Of a stretch of 64,000 nucleotides of DNA, positions 1-64,000 are shown piece after piece. Both the position numbers and the translations under genes were made by a program. Within the stretch, counting starts at the first letter, position 1; the number at the start of each line of letters is the position of its first letter. Below the pieces are notes generated by a model, which was not told the DNA's origin, ran no database searches, and saw nothing but the letters and a program-made list of their open reading frames with translations. The stretch is from Lachnospiraceae bacterium (lineage in GTDB: Bacteria > Bacillota > Clostridia > Lachnospirales > Lachnospiraceae): NCBI GenBank assembly GCA_900168235.1, contig FUZG01000008.1:62001-126000 (forward strand), given 5' to 3'.

Positions 1-92
1 ATTATGCTGGAAATGTAATCGTAGCAAGGGGGCAAAACTTACCTTAACATTGTAACGAGTAGTAAAAATTTGAAGTGAAAAAACGAAAACCA

Positions 93-315
93 GTCCCTGC
101 ACGGGGTATCATCATACTAAGCGAACCATTTGGAAGCGGAGGCAGGAAGCGCGAGTATAGCGCAGGCGAATGAAGCACTGTTTGAGAGCACTTTGAGCAC
201 CGACCGGAGGTCATAGGTGCAAAGTGCCCGAGTTGCGGAATCGCCTGCGTATAGGCGGCGGAGCGCTGACAACGAAGCGACGGTTCGCGTGTATGATGAT
301 ACCCCGTGCAGGGAC
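93..315. repeat. Large nested hairpin element 1
   Basis: Two perfect 25-base inverted arms (93-117 and 291-315) enclose further nested complementary segments: GCGAACC 121-127 with GGTTCGC 282-288, CGCAGGCGA 161-169 with TCGCCTGCG 241-249, and an apical stem GCACTTTG 188-195 with CAAAGTGC 220-227. The whole 223 bases can fold as one long interrupted hairpin. The apex is flanked by TTTGAG and CGAGTT, which also occur in the element at 28971-29165. No plausible gene lies inside. Bases 1-92 show nothing recognisable. Confidence 0.8.
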
Positions 316-348
316 GTCACTATGTTATCGACCAAAACACCAACAAAA

Positions 349-383
349 ACCACACAACAAACCCTTGACAAACCACACAACAA
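349..383 (+). promoter_or_regulatory. Putative tandem operator of the BMC locus
   Basis: ACCACACAACAA occurs exactly twice, at 349-360 and 372-383, 23 bases apart (about two helical turns). The second copy lies between the -35 and -10 of the promoter at 365-393. A near-identical copy (ACCACACGACAA, 4395-4406) sits just after the second promoter of the locus. The DeoR-type regulator at 12268-13035 is the natural candidate ligand-responsive repressor; that link is inference. Confidence 0.5.
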
Positions 384-393
384 ATCATAAAAT
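365..393 (+). promoter_or_regulatory. Sigma-A promoter for the diol dehydratase unit
   Basis: TTGACA at 365-370 and TAAAAT at 388-393 are separated by exactly 17 bases, a near-consensus vegetative promoter. Transcription would start near 400, leaving a leader of about 130 bases containing small inverted repeats such as CTGTAT...ATACAG and GTACC...GGTAC around the ribosome site. Confidence 0.7.
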
Positions 394-531
394 CATCTAA
401 TAAACCAATTCAAAATTCTGTTGCTTTTAAAAAATCGTAGACGCTGTATCCTGGTGGGACAGAATACAGCAGGAACCATAGGTCCTGTCGAAAAGACAGA
501 AACAAAGTACCATTCAGGAGGTACTGTTTTG

Positions 532-3060
532 GTGAAACTAAATACGATGCCGACCGCAAAATCGGACCGCATACAAAAGCTCATAGACAATCTCTATGCA
601 AAAATGCCTGAAATAGAGGCATCACGTGCGGAACTGCTGACGGAAAGCTATAAGCGGACAGAAAACGAACCCATCGTAATGCGCCGCGCACATGCGTTTG
701 AGCACATTCTCGACAACATCCCGATCATAATCCGTGATAACGAACTGATAGTAGGTTCAACAACTATCGCTCCACGCGGATGTCAGACCTATCCCGAATT
801 TTCATACGAGTGGCTGGAACCGGAATTCGAAACTGTCGCGTCAAGAGAAGCAGATCCCTTTTATATTTCAGAAGAAACGAAAACAAAGCTGCTCAGGGTG
901 CATCCTTATTGGAAAGGAAAGACCAGCAGTGATCTCGCGTCATACTATATGACGGAAGAAACCAAAAAGGCTATAGATCACGCTGTCTTCACGCCCGGTA
1001 ACTATTTCTATAACGGTGTAGGACATATAACTGTCAAATACTGGGAAGTTCTGGAAATCGGCTTTGAAGGAATTATAAAAAAGATCGAAGCCGAAATGGA
1101 AAAAGAAAAAATCGGAGACGGTGATTACGCGAGAAAGCATACACTTCTCGAAGCCATGATAATAAGCTGTAAAGCTGTCATCCGCTACGCAGAGCGTTAT
1201 GCGGAGCTTGCAGAAAAAATGGCGAGAGAAACTGTTGATCAGAAAAGAGCAGGAGAACTGCGTAAAATCGCAGAAAACTGCCGAAATGTCCCTCGTCGTC
1301 CGGCAGGAAGCTTTTACGAAGCATGCCAGACTTTCTGGTTCATCCAGCAGCTTCTGCAGCTGGAGTCCAGCGGTCACTCCATATCTCCGGGACGCTTTGA
1401 CCAGTATATGTATCCGTACTATAAAAAAGATCTCGATGCAGGAAAGATCACCCGTGACGAAGCACAGGAATATCTGGACTGCGTATGGGTTAAATTCAAC
1501 GACCTCAATAAATGCAGGGACGAAGCAAGCGCAAAGGGTTTTGCGGGATACTCACTGTTTCAGAATCTCACAGTCGGCGGTCAGGATACATACGGCGTAG
1601 ATGCAAGTAATGATCTGACGCTCATGTGCATCTGGGCAGAAGACCACGTTCATCTCCCGGCACCATCGCTCTCGCTTCGGGTTTGGAATCTCACACCTCA
1701 CGCGGTTATGAATGAAGCATGCAAGCTCACCCGTACAGGAATGGGCATGCCTGCTTACTACAATGATGAAGTCATAATCCCGTCACTCATGAGCATGGGA
1801 TTAACACTGGAAGAAGCCCGTAACTACGGCATCATCGGATGCGTAGAACCCCAGATCGGCGGAAAGACTATGGGCTGGCATGATGCTGCATTTTTCAATA
1901 TGTGCAGACCGCTAGAGCTCGTATTCTCAAACGGTTATGAAAACGGTGAGAGAATCAGTATCCAGACCGGAGAACTGTCAGAACTAAAGACATTTGATGA
2001 TTTCTGGAATGCATATAAAAAGCAGATGGAGTACCAAATATCTCTATTGGTAAATGCGGATAACAGCATAGACGCAGCCCATGCGGAAAGAGTTCCGCTC
2101 CCGTGGCTTTCCTGCCTCGTGGACGACTGCATCAGCCGTGGACTCACAACAGAGCAGGGCGGAGCTGTTTACAATTTCACAGGTCCCCAGTGCTTTGGAA
2201 TCGCTAACACGGCAGATTCATTGTGGGCGATAAAGACGCTTGTTTACGAACAGCATAAGCTCACACTTCAGGAGTATAAAAAAGCGATCGATGCAAACTT
2301 CGGTCAGGGACTTGATGATATCTCTGTAGAAAAAATTGTGAAGACTATCGCAGAACAGCTCCAGAACAGCGGAAGAACTGTTACGGCAGAGGATGTCGCA
2401 GCAATAGTCACAGCAGTAAAAACTACAGAGCTTCCAACGGCGGAAAAGCAGAAATATCAGGAACTTCTCGACGAAATAGACGCTCTTCCGAAGTACGGAA
2501 ATGACATCGAAGAAGTTGATTATTTTGCAAGAGAGTGCGCTTATCTCTACACGAAACCGTTAAAGGAATACACAAATCCCAGAGGCGGAAAATATCAGGC
2601 AGGCGTGTACCCGGTATCTGCAAATGTTCCCCTTGGAGAGCAGACAGGAGCAACACCGGACGGAAGACTCGCCCATACGCCTATCGCGGACGGTATAGGC
2701 CCCATGCATGGCAGAGATAACTCGGGTCCTACGGCGACAGCTAATTCCGTAGCGAGGATCGATCACGGCATAGCATCAAACGGAACACTTCTCAATCAGA
2801 AGTTCCATCCGTCGGCGCTTGCAGGAGAAACAGGATTAAATAATTTTGAAAATCTGATCCGTACATATTTTGATGAAAAGGGCATGCACATGCAGTTCAA
2901 TGTGGTTGATAAGGAAACACTCCTTGATGCCCAGGTTCATCCTGAAAAATATAAGAGCCTCGTGGTAAGAGTGGCAGGATACTCAGCACTTTTCACATCG
3001 CTCTCAAAGAGCCTTCAGGATGACATCATCTCCCGCACGGAGCAGGGATTTGAATACTAA
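532..3060 (+). CDS. Glycyl-radical 1,2-propanediol dehydratase (B12-independent)
   Basis: An oxygen-sensitive glycyl-radical enzyme predicted to dehydrate 1,2-propanediol to propanal inside the microcompartment. The 842-residue length fits the PFL/glycerol-dehydratase family. The thiyl-radical motif GCVEPQ (Cys near residue 436) is the glycerol/diol dehydratase form, and the C-terminal RVAGYSA motif carries the radical glycine near residue 816. I chose GTG 532 because AGGAGG at 516-521 precedes it by ten bases; TTG 529 and ATG 547 are alternatives, and the longer reading from 421 adds sequence unlike the family. No N-terminal encapsulation helix is visible. The activase follows nine bases downstream. 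Substrate assignment rests on the neighbours (aldolase, PduP, PduL, shell genes); glycerol dehydratase is the other possibility. Confidence 0.9.
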   Translation: MKLNTMPTAKSDRIQKLIDNLYAKMPEIEASRAELLTESYKRTENEPIVMRRAHAFEHILDNIPIIIRDNELIVGSTTIAPRGCQTYPEFSYEWLEPEFETVASREADPFYISEETKTKLLRVHPYWKGKTSSDLASYYMTEETKKAIDHAVFTPGNYFYNGVGHITVKYWEVLEIGFEGIIKKIEAEMEKEKIGDGDYARKHTLLEAMIISCKAVIRYAERYAELAEKMARETVDQKRAGELRKIAENCRNVPRRPAGSFYEACQTFWFIQQLLQLESSGHSISPGRFDQYMYPYYKKDLDAGKITRDEAQEYLDCVWVKFNDLNKCRDEASAKGFAGYSLFQNLTVGGQDTYGVDASNDLTLMCIWAEDHVHLPAPSLSLRVWNLTPHAVMNEACKLTRTGMGMPAYYNDEVIIPSLMSMGLTLEEARNYGIIGCVEPQIGGKTMGWHDAAFFNMCRPLELVFSNGYENGERISIQTGELSELKTFDDFWNAYKKQMEYQISLLVNADNSIDAAHAERVPLPWLSCLVDDCISRGLTTEQGGAVYNFTGPQCFGIANTADSLWAIKTLVYEQHKLTLQEYKKAIDANFGQGLDDISVEKIVKTIAEQLQNSGRTVTAEDVAAIVTAVKTTELPTAEKQKYQELLDEIDALPKYGNDIEEVDYFARECAYLYTKPLKEYTNPRGGKYQAGVYPVSANVPLGEQTGATPDGRLAHTPIADGIGPMHGRDNSGPTATANSVARIDHGIASNGTLLNQKFHPSALAGETGLNNFENLIRTYFDEKGMHMQFNVVDKETLLDAQVHPEKYKSLVVRVAGYSALFTSLSKSLQDDIISRTEQGFEY

Positions 3061-3069
3061 GGACAGGCT

Positions 3070-3861
3070 ATGGAAGAGTATCTGAATACAAGAGGACGGA
3101 TTTTTGATATCCAGAGATATTCGGTCCATGACGGAAAAGGGATAAGGACTATCGTATTCCTGAAAGGATGTGTGCTCCGCTGTAAGTGGTGCTGCAATCC
3201 CGAATCACAGGAATACGCGATCCAGCAGATGGTCCAGAATGGAAAGACCAAAACTGTAGGAGAGGATATCACGGTACAGGATGCGCTGGATATCCTCGAA
3301 AAAGACAGGCGGTACTTCTACCGTTCCGGCGGAGGGCTCACACTTTCCGGTGGAGAAAGTCTGGTGCAGTACGAATTTGCAAGAGACCTTCTGCATGGCG
3401 CAAAGGCGTCGGGTTTTAGTACAGCACTTGAGAGCATGGCATGTGCCGAGTACTGCAAGATCGAAGCAGTCTTACCGTATCTCGACCAATATCTAATGGA
3501 TATAAAACACACAAATCCACAAAAACACAAGGAGTTTACCGGAAAAGAAAATTCTCTGATGTTGGAAAACGCAAGGAAGGTCGCCGAGTCGGGACAGACA
3601 GAACTGATAATCAGAACTCCGGTCATCCCGACGTTTAATGACACGGATGAAGAGATAAGATCAATAGCAGAATTTACGGCTTCGCTCCCGGGAGTCACAG
3701 AGATTCACCTGCTGCCATATCACAGACTTGGCTATGACAAGTATGTGGGACTGGGAAGACCTTATCCCATGGGAGACCTGGAACCGCCTGCAAAAGAAAA
3801 GATGCTGCGGTTCAAAGCTATTGTTGAGAGTACGGGGCTTAACTGTGTTATAGGCGGATAA
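3070..3861 (+). CDS. Glycyl-radical enzyme activase (radical SAM)
   Basis: A radical-SAM protein that uses S-adenosylmethionine to install the glycyl radical on the upstream dehydratase. The cluster-binding CxxxCxxC motif is at Cys34, Cys38 and Cys41 (GCVLRCKWC), and a GGE-type SAM motif (LSGGES) follows around residue 95. At 263 residues it is short: the ferredoxin-like insert with two extra 4Fe-4S clusters seen after the radical-SAM motif in many diol/glycerol dehydratase activases is absent, so it resembles pyruvate formate-lyase activase in size. It lies nine bases after the dehydratase and is followed by a terminator, so the two genes form a unit. Confidence 0.9.
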   Translation: MEEYLNTRGRIFDIQRYSVHDGKGIRTIVFLKGCVLRCKWCCNPESQEYAIQQMVQNGKTKTVGEDITVQDALDILEKDRRYFYRSGGGLTLSGGESLVQYEFARDLLHGAKASGFSTALESMACAEYCKIEAVLPYLDQYLMDIKHTNPQKHKEFTGKENSLMLENARKVAESGQTELIIRTPVIPTFNDTDEEIRSIAEFTASLPGVTEIHLLPYHRLGYDKYVGLGRPYPMGDLEPPAKEKMLRFKAIVESTGLNCVIGG

Positions 3862-3876
3862 TATGATGCTAAAGGC

Positions 3877-3913
3877 AGAGTCATCACATGAGTTTTATGT
3901 GGTGGCTCTTTTT
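3877..3913 (+). terminator. Rho-independent terminator after the activase
   Basis: AGAGTCATCACAT pairs with ATGTGGTGGCTCT through two G-U pairs, followed by a run of five T. It would end the dehydratase-activase transcript before the second BMC promoter. Confidence 0.7.
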
Positions 3914-3935
3914 GTGTGTTGGTGTGGAGGGGGAC

Positions 3936-4106
3936 GCCCGAGGATGAACATTGACCTTCATCAGCTCGGCGGGATTTTCCGAATCCCGGTCACGCTGTAC
4001 TAATCCTTCGCGCTTAGAATCGCGCTCACGAAGTACAGCGGACAGTGTATCCGTCAAATCCCAAGCGCCTCCAAATGCTGACTCAGGTCAATGTTCACCC
4101 TCGGGC
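3936..4106. repeat. Large nested hairpin element 2
   Basis: Arms at 3936-3956 and 4086-4106 are inverted copies over 21 bases with one mismatch (a possible G-U pair). An inner stem CTGTACT/AGTACAG lies at the centre. A smaller hairpin (GGGCTG...CAGCCC, 4103-4124) abuts the right arm. The element fills most of the 628-base gap between the activase and the aldolase. Bases 4125-4340 show no gene. Confidence 0.7.
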
Positions 4107-4345
4107 TGTTGCTTCGCTCAGCCCGAAACGAAAATTTACGCTGCGAACGGTCTTGCCGAAGCCATAGTGTAAGTACATATATAGCTGCACGTATGGGTAT
4201 GCCAATAACTATCACCAACCAATTCTGCCACAATCTCACATTGCATAAACCTAAAAACACAGCACAAACCCAAAAACATGCATACAAAATCTAAAAAGTA
4301 TACAAAAACAACCGCCAAACTGCCGAAAATCACACTGTTAAAATG

Positions 4346-4374
4346 TTGACAGTTGTGGTATTGAGTTCTATAAT
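4346..4374 (+). promoter_or_regulatory. Consensus sigma-A promoter for the main BMC operon
   Basis: TTGACA (4346-4351), 17 bases, then TATAAT (4369-4374): a perfect vegetative promoter. It is flanked by GTGGTATT (4355-4362) and AATACCAC (4392-4399), an inverted pair spanning the start site. Such a strong promoter is expected to need repression. Confidence 0.85.
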
Positions 4375-4394
4375 CAACATAAAAGCAACAGAAT

Positions 4395-4406
4395 ACCACA
4401 CGACAA
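4395..4406 (+). promoter_or_regulatory. Third copy of the putative BMC operator
   Basis: ACCACACGACAA differs at one base from the tandem copies at 349-360 and 372-383. It lies about 15-26 bases after the expected transcription start, a position suited to blocking a repressed transcript. Confidence 0.5.
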
Positions 4407-4489
4407 TGCCGAGAGAACCGACCATCCCACATTTGGTTCATGAGGCGGTGAAAAAATAAGCATCACTTTTTAAGGAGGCTATGTAGGTT

Positions 4490-5302
4490 ATGCTGAACGA
4501 GTATGAAGTAAAGAAGCAGATATGTGAGATCGGAAAAAGAATCTATAACCGCGGAATGGTTGCAGCAAACGATGGAAACATCTCCGTAAAGCTCAATGAC
4601 CATGAATTTCTCTGCACACCGACAGGCGTGTCAAAAGGATTCATGACACCTGAGATGATCTGTAAGATCGATGAAAAAGGAAATGTGCTCCAGGCAACAG
4701 CACCTTACCGTCCGTCATCCGAGATCAAGATGCACTTGAGAGTTTATGAGAAGAGACCGGATGTTGGAGCAGTAGTACATGCACATCCCACATATGCAAC
4801 AGCATTTGCTATTGCAGGAATCCCGCTTACACAGCCGATCATGCCGGAAGCTGTTATCTCCCTCGGATGTGTTCCTATCGCAAAGTATGGAACACCGTCA
4901 ACAGAAGAGATTCCGGATGCAGTAGAAGAATATCTTCCTTACTTCGATGCAGTCCTTCTTGAGAGCCACGGCGCACTGTCCTACAGCGTAGATCTGACAC
5001 AGGCTTATTACAAGATGGAGTCACTCGAGTTCTATGCAAACCTTCTTTATAAAGCAAAGGCACTCGGCGGACCGAAGGAATTTGATCATAACACAGTAAT
5101 GAAGCTCTATGAGATCCGCAGAAAGATGGGACTTCCGGGTAAGCATCCTGCAAACCTCTGCCAGAATAAGGGCCATGAAAACTGCCACAACTGTGCAAAC
5201 GGATGCGGAAGCGTATCAACAAACGGAACAAGCGAAGTAAATGCAGATCCTGCACTTATCGCTGAGATCACAAAGAAAGTCATGGAGCAGCTTGGAAGAT
5301 AA
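4490..5302 (+). CDS. Class II fuculose/rhamnulose-phosphate aldolase with encapsulation tail
   Basis: A zinc-dependent class II aldolase that would cleave L-fuculose- or L-rhamnulose-1-phosphate to DHAP and lactaldehyde. Seen: the HAHP zinc motif near residue 100, an upstream PSSE motif holding the catalytic glutamate, and a later ESHGA segment. After the usual fold of about 215 residues come a Cys-rich linker (roughly residues 223-240, five Cys) and a terminal amphipathic helix (about 252-270) resembling the encapsulation peptides of the next enzymes, which implies it enters the shell. This tailed aldolase is diagnostic for fucose/rhamnose BMC loci. AAGGAGG lies 11 bases before the ATG. Fuculose versus rhamnulose cannot be settled from sequence; the rhamnulokinase at the operon end favours rhamnose, perhaps both. 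Confidence 0.88.
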   Translation: MLNEYEVKKQICEIGKRIYNRGMVAANDGNISVKLNDHEFLCTPTGVSKGFMTPEMICKIDEKGNVLQATAPYRPSSEIKMHLRVYEKRPDVGAVVHAHPTYATAFAIAGIPLTQPIMPEAVISLGCVPIAKYGTPSTEEIPDAVEEYLPYFDAVLLESHGALSYSVDLTQAYYKMESLEFYANLLYKAKALGGPKEFDHNTVMKLYEIRRKMGLPGKHPANLCQNKGHENCHNCANGCGSVSTNGTSEVNADPALIAEITKKVMEQLGR

Positions 5303-5317
5303 AAAGGGAGCAGATCA

Positions 5318-6712
5318 ATGGCAGCATTAGATGAGAGTATGGTCAGAGATATCGTGCAGGAGATCGTCGCAAAAATGCAGATTTCCGAACCGGCATCAGG
5401 TATGCACGGTGTCTTTCAGGATATGAACGAAGCCATAGCTGCAGCAAAAGAAGCGCAGAAAAATGTACGTATCATGTCCATGGATCAGAGAGAAAAGATC
5501 ATTTCCATCATACGCCGGAAAATTCGAGAAAATGCCGAGACCCTCGCAAGGATGGGCGTTGATGAAACAGGAATGGGAAATGTCGGTGACAAGATCCTGA
5601 AGCATCATCTTGTAGCTGACAAATGCCCGGGAACAGAAGATATAAAAACAGAAGCATTCAGCGGAGACAGAGGTCTGACGCTCACAGAAATGGGACCCTT
5701 CGGAGTCATCGGAGCGATCACACCATGTACAAACCCCTCTGAAACAGTTCTGTGCAATACGATGGGGATGCTTGCGGCAGGAAATACAGTAGTATTCAAT
5801 CCGCACCCCAGAGCCATCAAAACATCAATATTTGCTATAAACCTTTGCAATGAAGCTTCGATAGAAGCAGGCGGACCGGACAATATCGCATGTACATGCG
5901 AGAAGCCGACAATGGAGACCAGCGACATCATGATGCATCATCCTGATATAGCGCTGTTGTCCGCAACAGGCGGTCCGGGAGTCGTAACGGCTGTGCTGCA
6001 GAGTGGAAAACGAGGCATCGGTGCAGGTGCAGGAAACCCGCCGGCGCTCGTAGACGAAACAGCAGATGTCCGTCATGCTGCAGAATCCATTGTAAACGGA
6101 TGTACATTTGACAATAATCTTCCCTGCATAGCAGAGAAAGAAATAGTTGCGGTAGACAGCATCGCAGACGAGCTCATGTCCTATATGGTGACTGAGCAGG
6201 GATGCTACAGGGCGACACCGGAAGAGCAGAGAGCACTTGAACAGGTGTGTATTGATAAAAAAGGTGCACCGAACCGTGACTGCGTAGGAAGAAGCGCAAA
6301 AGATCTCCTTTCAAAGATCGGAGTAAGCGTTCCGGATAACATCCGGTGCATCACATTCTTTGGAGAAAAAGAAGATCCGCTCATTTCCACAGAGCTGATG
6401 ATGCCCATACTCGGTATCGTAAGAGCAAAAGACTTTGAGGATGCTGTAGAAAAGGCAGTTTGGCTGGAACACGGAAACAGGCACTCGGCTCACATCCATT
6501 CAAAAAATGTAGAGCACATCACAACGTTTGCAAGAGCGGTCGATACAGCGATCCTCGTAAAGAACGGTCCTTCATATTCCGCATTGGGATTCGGAGGAGA
6601 AGGCTACTGCACATTTACGATCGCGAGCCGTACAGGAGAAGGTCTGACAAGCGCAAGGTCATTCACAAAAAAGAGAAGATGCGTAATGGTAGACAGTCTT
6701 TGCATCAGGTAA
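5318..6712 (+). CDS. pduP: CoA-acylating propionaldehyde dehydrogenase
   Basis: Oxidises propanal to propionyl-CoA with NAD inside the microcompartment. The 464-residue protein has the CoA-acylating aldehyde dehydrogenase fold, with the catalytic cysteine at residue 270 in an NNLPC context. Residues 3-20 form an amphipathic helix with the I/V..IV pattern of BMC encapsulation peptides, followed by a flexible Ser/Gly/Pro stretch before the enzyme domain. It starts 15 bases after the aldolase behind a GGGAG ribosome site. Its product CoA ester is the substrate of PduL downstream, which regenerates CoA in the shell. Confidence 0.92.
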   Translation: MAALDESMVRDIVQEIVAKMQISEPASGMHGVFQDMNEAIAAAKEAQKNVRIMSMDQREKIISIIRRKIRENAETLARMGVDETGMGNVGDKILKHHLVADKCPGTEDIKTEAFSGDRGLTLTEMGPFGVIGAITPCTNPSETVLCNTMGMLAAGNTVVFNPHPRAIKTSIFAINLCNEASIEAGGPDNIACTCEKPTMETSDIMMHHPDIALLSATGGPGVVTAVLQSGKRGIGAGAGNPPALVDETADVRHAAESIVNGCTFDNNLPCIAEKEIVAVDSIADELMSYMVTEQGCYRATPEEQRALEQVCIDKKGAPNRDCVGRSAKDLLSKIGVSVPDNIRCITFFGEKEDPLISTELMMPILGIVRAKDFEDAVEKAVWLEHGNRHSAHIHSKNVEHITTFARAVDTAILVKNGPSYSALGFGGEGYCTFTIASRTGEGLTSARSFTKKRRCVMVDSLCIR

Positions 6713-6729
6713 AAGGATAAGGAGTAAAT

Positions 6730-7947
6730 ATGGCAGCAAATACACAGGATATCGAAGCCATTGTCCGTCAGGTGCTTTCGAGCATGAACGGAAGTGCAGT
6801 TTCGGTAAATCCGTCAGCCTCATCAGGAGGCAGCACATATAACATTCCAAAGACAGCACACTGTGCATTCCTTACAGAGCTGAAGCATTTTGAGATAAAG
6901 GAAGTTCCGATCCCTGAATTAGGAGATGATGACATTCTCGTAAAAGTCGAGGGATGCGGTGTCTGCGGAACAGACGCACACGAATTTAAGGTTGATCCCT
7001 TTAAGTATATTCCGGTAAATCTTGGACATGAGGGAACAGGAACAGTTGTAAAAGTCGGAAAGAACGTAAAAGTTGATTCCGCAGGAAAGCCTATCGGCGT
7101 TGGCGACAAGATCGTAACATGCATGATATTCCATGACGATCCTGATATCACGATGTACGACCTGAATAAGCAGAACGTAGGCGGAGCTGATGTTTATGGA
7201 CTGATTCCGGGTTACGAGCAGGCGCTTTCCGGATGGTTTTCGGATTACATCCTTATCCGCAAAGGCTCCACGTTCTTTAACGTAAGCGATATGGATCTGG
7301 ATTCCAGAATACTTATCGAGCCTTGTGCGGTTTTGATCCATGCGGTTGAGAGAGCGAAGACCACAGGAATCCTCAGATTCAATTCAAGAGTCGTAGTTCA
7401 GGGATGCGGTCCCATCGGTCTTATCTGCGTAGCTGTTCTCCGTACAATGGGTATCACAAATATCGTAACGGTGGACGGAAATGATCAGAGACTTGAGTTT
7501 TCTCATGAGATGGGTGCAACAGGTCATGTAAACTTCATGAACCATAAGGGAATCGAAGCTCTTACAGAAGCAGTTAAGGCTGAGTTCGGCGGAAAGCTTG
7601 CTGATTTCGCATTCCAGTGTACAGGATCACCCGCAGGTCACAGCAACGTTTATAAGTTCATCCGAAACGGCGGAGGACTTTGCGAGCTTGGCTTCTTTAT
7701 AAACGGCGGTGATGCGACTATCAATCCTCACTTTGACATCTGCTCAAAGGAGATCACGACCGTAGGCTCATGGGTTTACACCCTTCGTGATTACGGAACA
7801 ACATTTGAGTTCCTGAAGGCAGCAAAGAGGGATGGCATCCCGATGAACAAGCTCATCACACATAAATTTGCACTTAAGGACATCAACGAAGCACTGGAAA
7901 CAAATCTGGCGCAGAAGGGTCTGAAGATCGCAGTTATGTGCGAATAA
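6730..7947 (+). CDS. Zinc-type medium-chain alcohol dehydrogenase targeted to the BMC
   Basis: Predicted to reduce propanal to propanol, or lactaldehyde to propanediol, recycling NADH within the shell. Residues 3-17 resemble the encapsulation helix of PduP and a Ser/Gly-rich linker follows. The catalytic zinc site is visible: GCGVCGTDAHE and GHEGTGTV. The Rossmann motif (GCGPIG) lies near residue 227. The lobe that normally carries four structural-zinc cysteines instead has one Cys and an acidic HDDPD segment, so structural zinc appears lost. The family differs from the iron-dependent PduQ of cobalamin-type loci. It is 405 residues, 17 bases after pduP. Confidence 0.85.
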   Translation: MAANTQDIEAIVRQVLSSMNGSAVSVNPSASSGGSTYNIPKTAHCAFLTELKHFEIKEVPIPELGDDDILVKVEGCGVCGTDAHEFKVDPFKYIPVNLGHEGTGTVVKVGKNVKVDSAGKPIGVGDKIVTCMIFHDDPDITMYDLNKQNVGGADVYGLIPGYEQALSGWFSDYILIRKGSTFFNVSDMDLDSRILIEPCAVLIHAVERAKTTGILRFNSRVVVQGCGPIGLICVAVLRTMGITNIVTVDGNDQRLEFSHEMGATGHVNFMNHKGIEALTEAVKAEFGGKLADFAFQCTGSPAGHSNVYKFIRNGGGLCELGFFINGGDATINPHFDICSKEITTVGSWVYTLRDYGTTFEFLKAAKRDGIPMNKLITHKFALKDINEALETNLAQKGLKIAVMCE

Positions 7948-7995
7948 AGAACTGATACAAAAAAATGATCATGGATAAAAAAGGAGGAAGCGGTC

Positions 7996-8322
7996 ATGCA
8001 GGGATCATCAGGTGAAGCAGTCGGACTGCTGGAGGTATTCGGACTCGTGACAGCCTTCATGGCTGCGGATGCCGGATGCAAAGCCGGAAACGTCTGGCTG
8101 GAGCCTTTTGATAAAAATAAGCCGGCAAATGCGGATACCCTTCCGGTCCCGCTTCTGGTCACGGTCAAATTCAGAGGATCTGTATCCGATGTAGAGGCTG
8201 CGATGGAAGCCGGAGAACGGGTTGCACAGAGTCTTACAGGAGTCGTGCAGAAGCACATAATTGCAAGACCAACCGAAGACACTGACAAAATGCTGAAAAT
8301 TAACTGTTTTGATAAAAACTAA
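7996..8322 (+). CDS. BMC-H shell protein with a pore-region insertion
   Basis: A 108-residue hexameric shell protein. The N-terminal EAVGLLEVFG and the A..AADA.CKA segment match the BMC domain. Compared with the other three BMC-H proteins here it has about a dozen extra residues, rich in Pro/Asn/Asp, before the LLVTVKF strand. That is where the pore loop lies, and the usual GSG is replaced by PVP. It is led by a strong AAGGAGG. Possibly a facet with a distinct pore; metabolite unknown. Confidence 0.85.
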   Translation: MQGSSGEAVGLLEVFGLVTAFMAADAGCKAGNVWLEPFDKNKPANADTLPVPLLVTVKFRGSVSDVEAAMEAGERVAQSLTGVVQKHIIARPTEDTDKMLKINCFDKN

Positions 8323-8371
8323 ATTTGCTTACAGTGTTCTGCAATGAGATGCAGACAGAAAGGAAGATAAT

Positions 8372-8650
8372 ATGTCACAGGAAGCACTTGGAATGGTTGA
8401 GACAAGAGGTCTTACAGCAGCTATCGAGGCAGCAGATCAGATGACAAAGGCTGCAGAGGTTACTCTCATCGGAACTGAGAAGATCGGTTCCGGACTGGTA
8501 ACAGTAATGGTAAGAGGAGATGTAGGCGCTGTTAAGGCAGCAGTTGAGACAGGTGCGGCAGCAGCAAGCCGTCTCGGAGAGCTGGTTGCTTCTCACGTAA
8601 TTCCTCGTCCGCACAATGATGTTGAGGGTATTCTTCCGAAGATCGGGTAA
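8372..8650 (+). CDS. BMC-H shell protein, PduA/PduJ type (copy 1)
   Basis: A 92-residue canonical BMC-H protein forming flat hexameric facets. It starts [11 protein letters not shown], has the pore loop KIGSGLV with the GSG seen in PduA-type pores, and ends with the RPHND segment. It is almost identical to the protein at 9051-9329, including a 60-base stretch of identical DNA (8477-8536 versus 9156-9215), so the two arose by recent duplication or are kept alike by gene conversion. Confidence 0.93.
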
Positions 8651-8674
8651 TGCTTTTAGAAAGGATTTAGGACA

Positions 8675-9013
8675 ATGGGGAAAGCTTATGGCTTTATTGA
8701 GATCCAGGGTGTAGTTCCGGCGACGGTCGCACTGGATGCGATGTGCAAGGCGGCAAATGTCACCCTGGCAACGTGGGAAAGAAAGCTCGGCGGCAGACTT
8801 GTAACACTCGTGGTCGAAGGTGATATTTCCGACTGTGAGGCAGCGGTAAGTGCCGCAATGAGAAATCCCCTGAAACCGGTCGCGTCCCATGGCGTGATCG
8901 CAAATCCCCATCCGGAGATCGTAAAACTTGTGGAGCTTAGTCAGAAGCGCTGGAAGAAAACACCGCCGGAGGGCGATGAGCCTGAAGATCAGAAGTATCT
9001 TCAGGAAGTATAG
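8675..9013 (+). CDS. BMC-H shell protein with C-terminal extension
   Basis: A 112-residue BMC-H protein between the two near-identical PduA-type copies. The core begins AYGFIEIQG and the pore loop reads LGGRLV, placing an arginine beside the pore instead of the serine of GSG. About 20 charged residues (Lys, Pro, Glu, Asp) extend beyond the BMC fold at the C terminus. Similar to minor facet proteins of propanediol shells; exact role not assignable. Confidence 0.9.
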   Translation: MGKAYGFIEIQGVVPATVALDAMCKAANVTLATWERKLGGRLVTLVVEGDISDCEAAVSAAMRNPLKPVASHGVIANPHPEIVKLVELSQKRWKKTPPEGDEPEDQKYLQEV

Positions 9014-9050
9014 TAAGATATAAACACGGGTTTATAGAGGAGGACAAAAA

Positions 9051-9329
9051 ATGGCACAGGAAGCACTTGGAATGGTTGAGACAAGAGGTCTCGTAGCAGC
9101 TATCGAAGCAGCAGATGCAATGTGCAAGGCTGCAAATGTAACACTTGTAGGAACAGAGAAGATCGGTTCCGGACTGGTAACAGTAATGGTAAGAGGAGAT
9201 GTAGGCGCTGTTAAGTCTTCTGTAGAAGCAGGTGCAGCAAATGCATCAAGACTGGGTGAGCTCGTAGCTACTCACGTAATTCCTCGTCCTCATAATGATG
9301 TTGAGGCTATTCTTCCAAAGATCAAGTAA
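9051..9329 (+). CDS. BMC-H shell protein, PduA/PduJ type (copy 2)
   Basis: A 92-residue canonical BMC-H protein with the GSG pore, differing from the copy at 8372-8650 mainly in the A-helix (CKAANV against TKAAEV) and after the pore (SSVEAG against AAVETG). It has its own GAGGA ribosome site. Two strong copies suggest it is a bulk facet component. About 85 bases before the next gene contain a GATCGGGCAGG...CCTGCTCGATC inverted repeat. Confidence 0.93.
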
Positions 9330-9342
9330 GAGATAACGTCTA

Positions 9343-9381
9343 AAAAGATCGGGCAGGGGACGGTTTTCTCCTGCTCGATCC
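9343..9381. promoter_or_regulatory. Hairpin between shell gene and pduL
   Basis: GATCGGGCAGG and CCTGCTCGATC are inverted copies with one mismatch around a short T-rich loop, with no T run after the right arm. Within an operon this may adjust mRNA stability or partially terminate, giving shell genes a higher level than downstream genes (inference). Confidence 0.5.
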
Positions 9382-9415
9382 TGACTATTTTGGAAGACGG
9401 CCTTGGGAGAAAAAA

Positions 9416-10081
9416 ATGGAAGAGAAAGACATAGCGCTGATCACCAGAATGGTTCTCGAAACGGTGAAGCAGAGAGAAGCAGGATACAGCAAAAAGGGTT
9501 ATCTCGTTCCTGTCGGCGTGTCTGCGCGCCATATCCATCTGACTCAGGAGCATGTAGAAGCTCTTTTTGGAAAAGGGTATCAGCTTACCAAGAAGAAAGA
9601 TCTGATGGGCGGTCAGTTTGCATCAAACGAACGGGTCACTATAGTCGGACTGAAACTCAGGGCGATAGAAAATGTCAGGATACTTGGACCTGTCCGTAAG
9701 GAATCTCAGGTTGAGATATCAAAGACTGATGCATTAAAGCTTGGCATAAATGCACCGGTCAGAAACTCAGGAGATATAAAGGGCAGCGCACCTATCGCTG
9801 TGGTAGGTCCGAAGGGCGCCATTTATCTGCATGAAGGCTGTATAGTCGCAGCGAGACATATCCATATGTCCCCGGCAGATGCAAATGCGGCAGGAGTGCA
9901 TGATAAGGATGTAGTTTCGGTTCGATGTGAAAACGAACGCGGAACGACTTTTGATAACGTTTTGATACGTGTAGATCCATCCTTTACGCTGGAAATGCAC
10001 ATAGATACAGATGAAGCGAATGCTTCTGGCATAAAGCAGGATGACGAAGTACGTATCATACATGGGGGTCAGCCATGTTAG
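9416..10081 (+). CDS. pduL: PduL phosphate propanoyltransferase
   Basis: Converts propionyl-CoA and phosphate to propionyl-phosphate and CoA in the microcompartment lumen. The 221-residue protein has the two zinc-ligand signatures of PduL: SARHIHLT (His39/His41) and AARHIHMS (His148/His150). Residues 2-18 form an amphipathic helix like those of PduP and the alcohol dehydrogenase, the expected N-terminal encapsulation peptide. Its last seven bases overlap the BMC-P gene. No propionate kinase (PduW) lies nearby, so the last ATP-forming step must be encoded elsewhere. Confidence 0.93.
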   Translation: MEEKDIALITRMVLETVKQREAGYSKKGYLVPVGVSARHIHLTQEHVEALFGKGYQLTKKKDLMGGQFASNERVTIVGLKLRAIENVRILGPVRKESQVEISKTDALKLGINAPVRNSGDIKGSAPIAVVGPKGAIYLHEGCIVAARHIHMSPADANAAGVHDKDVVSVRCENERGTTFDNVLIRVDPSFTLEMHIDTDEANASGIKQDDEVRIIHGGQPC

Positions 10082-10341
10082 TAGGAAAAGTGCTTGGAAA
10101 CGTGGTTTCCACCAGAAAATGCGAAAAACTTATCGGAAACAAGTTCATGATAGTAGAGCTTGTTAAGAGCATGCAGGGAAGTACGGCTCATATCGTTGCG
10201 ATAGACAATATCGGAGCAGGTATAGGAGAGTACGTCCTTGTGGCAACAGGATCGGCAGCGCGTATCGGAACAGACAATGATACTGCTCCGGTAGATGCTG
10301 CGATCGTCGGTATCATCGATGAAGGGACTGGGCTGGAGTAA
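10075..10341 (+). CDS. BMC-P pentameric vertex protein (EutN/CcmL family)
   Basis: An 88-residue pentamer that caps shell vertices. The MLVGKVLGNVVST start and the central VDAAIVGIID strand are typical of EutN/CcmL. It overlaps pduL by seven bases and its TAA shares a base with the ATG of pduS, so the three are translationally coupled. It is the only vertex protein in the window. Confidence 0.93.
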   Translation: MLVGKVLGNVVSTRKCEKLIGNKFMIVELVKSMQGSTAHIVAIDNIGAGIGEYVLVATGSAARIGTDNDTAPVDAAIVGIIDEGTGLE

Positions 10342-11678
10342 TGACTATCGATGAATTAAAAGTGGTTTTGCAGGATGCGGGAGTTGTCGGTGCAGGCGGT
10401 GCCGGATTCCCGTCCTATGCAAAACTGGATGAGAGAGCGGATACAATTTTACTTAACTGTGCGGAGTGTGAGCCGTTGCTCATGCTTCACAGGCAGTGCC
10501 TGAAAGTGCATGCGGAAGAAATCTTAAAGGCTTTTGAGCTTGTAAGAGAAACTGTTCATGCAAAAGAGGGCATTATCGGCATAAAGGCTGAGTATGAAGC
10601 GACTATCCGCGCACTTGAGGAATATATCGATAAATACCCGTCTCTTTCCATTCACAAGCTTTCATCCAGCTATCCTATGGGAGATGAAGTTGTCCTTATT
10701 TATGAGGCGACAGGAAAGACCGTGCGTCCGGGAGGACTCCCGATAGAGCAGGGAGTTGCTGTTTTCAACGTGGAGACCATGTACAACATTTATCGTGCTG
10801 TATTTGAAAACCATCCCGTGACAGATAAGCTGGTGACTCTCGTAGGTGAAGTAAGTGATCCGGTAACAGTCCGTGTTCCCCTTGGAACAAGTTTACGGGA
10901 AACTGTTTCGATGGCAGGAAGCCTCACCACTAAGGACCCGGTCTACTTTGTAGGCGGTCCCATGATGGGAAGGATTCAGGATGAAAATGCAAGTGTCACA
11001 AAGACGACAAATGCGATACTGGTACTGCCGAAGGATCATAAGCTTATTTTAAAAAAGAAAACTGAACCGTCAGCAGGTCTGAAGCGGGCGGCATCCATAT
11101 GCTGCCAGTGTCAGATGTGTACGGATCTCTGTCCGAGACACGCGCTTGGACATCCTATAGAACCGCACCTCTTTATGCGGGCTGCGGCAAATCGTGATTT
11201 CACAGATCTGCATCCTTTCTTAAATACATTTTTTTGCAGCGGATGCGGGCTTTGCGAACATTATTCCTGTCCGCAGGGACTGCAGCCCAGAACACTTATC
11301 ACGGAATATAAAAACGGGCTCAGGAAAAATGGAGTTAAGGCTCCGTCTGACGTAGAAATCGGTAGAGTAAGTCCTGCAAGAGACGGCAGAAAAGCACCGG
11401 AATCCCGTCTCGCAGCAAGGTTAGGGGTTACAAAGTATGAAAAGGAAGCACCGCTTGATGATGCGGTGAGAAGAGTCAGAAAGGTGAAAGTCCTTCTTTC
11501 TCAGCACATCGGCGCTCCGGCAGCTGCATGTGTTCAGGCAGGCGAATATGTGAATACAGGTGACGCAGTTGCACTTCCGCCGGAAAAGGCTCTTAGTGTC
11601 AGGATACACGCCCCTGTTTCCGGAAGAGTTATGGAAGTTACGGATCAATATGTTATGATTAACGGAGGCGCAGACTGA
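10341..11678 (+). CDS. pduS: PduS-like flavin/iron-sulfur electron-transfer protein
   Basis: An RnfC-like shell-associated redox protein. The N-terminal GAGGAGFP glycine loop is the flavin/NADH-binding signature of this family. Two 4Fe-4S motifs follow: Cys254/257/260/264 (the first preceded ICCQCQ) and a second CSGCGLC...CP near residue 300. The C-terminal 60 residues look like the small lipoyl-like RnfC barrel. In cobalamin systems PduS recycles B12; here, with a B12-independent dehydratase, it more plausibly moves electrons across the shell with PduT, or supplies reductant to the activase (inference). Confidence 0.88.
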   Translation: MTIDELKVVLQDAGVVGAGGAGFPSYAKLDERADTILLNCAECEPLLMLHRQCLKVHAEEILKAFELVRETVHAKEGIIGIKAEYEATIRALEEYIDKYPSLSIHKLSSSYPMGDEVVLIYEATGKTVRPGGLPIEQGVAVFNVETMYNIYRAVFENHPVTDKLVTLVGEVSDPVTVRVPLGTSLRETVSMAGSLTTKDPVYFVGGPMMGRIQDENASVTKTTNAILVLPKDHKLILKKKTEPSAGLKRAASICCQCQMCTDLCPRHALGHPIEPHLFMRAAANRDFTDLHPFLNTFFCSGCGLCEHYSCPQGLQPRTLITEYKNGLRKNGVKAPSDVEIGRVSPARDGRKAPESRLAARLGVTKYEKEAPLDDAVRRVRKVKVLLSQHIGAPAAACVQAGEYVNTGDAVALPPEKALSVRIHAPVSGRVMEVTDQYVMINGGAD

Positions 11679-12226
11679 TGAGCAGAGCCGTAGGAATGAT
11701 AGAATTTAGAACAGTATCACAGGGTGTCACGGCTGCGGATCGTATGGTCAAGACCTCAAATGTGGAACTTATTGAGGCGGAGACAGTTTGTCCCGGCAAA
11801 TATATTGCGATAATAGCAGGAGATTTAAGTGCAGTGAAAGCCGCTGTTGAGGCAGCGGAGAAGGACTTCCCGGATGAGCTTATTGACAGCATGGTCCTTG
11901 GAAATCCTCATGAGAGCATTTTTCCTGCGATCTACGGCACGACTGAGGTTAAGGATGTAAATGCCCTTGGAATACTGGAGACCTATGATGTGGCATCGAT
12001 CCTGGTTGCAGCTGATGTGGCTGCAAAGACAGCGATCGTGAACCTCATAGAGATCCGTATAGCAAAGGGCATGTGCGGAAAATCCTACATGTTTCTTACA
12101 GGAGAAGTGGCGGCAGTGCAGGCTGCTGTCGATAAAGCACGGGAGTCTGTTTCGGATAATGGAATGTATCTTTCATCATCCGTTATCGCGAATCCCGATG
12201 AGCAGATATGCCGTTCCATTCTCTGA
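11678..12226 (+). CDS. pduT: BMC-T trimeric shell protein, PduT-like
   Basis: A tandem two-BMC-domain protein of 182 residues. The first-domain pore loop reads VCPGKY with its cysteine at residue 38, matching the Cys38 of PduT that co-ordinates a 4Fe-4S cluster on the trimer axis. The second domain has GMCGKS at its equivalent loop. It starts on the last base of pduS, supporting an electron conduit between PduS and the shell exterior. It is the only BMC-T here; no PduB-type protein is present. Confidence 0.92.
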   Translation: MSRAVGMIEFRTVSQGVTAADRMVKTSNVELIEAETVCPGKYIAIIAGDLSAVKAAVEAAEKDFPDELIDSMVLGNPHESIFPAIYGTTEVKDVNALGILETYDVASILVAADVAAKTAIVNLIEIRIAKGMCGKSYMFLTGEVAAVQAAVDKARESVSDNGMYLSSSVIANPDEQICRSIL

Positions 12227-12267
12227 TATTCTGTGCCGGATGACGTTTTTAGGAGGAACACAAATTT

Positions 12268-13035
12268 ATGTTAGCAGCAGAAAGACGAAATCTGATTCTG
12301 GAAGAACTGCAGACAAAGCGGAAGGTAGTAGTATCCGAACTGTCCAAAAATTTTAACGTATCAGAAGAAACGATACGTCGGGATCTTGATAAACTTGATA
12401 AGGACGGATATGCGATCAAGGGCTATGGCGGAGCGGTTCTGAATGAAAATGCCAGCATAGATATGCCCTTCAATGTGCGGAAGAAAAAGAATATTCCGGC
12501 AAAGCAGAAAATTGCAGCTCTTATAAAGGATCTTATCGAGGACGGAGATCATATCATTCTTGATCCCTCTACGACAGGAGTTTTTATAGCAAGGGCTCTT
12601 AAGGATAAAAAGAATCTTACGATAATCACAAATTCAATAGAAGTTATGATCGAGCTTTCGGATGTTTCAGACTGGAACATCATATCATCCGGAGGTACGA
12701 TGCAGGAAGGTTCCCTGGCCCTTACGGGACCGAGAGCTGTTGAGGGTCTTGGTATCTTTAATGCGGATAAAGCGATCATCAGCTGTAAAGGTATCGACAT
12801 GGGAAAGGGTATCACCGACGGCAGTGAGCTTTTCTCGGAGACAAAGCGTACCATGATCCAGTCGGCAGGTCAGTGCATCGTTGCAGTGGATCACTCAAAG
12901 TTTGATAAGATCGCTTTTTCAAAAATTTGTAACGTGAGCAATGCAAATATCGTAGTGACGGATGAAAAGCCTTCGGATAAATGGCTGGATGTTTTCAGGG
13001 ATCTGGGCATCAGCTGCATCTATCCTGAGGAATAA
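12268..13035 (+). CDS. DeoR-family transcriptional regulator of the BMC locus
   Basis: A 255-residue repressor with an N-terminal DeoR winged helix (VSEETIRRDLDKLD recognition helix, residues about 30-45) and the sugar-phosphate sensing domain (GDHIILDPSTT and related glycine-rich loops). AGGAGG lies 11 bases before the ATG. It sits between shell and kinase genes. DeoR proteins usually respond to phosphorylated sugars, so rhamnulose/fuculose-1-phosphate or DHAP are likely inducers (inference). The repeated ACCACACRACAA sequences at both locus promoters are its candidate targets. Confidence 0.9.
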   Translation: MLAAERRNLILEELQTKRKVVVSELSKNFNVSEETIRRDLDKLDKDGYAIKGYGGAVLNENASIDMPFNVRKKKNIPAKQKIAALIKDLIEDGDHIILDPSTTGVFIARALKDKKNLTIITNSIEVMIELSDVSDWNIISSGGTMQEGSLALTGPRAVEGLGIFNADKAIISCKGIDMGKGITDGSELFSETKRTMIQSAGQCIVAVDHSKFDKIAFSKICNVSNANIVVTDEKPSDKWLDVFRDLGISCIYPEE

Positions 13036-13058
13036 AGCGGAGTTAAGGAGTGTAAATC

Positions 13059-14492
13059 ATGAAAAAGTATCTTGCGATTGATTTTGGCGCGTCCAGCGGA
13101 CGTCATATAATCGGAAAACTGGATCAGGGAAAGATATCACTGGAAGAGGTTCATCGTTTTGATAACGGTCCGAAAAAGAAAAACGGACATCTCTGCTGGG
13201 ATGTTGAGTATCTCTTCGGTGAGATCGTGAAGGGATTAAAAAAGTGCAAGGAGACAGGAAACATCCCGGATTACCTTGCTATCGACACATGGGGAGTTGA
13301 TTTCGTTCTTTTAGATAAGGATGGAAAACTCCTCGGTGATACGGTGAGCTACCGCGATTCACGTACAAAGGGGATGGATGAAGAGGTCTACAAGATCATC
13401 CCTGAAAAGGAACTCTATGCGCGTACGGGTATTCAGTACGCTATCTTCAACACGATCTATCAGCTCATGGCTGTTAAAAAGACACAGCCTGAGATTCTCG
13501 AAAAAGCAGAGACTCTGCTCATGCTTCCTGACTATTTCCAGTATCTTTTGACAGGTGTTCCGATGAGTGAGTACACAGAGGCCACCACTTCTAATCTTGT
13601 GAGTCCTGTGACCCATCAGTGGGATTATGAGCTCATCGAAAAGCTCGGCTTCAAGAAGAGCATTTTCCGGGAGCTTAAGATGCCGGGAACCATCGTTGGT
13701 CATCTTTCAAAGGAGATTCAGGAAGAGGTTGGTTTCGACTGCGTAGTTGTAAAGGCTGCAAGCCATGATACAGCTTCGGCGGTAATGTCAGTTCCTATCC
13801 TAAAGGAGGATGACAACCTCTATATCAGCTCCGGCACATGGTCTCTCATGGGCGTAGAAAATATGGAAGCTATCTGCACACCGGAAAGCCAGAAAGCAAA
13901 CTTTACGAACGAGGGCGGATATGATTACAGATTCCGCTATCTGAAGAACATCATGGGTCTCTGGATGATCCAGTCTGTGCGTCATGAGACCGGAGATGCT
14001 TATACCTGGGACGAGCTTTCCAAGATGGCATATGCTAATCTTGATTTCCCTTCCAGAGTAAATGTTGATGATAACTGCTTCCTTGCTCCTGAGAACATGA
14101 CAGAGGAAATCCGTGACTACTGCCGCAGAACAGGCCAGCAGGTTCCTGAAAAGCTGGAGCAGGTTGCGAGTGTTGTTTACCAGAGTCTTGTGGATGCTTA
14201 TGCAAGGACTATCGATGAACTGGAGGATCTGTCAGGCAGGAGATTTGCAGATATCCATATAGTAGGAGGCGGTTCCATGAATCCGTTCATCAACAGCCTC
14301 ACAGCCAGAAAGACAGGAAAAACAGTAGTTGCGGGTCCCGGCGAAGCCACAGGTATCGGCAACATCGTAGCGCAGATGATACAGGCAGGAGATTTCACAA
14401 CGCTTCAGGAAGCACGCAAGTGCATTTTTGAAAGCTTCGGCGTTCAGAAATACGAGCCCGACGGAGAGATCATCGCCCGCGGTAAACTTTGA
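13059..14492 (+). CDS. rhaB: L-rhamnulokinase (FGGY family)
   Basis: Phosphorylates L-rhamnulose (possibly L-fuculose) to the 1-phosphate, the substrate of the BMC aldolase. The 477-residue protein opens with the RhaB-type phosphate loop (DFGASSGRH), has DTWGVDF near residue 75 and the ADP-binding GGGSMNPF motif near residue 405. It follows the DeoR gene by 23 bases and is the last gene of the operon before a strong terminator. No rhamnose or fucose isomerase, mutarotase or transporter is present in the window. Confidence 0.9.
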   Translation: MKKYLAIDFGASSGRHIIGKLDQGKISLEEVHRFDNGPKKKNGHLCWDVEYLFGEIVKGLKKCKETGNIPDYLAIDTWGVDFVLLDKDGKLLGDTVSYRDSRTKGMDEEVYKIIPEKELYARTGIQYAIFNTIYQLMAVKKTQPEILEKAETLLMLPDYFQYLLTGVPMSEYTEATTSNLVSPVTHQWDYELIEKLGFKKSIFRELKMPGTIVGHLSKEIQEEVGFDCVVVKAASHDTASAVMSVPILKEDDNLYISSGTWSLMGVENMEAICTPESQKANFTNEGGYDYRFRYLKNIMGLWMIQSVRHETGDAYTWDELSKMAYANLDFPSRVNVDDNCFLAPENMTEEIRDYCRRTGQQVPEKLEQVASVVYQSLVDAYARTIDELEDLSGRRFADIHIVGGGSMNPFINSLTARKTGKTVVAGPGEATGIGNIVAQMIQAGDFTTLQEARKCIFESFGVQKYEPDGEIIARGKL

Positions 14493-14540
14493 TACGATTT
14501 TAAGACTCCTTGATAAACCATTTTTTACAGCGAAAGCAGA

Positions 14541-14564
14541 AGGCGCAGGAAACTGCGCCTTTTT
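14541..14564 (+). terminator. Terminator ending the BMC operon
   Basis: AGGCGCAG (14541-14548), GAAA tetraloop, CTGCGCCT (14553-14560), then TTTT: a compact perfect eight-pair intrinsic terminator 50 bases after rhaB. Confidence 0.9.
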
Positions 14565-14591
14565 GCTGTGCTTCTTGGTTATGGGATAATT

Positions 14592-14739
14592 CGTTACTGT
14601 TCAGAGGCAAACTGCGCACTACGCTGCGCAGTTATGCCCCAATAACGAAGGCGAGCCATTGGATTTTGCCCATCGCCAGAGGCGATTTAGTTGGCAAAAT
14701 CCGTTACTGGAGCGAGCTGTAAGCGAGTGAACAGTAACG
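14592..14739. repeat. Large nested hairpin element 3
   Basis: Perfect 12-base outer arms (CGTTACTGTTCA 14592-14603, TGAACAGTAACG 14728-14739) enclose an ACTGCGCA...TGCGCAGT hairpin and a GGATTTTGCC...GGCAAAATCC hairpin. Together with 14740-15012, an AT-rich stretch where I see no gene, it fills the 520-base gap before the Rpn-type gene. Confidence 0.75.
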
Positions 14740-15012
14740 ATAATTCCTTAATATGCACGATATTGAAAAATTAATTCTTGACTTAGATTTTTTTATGACG
14801 TATCCTATGTCACGATGTTCTGTATACATTTCAATTAATTGATTATTTATCTGACACCATTTCTTTTCGCAGTTTCTGCAAAATCACATTTTTTTCAATT
14901 ATTTCGGTTGTGCTCAAATAGGCTATGATAATATGTTATATATTAGTCGTTTTTTAGCTTTGTGAGCATACCGATTCTTTCTGATAATTTTTTTATTACA
15001 AGGAGAGAACCG

Positions 15013-15813
15013 ATGAGTGTTCAAAAATCTTACGATGAATTAACGTTTTCGGATGATTTTATGTTTGCAAAAGTTATGAATGATAAGAAGCTTTGTAAAC
15101 AACTTTTAGAGATCATTCTTGGCATAAAAATTAAGGATATAAGCTATCCAGAAAAGCAAAAAACTATCGATATTACTTATGATGGTAAAAGTGTAAGGCT
15201 TGATGTTTACATTGATGATGATGCCGGAACAGTATATGACATTGAAATGCAGACTACAGTTCCGCCGAATATTCCCAAGAGAACAAGATATTATCAGGGG
15301 ATGATTGATCTTAATCTTATAGAAAAAGGTGCTGATTATAACGAATTAAGGAAGAGTTATGTAATTTTTATTTGTACGAAGGATATTTTTGGGTTGGACG
15401 AGCCTGTATATAGATTTGAAAACTATTGCAGAGAGCATGATTTACCGCTGAGCGATGAAGCATATAAAATAGTGCTAAATGCGTCAAGTTCCAAATTAAA
15501 TAATACAAAGCTGCATAAGTTCCTAAAATTTGTTCACAGTGGAAAGTCTGAAGATAAATTTACAGAAAGCCTCTTGTCCGCAGTAAAAAAAGCTAAGTTA
15601 AATAAGGAATGGAGGACTGAGTATATGACACTTTTAATGAGAGATAATATGAATAGAGCCGAAGGTCTTGCAGAGGGAAAAACAACGGCAACTCAACTTT
15701 TTCAGAAATTGCTTCGTAAAATTCAGCCCAATACCAAAGACTATGAATTTCTTCTAAATGCTTCATACGAAGAACTTGAAAAGCTTGCAAAAAAATATAA
15801 CATCGAGCCGTAA
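15013..15813 (+). CDS. Rpn family PD-(D/E)XK nuclease-like protein
   Basis: A 266-residue protein of the Rpn/YhgA-like family, often annotated as PD-(D/E)XK transposase-family proteins. The N-terminal FSDDFMFAKVM opening is typical. The nuclease core shows LDVYIDDD followed by YDIEMQT, giving the Asp...Glu-x-Gln pattern of the group. AAGGAGAG precedes ATG 15013; a longer reading from 14962 has no ribosome site. It is visibly more AT-rich and uses more A/T-ending codons than its neighbours, and it stands alone between a terminator-bearing operon and a convergent gene, consistent with horizontal arrival. Biological role unknown; recombination-linked nuclease activity is known for E. coli members. 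Confidence 0.8.
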   Translation: MSVQKSYDELTFSDDFMFAKVMNDKKLCKQLLEIILGIKIKDISYPEKQKTIDITYDGKSVRLDVYIDDDAGTVYDIEMQTTVPPNIPKRTRYYQGMIDLNLIEKGADYNELRKSYVIFICTKDIFGLDEPVYRFENYCREHDLPLSDEAYKIVLNASSSKLNNTKLHKFLKFVHSGKSEDKFTESLLSAVKKAKLNKEWRTEYMTLLMRDNMNRAEGLAEGKTTATQLFQKLLRKIQPNTKDYEFLLNASYEELEKLAKKYNIEP

Positions 15814-15830
15814 TAATAGGGATAATTAAT

Positions 15831-15877
15831 ATAGGTCCAAAATTATGCTTTCATTATGTGCATAATTTTGGACCTAT
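15831..15877. terminator. Perfect inverted repeat between convergent genes
   Basis: Eighteen-base perfect arms (15831-15848, 15860-15877) around an 11-base loop, placed between the stops of the Rpn-type gene and fruK. Neither side has a long T run, but the position suggests a bidirectional terminator. Confidence 0.65.
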
Positions 15878-15886
15878 GATCATTCT

Positions 15887-16825
15887 TTATTCGTTTTCTT
15901 TTTCTTCCTGCTCTCTGAGACCCATGAGCAGTGCTTCTGTGCGGATCCTGTCGGCTGTTCCCATGGAGAAAGCGGATGCGCTTCCTGCTGCGATTCCCAT
16001 AAGGAAAGCTCTGTGGTAGTTGGTTTCGTCTCCGGACAGTCCTGTTAAGAAGCCTGCCACCATAGAATCGCCTGAACCTACGGTATTAACCACATTTCCT
16101 TCAGGTGCTGCCATGGAGTATTCTTCTCCGGTCTCGGTCACGAGAACAGCGCCCTCTCCTCCAAGAGATACCAGAACATTTCTTGCACCTGCCTTCTGCA
16201 GTTCCTTTGCATATTTCAGAGCTTCATCACGTCCATTTATCTTTACCCTGAAAAGCTCCTGAAGTTCTTCTTTATTGGGTTTGATAAGGAACGGTCTGTA
16301 GGGGAGCAGTTCACGAAGAAATGCACCGCCTGTATCAAGTACTGTGCGGCATCCGTTACCGCCTGACAATGCATCAAGAATCCTTCTGTAGCTGTCTCTT
16401 GGCATTGAGGCAGGGATACTTCCTGAAAGGACCAGTGTATCTGTCGCCGGAAGATCACGGATCTTATCAATGAGGAGATCCAGTTCCTTTACGGACATAG
16501 AAGGGCCCTGACCGTTGATCTCGGTCTCACCGTTATTAGCAAGTACCTTTACATTGATACGTGAGCATCCTCCCTTCAGGTCGATAAAATCATTAGCGAC
16601 ACCTTCATTCTTAAGCCTGCGCCTTATTTCTTCACCGGTAAATCCTGCAAGGAATCCAAGCGCTGTGCTCTTAACGCCAAATCGCTTCAAAACAATGGAT
16701 ACATTGATTCCTTTTCCGCCCGGCATAATGACTTCGCGGTCTGTTCTGTTCAGCGAGCGCTCCTTAAAGTCACCAACTGATACCACGTAGTCCAATGACG
16801 GATTAAGTGTCACTGTGTAAATCAT
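15887..16825 (-). CDS. fruK: 1-phosphofructokinase (PfkB family)
   Basis: A 312-residue PfkB-family sugar-phosphate kinase. The TLNPSLDYVV start, the PGGKGINVS motif near residue 35 and the NTVGSGDSMVAGF anion-hole/catalytic Asp motif near residue 245 match 1-phosphofructokinase; tagatose-6-phosphate kinase is the close alternative. There is no fructose PTS or FruR partner nearby. Instead it is the last gene of a minus-strand array behind a two-component system, 31 bases after the kinase gene, with an AGAGGAG ribosome site. Confidence 0.85.
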   Translation of the reverse strand: MIYTVTLNPSLDYVVSVGDFKERSLNRTDREVIMPGGKGINVSIVLKRFGVKSTALGFLAGFTGEEIRRRLKNEGVANDFIDLKGGCSRINVKVLANNGETEINGQGPSMSVKELDLLIDKIRDLPATDTLVLSGSIPASMPRDSYRRILDALSGGNGCRTVLDTGGAFLRELLPYRPFLIKPNKEELQELFRVKINGRDEALKYAKELQKAGARNVLVSLGGEGAVLVTETGEEYSMAAPEGNVVNTVGSGDSMVAGFLTGLSGDETNYHRAFLMGIAAGSASAFSMGTADRIRTEALLMGLREQEEKENE

Positions 16826-16856
16826 TTAAAACTGCTCCTCTCTGTCCCTCAAAAGG

Positions 16857-18152
16857 TCATAAAATGATGGTAAACATGACTATGCCATCCTTCCATCCAA
16901 CGGAAATCTTTCCCTTAAGCGTGGATACGATCTCCTGTGCCATAGAAAGTCCGATACCGAAGCCTTTCTTTGCACTGTTGTGGGATTGATCCGCTCTGTA
17001 AAAACGATCAAAGAAACGGGAGTAGTCTGCACCCGCTCCTGCGGCATAGTTATTAAGAAATCTAAGTTTTACACGTTTACCACGGTGAGAAAGTACTGCC
17101 CGTACCTCACCGTTTTCATCGCAATATTTTACAGCATTATCCATCATAATGGAAATAAGTTCCTGCACAAGATTTTTATCCGTCATGATCTCAAGACCGG
17201 GTTCAATGCTGAGTACAAGTTTTTTACCATCTTTTTCAAGGATCGATCCAAAGGATTCTGTAGTCTCTTTAAATAAATCAGAGATTATCACCTTTTCAAT
17301 GACGATATTCTCGTCATTTTCTTCCATACGGGCAAGGCGGATAAGGTTGTTTACCAGAAGTGTCAGACGCTTTATCTGATTTAATGTGCTGGTAGTCCAT
17401 TCATTGTCGCCATTCATCATTTGGATTATTTCTGTATTTGCAGAAATAATGGCGAGGGGAGTTTTTAATTCGTGTCCGGCATTTGTTACGAACTGCCGCT
17501 GTTTTTCAAAGCTCTGAATGACAGGAGCGATCGCACGTCTGGAAAGCACTGCCACAAGTACGAACACTACAAAATATGCCGCAAGACCGATACCCGCAGA
17601 AAGCTTCATGATGTTCTGAACCTTTTCATGCTCGCGGGTGTAATCCAGAAAAACTACCAGATAATTTTCGTCTTCCTGTTTTGTAACCTTATAAGCATAG
17701 CTCATGCTCCAGAATTTACGCTTATCCTTTGCGAGACGTTTCCTCTCAAAAATCCCGTAAGCTATAGAATCATTGTCATCAGCTCTGATATAGCCTATAG
17801 GATGATTTGAGGATATGGCTACATTTGCGTATTCCGATGCACCAAGCGTGTCCACAGAGGAAATATGGCTCATTTCCATATCCAGAACCTTGCCCTCTTC
17901 ATTTAGTACCACACTAAAATATCGGGTCTCATACGGAAACTCAGCCGTAAAATACAGATGCTTGCTATTCTCTATATCTTCATAGGATGGAAGCTGACCG
18001 CTGTTTGCGCTGATCATATCGAGCTTTACCCTGATCTCATCTGTCATCTGATACACCGAGATAAGGTTTATAAGTCCCAAAACAACCAGCATTACCGCCA
18101 GAAGCGAACCCATTGCTATGATTATAAACTTTCGCTGAAGCTTTTGAATCAT
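16857..18152 (-). CDS. Membrane sensor histidine kinase
   Basis: A 431-residue EnvZ/PhoR-like kinase: transmembrane helix near residues 9-32, an extracytoplasmic domain of about 140 residues, a second helix near 185-205, then DHp (GHELKTP phospho-His motif) and a HATPase domain with MMDNAVKY (N box), FDRFYRAD (F box) and GFGIGLS (G2). AAGGAG lies eight bases before ATG 18152, so I prefer that to the GTG nine bases upstream. It lies 33 bases after its partner regulator. Signal unknown. Confidence 0.88.
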   Translation of the reverse strand: MIQKLQRKFIIIAMGSLLAVMLVVLGLINLISVYQMTDEIRVKLDMISANSGQLPSYEDIENSKHLYFTAEFPYETRYFSVVLNEEGKVLDMEMSHISSVDTLGASEYANVAISSNHPIGYIRADDNDSIAYGIFERKRLAKDKRKFWSMSYAYKVTKQEDENYLVVFLDYTREHEKVQNIMKLSAGIGLAAYFVVFVLVAVLSRRAIAPVIQSFEKQRQFVTNAGHELKTPLAIISANTEIIQMMNGDNEWTTSTLNQIKRLTLLVNNLIRLARMEENDENIVIEKVIISDLFKETTESFGSILEKDGKKLVLSIEPGLEIMTDKNLVQELISIMMDNAVKYCDENGEVRAVLSHRGKRVKLRFLNNYAAGAGADYSRFFDRFYRADQSHNSAKKGFGIGLSMAQEIVSTLKGKISVGWKDGIVMFTIIL

Positions 18153-18185
18153 ACGCATCACTCCTTTATTAAGAAGAGATTACTT

Positions 18186-18857
18186 TTATTTCTTTTTTTC
18201 AAGCAATGTAAATGTGCCGTTTTTTTCACCTGCAATTTCTATATCGGCACTTACTGATTCGAGCTTTTTACGTAAAAATGACACATACATCCATACCACT
18301 TCCTCTGTTACATCCGGATCGTCTTTCCAGATATGTTCGTATATCAGACTGGTGGCAAGTTCTTTTCCGGCATTACGAAGAAAATAGCTCATAAGCTCTA
18401 CTTCTTTACTTGCAAGTCTTATTGAACTTGTGCCGGACAGCTCCTGATTTTCTATATCAAGCTTCACATTTCCGAGAGTCAGGGCTTCATGTGATTTTTC
18501 GGTATTTCTTGTGAGAACGCGAAGACGCGCCAGAAGTTCCTTCATTGCGAAGGGCTTTGTGAGATAATCATTTGCTCCTGCATCAAGACCTTCTACGCGA
18601 TTCTCTACCTCTGCCTTTGCCGTGAGCATGAGGACAGGAGTATTATCGCCCTCTTTTCGCATGTCACGGAGTACCTCAAGACCATCTTTCTTTGGCATCA
18701 TGATGTCGAGTACTGCGATATCAAATGCATGAGCTCTAAGCTCTGCGGTTGCCTTTTCTCCGTCAAAAACCTGAGTAACATCATACCCCTGAAGGGTTAT
18801 GACCGCAGCCAGCGCCCTTGCCAGATCCTGTTCATCTTCTGCCAGTAATAACTTCAT
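18186..18857 (-). CDS. OmpR/PhoB-type response regulator
   Basis: A 223-residue regulator: receiver domain with the phospho-acceptor in VLDIMMPKKDG (Asp near 51) and switch Lys in LTKPFAM, then a winged-helix OmpR DNA-binding domain from about residue 125. Its ribosome site (GGGAGG) lies within the last codons of the upstream alarmone synthetase gene, only three bases separating the two, so they are translationally coupled. Partner of the kinase immediately downstream. Confidence 0.92.
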   Translation of the reverse strand: MKLLLAEDEQDLARALAAVITLQGYDVTQVFDGEKATAELRAHAFDIAVLDIMMPKKDGLEVLRDMRKEGDNTPVLMLTAKAEVENRVEGLDAGANDYLTKPFAMKELLARLRVLTRNTEKSHEALTLGNVKLDIENQELSGTSSIRLASKEVELMSYFLRNAGKELATSLIYEHIWKDDPDVTEEVVWMYVSFLRKKLESVSADIEIAGEKNGTFTLLEKKK

Positions 18858-18860
18858 TTC

Positions 18861-19481
18861 TTAGCTGTCCTCCCGGATCAGATCCCGTATCGTCTGCATC
18901 GATACATCCGTTGATGCCATTTCATCGGCACAACGTTTCAGCTCTGCCTCGATGAGTGCATTATTTCCTATGTTCTTTTTGTATCTTAACTGATGTTCCA
19001 GCGCTGCCCAGGAATCCATGGCGATGGTTCTAAGCTGGATCTCTGCAAAAAATTTACCCGGGTTATTTCCGTCAATATCCTTAAAAGGAGCTTCTACCAA
19101 AAGGATCATGTGATAGCTTCTGTAACCGTTTGGCTTAACATTTTTCACATAATCTTTTTCTTTTACTACTTCGACACCGGGTAACGATTTTATTAATTCG
19201 ACATTTCTGTATATGTCATCCTGAAATCCACAAACAACGCGGATACCAATAGCATCATTAAGTTCTCTGAGAGCAGAGTAAGGTGTTTCCGGGATTTCAC
19301 GCCGCCGGCATTTTTCCCGCATGCTGTCTTCTTCCTTGATACGTGCGATAAGGTGTTCGACAAGCTTTATGCCTGTTTCCTGCTTCTCTTTTTCTGAATA
19401 CTCAGTGATCTTTTGTGTAAGATCATCAAGCACGTATTGAAGTGCTCCTGTGTATCCGCCGTAGATTCCGTTTTCTTCCAT
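18861..19481 (-). CDS. Small alarmone synthetase ((p)ppGpp synthetase, RelP/RelQ type)
   Basis: A 206-residue single-domain GTP pyrophosphokinase lacking HD hydrolase and TGS/ACT regions. Seen: the IGIRVVCGF segment, NGYRSYH substrate motif, and EIQLRT followed by WAALEHQLRYK. It would raise (p)ppGpp in response to transcriptional induction instead of ribosome stalling. It lies 15 bases after murI and three before the response regulator. RelP and RelQ cannot be separated by eye. Confidence 0.9.
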   Translation of the reverse strand: MEENGIYGGYTGALQYVLDDLTQKITEYSEKEKQETGIKLVEHLIARIKEEDSMREKCRRREIPETPYSALRELNDAIGIRVVCGFQDDIYRNVELIKSLPGVEVVKEKDYVKNVKPNGYRSYHMILLVEAPFKDIDGNNPGKFFAEIQLRTIAMDSWAALEHQLRYKKNIGNNALIEAELKRCADEMASTDVSMQTIRDLIREDS

Positions 19482-19496
19482 ATAAAGTGCTCCTGT

Positions 19497-20297
19497 TCAG
19501 TCGACCGGCATTTGGAGTAATTTCTCGCTTCGACGGATCATTTCATCTGAACCTGTTGAATTTATGATAGTGACTGAACCTTTTCGGTCGGGCTGCTTTC
19601 TTAAGAGATCCTTTTCGCCGAGCCGTCTCATGAGTTCACGGCTGGTCCCTTCGCTTCCGTCAATAATGTTCACGGAAGGATTATTTAGAAACGCCCTTAA
19701 ATGCGGTCTGATAAAAGGATAATGTGTGCAACCGAGAACTATGGTCTCTGTCTTATCTGAAAGATAGGGTGACAGATGTTCTTCAAAATATCTGTCCAGA
19801 TCATCGCCGTTCAGGTCCCCTTCTTCTACAAATTCCATAAGTCCTGCACAGGGAACAGAGATGATTTCCTTATCTCCTCTATATTTATCAAGAAGCCGGT
19901 GATACTTTTCCTGAGCGATCGTCATGGGGGTTGCCATTACAACGATCTCTCCGCCGTGATTGTCTTCAACTGCCGGCTTTATCGCGGGTTCGATTCCAAC
20001 GATCGGAAGTTCGGGATACTTTTCTCTAAGGAGCCTCACCGCTGCGCTGGTCGCCGTATTGCAGGCAACTGCCAGCCCCTTTATCCCCATATCTAAAAGT
20101 TTCTCAACTACATTAAATGTAAGTCTTCTTATTTCTTCCTGCGGTTTCGTTCCATACGGCGCGTTAGCCGAATCACCATAATAAATAAAGTCCTCCGACG
20201 GCATCATGCGGACAGCCTGCTGGAGTACGCTGAGTCCGCCAAGACCTGAATCCATAAATCCGATCGGAAGGTCCTCTGTCAACTTGATATGTTCCAT
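19497..20297 (-). CDS. murI: Glutamate racemase
   Basis: Supplies D-glutamate for peptidoglycan. The 266-residue protein has the DSGLGGLSVL start, catalytic cysteines in ACNTATS and LGCTHYP, and GDSANAPYG. I start it at ATG 20297 because GGAG lies six bases upstream; a TTG twelve bases earlier is possible. First gene of the minus-strand array murI, alarmone synthetase, regulator, kinase, fruK. Confidence 0.93.
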   Translation of the reverse strand: MEHIKLTEDLPIGFMDSGLGGLSVLQQAVRMMPSEDFIYYGDSANAPYGTKPQEEIRRLTFNVVEKLLDMGIKGLAVACNTATSAAVRLLREKYPELPIVGIEPAIKPAVEDNHGGEIVVMATPMTIAQEKYHRLLDKYRGDKEIISVPCAGLMEFVEEGDLNGDDLDRYFEEHLSPYLSDKTETIVLGCTHYPFIRPHLRAFLNNPSVNIIDGSEGTSRELMRRLGEKDLLRKQPDRKGSVTIINSTGSDEMIRRSEKLLQMPVD

Positions 20298-20449
20298 TAT
20301 AAGCTCCAAAAGTGTCTATATTTTGAATTGTCCTGCCAAAATACGAGCAGCAACAAATTTCGACAACTTATCATACTTCCTACTTGCTTCATATTTCAAG
20401 TACGCTTTTTCGTGCATACCGGTAGTATCTATACTGTAAACATTTTTTC

Positions 20450-20478
20450 TTGACACTAACATATGGTATCAGCATAAT
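20450..20478 (+). promoter_or_regulatory. Promoter of the purine permease
   Basis: TTGACA (20450-20455), 17 bases, CATAAT (20473-20478). The transcript would start near 20485 and carry a leader of about 90 bases. Confidence 0.65.
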
Positions 20479-20513
20479 ATTGATGTATTGTATTGTAACT
20501 GATACAAGAAACA

Positions 20514-20563
20514 CGTTATCTGTGCCGGAACGCCGCAGATAACGGAACCCAGAGACGTTCCGG
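20514..20563 (+). promoter_or_regulatory. Structured leader with mutually exclusive stems
   Basis: Stem A pairs CGTTATCTG (20514-20522) with CAGATAACG (20536-20544). Its loop contains CCGGAACG (20525-20532), perfectly complementary to CGTTCCGG (20556-20563) directly before the ribosome site. A third hairpin (CGGAAC 20543-20548 with GTTCCG 20557-20562) competes for the same right arm. The RNA could form an H-type pseudoknot or switch between states that expose or crowd the TTGGAG ribosome site. It does not match the purine riboswitch consensus; a repeated DNA operator (three GGAAC cores) is the alternative. Confidence 0.6.
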
Positions 20564-20577
20564 ATTGGAGAATATTA

Positions 20578-21963
20578 ATGCTGGAGAAATGTTTTAAGCT
20601 TCAGGAGCACGGCACAGACGTAAGACGTGAAGTAATTGCCGGACTCACAACCTTCCTCACAATGGCCTATATTCTGGCCGTAAACCCTAACATCTTGGGT
20701 TCAGTAATGGACCGCGGCGGTGTATTCATGGCAACAGCACTTGCCTCTGCACTCGCTACATTTGTAATGGCATTCCTTGCCAATTATCCTATCGCACTTT
20801 CAGCCGGACTCGGACTTAATGCTTATTTTGCTTATACAGTATGTCTTGGCGAGCTTGCAGGAGAAGCTGATCCTTTCACTATCGCACTTACAGCAGTTCT
20901 TTGTGAAGGTATCATTTTCATCATTCTTTCCATTTTCAGAGTACGTGAAGCCATGGTAAATGGTATCCCGCAGAATCTGAAAAATGGTATCTCTGCAGGT
21001 ATCGGTCTTTTCGTTGCTTATATCGCTCTTCAGGGCGCTGGCATCGTTACATTCACTCATGGTGATGACGGTTCCACAACTATCGGACTCGGAAGCTTTG
21101 CAAGACCGGAAGTTGCACTTGCACTTATCGGATTCGCACTTATCGTTGCACTTGTAAAGTTTCGCATCAAGGGTGCAGTTCTCATCGGTATCGTAGCAAC
21201 ATGGCTCATGGGTATCGCAGCAGAGCAGATCGGCTGGTATGTAGTAAATCCTGACGCAGGCGTATACAGCCTTATCCCGAATTTCTCTGCAGGAATGCAG
21301 CTTTCAGGCCTTGCAAACACAGCTTTCAAGTTTAACTTTGCATGGGCACTTGCACCGGGTCACTTTGTTCAGTTCATCGCTATCGTGTTCTCATTCCTGT
21401 ATGTAGATCTTTTCGATACAGTAGGAACAGTAGTTGCTGTTGCTGACAAGGCAGGACTCCTTGATAAAGAGGGAAAGCTTCCCCGCGTAGGAAGAGTACT
21501 TCTTTCTGATGCTATCGGTACTGTAGCAGGTGCATGCCTTGGTACATCCACTATTACATCCTTCGTTGAGTCATCAGCAGGTGTTGCTGCAGGCGGAAGA
21601 ACAGGTCTTACAGCTTGTGTTACAGGTATCATGTTCCTCGTATCCATCGTTCTTTCACCTATCTTCCTTGCAATCCCCGGATTCGCAACAGCTCCGGCAC
21701 TTCTTTATGTTGGTATGCTGATGGTATCCAGCGCAAAGCAGATTGACTTTGATGGTGATGTAGCTGATACAGTTGGTGCTTACATGGCTATGCTCATGAT
21801 GCCTCTTTGCTACTCAATCGCAACAGGTATCATGTTCGCTATCCTTTTCTGGGTAGTTGTAAAGGTATTTGAAGGAAAGGCAAAGGACATCAGCCCGATC
21901 ATGTGGATCGTATTCGTGCTCTTTGCACTTCGTATCGCAGCACTGGTTACAAACTTCCAGTAA
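20578..21963 (+). CDS. Guanine/hypoxanthine (adenine) permease, NCS2 AzgA/PbuG type
   Basis: A 461-residue membrane protein of the AzgA-like branch of nucleobase transporters, with about 12-14 hydrophobic helices. The FLTMAYILAVNP segment near residue 28 and SAGLGLNAYFA near residue 80 are signatures of the family, as is GTSTITSFVESSAGVAAGGRTG near 320 (quoted in parts here: GTSTIT, FVESS, GGRTG). Imports purines by proton symport. Single gene with its own promoter, structured leader and terminator. Guanine, hypoxanthine and adenine specificity cannot be separated from sequence. Confidence 0.9.
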   Translation: MLEKCFKLQEHGTDVRREVIAGLTTFLTMAYILAVNPNILGSVMDRGGVFMATALASALATFVMAFLANYPIALSAGLGLNAYFAYTVCLGELAGEADPFTIALTAVLCEGIIFIILSIFRVREAMVNGIPQNLKNGISAGIGLFVAYIALQGAGIVTFTHGDDGSTTIGLGSFARPEVALALIGFALIVALVKFRIKGAVLIGIVATWLMGIAAEQIGWYVVNPDAGVYSLIPNFSAGMQLSGLANTAFKFNFAWALAPGHFVQFIAIVFSFLYVDLFDTVGTVVAVADKAGLLDKEGKLPRVGRVLLSDAIGTVAGACLGTSTITSFVESSAGVAAGGRTGLTACVTGIMFLVSIVLSPIFLAIPGFATAPALLYVGMLMVSSAKQIDFDGDVADTVGAYMAMLMMPLCYSIATGIMFAILFWVVVKVFEGKAKDISPIMWIVFVLFALRIAALVTNFQ

Positions 21964-22001
21964 ATAACAAACCTGACACAATACGGGTGATCTCGAAAAA
22001 G

Positions 22002-22040
22002 AAATCCCATCGCCGTTTTTTATACGGCGGTGGGATTTTT
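22002..22040 (+). terminator. Terminator after the purine permease
   Basis: AAATCCCATCGCCG pairs with CGGCGGTGGGATTT across a T/A-rich loop and is followed by T residues. Strong intrinsic terminator. Confidence 0.85.
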
Positions 22041-22049
22041 GCTGTAAAA

Positions 22050-22077
22050 GAAAAACTGCCGCGATGATGCGGCAGTT
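22050..22077 (-). terminator. Terminator for the small minus-strand gene
   Basis: AACTGCCGC (22054-22062) pairs with GCGGCAGTT (22069-22077); read on the minus strand it is followed by five U. It ends transcripts of the 62-residue gene at 22097-22285, supporting that gene being real. Confidence 0.75.
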
Positions 22078-22096
22078 CCCGTTAACCTGCGTTATT

Positions 22097-22285
22097 TTAC
22101 GCAAGGCGCTTTTTCAGTTTCTTTGAAATCATCAGAGCATCACGATTCTTTTCGATATCGTGCAGCCGTCCTTCGCTGTTGTGATAGTGACGTGCTTTGA
22201 AGCCAATGCTTCGAGCCATACTGATCACATCAGTAAACATCTCTGATGACATTCGATTCTGAAAATTAATCAGATTCTTTGTCAT
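22097..22285 (-). CDS. Small basic helical protein, unknown function
   Basis: A 62-residue product I do not recognise. It is Lys/Arg-rich, especially at the C terminus (SKKLKKRLA), and has no membrane segment or Cys pair. Evidence that it is real: GGGGAG lies nine bases before the ATG, a plausible promoter (TTGCTG, 17 bases, TATAAG on the minus strand) is just upstream, and a good terminator follows. No neighbour suggests a role. Spurious translation remains possible. Confidence 0.55.
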   Translation of the reverse strand: MTKNLINFQNRMSSEMFTDVISMARSIGFKARHYHNSEGRLHDIEKNRDALMISKKLKKRLA

Positions 22286-22486
22286 TTTTTTAGTCTCCCC
22301 AAATTAATTATACTTATACTTTCGCACGGGCTCCCCAGCAACCCTAATCTGTAACCCAAATGTGCGCATATTAATTATCGTCTATTTCTGGAAAAAAATG
22401 AAGAGGAAAATTGATTAATTAATAAATTTTTTAAAATTAATTGTATGCAATGTGCAATTTGCTGCTCTAATAATATTCCGCACAAT

Positions 22487-22533
22487 GGAAAAGGGGCATG
22501 CCCGACAAGTAATATCGGTCATGTCCCTTAAAT
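22487..22533 (-). terminator. Terminator after lysA
   Basis: AAGGGGCATG (22491-22500) pairs with CATGTCCCTT (22520-22529) with an inner CCGA/TCGG stem. On the minus strand it is followed by TTTTCC, four bases after the lysA stop region. Confidence 0.75.
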
Positions 22534-22536
22534 ACT

Positions 22537-23832
22537 TTAGATGAAATCAGGAATTACATTGTTCTGGATAATCTGTTCAACTGTCTGAGGCTTTACGAGC
22601 CATCCGCTCTGGCCGTCCTTTACGAGGACAACACCCGGGATCGGGTTATTATTGTAGTTAGATGCCATGGAGTAGCCGTATGCGCCGGTGGAGAAGGTAG
22701 CGAGGATATCGCCTGCTTCAACTCCTGCGGGGATCTTGAAATCCTTTAAGATGATATCTCCGGATTCACAGCACTTTCCGCAGACTGTAACAGTGTCTGT
22801 TGCTTCTGCATCAGCCTTGTTTGCGATGACTCCGTCGTACTCAGCCTGATAGAGCGCTACACGGATATTGTCGCCCATACCGCCGTCGATGGAGACGTAC
22901 TTACGAAGACCCGGGATCTCCTTTATCTGACCTACGGTATAAAGGGTGATGCCTGCCTCTGCAACGATGCTTCTGCCGGGCTCGATAACTGCAGCCGGGC
23001 GCTCGATTCCGATCTCAGCTGCACGCTCCTCAAGGCGCTTCATGAGAGGATCAAGGAAGAAGCTGTAAGGCTTACGGACCTCATCGATATACTTTACTCC
23101 GAAACCGCCGCCGAAGTTTACTTCGCGGACATCAGCGTTAAACTCTTTCTTGATCTGAGCTGCGCGGTCCATTACAGCATCCAGAGCCTTTACAAATGCA
23201 TCGTTTTCAAAAAGCTGTGAACCGATGTGCATGTGGAGACCAAGGAACTCGATCCATGGAGAGTCGATCGCCTGCTTAACAACCGGAAGGAAGATCTCAT
23301 CATCGAGGGGGATTCCGAACTTAGAATCCTTTTTGCCTGTCACGATGTAATCATGAGTACTTGCTGCAACACCCGGAGTGATACGGATGATCACATTTAC
23401 TTTCTTCTGATACTTCTCTGCAGCAGCTTCGATAAGAGGAAGCTCCTGAAGGCCGTCAACGATGAAACGTCCTACACCGTAGCGGACAGCTTCGTCGATC
23501 TCAGCAGGAAGCTTATTATTTCCGTTAAATTCGATCCTTTCAGCAGGGAATCCGGCTTTTTCAGCAGCGATAAGCTCACCGAGGGATACGACGTCGATGC
23601 TGACACCTGCCTTATCACAGATCTTGTACATTCCAACAGTACAGAATGCCTTTGAAGCATAGGCAACTCTTGTATTAGGATACTTATCTGTGAAATCCCT
23701 TTTAAGCTCATCAAAACGGCTTTCAATGTCGGTCTGAGATACGACATAAACAGGAGTGCCATACTTCTTGGCAAGCTCTACTGTGTCGCATCCGTCAAAA
23801 TAGAGTCGTCCGTTTTTAATCTCTCTGATCAT
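22537..23832 (-). CDS. lysA: Diaminopimelate decarboxylase
   Basis: The PLP enzyme that makes lysine from meso-diaminopimelate. The 431-residue protein has the alanine-racemase-like barrel with the PLP lysine in VAYASKAF near residue 60, HMHIGSQ near 200, GGGFG near 245, EPGRS near 290 and the CESGD substrate motif near 355. Start chosen at the ATG behind CCGGAGG. No lysine riboswitch is apparent upstream; a GTTACC-ACAT-GGTAAC palindrome lies 60 bases before the start. Confidence 0.95.
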   Translation of the reverse strand: MIREIKNGRLYFDGCDTVELAKKYGTPVYVVSQTDIESRFDELKRDFTDKYPNTRVAYASKAFCTVGMYKICDKAGVSIDVVSLGELIAAEKAGFPAERIEFNGNNKLPAEIDEAVRYGVGRFIVDGLQELPLIEAAAEKYQKKVNVIIRITPGVAASTHDYIVTGKKDSKFGIPLDDEIFLPVVKQAIDSPWIEFLGLHMHIGSQLFENDAFVKALDAVMDRAAQIKKEFNADVREVNFGGGFGVKYIDEVRKPYSFFLDPLMKRLEERAAEIGIERPAAVIEPGRSIVAEAGITLYTVGQIKEIPGLRKYVSIDGGMGDNIRVALYQAEYDGVIANKADAEATDTVTVCGKCCESGDIILKDFKIPAGVEAGDILATFSTGAYGYSMASNYNNNPIPGVVLVKDGQSGWLVKPQTVEQIIQNNVIPDFI

Positions 23833-23891
23833 TTTTACCTCCGGGAAATGTAGATGAATCGAAAATTTAGTGTGTTAAAGCGTTAAAATGC

Positions 23892-23907
23892 GTTACCACA
23901 TGGTAAC
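23892..23907. promoter_or_regulatory. Palindrome between lysA and the amidase gene
   Basis: GTTACCACATGGTAAC is an inverted repeat of GTTACC around ACAT, in the divergent promoter region, next to two further GTTAAA repeats at ten-base steps. Candidate operator for lysA or the divergent amidase; the factor is unknown. Confidence 0.35.
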
Positions 23908-24058
23908 ATATTTCGGATAGAAATGGAAATAAAAAATTTTCTCCTTGTGTTTGCACCCTTATATAAGATAAACTAAATATTGTATGAAATCGTGAACAAT
24001 GACCAATGATGTTGGTTGTAAGGGGAAGCGAGAATATCTATTTATAAAGGAGAGAATG

Positions 24059-24940
24059 ATGAAACACTTAAAGACTTTTTTTGTCACACTGGCGCTCTGC
24101 GTATTTGGAATAGGAGTAACAGCCAATGCCGCTACTGTAGTGATCGATCCGGGTCACGGCGGAGCAGGAACAGAGGGATCCGGTGCGATCTATGCGCCTT
24201 ATGTTGAAAAGGCACTGACACTTGATGTAGCTACAAAGCTTTGTGATGAGCTCAATGCATCAGGTATCTCCACAACAATGACAAGAACTTCTGATGCAGC
24301 AGTATCTCTTCCTGAAAGAGCAAATAAGGCAAAGGGTGCAGGCGCAAAGCTCATGGTCAGCATCCACTTCAATGCATCAGGCCCGCATGATAAGACAGGT
24401 ACAGAAGTATGGTCTTCCATGTACGGCAATCACTATAAGGTTGGTGCAGAGTGCGGAAGCCAGATCCTTTCCAATATTTCAGCACTTGGTCTTTCAAGCA
24501 AGGGCGTAAAGACCAGAAGCGGTTCACAGGGTGATTATTACGGAGTTATCCGTTACGGTGTTTCTCTTGGCGTACCGACTATCATCGTAGAGCACTGCTT
24601 CCTTGATAATCCGTATGACAGATCCATCCTTGACAGCAAGGGAACAGCGGCATTCGCACACGCTGATGCAGCAGGTATCAAGGCATTTCTTGCAAGCGGT
24701 ACAGGTCAGGCACTTATGAACGGAAGCCTCGATGTTTCTCCCGTAGCAGCATCTACAGCAGTTACAGCAACAGCAGCAGGAGCAGCTTCATCAAACCTCA
24801 GAGCAAACTTCACAAGTGCTGAGTGGCAGTGGCTCTTAAGCCAGTGGGCTTACACAGGAAATGCAGAGGCTATCATGAGCCAGGTTCCTCTTGCAGATCT
24901 TAAATCTCTTATAAACGAGCATAATAAGGGTAATATCTGA
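24059..24940 (+). CDS. Secreted N-acetylmuramoyl-L-alanine amidase (Amidase_3)
   Basis: A zinc amidase that cleaves the peptide stem from muramic acid. A Lys-led hydrophobic signal peptide (residues 1-23, ending TANA) is followed directly by the catalytic domain: DPGHGG (zinc His), YVEKALTLDVA (zinc Glu), SIHFNAS (zinc His) and VEHCFLDN (catalytic Glu). About 70 residues after the domain hold an Ala/Thr-rich linker and a small Trp-rich helical module that I do not recognise. AAAGGAGAG precedes tandem ATGs (24056, 24059). Confidence 0.9.
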   Translation: MKHLKTFFVTLALCVFGIGVTANAATVVIDPGHGGAGTEGSGAIYAPYVEKALTLDVATKLCDELNASGISTTMTRTSDAAVSLPERANKAKGAGAKLMVSIHFNASGPHDKTGTEVWSSMYGNHYKVGAECGSQILSNISALGLSSKGVKTRSGSQGDYYGVIRYGVSLGVPTIIVEHCFLDNPYDRSILDSKGTAAFAHADAAGIKAFLASGTGQALMNGSLDVSPVAASTAVTATAAGAASSNLRANFTSAEWQWLLSQWAYTGNAEAIMSQVPLADLKSLINEHNKGNI

Positions 24941-24974
24941 TAAGAAAGATAACTGAGAAAAAATATCATTAAAG

Positions 24975-25019
24975 AAAATCCCCTGCGGGTCGGTTGATAT
25001 CCGGCCAGCAGGGGATTTT
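24975..25019. terminator. Bidirectional terminator
   Basis: AAAATCCCCTGC (24975-24986) and GCAGGGGATTTT (25008-25019) pair perfectly between convergent genes, giving a U-rich tail on either strand. Confidence 0.85.
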
Positions 25020-25033
25020 AGTATGGAATCTTT

Positions 25034-26917
25034 TTAATTGAATTTCGGTGATCTGCCCTTCTGAGCGATACCGATATAAGTCTTTCCTGTGTTTAACTTG
25101 ATCTCGTTTCCTGCGTCGTCATAGTACTTTGTAGGAACGTAGTCACCGGTCTTTTTCCATGTGATGTGGATGCACTTACCCTTGGTGAAGTAGTAGCCGT
25201 CCTCTGTGGTATCGACCATTGTGAAGCCAAGATAGCCCTTTTTATCCAGCTGCTTCCACTTGGTGTTCTGGACGATGACATTTGCAAAGGAGATCTGCTT
25301 GCCGTTTATGGCATCTGTCTGGGCACCGCCGTGGATACTCTTGTAATAAACTCCCTGTGATGCATTGTAAGTGAACTTACTCTTACTGTAAGGGAAGATA
25401 TCAGAGAGGTCGATATTTGTGGCATTCTGTACGCCCGGAGCTCCTGACAGGTCATTTACTCCGTCAGCAAATGTGAAGTGCTTTGAATTATAATAACCTG
25501 CTCTGAGGTTTGTTAAGTATCCCTGCTGCATGCAGGCTTTCTGGATACCTGACGCTGAGATATAAGCGTTGTGAGGAGCGGTCCTGTCACTGCTTCGGAA
25601 GAAGTTTCCGGCACCCGGAGCTTTTCCGCCTACGCCGTACTCGTATGTTCCGGAGATATTGTTTACGTCAGGAGCATTGATGACGCCCTTCATGTAGGCA
25701 ACACCGCCGAAGTGGATTAAGATCGGATCCCATTCCTTTGCGGCAGAAATATAGTAAAGTCTGCAGCTTCTTAAGTTACCGATCCTTGAAAGATCGGTCC
25801 AGTTAGGGATGATCGCCATCTGACGGGAGATACCGCCTTCTTCCATGATCTCGTAGAGGATGTCAGCACGGCTTATGCCGTAGGAAGGCTGTGCAGCCTT
25901 ATCTGTAGGCATCATTACCGCAAGGGGTCTCTGATTTGCCTGAGCGCTTGTAACAGCTTCGTTTGTGTAGACGCTCTTTGTGCTGGTCTCTTTATAGGTT
26001 CCTGTAACGGTTTTCGGGACAGCAGCGGAATTATCCTCTGCTCCGTCAAGCATCAGGGAATCGATATCATCAGATTCGGTAGGTGTTTTTGCAGAAGCTG
26101 AGGCAGCGGGTGCTGTACTGCTCTGAGTGAGTGCGCCGGCTGTATAGTGACCTAAGTACTTTCCGTAGTAATTAGCCCATGAGTAGCTGTACTTTCCTGT
26201 GGGAGCAGGTTTTCCGTTTCCTAAAGCCTTGTAGGATGAAGATGCGAGCTGGTTATTCAGCACAGAAGCATCTATGCCTGCAGCGTATGTTGCTACATTA
26301 AATGAAGCATTTCCTGAGTGACCCTGAGCGATACCTGTTTCTACGAAGTAACGGAGGAGCTCAGCCGGGTTATTACCCACGGAACCTGCAAGTTCAGGGT
26401 GAGCAGCGAGATAGTAGGTTGCATCAAATACTTTGGAATAATCTCTGCCGTTATAGGTAGTAGCGGTAACAGAAGCTGCGGGACGGCCTGTAAGATAGGG
26501 ATTTCCGAGACAGCTGTGGAGAATGTTGTAGAAAGAATCCGGTTCGCCGTTCTTTTTTGCGAGATATTCGTCGCAGTAGTCGGACAGGGTGGAATAGCTC
26601 ATGGTATAGCCGTTATCTAAGAGCATTTCCAGATTGCGGTAATTGTTTTTTGCCATGTCGAGAGTTATCTCTGTTTTGCCGATCATGTTTGACGGAGCAA
26701 AACTCCAGTAGGTATTCTCGACTTCGGTCAGATAAGACGGATTCCACATGCCGGCATCCGTTGTTCCGAGCTTTGATTTCATATCAGAAGCTGAGGTGAA
26801 TGTGGTATTCCGCACAACTGCGCCGTAGGCTCTTTCGGACAGGTTGGATGTCAAAAGAAGCCCTGAAACCAAGGTCGTGCAGAGAAATACGGTGAATAGG
26901 CTGCGTAGTTTTTTCAT
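25034..26917 (-). CDS. Secreted DUF3048 (YerB-like) protein with N-terminal surface module
   Basis: A 627-residue exported protein. The start at ATG 26917 gives a classical signal peptide (MKKLRSLF then a hydrophobic run, cleavage near SERAYGA). The C-terminal half, from about residue 330 (RPLAVMM, then ILYEIMEEGGI), is the DUF3048 fold seen in YerB-like proteins. A module at about residues 160-215 (FDATYYLAAHPEL then HSGNASFNVATYAA) resembles the short FDxxYYL repeats of clostridial surface proteins. A Ser/Thr/Ala-rich linker joins them. The protein has no lipobox Cys, unlike YerB. Function unknown; cell-envelope location is likely. Confidence 0.8.
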   Translation of the reverse strand: MKKLRSLFTVFLCTTLVSGLLLTSNLSERAYGAVVRNTTFTSASDMKSKLGTTDAGMWNPSYLTEVENTYWSFAPSNMIGKTEITLDMAKNNYRNLEMLLDNGYTMSYSTLSDYCDEYLAKKNGEPDSFYNILHSCLGNPYLTGRPAASVTATTYNGRDYSKVFDATYYLAAHPELAGSVGNNPAELLRYFVETGIAQGHSGNASFNVATYAAGIDASVLNNQLASSSYKALGNGKPAPTGKYSYSWANYYGKYLGHYTAGALTQSSTAPAASASAKTPTESDDIDSLMLDGAEDNSAAVPKTVTGTYKETSTKSVYTNEAVTSAQANQRPLAVMMPTDKAAQPSYGISRADILYEIMEEGGISRQMAIIPNWTDLSRIGNLRSCRLYYISAAKEWDPILIHFGGVAYMKGVINAPDVNNISGTYEYGVGGKAPGAGNFFRSSDRTAPHNAYISASGIQKACMQQGYLTNLRAGYYNSKHFTFADGVNDLSGAPGVQNATNIDLSDIFPYSKSKFTYNASQGVYYKSIHGGAQTDAINGKQISFANVIVQNTKWKQLDKKGYLGFTMVDTTEDGYYFTKGKCIHITWKKTGDYVPTKYYDDAGNEIKLNTGKTYIGIAQKGRSPKFN

Positions 26918-27030
26918 GCGTCCCCCTTGTGGATATGTTTTAATCAATGATGTCACGAATCGCTTTGACCCTGACATCATTATTATGATTATACCTCATT
27001 TCAGCACTATCATTTTGTATTCATTACCGC

Positions 27031-27070
27031 AAAAAAGCCGTGTGACACATTTCTGCATCACACGGCTTTT
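27031..27070 (-). terminator. Terminator after the uracil permease
   Basis: AAAAGCCGTGTGA pairs with TCACACGGCTTTT; six U follow on the minus strand. It also has T residues on the plus side. Confidence 0.85.
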
Positions 27071-27090
27071 AGAATCTATAGATCCGTTTA

Positions 27091-28596
27091 TCAGTTATTT
27101 GATGTTGCTTCCTTTTCAGAAGTCATATCCTTAGAAAGTTCGGAAGTGATCTCTTTATCGGAAAGAGCGGAGTTTACGGCAGCCATTACAGGTGAACCGT
27201 ATCTCTCAACGCTTTCTTCTGTGAGAGTCTTACCCTGAACGATCTCGAACTCAACTCCTGTATCAACAGGCTGTTCGTTTGCGAAGTCGTAGTCCTTGCC
27301 GGGAAGGATAGCGTTCATAAGGATACCAACAAGTGATCCGATAGCGAGACCGGAAAGGCTGATGGTAGTTCCTCCGATAGCAAATGAGATATTTCCTGCT
27401 GCGGAGAAGTTGATACCGATGGAAAGAACAAGGATCAGAGCTGCGATGATAACGTTACGGCTCTTGCTGAAATCAACCTTGTTTTCTACTACGTTACGAA
27501 CACCTACTGCGGAGATCATTCCGTAGAGTACCAGTGAGATACCGCCCATTGTGGCAGCGGGCATAACCTCGATGATCGCAGAGAACTTCGGGCAGAAGGA
27601 CATAAGGATCGCGAAGCCTGCAGCGAGGCGGATAACCTTCGGATCGTAAACACGTGTAAGTGTGAGGACACCTGTGTTTTCACCGTATGTTGTATTTGCA
27701 GGAGCGCCGAAGAGTGAAGCAACTGCAGTAGCAACACCGTCACCTGTCAGAGTTCTGTGAAGACCGGGATCCTTGATGAAGTTCTGACCTACAGTAGAAG
27801 AGATAGCGGAAATATCACCGATATGCTCCATCATTGTTGCGAATGCGATAGGAACGATAGTAAATACTGATGTGATAAGAAGAGCAGTATTTGTATTACC
27901 GTTTGTAAAAATGGAGAATACTGTGCGGTTCATATCAAGAGGACTTCCGATCCATGCTGCCTCGGCAACAGGTGTGAAATCAATGATACCTGCAGCAGCT
28001 GCTGCGAGATAGGAACCAACTACACCACAGATGATAGGGATGATCTTTACCATACCGCGTCCCCAGATATTGCAGACTACGATTATAACGATGGCTACGA
28101 GAGCAACCCACCAATGAGTGGAACAATTATCAACGGCTGACTGGGAAAGATTAAGACCAATAGCAATAATGATAGGACCGGTAACTACCGGAGGGAAATA
28201 ACGCATGACTCTGTTAGCACCGAATGCTTTGAAGAGAGCAGCTAACAGGAGATAAAGAATACCGGCAACAGCAACACCGAAGCAGGCATAAGGGAGAAGT
28301 TCAGGTTCTTTATTGGGAGCAATAGCAGCATATCCTGCAAGAAATGCAAATGACGAACCAAGGAATGCGGGAACCTTGCGTTTAGAAATGAGATGGAATA
28401 ACAGGGTACCGATTCCGGCAAAAAGCAGTGTTGTTGAAACGGAAAGACCGGTCAGCACGGGAACGAGAACAGTGGAACCAAACATGGCAAACATGTGCTG
28501 GATACCAAGGGTCGCCATTCGTCCGGCGCCGAGAACTGTTGCATCATAGATCGGCTGTTCACCAACTGTGATGTTGCCTTTCTTTTTCAGATTCAT
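27091..28596 (-). CDS. uraA: Uracil/xanthine permease, NCS2 family
   Basis: A 501-residue membrane symporter with about 14 hydrophobic segments. Seen: LGIQHMFAMFGSTVLVP in parts near residue 30, the family-signature TTYGENTGVL near 305 (Glu important in UraA-type carriers), and VMPAATMGGI near 355. The first 20 residues and last 50 are cytoplasmic and charged. Uracil is preferred as substrate by similarity; xanthine or urate cannot be ruled out. AAGGAGG precedes the ATG; a structured leader lies upstream. Confidence 0.85.
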   Translation of the reverse strand: MNLKKKGNITVGEQPIYDATVLGAGRMATLGIQHMFAMFGSTVLVPVLTGLSVSTTLLFAGIGTLLFHLISKRKVPAFLGSSFAFLAGYAAIAPNKEPELLPYACFGVAVAGILYLLLAALFKAFGANRVMRYFPPVVTGPIIIAIGLNLSQSAVDNCSTHWWVALVAIVIIVVCNIWGRGMVKIIPIICGVVGSYLAAAAAGIIDFTPVAEAAWIGSPLDMNRTVFSIFTNGNTNTALLITSVFTIVPIAFATMMEHIGDISAISSTVGQNFIKDPGLHRTLTGDGVATAVASLFGAPANTTYGENTGVLTLTRVYDPKVIRLAAGFAILMSFCPKFSAIIEVMPAATMGGISLVLYGMISAVGVRNVVENKVDFSKSRNVIIAALILVLSIGINFSAAGNISFAIGGTTISLSGLAIGSLVGILMNAILPGKDYDFANEQPVDTGVEFEIVQGKTLTEESVERYGSPVMAAVNSALSDKEITSELSKDMTSEKEATSNN

Positions 28597-28648
28597 ATTT
28601 TCCTCCTTAGGTTAAAACGGGTTGTATATGCCTTTATGGCATAATACT

Positions 28649-28743
28649 GGCAGGCTAAACGAAGATTTGATTCTGTCCATCCTCGGATGCCTGCCGTACT
28701 TCTTGAGAGATTCTAATACAAAATCTTCAAAAAGGAAAGTATA
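28649..28743 (-). promoter_or_regulatory. Pseudoknot-like leader of the uracil permease
   Basis: Read on the minus strand the order is GAAGATTT (28728-28721), GGCAGGC (28695-28689), AAATCTTC (28668-28661), GCCTGCC (28655-28649). Each pairs with the segment two along, so the stems cross: a pseudoknot or two alternative folds. A TATACT -10 (28743-28738) would start the RNA within a few bases of the first arm. No clear PyrR-binding sequence or intrinsic terminator was recognised. Confidence 0.5.
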
Positions 28744-28814
28744 AATATGAATTTTTTATTAAGAGTTTTTTGTGCGATTTGATGAATTTTAATGTGTTGA
28801 AGTGTAGTAGTGAC

Positions 28815-28951
28815 GATGTAAATATTGAACATTCCAACGAGGGACGCTCTCGCTGAAAGATAAAACGCAGCGGTACTAGCACCGCAAAATGCGCGGAGCA
28901 AGGACCGGCGTTTTATATTCCCCTCTTATGGAATTGTTAAATATTTACATC
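28815..28951. repeat. Large nested hairpin element 4
   Basis: GATGTAAATATT...ATTCCA (28815-28836) is the inverse of TGGAAT...AATATTTACATC (28929-28951), with an inner GATAAAACGC/GCGTTTTAT stem and a GCGGT...ACCGC apex. It lies in the 586-base gene-free stretch before the DUF1667 gene, next to element 5. Confidence 0.7.
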
Positions 28952-28970
28952 TGTTCAGTGATTATATATC

Positions 28971-29165
28971 AGTGGCGTGCGTATACATATATCCTGAAAC
29001 AATCAGCCGGCAGTACTTAGTGAACACGCTGTCCGAATAGGTAATTCAGGATAACTGTTTGAGACGCGAAGCGTCGAGTTTAGCCTGAATTACCGTGTTT
29101 ATGAGGACAGTGCGTGAGCTTAGTACTGTCCGAGCCGTTGAAGGATATATGTATCCGTGCGCCAC
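28971..29165. repeat. Large nested hairpin element 5
   Basis: Three nested tiers: outer arms 28972-28995 and 29142-29165 (24 bases, three mismatches), middle arms CAGTACTTAG...GCTGTCC and GGACAGTGC...TAGTACTG, inner perfect GGTAATTCAGG/CCTGAATTACC. The apex reads TTTGAG-ACGC-GAA-GCGT-CGAGTT, the same flanking hexamers as in element 1. Rest of 28597-29182: leader of uraA and AT-rich spacer, no gene seen. Confidence 0.75.
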
Positions 29166-29182
29166 GTGACTATGTAGTAAAG

Positions 29183-29548
29183 TCATATTGATTCAACATT
29201 CCGCGTAGCAATTACCGGCACTCCCGTATCGGCAACATTTTCGATTATTATGTCGCCAATATGCTTCGGTGCATCTATCCGTACAGCATCGATCTCTTTC
29301 ATTACCTGAAAGATCTTGTCTTTTGGAATATCAGATTTTGTCTTTACTGAGAGTCTCGGCTTGTCGCCGTTCTTTATCACGACAGTACTTGTAACGATCC
29401 TTGTCGGGTTTGTGACTTCTTTTTTAGCGTAGCGTTCACCGTTAGGACAGGTGTTTCCTGCAACGCTCGTGACTTCACCCTTATCGATCTCAACTGTGAG
29501 GAGGCAGCCCATAGGGCAGCCGATACACGTTAATTCTCTTGTTTCCAT
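29183..29548 (-). CDS. DUF1667 zinc/iron-sulfur-like protein of the G3P dehydrogenase set
   Basis: A 121-residue protein of the DUF1667 family, regularly found beside GlpA-like and FAD-NAD oxidoreductase genes in clostridia. Four cysteines are arranged as CxGCPMGC near the N terminus and a further Cys in NTCPNGE, suggesting a metal site. It probably acts as the third, electron-transfer subunit of glycerol-3-phosphate dehydrogenase, analogous in position but not in sequence to GlpC (inference). It lies 24 bases after the preceding gene. Confidence 0.85.
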   Translation of the reverse strand: METRELTCIGCPMGCLLTVEIDKGEVTSVAGNTCPNGERYAKKEVTNPTRIVTSTVVIKNGDKPRLSVKTKSDIPKDKIFQVMKEIDAVRIDAPKHIGDIIIENVADTGVPVIATRNVESI

Positions 29549-29572
29549 GGTATATCTCCTTTCCCTTACGGC

Positions 29573-30838
29573 TTATTCCTTCTCGATCTTTACGGTTATG
29601 GTCTTGAGATCCGGGAATGAAGCGATCTTTGCTTTCTGTAGGATAACGTTTTCCATTTCACCGGGAGCCAGAACTCTCTTTTTATTGTGCATCACGCGTT
29701 CGTCATTAAAGTAAACGCTCACATACGCATCCTGATAAACTGCGCCTACGCGGAAGCGGACTGTTAAGAGGTCGTCCATGCGGTTTACATTTATGGTCGA
29801 AGGAACAGTGTAGCGGGCGCCGTCCGTTGCAACGAGCTTTATCACGTCGCCTGAGATCTCTTCACCCTTGGACTGCACATACTTTGCAGCATTTTCGCCG
29901 GCGCGCTTTGCTTCCTCTGAAACATAGTCCACAAGGTCATGAACGTGAAGCACGTTTCCGCAGGCAAATACGCCGGGGATGCTTGTTTCAAGGCTCTCAT
30001 TCACGACAGGACCGTTTGTGATGGGGCTCATTTCAACGCCTGCGCTTCTTGAAAGCTCGTTCTCAGGTATCAGACCTACGGAGAGCAGGAGAGTGTCGCA
30101 GGTATAGCGTTCTTCTGTACCCGGAACCGGCTTACGGTCAGGGCCTACTTCTGCGATAGTTACCGCAGTGACTCTTTCTTTTCCCTCTATATCGATGACA
30201 GTGTGGGAGAGCTTCAGCGGGATACCGTAGTCATCGAGACACTGGACGATATTTCGCTTTAATCCGCCGGAATAGGGCATGACTTCTGCGACTACTTTTA
30301 CTTTTGCGCCCTCCAGAGTCATTCGGCGTGCCATGATGAGTCCGATGTCGCCGGAACCTAAGATAACGACTTCACGTCCCGGGAGATAGCCCTCGATATT
30401 TACGAGACGCTGCGCTGTACCTGCGGAAAAGATGCCCGCGGGACGGTAACCCGGAGTGTTCAGGGCGCCTCTGGGTCTCTCTCTGCATCCCATGGCGAGG
30501 ATAACTGCGCCTGCTTTTATCTGGATCATTCCGTCGGTACGGTTCATAGCTGTGACTACACGGTCAGGTGAAATATCCATGACCATTGTGTTCAGCTTGT
30601 ACTCGATACCGAGGTCGTATACTTCTTTTTCAAAACGGTAAGCGTACTCAGGACCTGTAAGCTCTTCCTTAAAGGTGTGGAGACCGAAACCGTTATGGAT
30701 ACACTGGTTCAGGATACCGCCAAGCTCATGGTCGCGCTCGAGGATGAGGATGCTGTCGGTGTCTGCTTTTTTTGCTGAGGCTGCAGCGGCGAGTCCTGCG
30801 GGACCGCCTCCTATGATGACAATATCGTATGCTAACAT
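29573..30838 (-). CDS. FAD/NAD-dependent oxidoreductase (second G3P dehydrogenase subunit)
   Basis: A 421-residue pyridine-nucleotide-disulfide-like oxidoreductase: FAD motif GGGPAGLAAA at the N terminus, a second dinucleotide loop GSGDIGL near residue 163 and the CGNVLHVHD segment near residue 295. Its ATG overlaps the stop of the upstream dehydrogenase by one base, so the two are coupled. It would pass electrons from glycerol-3-phosphate oxidation to NAD or another carrier (inference). Confidence 0.87.
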   Translation of the reverse strand: MLAYDIVIIGGGPAGLAAAASAKKADTDSILILERDHELGGILNQCIHNGFGLHTFKEELTGPEYAYRFEKEVYDLGIEYKLNTMVMDISPDRVVTAMNRTDGMIQIKAGAVILAMGCRERPRGALNTPGYRPAGIFSAGTAQRLVNIEGYLPGREVVILGSGDIGLIMARRMTLEGAKVKVVAEVMPYSGGLKRNIVQCLDDYGIPLKLSHTVIDIEGKERVTAVTIAEVGPDRKPVPGTEERYTCDTLLLSVGLIPENELSRSAGVEMSPITNGPVVNESLETSIPGVFACGNVLHVHDLVDYVSEEAKRAGENAAKYVQSKGEEISGDVIKLVATDGARYTVPSTINVNRMDDLLTVRFRVGAVYQDAYVSVYFNDERVMHNKKRVLAPGEMENVILQKAKIASFPDLKTITVKIEKE

Positions 30839-32292
30839 TATTCGTCTCCTTTCACGGCTTTTGAACGCTCGAGCACAATGTTGGATCTGCCGCCGCTCTT
30901 TGTGATCTTTTCCATAGGGATGCCGAGTTCGCGGTTAATGATCTCCATGACACGCGGACTGCAGAAACCTGCCTGGCATCTGCCCATTCCTGCACGGGTC
31001 CTTCGCTTAACGCCGTCAAGTGAGCGTGCGCCGAGGGGACGGTGGATAGCATCCAGTATCTCGCCTTCTGAAATGGATTCGCAGCGGCATACAATATTGC
31101 CGTACGCGGGATTTTTCTTGATGAGTTCGTTTCTCTCTTCGAGGGTCAGGGCATTTGGATCTATGATGCCTTTCCTCTTCCCGTTCCAGTCGGTCTTCTT
31201 TTCCGGCTTTTCCAGATCACAAATGATGTCTGCAACCATTTTTCCGATGGCGGGGCAGGAGGTGAGACCCGGAGATTCGATTCCTGCGCAGTCGATAAAA
31301 TGAGGTGCGTCAGGGAGCTCCTTTATGATGAATTCGTGATGCTCTTCGTGGGCGCGGAGACCGGCAAAGCTTGTGATGACCTTGCGTCCGACAGGAAGAT
31401 CCTTTACGTTCATGGATGCTTTTTCGATAAGGCTGTCGATACCTTCCTGAGTTGTGGCGGTAGCTTCCTTATCCTCGATATCAATGGCAGTGGGGCCAAC
31501 GATCAGGTTTCCGTGAACGGTAGGAGATACCAGCACGCCCTTGCCGTACTTTGTGGGCTGAGGGAAGATGGTGTGGGAAACATGACCGCCCATTTCCTTA
31601 TCGAGCAGGCAGTAGTCGCCTCTTCTCGGTGTGATATGGATCTTGTTTGACGACACCATGTTGTGGAAAATGTCAGCATGGACTCCGGCTGCGTTAACTA
31701 CGTACTTTGCGGTATATTCGCCGTTATTTGTGCGGATGTGCCAGATACCGTCATCATCCCGTGAAAGGTGCTCAACTTCTGTATTAAAGCGGAAGTCGAC
31801 ACCGTTTGTGTTGGCATTTTCTGCCATGGCGATATTCAGTATAAATGGACATACGATACCGCCTGTAGGAGCGTAGAGTGCGCCTTCTACGTTATCCGAG
31901 AGGTTTGGCTCCAGGGCGAGTGCTTCTTCACGGGACAATATCTTTAACCCCTCTACACCGTTAGCAACCCCCCTGTCATAGAGGTCTTTAAGAACCCCAA
32001 GTTCTTCTTTATGGATACAGACTACGAGGGAACCGTTTCTCTTGAAAGGAATATCGAGATCCTCAGCAAGACGGTCCATCATCTGGTTACCTTCTACATT
32101 CAGTTTTGCCATGAGCGAGCCTTCCGGTGCGTCAAATCCTGCGTGGATTATCGCGCTGTTGGCTTTACTCGTGCCGGAGCAAACATCTTCAGCTTTTTCC
32201 AGGACACAGACATTCAGTTTATATTTTGAGAGCTCTCTTGCAGAAGCAGCTCCGCTGACGCCTGCACCTATGATTATCACATCGTATGTCAT
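30838..32292 (-). CDS. FAD-dependent glycerol-3-phosphate dehydrogenase with BFD-like domain
   Basis: Oxidises glycerol-3-phosphate to DHAP. The 484-residue protein starts with the FAD loop GAGVSGAA, has the GlpA/DAO fold, and ends with a BFD-like 2Fe-2S domain: CRCESISEGEI near residue 405 and RCQAGFC near 445. It lacks the extra helical domain of aerobic GlpD, consistent with an anaerobic three-subunit enzyme with the two downstream genes. AAAGGA lies nine bases before the ATG. Confidence 0.87.
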   Translation of the reverse strand: MTYDVIIIGAGVSGAASARELSKYKLNVCVLEKAEDVCSGTSKANSAIIHAGFDAPEGSLMAKLNVEGNQMMDRLAEDLDIPFKRNGSLVVCIHKEELGVLKDLYDRGVANGVEGLKILSREEALALEPNLSDNVEGALYAPTGGIVCPFILNIAMAENANTNGVDFRFNTEVEHLSRDDDGIWHIRTNNGEYTAKYVVNAAGVHADIFHNMVSSNKIHITPRRGDYCLLDKEMGGHVSHTIFPQPTKYGKGVLVSPTVHGNLIVGPTAIDIEDKEATATTQEGIDSLIEKASMNVKDLPVGRKVITSFAGLRAHEEHHEFIIKELPDAPHFIDCAGIESPGLTSCPAIGKMVADIICDLEKPEKKTDWNGKRKGIIDPNALTLEERNELIKKNPAYGNIVCRCESISEGEILDAIHRPLGARSLDGVKRRTRAGMGRCQAGFCSPRVMEIINRELGIPMEKITKSGGRSNIVLERSKAVKGDE

Positions 32293-32325
32293 TGTAGTTG
32301 TCCTTTCTTTTCAGTAGTGATGATA

Positions 32326-32379
32326 TAAAAACGGAGGCATCGTCCAGACGCGTCCCCACGCGTTGATCGATGACTCCGT
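32326..32379 (-). terminator. Attenuator-like terminator in the G3P dehydrogenase leader
   Basis: On the minus strand ACGGAGTCATCG (32379-32368) pairs with CGATGCCTCCGT (32342-32331), enclosing an ACGCGT...ACGCGT hairpin, followed by UUUUU. Because a promoter lies upstream (32400-32428) and the dehydrogenase gene only 35 bases downstream, it would act in the leader. GlpP-type antitermination of glp leaders in Firmicutes is a known precedent; the link here is inference. Confidence 0.65.
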
Positions 32380-32399
32380 CTCTGCATCATTATCCTTTT

Positions 32400-32428
32400 T
32401 ATTTATGAAACTATACCCTGTTTGTAAA
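32400..32428 (-). promoter_or_regulatory. Promoter of the G3P dehydrogenase operon
   Basis: Minus-strand TTTACA (32428-32423), 17 bases, TAAATA (32405-32400). RNA would begin near 32393, upstream of the terminator hairpin. The 32430-32566 spacer holds a GCTTTG...CAAAGC hairpin and the palindrome AATCTGTACAGATT followed by U residues just after glpK, a possible glpK terminator. Confidence 0.55.
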
Positions 32429-32566
32429 TGTACGAAACCCTTATATTATTCTTAGAAATACCCAATTTTTTTCAGATAATAGTGCAGTATATGCTAATCG
32501 CGCTTTGGAGTTTCCCGCCTGCAAAGCACGGTGTAGCCTTGGATAAGATCAAAAATCTGTACAGAT

Positions 32567-34177
<1,611 letters not shown>

Positions 34178-34472
34178 TCATATAACTGTGTATACCTTAT
34201 CATACAATTAGTAAAAATGCAATATAAAGCATATAAAAAGCATAAAAATAAGATATAATTGCACAATCGAACAACAAAGTGTCTAAAAAGTTAATAGTGA
34301 ATATTACTTAAGGTGTCCCTAACTTTAAAATGGTAATTGTGCACAAACAGGGGCGTATGTACATTTCTTTGAACAATGATTAATCTATGCAGACTGTATT
34401 CTTTTGATGGATAAACCTGCCGATATGTATACCAGTATAGCGTTGAAATAATTATCAGGGGTTATTTTATAG

Positions 34473-37400
34473 ATGAAAAGACCGAAGGTTGGAGACTGGA
34501 TAAAATATGATACCGGCAGAACCTTTTGGATGATCGTGATCTGTTTGTTGAGCCTTTTCCTTAATCTGGTATTTATGTTCCAGAATTATGGATTATTAAA
34601 GGTGCAGTTTACAGGTACGCTGCTTGCATCTTCTATTTGCGGCGGATTTCCGGGGGCTGTTGTTACACTCGTTTCTTATTTCATTCTCGCGGTTACGACC
34701 GGAGCAGGGGTAGGAAAGGGTGTTTTTCTGCTGCTCATCTGTCTCATGGCGTCTGTTTTTACATCCAGAGGGTGCTTTAAGACGATACATGGGACTGTTT
34801 TCTATATCATATCGATTTCAGTGACGGAAGAGCTGTATATGCTTGTGGTCTATCTGACAGACGCATATATGGAAAATAAAGGGATGGATTCGGTCGTAAG
34901 GGGAATACTCCATTCGGCCGGGCGCATAGTGCCGGGAGTATTGCTGGCGGTTGCGATCATAATCCTTTTTTATAAGTTTATTCCGGACCGTATCCTGTTG
35001 TTCTTCGGGAACAGCCAGCACTATCTGAAGGATAGGGAACTTAGGGAGCATATCGAGAAGAGCATATTTGATGATTCTACCAGATCGCTCAGGGGAAAGA
35101 TATCAAAGATCATTCTTCTCACAGCGACAGTAATGATGATATCTTCAGTGATATTTGTAAATATCCTGATCGCAAATACCATGAACGGTTCAGTTTCCCT
35201 AAAGCTGGATTTTAACGGCAAATATCCGACAACGGTAGGAAAACTGGGTTCGGTAGGATCAGCGGGAACGCCTGATGAGTCTAAAAATTTCCAAAAAATC
35301 AAGGAAGAGACTCTGAAAAAGATCGACGCATTGCAGAACATGCCGACCGGAATGAATGCAGAGGTAAGAAGCCGCCTTTCTGATATAAGGAAGACCATAA
35401 ATCAGAATGATGCACAAAAAAATGCAGATTCCAACGAGTCTGACGCATTTTTAAGGATGCTGAAGGATCAGTTCTATTTTTATCTCCAGATGATCTTTTC
35501 GCTCCTCATGGTTGAGATGTGTCTGGTCCTTGTGATGGATTCCTATGCCCAGAGAAAGATCGTTATTCCGATACTCCGGGTAGCATCAGCGATGGATCAG
35601 CTAGCTTATAACAGTGATGAGGAACGGCGGGAGAGCCTTGCAAAGATACATGCGCTTGAGGTACAGACAGGTGATGAGATAGAGTCGCTTTATCATGCTA
35701 TAGATAAGACGGCTTCAGAGCTCCTTGCCTATCTTGCGAATAAAGAAAAACAGGTGGCGCTGGAAAATGAGCTTAAGGTCGCAAAAGCCGCAAATGACGC
35801 AAAGACCAGCTTTTTATCCAGTATGTCGCATGAGATCAGAACGCCTATAAATGCTGTCCTCGGAATGGATGAAATGATCCTTCGTGAATCTGAGGACCAG
35901 ACTATACTGCGTTACGCGAAAAATATCCAGAGCGCCGGAAAAACACTGCTGGGTCTTATTAATGATATCCTTGATTTCTCCAAGATCGAAGCCGGAAAAA
36001 TGGAGATCATCCCGGTGGATTACGAGCTGAGCTCTGTAGTAAATGACCTTGTAAACATGATTAGGAGCAAGGCTGACGCAAAGAAACTGGATCTGGTCGT
36101 AAATGTTGATGCCCAGATGCCTCATTTATTCAGAGGTGATGAGATCAGGTTAAAGCAGGTCGTGCTCAACATCCTTACAAATGCAGTAAAATACACGGAA
36201 AAAGGAAGCGTTACTTTGTCCATAGGATATCGGAAGATCAATGAGAAAAACGTGGATCTCATGGTATCTGTCAAGGACACAGGCTCCGGTATCAGGGAAG
36301 AGGATATAGAGAAGCTTTTTGCGCCTTTTGAAAGAATAGATGAAAATAAGAACCGTACTATAGAAGGTACAGGACTCGGAATGAGCATAACCCAGAAGCT
36401 CCTGAACCTGATGGACAGTAAGCTGGAGCTGGACAGCGTGTACGGAGAAGGTTCGGACTTCCACTTTGCGGTGCCTCAGATCGTAAACAGCTGGGAACCT
36501 GTGGGAGATATTTCGGTGAATTTCGAGAAAGCCCTTGGCGAACAGCCCAGGTATCAGGAGACCTTCCGTGCGCCGGAAGCACATATCCTGGTGGTTGATG
36601 ATACGGAAATGAACCTTACCGTTGTACGCGGACTCCTTAAGAAGACCGGAGTAAAGATCGATACAGTCACGAGCGGAAGGCAGTGCCTTGAAAAGATCGC
36701 TGAGAAGAAGTATGACATTATCTTCCTCGATCACAGGATGCCGGAGCTTGACGGTGTAGAGACGCTGGAACTCATGAAAGCGGATCTCACCCACAAAAAT
36801 CAGGATACGCCTGTGGTGGCTCTCACAGCTAATGCGATTTCTGGAGCAAGGGAAAAATATATCAGTGCAGGTTTTTCGGATTACATGACGAAACCTATCG
36901 ACAGTGCCAGACTAGAAAGAACGATGATCAATTTTTTGCCGGAGGATAAGGTTGAGATCGTGAGGGCGGAAGAGGAGTCTGAAGAGGACCTGAGTGCCCT
37001 TCCTGACTGGGTTCGAGAGGCAGAGGGAATGGACATTGATACAGGTATACGGAATACCGGTTCCGCAGAAGATTTTATGAAAGCACTGCAACTTTTTGCA
37101 GATAACATTTCAGAAAATCTGAAAAAAATCCGATTATTTTATGAGAGGAGCGATTTTCAGAATTATAATATAAAAGTGCATTCGTTAAAGAGTTCTGCCA
37201 GGATGATCGGAGCTAAGGAATTGTCCGAGATGGCGGAACACCTGGAAAATGTCAGCGTTGAAGGCTCGGTGGATGAAGCAGAGATCGGGGAGAAGACACC
37301 GGAGCTTCTCGCGCGTTATGAAAAATATTTGGAGATATTGTCCCCGTTGATCACGGATGACACAGAAGAATGGATGAAGGAAATGAACGATCCGTCAAAG

Positions 37401-37607
37401 CCTGAGATAGAAAAACAGGCACTGGATGAAGCCTATGGATCGATCATAGAATGTGTGGATGCACTTGATTATGACAGTATCGAATTTTTGATACAGTCAC
37501 TTATGAAATATCGCATACCGAAAGAGGAGCAGCAGAAGATAGCAGGTCTCAGGAAGAGTATCGCGGAATTTGACTGGGACACTGTTGAAGAGCTTCTGAA
37601 GCAATAA
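34473..37607 (+). CDS. Hybrid sensor histidine kinase with receiver and Hpt domains
   Basis: A 1044-residue multi-domain kinase. Residues about 15-175 hold five to six transmembrane helices; another helix near 210-230 begins an extracytoplasmic segment of about 115 residues closed by a helix near 330-350; a HAMP-like and coiled segment leads to HisKA (SHEIRTP, phospho-His near 452), HATPase (NILTNAVKYTEKG, DTGSGI, GTGLGMS), a receiver (VVDDTEMN near 705, phospho-Asp in FLDHRMPE near 751) and an Hpt domain (VHSLKSSARM, His near 902). The last 70 residues form a small helical extension. The phosphorelay could pass to the receiver protein 17 bases downstream. Ligand unknown. Upstream 34230-34470 is AT-rich with an AATTGCACAAT/ATTGTGCAC inverted pair. 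Confidence 0.9.
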   Translation: MKRPKVGDWIKYDTGRTFWMIVICLLSLFLNLVFMFQNYGLLKVQFTGTLLASSICGGFPGAVVTLVSYFILAVTTGAGVGKGVFLLLICLMASVFTSRGCFKTIHGTVFYIISISVTEELYMLVVYLTDAYMENKGMDSVVRGILHSAGRIVPGVLLAVAIIILFYKFIPDRILLFFGNSQHYLKDRELREHIEKSIFDDSTRSLRGKISKIILLTATVMMISSVIFVNILIANTMNGSVSLKLDFNGKYPTTVGKLGSVGSAGTPDESKNFQKIKEETLKKIDALQNMPTGMNAEVRSRLSDIRKTINQNDAQKNADSNESDAFLRMLKDQFYFYLQMIFSLLMVEMCLVLVMDSYAQRKIVIPILRVASAMDQLAYNSDEERRESLAKIHALEVQTGDEIESLYHAIDKTASELLAYLANKEKQVALENELKVAKAANDAKTSFLSSMSHEIRTPINAVLGMDEMILRESEDQTILRYAKNIQSAGKTLLGLINDILDFSKIEAGKMEIIPVDYELSSVVNDLVNMIRSKADAKKLDLVVNVDAQMPHLFRGDEIRLKQVVLNILTNAVKYTEKGSVTLSIGYRKINEKNVDLMVSVKDTGSGIREEDIEKLFAPFERIDENKNRTIEGTGLGMSITQKLLNLMDSKLELDSVYGEGSDFHFAVPQIVNSWEPVGDISVNFEKALGEQPRYQETFRAPEAHILVVDDTEMNLTVVRGLLKKTGVKIDTVTSGRQCLEKIAEKKYDIIFLDHRMPELDGVETLELMKADLTHKNQDTPVVALTANAISGAREKYISAGFSDYMTKPIDSARLERTMINFLPEDKVEIVRAEEESEEDLSALPDWVREAEGMDIDTGIRNTGSAEDFMKALQLFADNISENLKKIRLFYERSDFQNYNIKVHSLKSSARMIGAKELSEMAEHLENVSVEGSVDEAEIGEKTPELLARYEKYLEILSPLITDDTEEWMKEMNDPSKPEIEKQALDEAYGSIIECVDALDYDSIEFLIQSLMKYRIPKEEQQKIAGLRKSIAEFDWDTVEELLKQ

Positions 37608-37624
37608 AGGGGAAGGAGCAGGCA

Positions 37625-38395
37625 ATGGAGAAGAAGATAATCCTTATAAGCAAGGGTTCGACCTTCATGGTGAGCGCGATCACCTCCAATCTGGAGGAAG
37701 CAGGTTATGAGGTGCTTCCGGCACTGCCGCAGATAGAGGATCTTTCGGAAAAGAAGGATCAGGTCGATATGATCGTTTTCTATCTGGGAGACTATATTGA
37801 GGAGATTCCGGAAACTCTGGCTTATTTAAAAGAGCTGGTGCTGGAAGAGAGAAAGCTCCTTTTCATCATAGGAAGTAATGATGAATTTTTTGAATTTGAC
37901 AGGAAAGTACCGGATCAGATCGACACCAGCAGGTTCCTGCGCCCGTTAAATGTCAGGGACCTTATCGAAAAGCTTAATGATGTGATCGAGGTCAATTCGG
38001 ATGATGACAGAAAGAAATCCATCATGATAGTGGATGATGATGTTATGTTCCTTAAGCTCATGAAGGAATGGCTGTCCGGTCCTTACCGCGTGACTATGGC
38101 TAATTCCGGTATGAGAGCCATTACTTATCTTGCAAATAATACGCCTGACCTGATCCTCCTTGATTATGAGATGCCTGTCACCAATGGTCCCCAGGTGCTC
38201 CAGATGATCAGGGATGAAGCTACGACTAATGCGATCCCTGTCATGTTCCTCACAGGAAAAAGTGACCGGGAGAGTGTTTTGAAGGTAGTTGGGCTGAAAC
38301 CTGACGGATATTTATTGAAATCCATGACCCGCGATGAGCTCCTTCAGCAGATAAGAGCATTTTTTGAAGAGCAGAAAATGAAGAGACTTCAGTGA
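37625..38395 (+). CDS. Two-receiver response regulator without output domain
   Basis: A 256-residue protein. The C-terminal half is a canonical receiver (IMIVDDDVMF near 138, phospho-Asp in LILLDYEMP near 183, Thr-Gly-Lys switch in FLTGKS). The N-terminal 125 residues have the same alternating fold (KKIILISKGS, VDMIVFYLGD) but lack the acidic pocket and have no clear phospho-Asp context, so appear to be a pseudo-receiver. No DNA-binding or enzymatic output follows, pointing to protein-protein signalling or a phosphate sink for the kinase upstream. Confidence 0.85.
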   Translation: MEKKIILISKGSTFMVSAITSNLEEAGYEVLPALPQIEDLSEKKDQVDMIVFYLGDYIEEIPETLAYLKELVLEERKLLFIIGSNDEFFEFDRKVPDQIDTSRFLRPLNVRDLIEKLNDVIEVNSDDDRKKSIMIVDDDVMFLKLMKEWLSGPYRVTMANSGMRAITYLANNTPDLILLDYEMPVTNGPQVLQMIRDEATTNAIPVMFLTGKSDRESVLKVVGLKPDGYLLKSMTRDELLQQIRAFFEEQKMKRLQ

Positions 38396-38473
38396 AAATG
38401 AATCAATAGTAAAGTACGTCTGCTGTGCTATAATGAACCCGTTGCTGTTTACTGATGCAGGAAGGCATGAAAA

Positions 38474-39271
38474 ATGGGACTTAAGAGAAGACGTATTGTA
38501 GTAAAAGTTGGCACATCAACACTGACAAATGAATTGGGACACAGTAATCTTCGCAGAATGGAGAAGCTTGCGCTGGTGCTCTCTGACATACAGAATATGG
38601 GGAATGAGGTAGTTCTGGTATCATCAGGAGCCATTGCAGTTGGAGCGCATAAGATGAGGCTTCCTGAGCGTCCTACGACTATGAGGATGAAGCAGGCGGC
38701 AGCGGCTGTTGGTCAGTGCGAGAATATGTTCCTCTATGACAAGTTTTTTGGCTACTATGATAAGACTGTAGCCCAGATACTGTTAAACGCAGAGGATATC
38801 AGACAGGAAGAAAAGAAGGAAAATCTTACAAATACCTTCAATGCCCTTTTAGAGCAGGGGATAATACCGATCGTTAATGAAAATGACTCTGTAAGCTATA
38901 CGGAGATCGAGTCTGCTGACCGTTTATTCGGTGATAATGATATGCTTTCTGCAGTGGTATCGGTTTTATGCCAGGCAGATATTCTGGTTATTTTTTCAGA
39001 TATTGACGGATTCTTTGATAAAGATCCGAGACTTTATAAAGATGCGAAGCTCATTGATCGTATCGATGAGATAAATGACAGCCTTTATGAGCTTGCAGGC
39101 GGTGCAGGTTCCCGCAGGGGCACAGGCGGCATGAGGACAAAGATCCAGGCGGCTGACCTTGCAACAGGACAGGGAATAAGCGTTATCGTGACAAACGGCA
39201 CCAGACCGGAAGCGCTGTATGACATCGTGGATGGTAAAAAAGTGGGAACACTTTTCAAAGGCAGAAGATAA
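38474..39271 (+). CDS. proB: Glutamate 5-kinase (no PUA domain)
   Basis: First step of proline synthesis from glutamate. The 265-residue amino-acid-kinase fold shows VVKVGTSTL, VLVSSGAIAVG, NENDSV, FGDNDMLSA, SDIDGFFDKDPR and GTGGMRTK, all ProB signatures. It ends where the fold ends; the C-terminal PUA domain of E. coli-type ProB is missing, as in several Firmicutes. AGGAAGG lies nine bases before ATG. proA is not adjacent. Confidence 0.93.
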   Translation: MGLKRRRIVVKVGTSTLTNELGHSNLRRMEKLALVLSDIQNMGNEVVLVSSGAIAVGAHKMRLPERPTTMRMKQAAAAVGQCENMFLYDKFFGYYDKTVAQILLNAEDIRQEEKKENLTNTFNALLEQGIIPIVNENDSVSYTEIESADRLFGDNDMLSAVVSVLCQADILVIFSDIDGFFDKDPRLYKDAKLIDRIDEINDSLYELAGGAGSRRGTGGMRTKIQAADLATGQGISVIVTNGTRPEALYDIVDGKKVGTLFKGRR

Positions 39272-39291
39272 AATTCAATAAGATCTTTCAG

Positions 39292-39318
39292 GAGCACCCG
39301 GGAGCGGGTGCTCTTTTT
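39292..39318 (+). terminator. Terminator after proB
   Basis: GAGCACCCG, GGAG loop, CGGGTGCTC, then five T: a perfect nine-pair intrinsic terminator. Confidence 0.92.
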
Positions 39319-39481
39319 GCTTATATCATTAATATTTTGAATGATGAAAAAAGCATGTTCAAAAAATTGAATTGTTTATAAAGAAACCCTAAAATACGTG
39401 ACTTTTTTGGCGCCGAATCTATATATAAACCAAATAAAGAATAAAATTAATCAACACAATACATTAAAATCGTCCCTACAC

Positions 39482-39510
39482 TTTACGCTGTTAAAGTGTT
39501 ATCATAACTT
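39482..39510 (+). promoter_or_regulatory. Possible promoter and operator of the leuA fusion
   Basis: TTTACG (39482-39487), 17 bases, TAACTT (39505-39510) is a weak promoter. It overlaps the near-palindrome GTTAT-C-ATAAC (39498-39508) within AAAGT...TTT. The 39272-39604 spacer otherwise contains the proB terminator and AT-rich DNA; I see no T-box or leader peptide. Confidence 0.3.
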
Positions 39511-39604
39511 TCATCAAAAAAGTTGACGAATCGTGTAATGTTTCCGATTTTTTTGGACGATAATAGAAGGGTATTTGGAAAAGCGTTCGGAGGTTGATGC
39601 AGTT

Positions 39605-41596
39605 ATGTATGATGGAAATAAATATGCTATTCAGTATTTCATGCCGGAGAAGCCAACATATAACTGGGTAAAGAAGGACCATATCACAAAGGCTCCTATA
39701 TGGTGCAGTGTGGATTTAAGAGACGGAAACCAGGCTCTTATCGAACCCATGGGACTTGATGAGAAGCTGGAATTTTTCCAGATGCTGGTTGATATCGGTT
39801 TCAAGGAGATCGAGATCGGATTCCCTGCGGCATCTGATACAGAGTATCAGTTTGCACGAACTCTTATCGAGAGAAACATGGTTCCGGAAGATGTGACTCT
39901 CCAGGTTCTGACACAGGCAAGAGAGCATATCATCCGAAAGACATTTGAGGCAGTAAAGGGTGCACCCCATGCCATCATCCATCTTTATAATTCAACATCT
40001 GTGGCTCAGAGAGAGCAGGTGTTCAAGAAGAATAAAGAAGATATAAAGAATATTGCTGTTGAGGGTGCTAAGCTCTTAAAGCAGCTCGCAGATGAGACAA
40101 AGGGTAATTTCTCTTTTGAGTACTCACCTGAAAGCTTCCCCGGAACAGAAGTTGAGTATGCCATAGATGTCTGCAACGCGGTTCTTGATGTATGGAAGCC
40201 GAAGCCGGACAAAAAGGTCATCATCAACATTCCTACTACAGTAGAGAATGCAATGCCTCATGTTTTTGCGACTCAGGTAGAGTGCATCAGCAACAATCTG
40301 AAATATCGTGAAGCAGTTACACTTTCACTTCACCCGCATAACGACAGAGGATGCGGTGTTTCCGATGCAGAGCTCGGACTCCTTGCAGGAGCGGACAGAA
40401 TCGAGGGTACTCTTTTCGGAAACGGTGAGAGAACAGGAAATGTGGACATCATCACTCTTGCCATGAATATGTTCACTCACGGAGTTGATTCCAAGCTTGA
40501 TTTTTCACATATAAATGAGATAGGAAATGTTTTCGAGCGTCTGACAAGAATGGAGATCCCTGCCAGACAGCCATATGCAGGACAGCTGGTATTTACAGCT
40601 TTCTCAGGATCTCATCAGGATGCGATCGCAAAAGGATTTGCATGGCGCAAAGCTCACCTGGACCGTCCCTGGAGTGTTCCTTACCTTCCTGTCGATCCGA
40701 AAGATCTTGGCAGGGAGTACGACGGGGATGTCATCCGTATCAATTCCCAGTCCGGAAAGGGCGGCGTAAGCTTTATCCTGAAGCAGAACTATGGTCTCCA
40801 GATCCCGAAGATCATGCAGGAGGATGTAGGATATACAGTAAAGGGCATCTCAGACAGAGAGCATGCTGAGCTGTCACCTGATCGCGTATATCATATTTTT
40901 GAAGATAAATACATCCATAATGAAGGCGTATTTACTATAAAAGAGTGCCATTTCGAGCAGGTTGACGGTATCCTTGTAAAAGCTACCATCACGAGAAACG
41001 GCAAGGATGTAGTCGTAGCTGCAAACGGTAATGGTCGTCTGGATGCCGTGAGCAATGCTATCAAGTCATATTTTGACATCAGCTACGAGCTCACAACATA
41101 CGAAGAGCACGCTTTGAGCCATGGTTCATCCAGTAAGGCGTGCACATACGTAGGAATCACTGCAAACGGAAAGCATTACTGGGGCGTTGGAATTGACGAG
41201 GATATCATCACATCATCCATCCATGCTCTGATAGTCGCAGTGAACCAGATGGAAGCTATCCGTGACAATAAAAATGACAAGGATCAGAGGATCACTGAGA
41301 TCGTTAATTACATTCAGGAAAATTATCTGTCTGTAACACTTGATGATCTGTCCCGTGAGTTCTTCCTGTCAAAACCGTATCTTTCCAAATATATCAAGGA
41401 AAAGAGCGGTGCCACATTCAGTGAGAATGTACAGAAGATCCGATTAAAGAAGGCATGCACGCTTCTCCGCAACGGAAACATGAAGGTTGAAAAGGTCGCT
41501 GAAAATGTCGGTTACCCGAGTGTAGAGCACTTCAACCGTCAGTTTAAGAAGAGATACGGCATGACACCCGTGCAGTACCGCAATTCCAAGCGTTGA
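39605..41596 (+). CDS. leuA: 2-Isopropylmalate synthase fused to an AraC-type DNA-binding domain
   Basis: Residues 1 to about 555 are a full-length 2-isopropylmalate synthase (acetyl-CoA plus 2-ketoisovalerate, first committed step of leucine synthesis): DLRDGNQAL, the metal site HPHNDRGCG near residue 240, GNGERTGNVD, and the C-terminal leucine-binding/dimer domain through ACTYVG and HALIVAVNQM. About residue 558 onward is a complete AraC/XylS domain with both helix-turn-helix units (VTLDDLSREFFLSKPYLSKYI quoted as VTLDDLSREFF and YLSKYIKEKSG; then VEKVAENVGYP and FNRQFKKRYGMTPVQYR). The reading frame is uninterrupted. I start at ATG 39605, 11 bases after GGAGG; a TTG ten codons upstream is possible. 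No other leu or ilv gene is nearby. The enzyme may act as a leucine-sensing transcription factor (inference). Confidence 0.92.
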   Translation: MYDGNKYAIQYFMPEKPTYNWVKKDHITKAPIWCSVDLRDGNQALIEPMGLDEKLEFFQMLVDIGFKEIEIGFPAASDTEYQFARTLIERNMVPEDVTLQVLTQAREHIIRKTFEAVKGAPHAIIHLYNSTSVAQREQVFKKNKEDIKNIAVEGAKLLKQLADETKGNFSFEYSPESFPGTEVEYAIDVCNAVLDVWKPKPDKKVIINIPTTVENAMPHVFATQVECISNNLKYREAVTLSLHPHNDRGCGVSDAELGLLAGADRIEGTLFGNGERTGNVDIITLAMNMFTHGVDSKLDFSHINEIGNVFERLTRMEIPARQPYAGQLVFTAFSGSHQDAIAKGFAWRKAHLDRPWSVPYLPVDPKDLGREYDGDVIRINSQSGKGGVSFILKQNYGLQIPKIMQEDVGYTVKGISDREHAELSPDRVYHIFEDKYIHNEGVFTIKECHFEQVDGILVKATITRNGKDVVVAANGNGRLDAVSNAIKSYFDISYELTTYEEHALSHGSSSKACTYVGITANGKHYWGVGIDEDIITSSIHALIVAVNQMEAIRDNKNDKDQRITEIVNYIQENYLSVTLDDLSREFFLSKPYLSKYIKEKSGATFSENVQKIRLKKACTLLRNGNMKVEKVAENVGYPSVEHFNRQFKKRYGMTPVQYRNSKR

Positions 41597-41665
41597 GCGG
41601 TCTAAGACATAAACCTACTTGCAGTAGCGACGTGTATTGTTTATAATTAAATGAACTGTGTAAAT

Positions 41666-41698
41666 GAACAGGCTGTGGAATGTATCCATGGCCTGTTC
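41666..41698 (+). terminator. Hairpin after the leuA fusion
   Basis: GAACAGGC-TGTGGA pairs with TCCATG-GCCTGTTC; a modest T-rich tail follows. Likely terminator separating leuA from the housekeeping cluster. Confidence 0.6.
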
Positions 41699-41753
41699 GT
41701 TTCCGTATATTTTCATTCGTAAAGATCCTGAGGGGAAGAAAGGATTCTGAGAA

Positions 41754-42632
41754 TTGATAAAGAGTATGACCGGTTTCGGAAGGGCCGAAACAGAGGGTGA
41801 AGGACGTCGTTATTCAGTAGAGATAAAGACTGTGAACCACCGTTATCTTGAAGTCAATATCAAGATGCCAAAGGTACTGGCACCGTTTGAAGGTTCTATC
41901 CGTACACTTCTTAAAGAGTACATGGAACGAGGCAAGGTTGATATCTTTATTTCATTTGAGAGCGTGGACAGCAATACGTCGGCTGTGCGTTATAATAGTG
42001 TTGTAGCACACGAGTATTTCCGTTACCTGCAGCAGATGGCTGACGAATTTGGGCTTGAAAATGATGTAAGGATCTCAGGACTTTCCCGTTATCCTGATGT
42101 ATTTACTGCTGAGGCAGTGGAGATCGACGAGGACACTATCTGGAAGGAACTGCAGAAGTGCATCCGTAAGGCATGTGAGCAGGTTGTCCGCACCAGAAAG
42201 GCAGAGGGTGAAAACCTGAGCCGTGATCTCATCGCAAAGCTTGATGAGATGAAGGAACAGGTGGCTTTCGTAGAGCAGAGATCTCCTGAGGTTGTGGAAG
42301 AGTACAGACGTAAGCTCAGGGAAAAGGTTGAGGCTCTCCTTGGAGATGCGCAGGTTGATGAAGCGCGTCTTATTCAGGAAGTTACCATATTTGCTGACAG
42401 GATCTGTGTTGATGAAGAGATCGTAAGACTCAAGAGCCATATCGACAGCATGAGAAAAGCTATTACTAACGGCGGTACTATCGGCCGCAGGCTTGACTTC
42501 ATCGCTCAGGAAATGAACCGTGAGGCAAATACCACACTCAGTAAAGCAAATGATCTTGCAGTAAGTGACGCAGCCATCGATCTTAAGACCGGAATCGAAA
42601 AGGTCAGAGAGCAGATACAGAATATTGAGTAA
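41754..42632 (+). CDS. yicC: YicC family protein (endoribonuclease-type)
   Basis: A 292-residue YicC/YloC homologue: the highly conserved start MIKSMTGFGRAE, the YSVEIKTVNHRYLE segment and the C-terminal IGRRLDFIAQEMNREANT motif near residue 245. Family members are RNases of the YicC class in bacteria. Uses TTG at 41754, the only start that keeps the canonical first residues, with AAAGGA 11 bases upstream. It overlaps remA by eight bases and opens the remA-gmk-rpoZ cluster, its usual firmicute context. Confidence 0.92.
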   Translation: MIKSMTGFGRAETEGEGRRYSVEIKTVNHRYLEVNIKMPKVLAPFEGSIRTLLKEYMERGKVDIFISFESVDSNTSAVRYNSVVAHEYFRYLQQMADEFGLENDVRISGLSRYPDVFTAEAVEIDEDTIWKELQKCIRKACEQVVRTRKAEGENLSRDLIAKLDEMKEQVAFVEQRSPEVVEEYRRKLREKVEALLGDAQVDEARLIQEVTIFADRICVDEEIVRLKSHIDSMRKAITNGGTIGRRLDFIAQEMNREANTTLSKANDLAVSDAAIDLKTGIEKVREQIQNIE

Positions 42633-42879
42633 ACTATTTAATATCGGTTTCGGCAATATTGTAAATGCCGAAAAGATAACAGCGATCATAATGCCTGATT
42701 CGGCGCCGGCAAAGCGTCTCATGCAGAATGCCAAGAAAAACGGCATGGCGATAGATGCGACACACGGCAGAAAGATAAAGGCTTGTATTATTTTGGAAAA
42801 CAGTCAGCTTGTTTTCTCAGCGCTGACCCCCGAGACTCTTCTCGAGCGGTTCAGAGATAAGACAGATGAGCAGCAATAG
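42625..42879 (+). CDS. remA: RemA family regulatory protein (DUF370)
   Basis: An 84-residue DNA-binding ring protein that activates matrix and osmoprotection genes in Bacillus. The conserved FNIGFGN start, SAPAKRLMQ, IDATHGRK and FSALTPETL segments are all present. TTG 42625 lies inside the last codons of yicC (ATTGAGTAA), so translation is probably coupled; upstream in-frame sequence is unlike the family. Confidence 0.9.
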   Translation: MSKLFNIGFGNIVNAEKITAIIMPDSAPAKRLMQNAKKNGMAIDATHGRKIKACIILENSQLVFSALTPETLLERFRDKTDEQQ

Positions 42880-42891
42880 TAAGGAGTTATT

Positions 42892-43512
42892 TTGGATCAG
42901 AAAGGTATTCTTGTGGTAGTTTCCGGTTTTGCCGGAGCAGGCAAGGGAACTATCATGAAACAGCTTGTGTCAGACTATGACAACTATGCACTTTCCGTTT
43001 CCGCCACATCCAGAAATCCCAGACCGGGAGAGGTTGACGGAGTGAACTATTTCTTCAAGACCCGCGAGGAATTTGAGGAAATGATCAGCAAGGATGAGCT
43101 GGTGGAGTACGCGGAGTACGTAGGAAATTATTACGGTACACCGAGGGCTTTCGTAGAGGAAAAGCTTCAGGAAGGAAAAAATGTCATCCTGGAGATCGAA
43201 ATCCAGGGAGCCATGCAGATAAAGAAAAAGTTCCCGGAGGCACTTCTGGTATTCATCATGCCCCCCAGTGCGGCTGAATTAAAGCGTCGTCTTGTAGGAC
43301 GCGGAACAGAGACTCCTGAAGTCATCGATAAGCGCATGAAGCGCGCGGTTCAGGAATCCGAAGGCATCGAGAACTACGATTTTATCGTTGTTAATGACGA
43401 TATAAAAGAGTGTACGAAACGGCTTAATGGAATGATCGAGGCATCACGTTTTGCACCGTCCAGACAGTCCGATTTCATAAATGAGGTACGTGCGGGACTC
43501 AGAGAGATCTGA
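42892..43512 (+). CDS. gmk: Guanylate kinase
   Basis: Phosphorylates GMP to GDP. The 206-residue protein has a P-loop GFAGAGKGT near residue 11, the GMP-binding SRNPRPGEVDGVNYFF region and EIEIQGA near residue 100. TTG 42892 follows AAGGAG by seven bases and 12 bases after remA. Confidence 0.95.
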   Translation: MDQKGILVVVSGFAGAGKGTIMKQLVSDYDNYALSVSATSRNPRPGEVDGVNYFFKTREEFEEMISKDELVEYAEYVGNYYGTPRAFVEEKLQEGKNVILEIEIQGAMQIKKKFPEALLVFIMPPSAAELKRRLVGRGTETPEVIDKRMKRAVQESEGIENYDFIVVNDDIKECTKRLNGMIEASRFAPSRQSDFINEVRAGLREI

Positions 43513-43557
43513 TGACCGTGTAATGAGTTTTTTTAACATATAGAAAGTGAGGCAAAT

Positions 43558-43803
43558 ATGTTACATCCGTCCTATAGTGATCTGATGGAAGTTGTTAATT
43601 CAGAGGTTCAGGAAGGAGAAGCACCGATCGTAAACAGCCGTTACTCGATCGTGCTGGCTACTGCAAAGAGAGCGCGTCAGCTTATCGGCGGAAGCGAGCC
43701 TATGGTTAATCCGAGGGGAAGAAAGCCTCTTTCTGTTGCTATCGATGAGCTCTATAAGGGAGATCTCAAGATCGTGAGCAAGGATGAGGACGAAGAGGAT
43801 TGA
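43558..43803 (+). CDS. rpoZ: RNA polymerase omega subunit
   Basis: An 81-residue omega subunit: MLHPSYSDLM start, SRYSIVLATAKRARQL and the KPLSVAIDELYKGDLKI region in place. Standard position after gmk. An acidic tail (DEDEED) ends the protein. Confidence 0.93.
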   Translation: MLHPSYSDLMEVVNSEVQEGEAPIVNSRYSIVLATAKRARQLIGGSEPMVNPRGRKPLSVAIDELYKGDLKIVSKDEDEED

Positions 43804-43833
43804 TGATAGCTTTCCCGGATGATACAGGGAATG

Positions 43834-43869
43834 AAGGGAGAGACAGTTTTATACTGTTTCTCCTTTATA
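43834..43869 (+). terminator. Terminator after rpoZ
   Basis: AAGGGAGAGACAG pairs with CTGTTTCTCCTTT through two G-U pairs around TTTTATA; short T-rich tail. Confidence 0.6.
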
Positions 43870-43942
43870 TGTTGCGGTGAAGTTGGGCTTGATATCATTT
43901 TGAAAAGCACGGAATGATCCGCAAAATGAATAGAGGTAAGAG

Positions 43943-45280
43943 TTGAAAATTTTCTTTATTTCACTTGGCTGTGACAAGAATCTTGTTGATTCGGAGCAGA
44001 TGATAGCTCTTTTACGCGATAAGGGCTATGAATTTACTGATGATGAGAATGATGCTGATGTTGCGGTCATCAATTCCTGCTGTTTCGTAGGCGATGCAAA
44101 GCAGGAGAGCATCGACACCATAATCGAGACTGCTGAGCTTAAGAAGACAGGAAAGCTTAAGTGCCTCGTTGTTGCAGGCTGTCTCGCACAGCGTTACGCC
44201 GATGAGATCCACAGCGAACTTCCGGAAGTTGATGCTATCGTCGGAACAACTTCTTTTGACAAGATCACCGATGTGGTAGACAGCGTCCTTGAGGGCAAGG
44301 GTTATGATATCCGCGATGATATCAACCGTCTTGCTTTTCCGAAGGTAGAGCGCAGTATCACTACAGAGGGAGACTATGAGTATCTGAAGATCGCAGAGGG
44401 ATGCGATAAGCGCTGCACTTACTGCGTTATCCCCTATGTCCGCGGTTCCTTCAGAAGTATTCCAATGGAGGATCTCGTAAGAGATGCTGAGGAACTTGCA
44501 GAAAAGGGCGTAAAGGAGCTTATCCTCGTAGCGCAGGAAACAACCCTTTACGGAACAGATCTGTATGGCCGAAAGGCACTTCCGGATCTTCTCCGCAAGC
44601 TCTGTGCTATCGACGGACTTCGCTGGATACGTATTCTTTACTGCTATCCGGAAGAGATCACCCCTGAGCTTATTCAGGTCATGAAGGAAGAGCCGAAGAT
44701 CTGTCATTATCTGGATCTTCCTATCCAGCATGCATCAGACCGCGTGCTGAAGTCCATGGGACGCAGAACTTCCCATGATGACCTTGTGCGTATCATCACT
44801 ACTCTCAGGAAAGAGATTCCTGATATTGCATTGAGAACTACTCTGATCTCCGGATTCCCGGGTGAAACTGAGGAAGAGCATCAGGAGCTTTTGGAATTTG
44901 TGGAAGAGATGCGTTTTGACCGCCTTGGAGACTTTACATACTCACCGGAAGAAGGCACACCTGCCGTTAATTTCCCGGATCAGGTGGATGAGGACGTAAA
45001 GGCACGCAGAAGAGACGAGATCATGCAGCTCCAGCAGGAGATTGCCTTTGAAAATGCTGAGGATGAGATCGGAAAGACCATGGATATCCTTATCGAAGGC
45101 AGGATACCGGAAGAGCATATCTACATCGGCAGAAGCTACAGAGACTGCCCGGGTGTTGACGGATATGTATTTGTAAATGATGAAAAGATCAAAGGAGAGC
45201 TCATGACAGGTGACTTTATCAAAGTAAAGATCACAGGTTCAAATGAGTATGATCTTATTGGAGAGCCAATATCAGATTAA
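43943..45280 (+). CDS. rimO: Ribosomal protein S12 methylthiotransferase
   Basis: A radical-SAM methylthiotransferase that modifies an Asp of ribosomal protein S12. The 445-residue protein has the N-terminal cluster cysteines (GCDKNLVDSE, NSCCF, AGCLAQRY), the radical-SAM CDKRCTYC near residue 154 and a C-terminal TRAM domain. The GCDKN start distinguishes RimO from MiaB. Starts with TTG behind AGAGGTAAGAG. Confidence 0.93.
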   Translation: MKIFFISLGCDKNLVDSEQMIALLRDKGYEFTDDENDADVAVINSCCFVGDAKQESIDTIIETAELKKTGKLKCLVVAGCLAQRYADEIHSELPEVDAIVGTTSFDKITDVVDSVLEGKGYDIRDDINRLAFPKVERSITTEGDYEYLKIAEGCDKRCTYCVIPYVRGSFRSIPMEDLVRDAEELAEKGVKELILVAQETTLYGTDLYGRKALPDLLRKLCAIDGLRWIRILYCYPEEITPELIQVMKEEPKICHYLDLPIQHASDRVLKSMGRRTSHDDLVRIITTLRKEIPDIALRTTLISGFPGETEEEHQELLEFVEEMRFDRLGDFTYSPEEGTPAVNFPDQVDEDVKARRRDEIMQLQQEIAFENAEDEIGKTMDILIEGRIPEEHIYIGRSYRDCPGVDGYVFVNDEKIKGELMTGDFIKVKITGSNEYDLIGEPISD

Positions 45281-45296
45281 GGGAGGACACAAAAAA

Positions 45297-45839
45297 ATGA
45301 ATTTACCAAATAAGCTGACTGTATTCAGGGTTATACTCATCCCGTTCTTTATCGCAGTCCTTATGACAAACTGTATAGGAGCTGCATCAAAGTGGGTGGC
45401 TCTTGCAATCTTTATCGTTGCAAGCCTTACAGACATGCTTGACGGAAAGATCGCCCGTAAGTATAACCTGGTCACGAATTTCGGAAAATTCATGGACCCG
45501 CTGGCAGATAAGATGCTCGTGTGCTCTGCGCTTATCTGCTTAACAGCAATGGGAAAGATCCCTGCATGGATGGTAATTGTTATTGTTGCACGTGATTTCA
45601 CTATCAGCGGATTCCGCCTGGTGGCTGTAGAACAGGGAAAAGTCATCGCAGCTAATTACTGGGGCAAGTTCAAGACAGCAGCACAGATGGTCATGATCTG
45701 CCTTGTTGTCGCAGATATCCAGATTCCTGTAATGCAGATCATTACAGAGGCTTTTAAGTGGATCGCTGTAGTTCTTACTATCATTTCTCTCGGTGTTTAT
45801 CTCTATCAGAACAGGGAGATCATGAAAGACGCGGACTGA
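45297..45839 (+). CDS. pgsA: CDP-diacylglycerol--glycerol-3-phosphate phosphatidyltransferase
   Basis: Membrane enzyme of phosphatidylglycerol synthesis. The CDP-alcohol phosphotransferase signature D-G-x2-A-R-x8-G-x3-D-x3-D is intact (DGKIARKY...FGKFMDPLADK, residues about 50-72). Several hydrophobic helices, 180 residues. ATG 45297 follows GGGAGG; 16 bases after rimO. Confidence 0.93.
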   Translation: MNLPNKLTVFRVILIPFFIAVLMTNCIGAASKWVALAIFIVASLTDMLDGKIARKYNLVTNFGKFMDPLADKMLVCSALICLTAMGKIPAWMVIVIVARDFTISGFRLVAVEQGKVIAANYWGKFKTAAQMVMICLVVADIQIPVMQIITEAFKWIAVVLTIISLGVYLYQNREIMKDAD

Positions 45840-45854
45840 TAAGGAGCATATAAT

Positions 45855-46622
45855 ATGGCTGACGAGAAAAAACAGGAAGAGAAGAATGCAGAAGCGTTAA
45901 TGAAACTTGTCGGGATAGACCATGAAAAGATCTATGACAGTATCAAAGATCTGATCGCGGACGGAAATCCCACTGTTGAGATCAGCGAGAAGAACGGTGA
46001 AGCACGTCTTAAGCTTCTGGCTGAGGCTACAGAAGAAAAGAGTGCTAAGAAGATATTAAAGCCGGTGGTTAAAGAGATAAAAGCCCGCCTCGGTGAAATG
46101 ATCTATACAACGGATGAAAATGAGAATCTTGAAAATTCCGTTGTGCGTCTCCTTAGGGAAAATCATTTCACTATCACTACGGCAGAGAGCTGTACGGGAG
46201 GTCTCTTTACCGGACGCCTTGTAAATGTTCCGGGTACTTCGGATATCCTGAAAGAAGGATTTATCACATATTCGGACAGGGCAAAGAGAAAATATCTCGG
46301 TGTCCACAGAAGGACACTTGAGAAATTCACGGCTGTAAGTGAAGAGACAGCAAAGGAAATGGCGAAGGGCGCTTGTGCGGCAGCTAAGGCTGACTGCAGC
46401 GTCGCTATCACAGGATATGCAGGACCTGATGACGGCTCCGGAACAGAGCCTGTGGGACTTGTATTTATTTCCTGCTGTGTTCATAAAAAGACAGTCGTTA
46501 AAGAATTTAATTTTAACGGAGACAGACAGGAGATACGTGAGCAGGCTGTTACTGAAGCTCTTTCGCTCTTAAGACTCTGTCTCTTACAGTATTTTTCTGA
46601 AGTGACATTTAATAAGCTTTGA
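45855..46622 (+). CDS. CinA-type nicotinamide-nucleotide amidase lacking the MoCF domain
   Basis: A 255-residue protein. From about residue 100 it is the CinA/PncC amidase domain (TTAESCTGG, then GTSDILKEGFITYS and the AITGYAGP motif) that deamidates NMN. Residues about 35-95 (NPTVEISEKNGEARLKL, KEIKARLG) match the KH-like middle region of full CinA, but the N-terminal COG1058/MoCF domain is absent. So it is either a trimmed CinA or a stand-alone PncC with KH extension. It follows pgsA, the usual cinA position. Confidence 0.85.
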   Translation: MADEKKQEEKNAEALMKLVGIDHEKIYDSIKDLIADGNPTVEISEKNGEARLKLLAEATEEKSAKKILKPVVKEIKARLGEMIYTTDENENLENSVVRLLRENHFTITTAESCTGGLFTGRLVNVPGTSDILKEGFITYSDRAKRKYLGVHRRTLEKFTAVSEETAKEMAKGACAAAKADCSVAITGYAGPDDGSGTEPVGLVFISCCVHKKTVVKEFNFNGDRQEIREQAVTEALSLLRLCLLQYFSEVTFNKL

Positions 46623-46638
46623 AAGGAGGTGGTCATTC

Positions 46639-46725
46639 ATGTCAGATGTTCCTGAACGATCGTGGGAAAAAGTTTATAACAACAAAAATTTGAATATGAA
46701 TACCACCTGCAGGATTAGCAAATAA
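46639..46725 (+). CDS. Candidate 28-residue leader peptide upstream of mgtE
   Basis: A short reading frame (starts MSDVPERSW, ends TTCRISK) with one of the best ribosome sites in the region: AAAGGAGGT, nine bases before ATG. Its final codons run through the left arm (46703-46713) of a hairpin whose right arm abuts the mgtE ribosome site. Translation of the last seven codons would melt that hairpin. I do not recognise the peptide; a regulatory upstream ORF is the simplest reading. Confidence 0.5.
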   Translation: MSDVPERSWEKVYNNKNLNMNTTCRISK

Positions 46726-46762
46726 AAAACGGCTGGTCCGGCTTCCTTCTGCCTGCAGGTGG
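46703..46762 (+). promoter_or_regulatory. Hairpin overlapping leader ORF and mgtE ribosome site
   Basis: CCACCTGCAGG (46703-46713) and CCTGCAGGTGG (46752-46762) are perfect inverted 11-base arms around a 38-base loop. The right arm touches GGAGAGGGAGGGA, the mgtE ribosome site. Not an M-box: the leader is too short and lacks that riboswitch's conserved core. Confidence 0.6.
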
Positions 46763-46779
46763 AGAGGGAGGGACCTGTT

Positions 46780-48123
46780 ATGAAACCAGAAGAAGCACAG
46801 GTACTTATTGACGAAAAAAGATACAACGAACTCAGGGTGAGACTGCAGGATCTGAATGAAGCGGATATTGCGTCACTTTTAGAGGAACTCCCGAGAGAAA
46901 ACCAGCTCAGAGTGTTCCGTCTCCTGCCTAAGGATATGGCAGCTGACGTTTTTGCTTATCTGTCTACTGATGTTGAGCAGGAGATCATCACATCACTTAC
47001 TGATGCCGAGGCAACAAACATCATCAATAACTTGATGGCGGATGATGCGACAGACCTTATGGAAGAGATGCCTGCATCAGTTGTAAAGAAGCTCCTGTCA
47101 AATGCCAGCGCAGAGACAAGACGTGATGTAAACCATCTGCTGAAGTTCCCGGAGGATTCTGCGGGATCTGTAATGACGGTGGAGTTCGTTGACTTAAGAG
47201 AAAATCTGACGGTCGCAGATGCTCTGGATAAAATCCGAAAGACAGGTATCGATAAAGAGACCATCAATACCTGCTATGTCCTTGACAGTCAGAGAAAGCT
47301 CATCGGAATCGTGGCGCTCCGTGCATTGATCCTCAGTAAGCCTGAGACACTTATCCGGGATATCATGGAAGAAAATGTCATTTCCGTTGAGACCCTTACT
47401 GACCAGGAAGATGTGGCACAGGTCATCAGTAAATATGACTTTGGTTCCATACCGGTAGTTGATTCCGAAAACCGGCTGGTCGGTATCATCACCGTCGATG
47501 ACGTTGTGGACATCATTCAGGAAGAGGCTACAGAGGATATCCAGAAGATGGCTGCTATCATCCCTACGGATGAGCCATATGACAAGATGACGCCTCCGAA
47601 GCTCTTTAAGAAGAGGATAGGATGGCTCCTGCTCCTCATGGTGTCAGCTACATTTACCGGAAGGATCATCACAAGCTATGAATCAGCTCTTGGTTCATAT
47701 CTGGTGCTCACAGCATATATCCCGATGCTCATGGATACAGGCGGAAACTGCGGATCACAGGCATCCACAACCGTAATCCGTGCGCTTTCTCTTCGTGAGA
47801 TCGAGTTCCGCGATATAGGAAAGGTATTGGGAAAAGAGTTTGTAACAGCGCTTATATGCGGTATCACGCTGGCGCTTGCAAACTTTGTAAAGCTTCAGGT
47901 TGTAGACAAGATCTCTGCGACAGTTGCCGCAGTTGTCTGCCTCACAATGATCGGTGCAGTAATGTCTGCAAACCTCGTAGGATGCGCGCTCCCTATGTGT
48001 GCAAGAAAGTTGGGATTTGACCCCGCAGTCATGGCGTCTCCCATGCTTACAACTATTATTGATGCAGTAACGCTTACTATATATTTCCAGTTTGCGATAC
48101 ACCTGCTTCACATTGCTGTATAA
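46780..48123 (+). CDS. mgtE: Magnesium transporter MgtE
   Basis: A 447-residue Mg channel. N-terminal superhelical MgtE_N domain (residues 1-125, with repeated LLEELP and MEEMP motifs), two CBS domains (about 130-250; VVDSENRLVGIITVDDVVD in parts), a plug helix and five membrane helices with the pore region PMLMDTGGNCGSQ near 325. ATG 46780 lies after GAGGGAGGG; the longer reading from 46759 overlaps the hairpin. Confidence 0.93.
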   Translation: MKPEEAQVLIDEKRYNELRVRLQDLNEADIASLLEELPRENQLRVFRLLPKDMAADVFAYLSTDVEQEIITSLTDAEATNIINNLMADDATDLMEEMPASVVKKLLSNASAETRRDVNHLLKFPEDSAGSVMTVEFVDLRENLTVADALDKIRKTGIDKETINTCYVLDSQRKLIGIVALRALILSKPETLIRDIMEENVISVETLTDQEDVAQVISKYDFGSIPVVDSENRLVGIITVDDVVDIIQEEATEDIQKMAAIIPTDEPYDKMTPPKLFKKRIGWLLLLMVSATFTGRIITSYESALGSYLVLTAYIPMLMDTGGNCGSQASTTVIRALSLREIEFRDIGKVLGKEFVTALICGITLALANFVKLQVVDKISATVAAVVCLTMIGAVMSANLVGCALPMCARKLGFDPAVMASPMLTTIIDAVTLTIYFQFAIHLLHIAV

Positions 48124-48130
48124 AAAAGTA

Positions 48131-48159
48131 TTGACAGATTTTAAAAATCAAATTATACT
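48131..48159 (+). promoter_or_regulatory. Promoter of rpsT
   Basis: TTGACA (48131-48136), 17 bases, TATACT (48154-48159). The leader contains CCTCGGAA...TTCTGAGG flanking the ribosome site region, a possible S20 autoregulatory fold. Confidence 0.8.
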
Positions 48160-48248
48160 TTGCAAGTATGCATAAACCCTGTGCCAAGTGTCAGGCCTCG
48201 GAAAAAGCAACGTGAATAAAAAAATTCTGAGGATAGGAGGTAATCGAA

Positions 48249-48512
48249 TTGGCAAACATCAAATCCGCTAAAAAGAGAGTTCTTACAAGTGCAAAGAGAG
48301 CAGAGCTTAATAAGGCTGAGAAGTCTAGCGTAAAGACCGCTGTAAAGAAGGTTTACGCAGCTATCGACTCTAACGATAAAGCAGCTGCAGCAGCAGCTCT
48401 TAACAATGCAATCTCTGCTATTGAGAAGGCTGGTTCCAAGGGAGTTTATCACAAGTGTACAGCTTCCAGAAAGGTTTCCCGTCTTACAAAGGCAGTAAAC
48501 AAGATGGCGTAA
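48249..48512 (+). CDS. rpsT: Ribosomal protein S20
   Basis: The 87-residue small-subunit protein S20: ANIKSAKKR start, Lys/Ala-rich helices, SRKVSRLTKAVNK end. Uses TTG behind AGGAGG, as E. coli S20 also uses UUG, where it supports feedback control. Own promoter and terminator. Confidence 0.95.
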   Translation: MANIKSAKKRVLTSAKRAELNKAEKSSVKTAVKKVYAAIDSNDKAAAAAALNNAISAIEKAGSKGVYHKCTASRKVSRLTKAVNKMA

Positions 48513-48539
48513 GTCATTTTCAGAATGCATGGGTAAACA

Positions 48540-48582
48540 AAAGGCTTTGGCGGTATCCCTCTATACCGTTAAAGCCTTTTTC
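48540..48582 (+). terminator. Terminator after rpsT
   Basis: AAAGGCTTT and CGGTAT pair with ATACCG and AAAGCCTTT, followed by a T run. Confidence 0.9.
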
Positions 48583-48624
48583 TATACATATATTCTACCG
48601 ATGAATGACTTAAGGAGTTGGACC

Positions 48625-48867
48625 ATGAGAGAAATGGAATTCAAAATGGAGATAGAGTATGAGCACATCAAGCCCGGAGCTGAGGTAAAGGTGGAACAGT
48701 CTGAGCTTCAGGGCGGATTGGTCGTTTATTACACTATCATTCCTGCTATCGCCATGTCAGGCAATTTCAGAAAGCAGGAAGCACTTAAGGATTTTCACGG
48801 AACGGTAAAAAATGTCCGCGTGGGAGACGGTGGCGGATGGTACGTAACCGTTGAATTTGCGGAATAA
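48625..48867 (+). CDS. Small conserved-looking protein upstream of lepA
   Basis: An 80-residue protein I do not recognise. It has alternating beta-like segments ([23 protein letters not shown]) and no signal peptide. AAGGAG lies nine bases before ATG 48625, and lepA starts 11 bases after its stop, so it is probably translated with lepA. It might be a small beta-barrel regulatory protein; no function is claimed. Confidence 0.7.
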
Positions 48868-48878
48868 GGAGTAGAAGG

Positions 48879-50687
48879 ATGCAGCAGGACCACATCAGAA
48901 ATTTTTGTATCATAGCACATATCGATCACGGTAAGTCAACACTTGCAGACCGTATTATTGAGAAGACTGGACTCCTTACGGAACGTGAGATGCAGGAACA
49001 GGTTCTGGACAACATGGATCTTGAGAGAGAACGTGGTATCACTATCAAGTCACAGGCTGTAAGAACCGTATATCATGCAAAAAACGGCGAGGAGTATATC
49101 TTTAACCTGATCGATACTCCGGGTCACGTGGACTTTAACTATGAGGTTTCAAGAGCTCTTGCGGCGTGTGACGGAGCTATCCTTGTAGTAGACTCAGCGC
49201 AGGGTATCGAAGCCCAGACTCTTGCAAATGTTTATCTTGCGCTGGATCACGAGCTTGATGTATTCCCGGTCATTAACAAGATCGATCTTCCCAGTGCAGA
49301 GCCTGACAGAGTAGCACAGGAAATAGAAGACGTTATCGGTATCGAGGCAATGGATGCCCCCAGGATCTCCGCAAAGAACGGCATTGGAATAGAGGATGTT
49401 CTGGAAGATATCGTGACAAAGGTTCCGGCGCCCACAGGAGATTCATCAGCACCCCTTAAAGCACTGATCTTTGACTCACTTTATGATCCTTACCGCGGAG
49501 TCATCGTATTTATGCGTGTCATGGACGGAACAGTAAAGAAGGGCGATAAGATCCGCTTCATGGCTACGGGCTGCGAGGATGAAGTTGTAGAAGTAGGATA
49601 TTTCGGCGCAGGTAGATTCATTCCCTGTGACTGTCTGGAAGCAGGAATGGTAGGATACCTCACTGCATCCATTAAGGACCTGAAGGAGACTCGTGTAGGT
49701 GATACTGTTACCAATGCGGTAAATCCCTGCGCAGAGGCGCTTCCCGGCTATCGTAAGGTAAATTCCATGGTATACTGCGGAATCTATCCTGCTGATTCAG
49801 CGCGTTATCCGGATCTCCGTGATGCACTGGAAAAGCTTCAGCTCAATGATGCATCCCTTACATTTGAACCTGAGACATCAGCGGCACTTGGCTTTGGTTT
49901 CCGATGCGGATTCCTTGGACTCCTGCACCTTGATATCATTCAGGAGCGTCTTGAGAGAGAGTATGATCTGGATCTTGTCACAACAGCACCGGGCGTAGTA
50001 TACAAGGTGTTTAAGACAGACGGAACAGAAATGGATCTCACAAACCCGGCAAATCTCCCTGATCCTTCAGAGATCGAGCACATGGAAGAGCCTATCGTGT
50101 CTGCAGAGATCATGGTAAATACCGAGTACCTTGGCGCCATTATCGGACTCTGTCAGGAGAGACGCGGTATCCAGACCGGAATGGATTACATCGAAACCAC
50201 CCGAGTTCTCTTAAAGTATGACCTGCCCTTAAATGAGATCATCTACGATTTCTTTGATGCATTAAAGAGCAGATCAAGAGGATATGCGTCCTTCGATTAC
50301 GAGATGAAGGGATACCAGACATCACAGCTTGTTAAGCTCGATATCCTTATAAATAAAGAGTACGTTGATGCCCTGTCATTCATCGTATTTAAGGACAGTG
50401 CTTACGAGCGCGGAAGAAAGATGTGCGAAAAGCTGAAGGATGAGATCCCGAGACATCTCTTCGAGATCCCGATCCAGGCAGCAGTCAGCGGAAAAGTAAT
50501 TGCCCGTGAAACTGTACGCGCGGTTCGTAAGGACGTGCTTGCAAAGTGCTACGGCGGTGATATTTCCCGAAAGAAGAAGCTTCTCGAAAAGCAGAAGGAA
50601 GGAAAGAAGAAGATGCGCTCCATCGGAACAGTTGAGGTACCGAAGGAAGCATTCCTTAGCGTCCTGAAGCTTGATTCGGATAATTGA
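48879..50687 (+). CDS. lepA: Elongation factor 4 (LepA)
   Basis: A ribosome-associated GTPase. The 602-residue protein has the G1 loop [23 protein letters not shown], the LepA-typical GFRCGFLG and the C-terminal lysine-rich CTD ([16 protein letters not shown] in parts). Its stop is seven bases before the hemW ATG. Confidence 0.96.
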
Positions 50688-50694
50688 GGATAAA

Positions 50695-51825
50695 ATGAGC
50701 AAGTCTCCATTATCAATTTATGTGCACATTCCATTTTGCGTGAAAAAGTGCAGTTACTGCGATTTTATGTCCTTTGCATCGACTCCTGAAGAGATGGAGA
50801 GATACAGAGATGCTCTCCTTCGGGAAATCTCGGAAGCAGAGGGCAGCGCGCAGTATGAAGTGCAGACTGTTTATATCGGAGGCGGAACCCCATCGTGGGT
50901 TTCGCCTTGTTTGCTTGCAGAAATTCTGGATGCGCTTCGGATAAAATATGAATTTGCGCCTGATGCAGAGATCTCCATGGAAATGAACCCGGGGACTCTG
51001 AAAGATGGTGCGCTGGAAATATACCGTTCAGCAGGGATAAACAGGATAAGTATAGGCTGCCAGTCCCTTGATGATGAGGAATTAAAGGTGCTTGGACGTA
51101 TCCACACGTCAGAGGAGTTCATGACTACCTTTAAGGCAGTGAGGGATGCAGGATTCGATAATATAAACGTGGATCTAATGTCATCAATTCCGGGGCAGAC
51201 TGCGGAAAAGTTCAGAAGATCCCTTGAAGGCGTGCTGGAGCTCTCTCCGGAGCATATCTCGGTGTATTCGCTCATAATAGAGCCCGGGACACCGTTTTAT
51301 ACCCTTTATGAAAAGGGAGAACTGGATCTGCCGTCAGAAGATATGGTTCTTGAAACCGACCGCATGGTGAGGCGCGTAGTGGCTGAAAAAGGGTATAAGA
51401 GATACGAGATATCAAATTATGCGAGAGAGGGTTATGAGTGCCGTCATAACCTTGTTTACTGGCAGCACGGAGATTACAGGGGCTTTGGCCCCGGAGCCGC
51501 ATCCCTTATGGGAAGACACCGTTTTACAAATACAAGGGACTATGTGGAGTATATGAAAGCTCCCGGGGGTGAGAAAGAAGAGGACTTTACGCTCACACTC
51601 CGTGAAGCGATGGAAGAGTTTATGTTTCTGGGGCTCAGGACCTGCGCAGGAGTTTCAGAGGAGAAATTTCGGCTAAAATTTGGTAAAGAAATTACCGAAG
51701 AATTTGGTGACGTTATAAAAGACCAGGTAAATAAAGGTCTTCTCGTTCATGAGAATAGCCATTTTTACTATACCGAAGCCGGTATGGATGTCTCAAACGT
51801 TCTGATGAGCGAGTTTCTTGAATAA
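50695..51825 (+). CDS. hemW: Radical SAM heme chaperone HemW
   Basis: A 376-residue HemN-like protein with the radical-SAM motif CVKKCSYCDF near residue 16, GGGTPSW, and QSLDDEELKVLGR near 125. HemW lacks coproporphyrinogen oxidase activity and inserts heme. ATG 50695 is preceded by GAGG at the lepA stop; a longer reading from 50671 overlaps lepA. lepA-hemW order is common in Firmicutes. Confidence 0.92.
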   Translation: MSKSPLSIYVHIPFCVKKCSYCDFMSFASTPEEMERYRDALLREISEAEGSAQYEVQTVYIGGGTPSWVSPCLLAEILDALRIKYEFAPDAEISMEMNPGTLKDGALEIYRSAGINRISIGCQSLDDEELKVLGRIHTSEEFMTTFKAVRDAGFDNINVDLMSSIPGQTAEKFRRSLEGVLELSPEHISVYSLIIEPGTPFYTLYEKGELDLPSEDMVLETDRMVRRVVAEKGYKRYEISNYAREGYECRHNLVYWQHGDYRGFGPGAASLMGRHRFTNTRDYVEYMKAPGGEKEEDFTLTLREAMEEFMFLGLRTCAGVSEEKFRLKFGKEITEEFGDVIKDQVNKGLLVHENSHFYYTEAGMDVSNVLMSEFLE

Positions 51826-51935
51826 AATCCTGTTAAAAATGTATTGAAATATTTGCGTGACAGTGTATGTTTTGGAGTGCAAGCTGTCATTCTATTGTTA
51901 AAAAACAGTTGACTTGTTAGAATAAATACAAAAAT

Positions 51936-52129
51936 GTGCACACATTTTGTGATTATACGTAACGTTTTAAACCGTTCCGCGAGGGTTTTGCTTTGCAAAA
52001 TCCCGAGTTGTGCAACGATTTTGCGTTCGGCAAAGCCGAATTATAATCGCAAAATCGATCCAAAACGCTGACTAGGGTACAGTCAAATGGAGGAATATAA
52101 TCTGAGCGTTTTGGTGGGAGTGTGTGCAC
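51936..52129. repeat. Large nested hairpin element 6
   Basis: GTGCACACA (51936-51944) and TGTGTGCAC (52121-52129) enclose GATTATA/TATAATC (51951-51957, 52096-52102), CCAAAACGCT/AGCGTTTTGG (52060-52069, 52105-52114), GGTTTTGC-TTT-GCAAAATCC and CGATTTTGCG...CGCAAAATCG with an inner TTCGGC-AAA-GCCGAA. It fills the gap before the EAL gene and reaches within 40 bases of its start, so it would be part of that mRNA or shape its promoter. Confidence 0.7.
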
Positions 52130-52166
52130 TTTGCTAATGAACAGTGTGATCATGAGAGGGATGTTC

Positions 52167-55100
52167 ATGGAAGCGGTTGTATTTGAGTATGACATTCAGA
52201 CTGATGTCATGAATTTTTCAAGAAATATAGTGAAATTTATTCCGTGTCAGGTGCGGATAATGGATTTCAGTCAGTCACTTGAGCTTGCGGGCAAGATATG
52301 CCCTGACGATCTTAAGCGGGCGATCATGTTCTTTCGCCCGATTTCCTATGGTACAAATGAAATACAGGAATATTTCCGTTGCATGGATTTTGAAGGAAAG
52401 TTCTGCTGGTACTCTGTTGTCGGCAGGACTGTTCTTGATGAGAAAAACCGTCCCGCGCTTCTTTACGGAACCTATACAAAGATAGATGTCGATAAAGAAG
52501 AGGAAATACGCGAAATACGTGCTTTGGCGGACGAGATCACCGCACTGGACAGCATTGATAATGCAGGACAGAAGATAAGGGAAATTTACGCAGACAGTAC
52601 GATGATCCACGTATATAACCTTATGATGATAGAGCTTTCGGACTATGACAATCTGAAGGAAAAGATCGGACGGGGCGTTGCAGAACAGGCAATGCTTGAG
52701 ATCGCAAGGATACTCAGAAGGTCTCTCCGTTCATACGATGTCATAGGACGGGAAGCGGAGAACAGGCTTGTTGTCTGTATGCGAAATGTGAAGGACCGCG
52801 GGATCATCTATGACAAAGCGGCATATCTCATAATGGCAGTGAGCAATCTCTGGGTCAATTACCGAATGACGGAAACATCTACCGTGAATATAGGTATAGC
52901 TGTTTTGCCGAACGGAATGACACCGGAATATGAGTCTATGCATAAAAAAGCGGAAGTAGCGCTTTTGCATGCGATCAAAAATGGAAAAGATACGTTTTCT
53001 GTATATGATGTGGAGATAAGTTCACAGGAGGAACTTTGGTCGAGATTTGCGGAAGTCAGCAACAAGGATTTTGTAAAGAAGACAATGGATTCTATCGAAT
53101 CAGAAGCATTTGCGATGGATGCTTCCGGAAATATAACGTACGTGAATCCTGCGATGCGTGAGAAGAACTATCATGGCATTGATGACATAAAGCTTAAGGT
53201 AAACGGAGAAGATGATGATTCCTGGATGTCTCTTGAAGATCCGGAAGAAATACGGGAATTAGAAGCAAACGTCATTTTTCCTGAAACGGGCATCACAAGA
53301 TCTGCCAAAGTATATGGGATAAAAGATCAGGATGAGAAGTTCTGGGTTGTCGTTATAATGAAGATCGACCCTGATATAGAAAGGATAGAGCTTGAAAAGA
53401 GCTGGAGCAATTTTCATGAAACAGTAACCCAGCTTGAGGACTTTGTCTGGGAGATAAATATTACGGATAATACCTGTGTACGACTGCAGGAAAATAATGT
53501 CATGTCCATAAGATCAAGGCTTTTTGTCGATGATTATGAAGGACTTCGAAAGTATTTTCTGGATCATGTCGTGTTCCGCAGGGACAGAGAGGAATTTCTG
53601 TATCTCACAGATCCGGGGTTTTTAAGAGAAACCGTGCATAAGGGAGGACAGCAGGTCTGTAAGCACATAAGGTTTATGCATCGTGATGGAAACTGGCACT
53701 GGTACAGTATCTGTATGGCGGTACGTAAACCGCGTGAAGATGAAGGCGAGATCGAAAAAATCTTCCTTATAGCCATGGACATCGATCAGATGAAGCGCAG
53801 TCAGGACCGGAACCAGCTTATAGAACTAAGATACAGGGCGATGCTTGACAACAGTACCTTTATGAGCGAGCTTGCCCGGGATAATGAGCGTTATGAGCAT
53901 GTTAATGAACTGACCGGAACCTATGTTTTTGAGTATGATGCGCTGAAGAAAGATTATTATATTTGTACAACATTTGAGGATATGTTTGCAGTCACTCCGG
54001 AGATGAAAGAAAATGAATGGTCGATGCTCTGCGGACTGAAGCCGGAACCGGAATTTAGGGACAGATACTTAAAATTTATAAGAGAGGTAAAGAGCGGACA
54101 GGATACGCATGAAGTAGTGCTTAGGCTCATGAACCGCTTCAATGTGCCACGCTGGTTCAAGATAACAGTCCAGACGCTTAATGGCTTGAATAATCAGCTC
54201 ACACGCGTGACAGGCATCCTGCAGGATGTAAACGCAGAGATGGAAGTAAAGAGAGAGCTGGAATTCAGAGCGGATTATGATGAGCTTACAAGACTCTACA
54301 ATTCAGAGGCTTTCTGTGGAAAAGCAGCTGAAATATTATCGCTGTATCCGGAGCGGGATTATGCCGTCATTGCTGCGGATATCGAGCACTTCCGCATAAT
54401 AAATGACAGATTCGGTATAGATGCCGGAAACGGATGTCTTGAGTATGTAGGAAAGCTCATCCAGTCATCATTAGAGAGAGATGACATTGCATGCAGATAT
54501 GAAGCTGACATGTTTGTGATCCTCTTTGAGTACGAGAGTGATGATGACATCATGGATTATGTAAAGGGACTTTCAGAGCAGTTCCAGTATGAGGATGCAA
54601 AACTTTGCGGTTCAAGTCTGAGCTTTGGTGTATATAAAGTTGATGATCTGGATATCCCGGTGCGCTTAATGTGCGACAGAGCACGTCTTGCTAAACGTGA
54701 GATCAAGGGGAATAAGCTCTTAAATGTAGCTGTTTATGATGACAGTGTACGACTCCGTCAGGTGAAGATCGCCCAGATGGAGAGTGAGATGCAGAGAGCG
54801 CTCACGGAGCACGAATTTGTCATGTTCCTTCAGCCCAAAGTGGACCTGAATACAGGTAAGATATGCAGTGCAGAAGCCCTTGTCCGCTGGCAGCATCCGA
54901 CAAGGGGACTTGTATTTCCTAATGAATTTCTGCCACAGTTTGAGAATAACGGATTTATAAAAAAGCTTGATGAATACATGTGGGAGAGAGCGGCGGAATA
55001 CATTTCCGAGCTCCAGAAAGACGGCATAGAGCTTCCGATCTCCGTTAATATCTCAAGATTTCATGTGAATCATACGGATCTTCTGGAGGTCCTTATAGGT

Positions 55101-55538
55101 CTTACGAATAAGTACGGAATAGACAATCACCTTCTTCAACTGGAAATCACAGAGTCACTCTTCACTGCGGATGTGAACGAGCTCTACAGGACGATGGGAG
55201 AACTTAAGGATCTTGGGTTTGTCATTGAGATGGATGACTTTGGATCAGGCTATTCATCGCTCAATATGCTGAGAGAAGCACCTGTTGATGTGATAAAGAT
55301 CGACCGCTATTTTGTTGATGAGATAATGTCAACAAAGCGCGGACGGATAATAATCGAGAATACCATAACCATGTCAAAGCAGCTCGGAATGGAAGTTGTT
55401 GCAGAGGGAATAGAGACTAAGGAACAGGCTGATTTCCTGAAGTCTGTAAATTGTGACGTGGGTCAGGGATATTTTTATTCAAAACCGATACCGAAGGATG
55501 AATTTAGGAAAATGCTGGACAAATCTTTTGATGACTGA
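52167..55538 (+). CDS. EAL-domain c-di-GMP phosphodiesterase with degenerate GGDEF and PAS domains
   Basis: A 1123-residue soluble signalling protein. Residues about 150-285 look like a first, degenerate GGDEF fold; about 290-690 hold PAS-type sensor regions; about 698-860 are a second GGDEF fold whose active site reads RYEADMF instead of GGDEF, so cyclase activity is unlikely. The EAL domain (from about 870) keeps its catalytic set: EALVRW, NISRFH, EITES, DDFGSGYSS, IKIDRYF, AEGIE and GQGY. Predicted net role: c-di-GMP hydrolysis tuned by PAS signals and perhaps GTP at the GGDEF. Start at ATG 52167 after GAGAGGGA; earlier in-frame starts lie in the hairpin element. Confidence 0.88.
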   Translation: MEAVVFEYDIQTDVMNFSRNIVKFIPCQVRIMDFSQSLELAGKICPDDLKRAIMFFRPISYGTNEIQEYFRCMDFEGKFCWYSVVGRTVLDEKNRPALLYGTYTKIDVDKEEEIREIRALADEITALDSIDNAGQKIREIYADSTMIHVYNLMMIELSDYDNLKEKIGRGVAEQAMLEIARILRRSLRSYDVIGREAENRLVVCMRNVKDRGIIYDKAAYLIMAVSNLWVNYRMTETSTVNIGIAVLPNGMTPEYESMHKKAEVALLHAIKNGKDTFSVYDVEISSQEELWSRFAEVSNKDFVKKTMDSIESEAFAMDASGNITYVNPAMREKNYHGIDDIKLKVNGEDDDSWMSLEDPEEIRELEANVIFPETGITRSAKVYGIKDQDEKFWVVVIMKIDPDIERIELEKSWSNFHETVTQLEDFVWEINITDNTCVRLQENNVMSIRSRLFVDDYEGLRKYFLDHVVFRRDREEFLYLTDPGFLRETVHKGGQQVCKHIRFMHRDGNWHWYSICMAVRKPREDEGEIEKIFLIAMDIDQMKRSQDRNQLIELRYRAMLDNSTFMSELARDNERYEHVNELTGTYVFEYDALKKDYYICTTFEDMFAVTPEMKENEWSMLCGLKPEPEFRDRYLKFIREVKSGQDTHEVVLRLMNRFNVPRWFKITVQTLNGLNNQLTRVTGILQDVNAEMEVKRELEFRADYDELTRLYNSEAFCGKAAEILSLYPERDYAVIAADIEHFRIINDRFGIDAGNGCLEYVGKLIQSSLERDDIACRYEADMFVILFEYESDDDIMDYVKGLSEQFQYEDAKLCGSSLSFGVYKVDDLDIPVRLMCDRARLAKREIKGNKLLNVAVYDDSVRLRQVKIAQMESEMQRALTEHEFVMFLQPKVDLNTGKICSAEALVRWQHPTRGLVFPNEFLPQFENNGFIKKLDEYMWERAAEYISELQKDGIELPISVNISRFHVNHTDLLEVLIGLTNKYGIDNHLLQLEITESLFTADVNELYRTMGELKDLGFVIEMDDFGSGYSSLNMLREAPVDVIKIDRYFVDEIMSTKRGRIIIENTITMSKQLGMEVVAEGIETKEQADFLKSVNCDVGQGYFYSKPIPKDEFRKMLDKSFDD

Positions 55539-55591
55539 TGAAGGGGTGTTATCAGGAGAATTGCAAGAGGGGAAAGAAGGGGTATCGATAT

Positions 55592-56698
55592 ATGATCTTT
55601 GTAAAACAGGATAAGTTAAAGACAGGGATGAGGCTTGCAAAGCCAATATACGACAGGAAGGGTGTATTGCTCTATGACAGAAATTCAAAGCTCACCCATC
55701 AGGGTATAGAGAGTGTACATAATTTTGGTATCATAGGTCTTTATATCCTGGAGCCTGCTGAGCCCGTTCCGCCTATATCCGAAGAGGATATAGAATTTGA
55801 GCGTTTCCAGATGATGTCCACATTTATCATAAAGGATGAATGGGATGCAATAAGGAAAGGCCAGCAGCCGACGTCTATCGCATCGCTTGTGAGCCAGATA
55901 ATCAAAAATTACGGACGTCTTGACCACAAGATCAATTTTGTCCAGTCACTTAGGAGCATGGAAGACACATGGTATAAACATGCCCTGAATGTGGCTATCT
56001 TAAGTGCGCTCATCGCAAACCAGATGCAGCTCAAGGCTGCTGAAACGAATGATCTTGTAACAGCGGCGCTTGTGCACGATGTGGGTAAGCTCGATATACC
56101 GCCGGAACTGCAGGGAGACGCGGCAAAAGAGGAGAGCGGACAGGATAAGATTGCAAAGTACGAAGCATCAGGAATCAAGCTTCTTGATGCGGTTTATTCC
56201 TCGTCTCCGAATATCAAGAGGATATGCCAGCAGAGCTACCGTGCCCTTAATGACATCAGAAAGGGCAAGCTCGATCCTGCAACAAAGATCGTAAATGCGG
56301 CAAAGGTACTGATGGTAGCGGACACATTTGACATGATGACCGCCATGAATGATTACAGGGAGCCAAGCTCTGAGATAAGCGCCATAAGACACCTTATCGA
56401 CAGCCCGCACCAGTATGATGCGACGGCAACGGACGGTCTTGTGAAGAGCATAAATATCCTTGTGCCCGGAGCTGCGATAGAGCTCACAGATGGTGAAAAG
56501 GGTCTTGTCATAGCAGAAAACGAGGAAGATATCCTGAAACCTGTAGTCCTTAAGTTTTCGGATAATTCCGTGGTCGATCTGTCCCTTGGCAAAAAGGTTG
56601 GAAAACTCGGCATAAAGGACGTAATGAAGACCATGGACAACAGATGCATCATCGATCATGAAACGCTGGAGGAAGCAGGATTTTTCAGGAAAGGATAG
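55592..56698 (+). CDS. HD-domain protein related to HD-GYP but lacking GYP
   Basis: A 368-residue protein. The first 60 residues resemble the N-terminal domain found before many HD-GYP domains (LKTGMRLAKPIYD). The HD core is present: KHALNVAI, LVHDVGKLDIP near residue 162 and VADTFDMMT. The HHExxDGxGYP stretch is missing, replaced by QSYRALNDIRKGKLD, and the additional metal His of HD-GYP is a Tyr (KYEASG). c-di-GMP hydrolysis is therefore doubtful. AAGGGG precedes ATG 55592. It is flanked by an EAL gene and a PilT-like gene. Confidence 0.82.
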   Translation: MIFVKQDKLKTGMRLAKPIYDRKGVLLYDRNSKLTHQGIESVHNFGIIGLYILEPAEPVPPISEEDIEFERFQMMSTFIIKDEWDAIRKGQQPTSIASLVSQIIKNYGRLDHKINFVQSLRSMEDTWYKHALNVAILSALIANQMQLKAAETNDLVTAALVHDVGKLDIPPELQGDAAKEESGQDKIAKYEASGIKLLDAVYSSSPNIKRICQQSYRALNDIRKGKLDPATKIVNAAKVLMVADTFDMMTAMNDYREPSSEISAIRHLIDSPHQYDATATDGLVKSINILVPGAAIELTDGEKGLVIAENEEDILKPVVLKFSDNSVVDLSLGKKVGKLGIKDVMKTMDNRCIIDHETLEEAGFFRKG

Positions 56699-56707
56699 GA
56701 CGCAGGT

Positions 56708-57769
56708 ATGCTTGACATATACGCACTGCTTCATCAGGCGTCTGTAGAGCATGCGTCTGATGTACATATTAGTGTAGGTGCGACTCCCAGGTTCAGGATC
56801 CACGGCGAGCTGGTCAATACGAATTTTCAGAAAATGACGCCGTCGGACACTCTGGAAGTCATGCTTAACCTCATGAACCCGGAGCAGCGGGAACAGTTTG
56901 AAGAAAATGGTGAGATAGATCTGTCTGTTTCAATCCCTGATGCAGGCAGATTCCGCGTAAACGCTTATAAACAGAGGGGAAGTATCTCTCTGACGCTCCG
57001 TCTCGTGGACATGAAGATCCCTGATGCGGAGATGCTGAACATTTCAAATGAGATAATGGAGCTCTGCAATGAAAAGAGGGGGCTGATACTGGTCACAGGG
57101 CCGTCAGGCTCCGGAAAGTCTACGGTCATTGCATCCATGGTGGACAGGATAAATGCGACAAGATCCTGCAATATCATAACCCTTGAGGATCCTATCGAGT
57201 ATCTCCATGCCCATAAAATGTCCATTGTAAACCAGAGAGAGATAGGACTGGATGTAAAGGACTACGAAACAGCCATGGCTGCGGCTCTGAGGCAGGATCC
57301 CGATGTGCTGGAAGTAAGCCATCTTAATACGGATACTGAGGTACGTCAGGCTCTCATGGCAGCGGAAACAGGACGTCTGGTATTTACTTCTATGTACACC
57401 ATGAGCGCAGTTGAGACCGTTGAGAACCTTATAGACCTTTTTCCGCAGCAGCAGAGGATACAGGTAAGGAATAGGCTCGCCAATGCGCTGAAAGCCACTA
57501 TTTCAAGGCAGCTTCTGGTATCGACGAACGGTGAGCGGATACCGGCATACGAGATACTTTTTGTAGATAATCATGTAAGAGAGATCATCCGTCACGGTGA
57601 TATATATTCCCTTCATGAACTCATGAAGAAAAATCATGCAAAGGGAATGATAACCATGGACGAGTCGGTATTTAAGCTCTATAAGAGCGGAAAGATAAGC
57701 CGTGCCGAGGCTATACAGGCGTCAGCTGATCAGGAAGCCATGACACTTGCTATAGATTCAGAGAAATAG
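56708..57769 (+). CDS. PilT-like secretion/retraction ATPase with degenerate Walker B and His box
   Basis: A 353-residue PilT-family protein: N-terminal PAS-like domain (SDVHISVG), Walker A GPSGSGKST near residue 131, Asp box ITLEDPIEY near 160. In place of the Walker B GEMRD it reads EVSHLNTD (about 202-209), so the catalytic Glu is missing, and the His box TLHT is SMYT. The AAETGRLVF stretch between them remains. It begins nine bases after the HD gene. ATP binding looks intact but hydrolysis may be impaired; it may be a regulatory paralogue. No other type IV pilus gene is in the window. Confidence 0.85.
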   Translation: MLDIYALLHQASVEHASDVHISVGATPRFRIHGELVNTNFQKMTPSDTLEVMLNLMNPEQREQFEENGEIDLSVSIPDAGRFRVNAYKQRGSISLTLRLVDMKIPDAEMLNISNEIMELCNEKRGLILVTGPSGSGKSTVIASMVDRINATRSCNIITLEDPIEYLHAHKMSIVNQREIGLDVKDYETAMAAALRQDPDVLEVSHLNTDTEVRQALMAAETGRLVFTSMYTMSAVETVENLIDLFPQQQRIQVRNRLANALKATISRQLLVSTNGERIPAYEILFVDNHVREIIRHGDIYSLHELMKKNHAKGMITMDESVFKLYKSGKISRAEAIQASADQEAMTLAIDSEK

Positions 57770-57810
57770 TCAGAGCACTTGACAGAAAAATCAAACAAGG
57801 GTAAGGTTAT

Positions 57811-57841
57811 TCGCGGAAGTCAGATACGGCTTCCGCGATAT
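57811..57841 (+). terminator. Terminator after the PilT-like gene
   Basis: TCGCGGAAG (57811-57819) and CTTCCGCGA (57830-57838), then TATTTTC. Confidence 0.75.
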
Positions 57842-57943
57842 TTTCTGTAAAGACGGCAGGGATTCCGCTCTGTATCGTCTGTTACCGGCATTTCCGCCGG
57901 GAAATTCTTTTTTTGAAAAAATAAAAGTGATAGGAGTGATTTT

Positions 57944-59491
57944 TTGTTTAGCAGTATTCATACCATGTCCATTAACGGTATGGCAGTGCAGGAAATCCAG
58001 GCTGAGACCGATCTTTCGGAAGGAGGACTTCCGGTATTTGAAATGGTCGGTTTCCTTGGAAGTGAAGTCAGGGAGTCAAGAGAACGTATCAGGACTGCCC
58101 TGAAAAACAGCGGTTTTTTGCTGCCGCCGAGAAGGATCACCGTGAACCTTTCTCCGGCAGATGTGAGGAAGAGCGGTACATCATTTGATCTGGCGGTGGC
58201 TGCATCCCTTCTCTGCGCAATGGGTATCATAGACCAGAAAGAGCTTGAGGATACGGTCATCGCGGGTGAGCTCAGTCTCTCAGGTGAAGTGAGGCGGGTG
58301 AACGGCATCCTTCCAATGGCGAGAAAGGCGAGAGATGCAGGATATAAGCGCTTTATCGTGCCGAAAGACAACGCAATGGAAGGCGGAGCAGTTGAAGGGA
58401 TCGAAGTCATAGGACTTTCGGGACTTAAGCAGATGGTGGATTATCTCACAGGATCCGAAAAAGTGGAATCCACTGTGTTTTCCGTAGAGGAAAGGCTTGG
58501 GAACAGGTCTGATACAGCAGATGACTTTTCGTCAATACAGGGGCAGGCTGCGGTAAGACGCGCCATGGAAGTCGCGGTGAGCGGCATGCACAATATCATG
58601 ATGATAGGGCCGCCGGGCAGCGGAAAAAGCATGATGGCAAAGTGCCTGCCATCAATACTTCCGCCATTGTCACCGGAAGAATGTCTTGAAATATCAGAGA
58701 TTTACAGTGTTTCAGGTCTTCTCGGAAAGGACGGATTAAAGACGGAGAGACCCTTTATAAGCCCCCATCACACTGCATCAGCCGTGTCCTTGAGCGGAGG
58801 AGGGAAAAACGCGAGACCCGGTCAGATAAGCCTTGCCCACAGAGGAGTACTTTTTCTGGATGAGCTTCCGGAATTTGACCGTCAGACCATCGAAATACTG
58901 CGACAGCCTCTGGAAGACAGGAAGATATGCATAGCAAGAGCGAACGGGACTTATACATTTCCTGCGGATTTTCTTTTAGCAACAGCGCTAAATCCCTGTA
59001 AATGCGGGTATTATCCTGACAGAAACAGGTGCACCTGCTCAGAGAATGAAGTTCATAATTATCTCTCGCGGATAAGCAGACCGCTTTTAGACAGGATAGA
59101 TATCTGTGTGGAAGCCCGTGAAGTGAGCTTTGCGGAGCTTGCTCATGCAGACCGCATGCCTGAACCTGAATCCTCAGAATCCATTCGAGGACGTGTAGAA
59201 GACGCGGTAAAGATACAGAAAAAGCGTTTTGAGGGCAGTAATCTTAGATTTAATGCGGACATCAGACCTTCAGATATCAGGAAGTACTGTGCGATAGGAG
59301 TGAAAGAAGAGCACTTCATGGAAAAAGCCTTTCATAAGCTGGGGCTCAGCGCAAGGGCATATCACAGGATACTGAAATGCGCCCGTACCATTGCGGATCT
59401 GGATCATAAGGACAAGATAAGCACCGACCACATCGCGGAAGCCGTGGGCTACAGAGCAATAGACAGGAGGTACTGGGGTGGAGCAGAATAA
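57944..59491 (+). CDS. comM: YifB/ComM Mg-chelatase-like AAA ATPase
   Basis: A branch-migration helicase of natural transformation. The 515-residue protein has the N-terminal ChlI-like domain (PVFEMVGFLG, RITVNLSPADVRKSG in parts), Walker A GPPGSGKSM near residue 223, Walker B LFLDELPEF near 302 and the C-terminal ComM domain. Starts with TTG behind AGGAGTG. It overlaps dprA by 14 bases, a common pairing. Confidence 0.92.
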   Translation: MFSSIHTMSINGMAVQEIQAETDLSEGGLPVFEMVGFLGSEVRESRERIRTALKNSGFLLPPRRITVNLSPADVRKSGTSFDLAVAASLLCAMGIIDQKELEDTVIAGELSLSGEVRRVNGILPMARKARDAGYKRFIVPKDNAMEGGAVEGIEVIGLSGLKQMVDYLTGSEKVESTVFSVEERLGNRSDTADDFSSIQGQAAVRRAMEVAVSGMHNIMMIGPPGSGKSMMAKCLPSILPPLSPEECLEISEIYSVSGLLGKDGLKTERPFISPHHTASAVSLSGGGKNARPGQISLAHRGVLFLDELPEFDRQTIEILRQPLEDRKICIARANGTYTFPADFLLATALNPCKCGYYPDRNRCTCSENEVHNYLSRISRPLLDRIDICVEAREVSFAELAHADRMPEPESSESIRGRVEDAVKIQKKRFEGSNLRFNADIRPSDIRKYCAIGVKEEHFMEKAFHKLGLSARAYHRILKCARTIADLDHKDKISTDHIAEAVGYRAIDRRYWGGAE

Positions 59492-60392
59492 TTGTCATAC
59501 GATAAAATGTGTGACTCCGCTGGATATGGATTTTCCTGACAGACTGCGAGATATACCTGACTGCCCGAACGTGCTTTATATAAGAGGGAAACTTCCTGAT
59601 CCGAAGCGCCCAACGGTAGGTATAATAGGAAGCCGGAATGCATCACAGTACGGGCTTAACATGGCGAGGCACTTCGCTTCATGCCTGTCTGACGCAGGGG
59701 TGCAGATAATAAGCGGCATGGCGCGTGGGATAGACGGAGTAAGCCAGAGGACCGCAATGGAAGCCGGCCATCCAACCTTCGGGATCCTCGGATGCGGTGT
59801 GGATGTGCTTTATCCAAAGGAAAACAGGGATCTTTTCATGAGGATACCGGAGCGGGGCGGGCTTATCAGTGAATTTCCGCCCGGAACCCAGCCCGTTGCA
59901 AAATTTTTTCCCTCAAGAAACAGGATAATATCGGGATTATCGGATATACTCCTTGTTGTGGAAGCGCGGATAAAATCCGGCACAGGGATAACGGTAAGGC
60001 GGGCGCTGGAACAGGGGCGGGATGTATATGCTGTCCCCGGGCGCATCACAGATCCATTGAGTGCAGGATGCAACAGACTTATCGCAGACGGAGCCGGAAC
60101 AGCACTGTCACCTGATGTAATCCTTGAAGCGCTTGGGATTTACCCAGAAAATGTCCCCGGAACTTCGCTGATCTCGGGCGGTGTGAGAGAAAATGATAAA
60201 AGAGTCCGTCTTGCAAAGGATGAAAAAATGGTGTATAGTTTCTTGGATTTGTATCCCAAAACGTTGGATGAGCTTGTATGCATCACAGATCTCAGTGTGC
60301 AGAAGCTCCTGCCGGTATTGCTTCAGTTGATGATGAAGGGTCTGGTGGCTGAAGCAGGGAAGAATAATTATTACAGAAAGAGTCAGGGGTAA
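59478..60392 (+). CDS. dprA: DNA processing protein DprA (Smf)
   Basis: Loads RecA on incoming single-stranded DNA. The 304-residue protein has the Rossmann-like core (VGIIGSRNAS, ISGMARGIDG, LGCGVDVLYP, EFPPG, SRNRIISGLS) and a C-terminal winged helix. It lacks the N-terminal SAM extension of longer DprA proteins. GTG start inside the comM end; its TAA directly precedes topA. Confidence 0.92.
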   Translation: MEQNNCHTIKCVTPLDMDFPDRLRDIPDCPNVLYIRGKLPDPKRPTVGIIGSRNASQYGLNMARHFASCLSDAGVQIISGMARGIDGVSQRTAMEAGHPTFGILGCGVDVLYPKENRDLFMRIPERGGLISEFPPGTQPVAKFFPSRNRIISGLSDILLVVEARIKSGTGITVRRALEQGRDVYAVPGRITDPLSAGCNRLIADGAGTALSPDVILEALGIYPENVPGTSLISGGVRENDKRVRLAKDEKMVYSFLDLYPKTLDELVCITDLSVQKLLPVLLQLMMKGLVAEAGKNNYYRKSQG

Positions 60393-62486
60393 ATGGCAAA
60401 GAATCTCGTTATCGTGGAGTCACCTGCCAAGGTGAAGACCATCAAAAAGTTTTTAGGAAGCACTTATCAGGTTGTGGCATCTATGGGTCATGTGAGAGAT
60501 CTGCCCAAAAGCCAGATGGGTATCGATATTGAGCAGGACTTTGAGCCGAAGTATATCACGATCAGGGGCAAGGGCGAGCTGCTCGCTTCACTTCGTAAGG
60601 AAGTGAAAAAGGCTGACAAGATCTTTCTCGCAACTGACCCGGACCGTGAGGGAGAAGCTATTTCATGGCATCTGATGAAGGCTCTGAAGCTGGAACCGGA
60701 TTCCACAGACAAGAAGGTTGAAAGGATCACTTTCAACGAGATCACGAAGACCGCAGTGAAAAACTCACTGAAGGCTCCTCGTGAACTGGATATGAATCTC
60801 GTGGATGCCCAGCAGGCACGCCGTGTTCTTGACCGTATGGTAGGTTACGGCATTTCGCCTTTGCTCTGGGCAAAGGTTAAGCGCGGCCTTTCTGCCGGAA
60901 GAGTTCAGTCTGTCGCTCTTCGTATAATATGTGAGAGAGAGGATGAGATCGAAGCATTCATTCCTGATGAATACTGGACAATGGATGCCATCCTTAATGT
61001 AGACGGCGAAAAGAAGCCGCTTACAGCAAAGTTCTCAGGCGACAGAAACGGAAAGATCGTTATCCATAATAAGCAGGAAGCGGATGAGATCCGTGCTTTC
61101 TGTGAAAAGGCTTCATATGCTGTTTCCGATGTAAAGAGAGGCGAGCGCGTACGTAAGGCTCCGCTTCCTTTCACAACAAGTACGCTTCAGCAGGAAGCGT
61201 CATCCGTGCTGAATTTCTCTACACAGAAGACAATGAGGATCGCTCAGCAGCTCTATGAAGGAATCGACCTTAAGGGCAGCGGTACGGTTGGTATGATCTC
61301 TTACCTCCGTACGGATTCAACCCGTGTGTCAGAGGAAGCTACAGAGTCTGCAGCTCAGTACATTAAGGATAATTACGGCGAGGAGTTCCTTGCAGCTCCT
61401 GCAAAGACTAAGAAGAATCCGGAAAGGATTCAGGATGCTCATGAGGCGATTCGTCCCACAGACATCAACAGGACACCTTTTGATGTAAAGGACAGCCTCT
61501 CAAGAGACCAGTACAGACTGTATCAGCTTATTTGGAAGCGCTTTGCTGCAAGCCAGATGGCTCCTGCAAAGTACGGTACCATCAGCGTAAAGATCGAAGC
61601 CGGTGAAAAGTATGTATTCACCGTTTCCGCATCCAAGCTCAAGTTCAACGGTTTCATGTCCGTTTACACAGTTAAGGATGAGGAAAAGGAAGATGCAAAT
61701 GTGATCGTCGGAGATATCACAAAGGAAAGTAAGCTGACCCTCAAGGATATGGAGGAAAAGCAGCACTTTACCCAGCCTCCGGCACATTATACAGAGGCTT
61801 CCCTCGTAAAGACGCTTGAAGAGCTCGGTATCGGACGACCGAGTACATATGCACCTACGATCACGACCATCCTTGCCCGCCGTTATGTCACAAAGGAACA
61901 GAAAAACCTGTTCGTGACTGAGATCGGACGCGCGGTCGATAACATCCTTAAGGATGCGTTCCCGAGTATCGTAGATGTTAATTTCACTGCAAACTTTGAA
62001 ACACTTCTTGACGGAGTGGAAGATGGTAAGGTACAGTGGAAGACCATCATCCGTAATTTCTATCCGGATCTTGATGAAGCCGTTAAGAAGGCTGAAAAAG
62101 AGATCGCGGAAGTAAAGATCCAGGATGAGGAGACTGATGTGGTATGCGAAAACTGCGGACGCCACATGGTCATCAAATACGGGCCTCACGGTAAGTTCCT
62201 TGCATGTCCCGGATTCCCGGAATGCAGAAATACCAAGCCCTATTTTGAAAAGATCGGTGTTGCCTGCCCGAAGTGCGGCAATGACATCGTTATGAAAATG
62301 ACCCGTAAGGGCAGGAGATACTACGGCTGCGTAGGCTATCCGGACTGCGATTTCATGAGCTGGCCGAAGCCGAGTGCTGTTAAGTGTCCTGTTTGCGGAT
62401 CTATGATGGTTGAAAAGGGCAGCCGTCTTGTTTGTTCCAATGATGAGTGTAAGAAAGTCCTGGACCGGAAGGATCAGGAATCGTAA
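60393..62486 (+). CDS. topA: DNA topoisomerase I
   Basis: Relaxes negative supercoils. The 697-residue type IA enzyme has the Toprim EsPAK start (VIVESPAKVKT), DPDREGEAISWH, the active-site Tyr in SYLRTDSTR near residue 308, and three C-terminal four-Cys zinc ribbons (CENCGRH..., CPKCGND..., CPVCGSM...). ATG begins the base after the dprA stop. Confidence 0.96.
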   Translation: MAKNLVIVESPAKVKTIKKFLGSTYQVVASMGHVRDLPKSQMGIDIEQDFEPKYITIRGKGELLASLRKEVKKADKIFLATDPDREGEAISWHLMKALKLEPDSTDKKVERITFNEITKTAVKNSLKAPRELDMNLVDAQQARRVLDRMVGYGISPLLWAKVKRGLSAGRVQSVALRIICEREDEIEAFIPDEYWTMDAILNVDGEKKPLTAKFSGDRNGKIVIHNKQEADEIRAFCEKASYAVSDVKRGERVRKAPLPFTTSTLQQEASSVLNFSTQKTMRIAQQLYEGIDLKGSGTVGMISYLRTDSTRVSEEATESAAQYIKDNYGEEFLAAPAKTKKNPERIQDAHEAIRPTDINRTPFDVKDSLSRDQYRLYQLIWKRFAASQMAPAKYGTISVKIEAGEKYVFTVSASKLKFNGFMSVYTVKDEEKEDANVIVGDITKESKLTLKDMEEKQHFTQPPAHYTEASLVKTLEELGIGRPSTYAPTITTILARRYVTKEQKNLFVTEIGRAVDNILKDAFPSIVDVNFTANFETLLDGVEDGKVQWKTIIRNFYPDLDEAVKKAEKEIAEVKIQDEETDVVCENCGRHMVIKYGPHGKFLACPGFPECRNTKPYFEKIGVACPKCGNDIVMKMTRKGRRYYGCVGYPDCDFMSWPKPSAVKCPVCGSMMVEKGSRLVCSNDECKKVLDRKDQES

Positions 62487-62500
62487 ATTGAAAGGATAAT

Positions 62501-63280
62501 ATGAGTAGTGTTGAATTGCTGGACAGGATCAGAAATGTAAATGTTCTCCTGCATCAGAATAAAAAAGGAAAGGTTGCTTTTTCAGATATCTGTGGTGTAC
62601 TGCATCATCTTCTGTCTGCCAATGTTATGGTGATAAGCCGTAAGGGTAAGGTTCTCGGAGAAGATGCAGAAACAGCGGAAGAGAATTGTCTGCTTCCGGA
62701 GGTTAAGGTAGGTTCATTCCTTAACAGCGCATTGAATGACCGTCTTCTCGGAATACTCTCAATGCAGGAAAATGTCAATCTTGAGACCCTTGGTTTTGAT
62801 CAGGAAACTGCATGTAAGTACCATGTTCTGGTGTCTCCCATCTTTATCGCGGGAAGACGTCTCGGTACACTGATCGTCAGCCGCTCTGCTGATATGTATT
62901 CTATCGAAGATATCATTGTATGCGAGTACGGCACAACAGTTGTAGGTCTTGAGATGCTCAGATCCTTAAGCGAAGAGGATGCTGAGGAGAACCGCAAGGA
63001 AAAGGTTGTCCGTTCCGCATTCGCATCACTTTCATACTCTGAGGCAAAGGCTGTTGTTCACGTTCTTGACAGCCTTGAGAGCAGAGAGGGAACCATCGTA
63101 GCTTCAAGGATCGCTGAAAACATCGGCATCACACGTTCTATCATCGTGAATGCCATGAAGAAGCTCGAGAGTGCAGGTATCATCGAGACACGTTCCGCCG
63201 GTATGCGCGGTACAAACATCAAGATCATCAACGATGATATCTATGATGAGGCTCATTCCTGGCAGTCAGAAATGGGCTGA
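62501..63280 (+). CDS. codY: GTP-sensing/branched-chain amino acid regulator CodY
   Basis: Global nutritional repressor. The 259-residue protein has the N-terminal GAF ligand domain and the C-terminal winged helix (ASRIAENIGITRSIIVNAM in parts, then SAGIIETRSAGMRGT). Order topA-codY-flgB is typical of Lachnospiraceae and bacilli. Branched-chain amino acids are its known effectors, a functional link to the LeuA-AraC fusion elsewhere in the window (inference). Confidence 0.95.
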   Translation: MSSVELLDRIRNVNVLLHQNKKGKVAFSDICGVLHHLLSANVMVISRKGKVLGEDAETAEENCLLPEVKVGSFLNSALNDRLLGILSMQENVNLETLGFDQETACKYHVLVSPIFIAGRRLGTLIVSRSADMYSIEDIIVCEYGTTVVGLEMLRSLSEEDAEENRKEKVVRSAFASLSYSEAKAVVHVLDSLESREGTIVASRIAENIGITRSIIVNAMKKLESAGIIETRSAGMRGTNIKIINDDIYDEAHSWQSEMG

Positions 63281-63326
63281 TAACTTTCACCCTTTTGTTC
63301 TATATGAGGTGCAACGGCTCACTTCG

Positions 63327-63354
63327 TTGACTTTTACCCTGAAATCTTTATAAT
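63327..63354 (+). promoter_or_regulatory. Promoter of the flagellar operon
   Basis: TTGACT (63327-63332), 16 bases, TATAAT (63349-63354). Sigma-A type, lying between codY and flgB. Start near 63361. Confidence 0.7.
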
Positions 63355-63443
63355 TATTCTTGAGACTCTGAAGTAAGGGTAGTATGCACTGGGGAATGCA
63401 TTCATTACTTCAGATTTTCTGCAGGGAGTCGGGGGGTGAGCTT

Positions 63444-63833
63444 ATGTTTAATACAGACATCTATGATTATATCAATGTCCTGGACAGGGCTGCAGATGCG
63501 TCATATCTTCGCAATAAGGCTATTGCGAACAATATGGCGAATATCAATACGCCCGGCTATAAGCGCCAGGACGTTTCTTTTGCTTCAAATCTCGAGAAGG
63601 CGCTCCGACATTCAAAATACAGGAGTCTGGATCAGAAAGTAGGTTCCGTGAGGCTGGATCATCTGAAGGGGACAGTTTTTACAGATCACGAGAATTATTC
63701 CTATAGACTGGACGGAAATAATGTCGATATAGATACAGAGAGCGCACATCTTGCGTCTAATACTATTCTCTATAACGGACTCACGCAGAGTATAAATGCA
63801 GAATTTAATAATTTAAAGGCTGTTACAAAGTAA
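63444..63833 (+). CDS. flgB: Flagellar basal-body rod protein FlgB
   Basis: A 129-residue proximal rod protein: NNMANINTPGYKRQDVSF motif in parts near residue 30 and an RLDGNNVDIDTE segment near 92. Start at ATG 63444 after GGGGGGTGAG; a longer reading reaches back toward codY without a good ribosome site. Confidence 0.93.
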   Translation: MFNTDIYDYINVLDRAADASYLRNKAIANNMANINTPGYKRQDVSFASNLEKALRHSKYRSLDQKVGSVRLDHLKGTVFTDHENYSYRLDGNNVDIDTESAHLASNTILYNGLTQSINAEFNNLKAVTK

Positions 63834-63887
63834 TTGTATCTAAAACAGGGTAGATCTTTAGGGTAGATGTAAAGTGAGGGGACAATT

Positions 63888-64000
63888 ATGGGAGTTTTTG
63901 ATGTATTTGGTATCAATGCCTCCGGTCTTACTGCGGAACGCTTCCGGATGGATATAATTTCTGAGAACATCGCGAACGCCAATACTACGAGAACAGGTAA
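63888..64000 (+). CDS. flgC: Flagellar basal-body rod protein FlgC (5' part)
   Basis: Begins ATG 63888 after GAGGGGA and runs off the window end: 37 residues seen, including the rod-protein start [19 protein letters not shown] in parts and [10 protein letters not shown]. Standard flgB-flgC order. Confidence 0.92.

Follow-up and report, generated by a model that had tools for sequence, protein, structure and literature searches.

In the window, the 64,000-nucleotide stretch of Lachnospiraceae DNA analysed here, a single forward-strand frame encodes a 2-isopropylmalate synthase (LeuA) that continues into an AraC-type DNA-binding domain. The open reading frame extends from a TTG at 39575 to 41596, and the likely start of this leuA-araC fusion gene (39605–41596; 663 aa) is the ATG at 39605, preceded in the sequence by a Shine-Dalgarno motif, GGAGG, at 39589–39593; the stop codon is TGA at 41594–41596. 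The LeuA half is complete and of the yeast/actinobacterial type, comprising in order, by Pfam, the HMGL-like catalytic domain (residues 31–309; 39695–40531), the post-catalytic IPMS_D2 domain (residues 328–393; 40586–40783), which includes H337 and Y360, and the LeuA_dimer leucine allosteric domain (residues 422–549; 40868–41251), while the NCBIfam 2-isopropylmalate synthase model PRK03739 matches residues 6–548 with 791 bits. A short linker (residues 550–560; 41252–41284), delimited by Pfam and by the predicted model, leads to the AraC DNA-binding domain at about residues 561–661 (41285–41587), which has seven helices and two helix-turn-helix units; HTH_18 covers residues 582–660 at 72.3 bits (curated cut-off 33.6) and HTH_AraC residues 621–660. 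Every Pfam domain scored above its own curated cut-off, which bears out the first-pass annotation in its claim that LeuA and a full AraC domain occupy one frame, and 39605–41596 is free of the stop or frameshift near 41270 that had been named as a possible refutation. Enzyme and DNA-binding domain thus share one chain, the architecture of a trigger enzyme.

Upstream of the fusion lies proB (38474–39271), encoding a short glutamate 5-kinase of 265 aa that matches only positions 1–254 of the 363-position model and lacks the usual C-terminal part. Before proB, 34473–38395 encodes, as judged by eye, two proteins: a hybrid sensor kinase of 1044 aa that includes receiver domains, and a receiver protein of 256 aa.

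The nearest solved relative of the window protein, both by sequence and by predicted fold, is the LeuA of Mycobacterium tuberculosis, which has also been solved with leucine bound; residue numbering between the two was checked by eye on their alignment. Across 44 fusion proteins, R39, D40, E176, H243, H245, N279, H337 and Y360, whose metal-binding and catalytic roles we assume from the M. tuberculosis enzyme, are identical in all. At the leucine site, presumed to correspond to the known M. tuberculosis site, all 44 fusions retain G475, G477, Y499, A512 and I534, and 43 of them retain L479; position 503 is variable (A in 22 fusions, including that of the window, and S in 20), and at positions 478 and 480 no fusion has the residue of the M. 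tuberculosis enzyme. A separate alignment of the AraC domain took in 43 of the 44 fusions. Structure prediction, based on an alignment of 39 of the 44 fusion sequences, gave a model with mean pLDDT 78 and pTM 0.50, in which the final helix of the leucine domain is connected through a short linker to seven AraC helices at 561–661; the model is poor at 321–345 and 354–386, part of the catalytic region. The best reading of these features is that the window protein would be an active, leucine-inhibited synthase. Median dN/dS was 0.016 for the AraC part and 0.025 for the LeuA part over the 9 usable, non-independent pairs out of 465, and by this measure the AraC part is under purifying selection, as is the LeuA part.

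Distribution and ancestry of the fusion

The family Lachnospiraceae was sampled with 200 genomes from 199 genera (about one per genus), 198 of which gave a match. Full-length fusions occur in 44 of the 200, the window's own genome included, and the other 43 are 62–72% identical to the window protein, with alignments reaching about residue 660; the remaining strong matches end near residue 550, apart from a few that continue across stops and one truncated where its contig finishes. Beyond the family, one carrier (G478) was found among 398 genomes drawn from the phylum, and none among the genomes of other families within 246 drawn from the order. In a search of named genomes, a collection distinct from the family sample, with the AraC part, 76 of the best 80 of 577 relatives are single-frame fusions; two of the other four are cut by contig ends, one has a stop in the LeuA part, and one is a single 703-aa frame that the motif test missed and that therefore stands outside the 76. 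Among these best 80, Lachnospiraceae bacterium MC2017 comes closest (98% over the AraC part), and carriers include Butyrivibrio species, among them B. proteoclasticus and B. hungatei, Acetitomaculum ruminis, Cuneatibacter, metagenome-assembled genomes (MAGs) of Roseburia and Eubacterium, Sporomusa, Pelosinus and a Peptococcaceae MAG.

The first-pass annotation had proposed a search for proteins combining HMGL-like, LeuA_dimer and HTH_18 domains, and the family and named-genome counts reveal a conserved subfamily rather than a lone curiosity; the same counts rule out an assembly artefact as the source of the fusion. The concern that the two parts might always be separate genes in close relatives fails on the 44 one-frame cases, yet the sample contained just one further genome from the window's genus (G079; locus L245), and it is without the fusion, carrying instead an AraC-less LeuA that is 49% identical and lacks the upstream block, O1, discussed below.

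In two relatives, L046 and L050, the gene is interrupted and an intact AraC part directly follows leuA in another frame; in L167 a stop interrupts the LeuA part. These interruptions could represent split genes, frameshifts or sequencing errors. Three loci labelled AraC-less in the first O1 comparison count as fusion-type in the tree and in the 128-locus, O2 and -10 counts: L045, truncated by a contig end, and L046 and L050, with their downstream AraC domain. In a quick tree of LeuA sequences alone (128 rows), fusions group together, with 8 label changes against 43 in shuffles, a pattern that fits a single origin, loss on several occasions and transfer into the Sporomusa group, at the limited support offered by FastTree.

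The O1 block upstream of leuA

A block common to fusion genes was first seen in the 260 bases preceding 30 of them. This putative operator, O1, spans about 30 bp with the consensus ATCAA-N6-TGATTAAA-N4-TCACT and lies at a fixed distance upstream of the -10 element. The window copy (39448–39481, forward strand), TAATCAACACAATACATTAAAATCGTCCCTACAC, is diverged and, at 23.8 bits, among the weaker ones; its variant recurs in the near relatives L146 and L147, and it is the sole match in its own genome to the own-clade pattern at up to three mismatches. That pattern has no match in seven genomes of the nearest fusion-bearing genus, whose O1 copies score 18.8–35.8 bits by matrix.

The matrix (34 positions) was trained on the 44 fusion loci, and 38 of these loci carry O1 above 20 bits within 500 nt; a site alignment took in 35 of 40 identified sites. 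Two others (L002 and L003) have O1 beyond 500 nt upstream, two (L042 and L044) have diverged matches of 13–14 bits at a fitting place, and in two (L039 and L041) the matrix found no convincing site. Among 66 loci first labelled AraC-less, the top three matches were L045, L046 and L050, and the other 63 scored at most 5.4 bits. In the 128-locus set, O1 above 11 bits accompanies 62 of 65 fusion-type loci and none of the 63 AraC-less loci, although 61 of 65 is the safer count because the L039 match, at -51, runs into the ribosome site and is probably spurious; no clear O1 was found by matrix in L041, L206 and L212. All nine AraC-less genes nested among fusions in the quick tree lack O1. The named set is largely independent of the training loci, although L221 and L225, for example, carry the same sites as L004 and L006; in it, 67 of 76 fused loci exceed 11 bits, those of Sporomusa and Pelosinus included; of the nine that fall below, L163 and L181 apparently carry a 1-bp gap. 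Since the loci are related, such counts are inflated; over independent contrasts, four of them well supported (eight on the best tree), O1 tracks the AraC domain in 3.4 of 4 and never opposes it, giving a median sign-test p of 0.125. The first-pass annotation had proposed 39272–39604 as a region to test for binding, and an operator-like block does lie there, one that among the tested loci occurs only with AraC-bearing leuA.

Of 47 fusion-type genomes scanned with an O1 profile, R1, 36 had their strongest site at leuA (E ≤ 2.2e-4); the best site elsewhere reached 6e-4, one other place, in G047, was listed at E ≤ 0.001, and 47 AraC-less control genomes gave a best match of 0.004. The other 11 fusion-type genomes, the window's own among them, yielded no R1 site at E ≤ 2.2e-4, their leuA sites being ranked weakly (G042) or not at all. 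In the window's genome, the best R1 match (0.129) lies on another contig, and the leuA site goes unranked because the window copy is diverged. Filtering in these scans was strict, with no more than 150 candidates scored per genome, so weaker targets may exist, and since R1 was built from leuA sites the scans are informative solely about the lack of strong sites elsewhere. One ilvN and one leuB locus were scored in each of 30 fusion genomes; none of the 60 carries O1 above 20 bits and two exceed 11. Two weak candidate second targets were rejected: the G036 site near ilvN (L254) is a palindromic stem resembling a terminator after the upstream gene, and this ilvN has its own TTGACA promoter; the G047 site (L253) precedes a gene that by eye is PspA-like and has no leucine link. 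From these scans, O1 seems to serve a single gene, leuA.

One alternative assigns O1 to another regulator and makes the fused AraC domain a passenger. In its favour, some genomes have a partly palindromic O1, and binding by the AraC domain is a prediction; against it stand the absence of O1 from all AraC-less loci of the 128-locus set, its company with the fusion in Sporomusa and Pelosinus, the near lack of a second strong place in the scanned genomes and the purifying selection on the AraC domain. Co-occurrence and selection together make a passenger role unlikely, and we consider this explanation highly improbable.

In eight loci (L013, L016, L017, L020, L021, L023, L034 and L045), O1 is merged with an apparent intrinsic terminator directly upstream of the -10, consisting of GGAAAGTGA or GGGAAGTGA, a roughly complementary TCACTTYCC and a T-rich run.

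Promoter geometry and T-box leaders

Downstream of O1, the window carries an extended -10 element (TGT TATCAT; 39497–39505, forward strand), the hexamer of which lies 50 bp after the ATCAA of O1. With the -10 taken as the best candidate in a 22-bp range, this distance, counted from the first base of ATCAA, is 49–50 bp in 96 of 112 loci; TG precedes the -10 in 94 of 112, a count biased upward because the choice of -10 rewarded TG. The -35 element is, by comparison, no better than expected: O1 loci match 2.97 of 6 positions against 2.65 by chance, and the sigma-70 score of 38 T-box-free fusion promoters (the 300 nt leading up to the start codon) is 8.82 against 8.85 in their own shuffles, whereas 39 T-box leuA promoters of AraC-less genes (600 to 300 nt upstream of it) score 9.74 against 8.61 in theirs. 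Correspondingly, a -35 of at least 5/6 is found in 53% of the T-box-free fusion promoters (55% shuffled) and in 90% of the AraC-less T-box promoters (51% shuffled). Because fusion promoters lack a -35 and hold O1 at fixed spacing, the 3′ end of O1 appears to take the -35 place. In class II activation by AraC proteins, the operator adjoins, at constant spacing, a -35 that is weak or missing, and O1 displays this geometry.

A possible second site, O2 (ATCAA-N6-TGACGAAT; 39513–39531, forward strand), lies 63 bp after O1 in the window. Weaker second copies lie downstream of O1 at 62–63 bp in 43 of 111 loci and at 73–74 bp in 13 of 111, offsets one helical turn apart; grouped into 45 sequence clusters, 13 fall at 62–63 and four at 73–74. 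O2 is suggestive only, since relatedness by itself, in column-shuffled cores, gave at least 35 pairs in 5% of 200 trials and up to 52, against the 43 observed, and since the reverse-complement core also peaks, at 59 bp in 25 loci. Support for O2 as a second operator site is accordingly moderate.

These observations also bear on negative autoregulation, in which the fusion, bound at O1 and O2, would block RNA polymerase in the manner of PutA with leucine as corepressor. The position of O1 against the -35, the placing of the possible O2 approximately at the expected transcription start and the phased clustering of O2 offsets are compatible with such a repressor, but the shuffled-core, reverse-complement and cluster counts weaken O2, and an activator fits better because the -35 of fusion promoters does not rise above chance. 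We regard repression as unlikely and prefer activation from O1.

A T-box, an RNA leader that reads tRNA charging and adjusts leuA to amino-acid supply, precedes leuA, by Rfam, in 39 of 49 close AraC-less loci and in six of 47 fusion-type loci (L002, L003, L019, L024, L033 and L038), many loci being covered by only 500–700 nt of upstream DNA; the distant LeuA class has none in 14 loci. Of ten named fusion loci, the eight chosen for their long leaders all have T-box and O1 together, and therefore the two controls can be stacked; no T-box was found in the remaining two, L146 and L171. Over the independent contrasts, T-box and AraC domain show a weak trend, with mostly no difference (3.0 of 4). 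From this distribution, the protein fusion appears to take the place of the T-box. Clostridiales-1 RNA (RF01699) was also recorded on the minus strand at two loci, between T-box and leuA in L054 (2072–2235) and beyond the 3′ end of leuA, on the strand opposite to it, in L105 (2437–2595).

The T-box distribution is relevant to a further alternative, namely that the AraC domain is an activator reporting a signal other than leucine, such as the amount of synthase or its occupancy by 2-ketoisovalerate. Conservation of the AraC domain and O1 would suit this, the tie between leucine and DNA binding being drawn from domain order; nevertheless, the leucine domain immediately precedes the DNA-binding domain, the leucine site is largely conserved, and a T-box, as called by Rfam family, is often present where AraC is absent. 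A non-leucine signal therefore strikes us as quite doubtful, and leucine is retained as the signal in the reading set out below.

Proposed mechanism and meaning

Taken together, we think it reasonably probable that LeuA-AraC is a trigger enzyme, that is, a leucine-inhibited synthase whose AraC domain activates its own promoter at O1, an activity that leucine probably lowers. The fused C-terminal domain would read the single O1 just upstream of its own promoter, and the bound fusion would activate leuA transcription from the -35 position, substituting for the -35 element; in most family members with the fusion, O1 and the AraC domain would replace the T-box leader of close relatives. Because the AraC domain stands about 11 residues behind the leucine allosteric domain, leucine, and perhaps the 2-ketoacid substrate as well, probably alters DNA binding, a gating proposed from domain order, and plentiful leucine would then mean less leuA transcription. 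A more speculative extension, to which we give rather low credence, is that with leucine the two AraC domains of a homodimer span the six or seven helical turns from O1 to O2 and shut the intervening promoter, whereas without leucine one domain at O1 recruits polymerase; AraC itself uses a second phased site for looping.

Metabolic enzymes that also regulate transcription, such as PutA, BirA and NadR, are known as trigger enzymes, and PutA binds only between putA and putP, controlling its own gene (PMC8249747). Like PutA, LeuA-AraC would pair a metabolic enzyme with transcriptional regulation of its own gene. Unlike PutA, a catabolic repressor with a ribbon-helix-helix DNA-binding domain, it represents a committed, end-product-inhibited biosynthetic step, carries an AraC domain and has a promoter pointing to activation. 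The fusion shares domain order, catalytic residues and most leucine-site residues with M. tuberculosis 2-isopropylmalate synthase (1sr9, 3fig), but the latter ends after LeuA_dimer, without a DNA-binding domain. With AraC/XylS regulators such as AraC and RhaS, it has in common a C-terminal seven-helix domain with two helix-turn-helix units, a sensor part before it and an operator beside the promoter; those regulators have a cupin or receiver domain as their sensor, whereas here a whole biosynthetic enzyme stands in that position. Among solved structures, YesN-type response regulators are nearest to the AraC domain. As with T-box control, the fusion would adjust leuA expression to amino-acid supply; the T-box, unlike LeuA-AraC, is an RNA leader; the search for it was negative at 41 of the 47 fusion-type loci of the family, and it occurs with O1 in others, such as Sporomusa.

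A full-text literature search, judged by titles and the beginnings of abstracts and lying mostly outside subscription journals, returned no description of a LeuA-AraC fusion. Within that scope, the earlier statement that this architecture has no described example holds, although enzyme-regulator fusions as such are already known. New here is O1, common to fusion leuA genes and nearly confined to leuA.

Separate sensors normally serve the inhibition of an enzyme by its end product and the end-product control of its gene; if the proposed mechanism is true, both leucine controls could share one leucine site in one chain, and a gene whose sole annotation is leuA may encode a transcription factor. 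LeuA-AraC could also serve as a natural leucine-responsive activator for work in Clostridia. Its carriers are common gut and rumen bacteria, in which, should the bridging model hold, one polypeptide would close both the fast (allosteric) and the slow (transcriptional) leucine loops, rendering the T-box dispensable.
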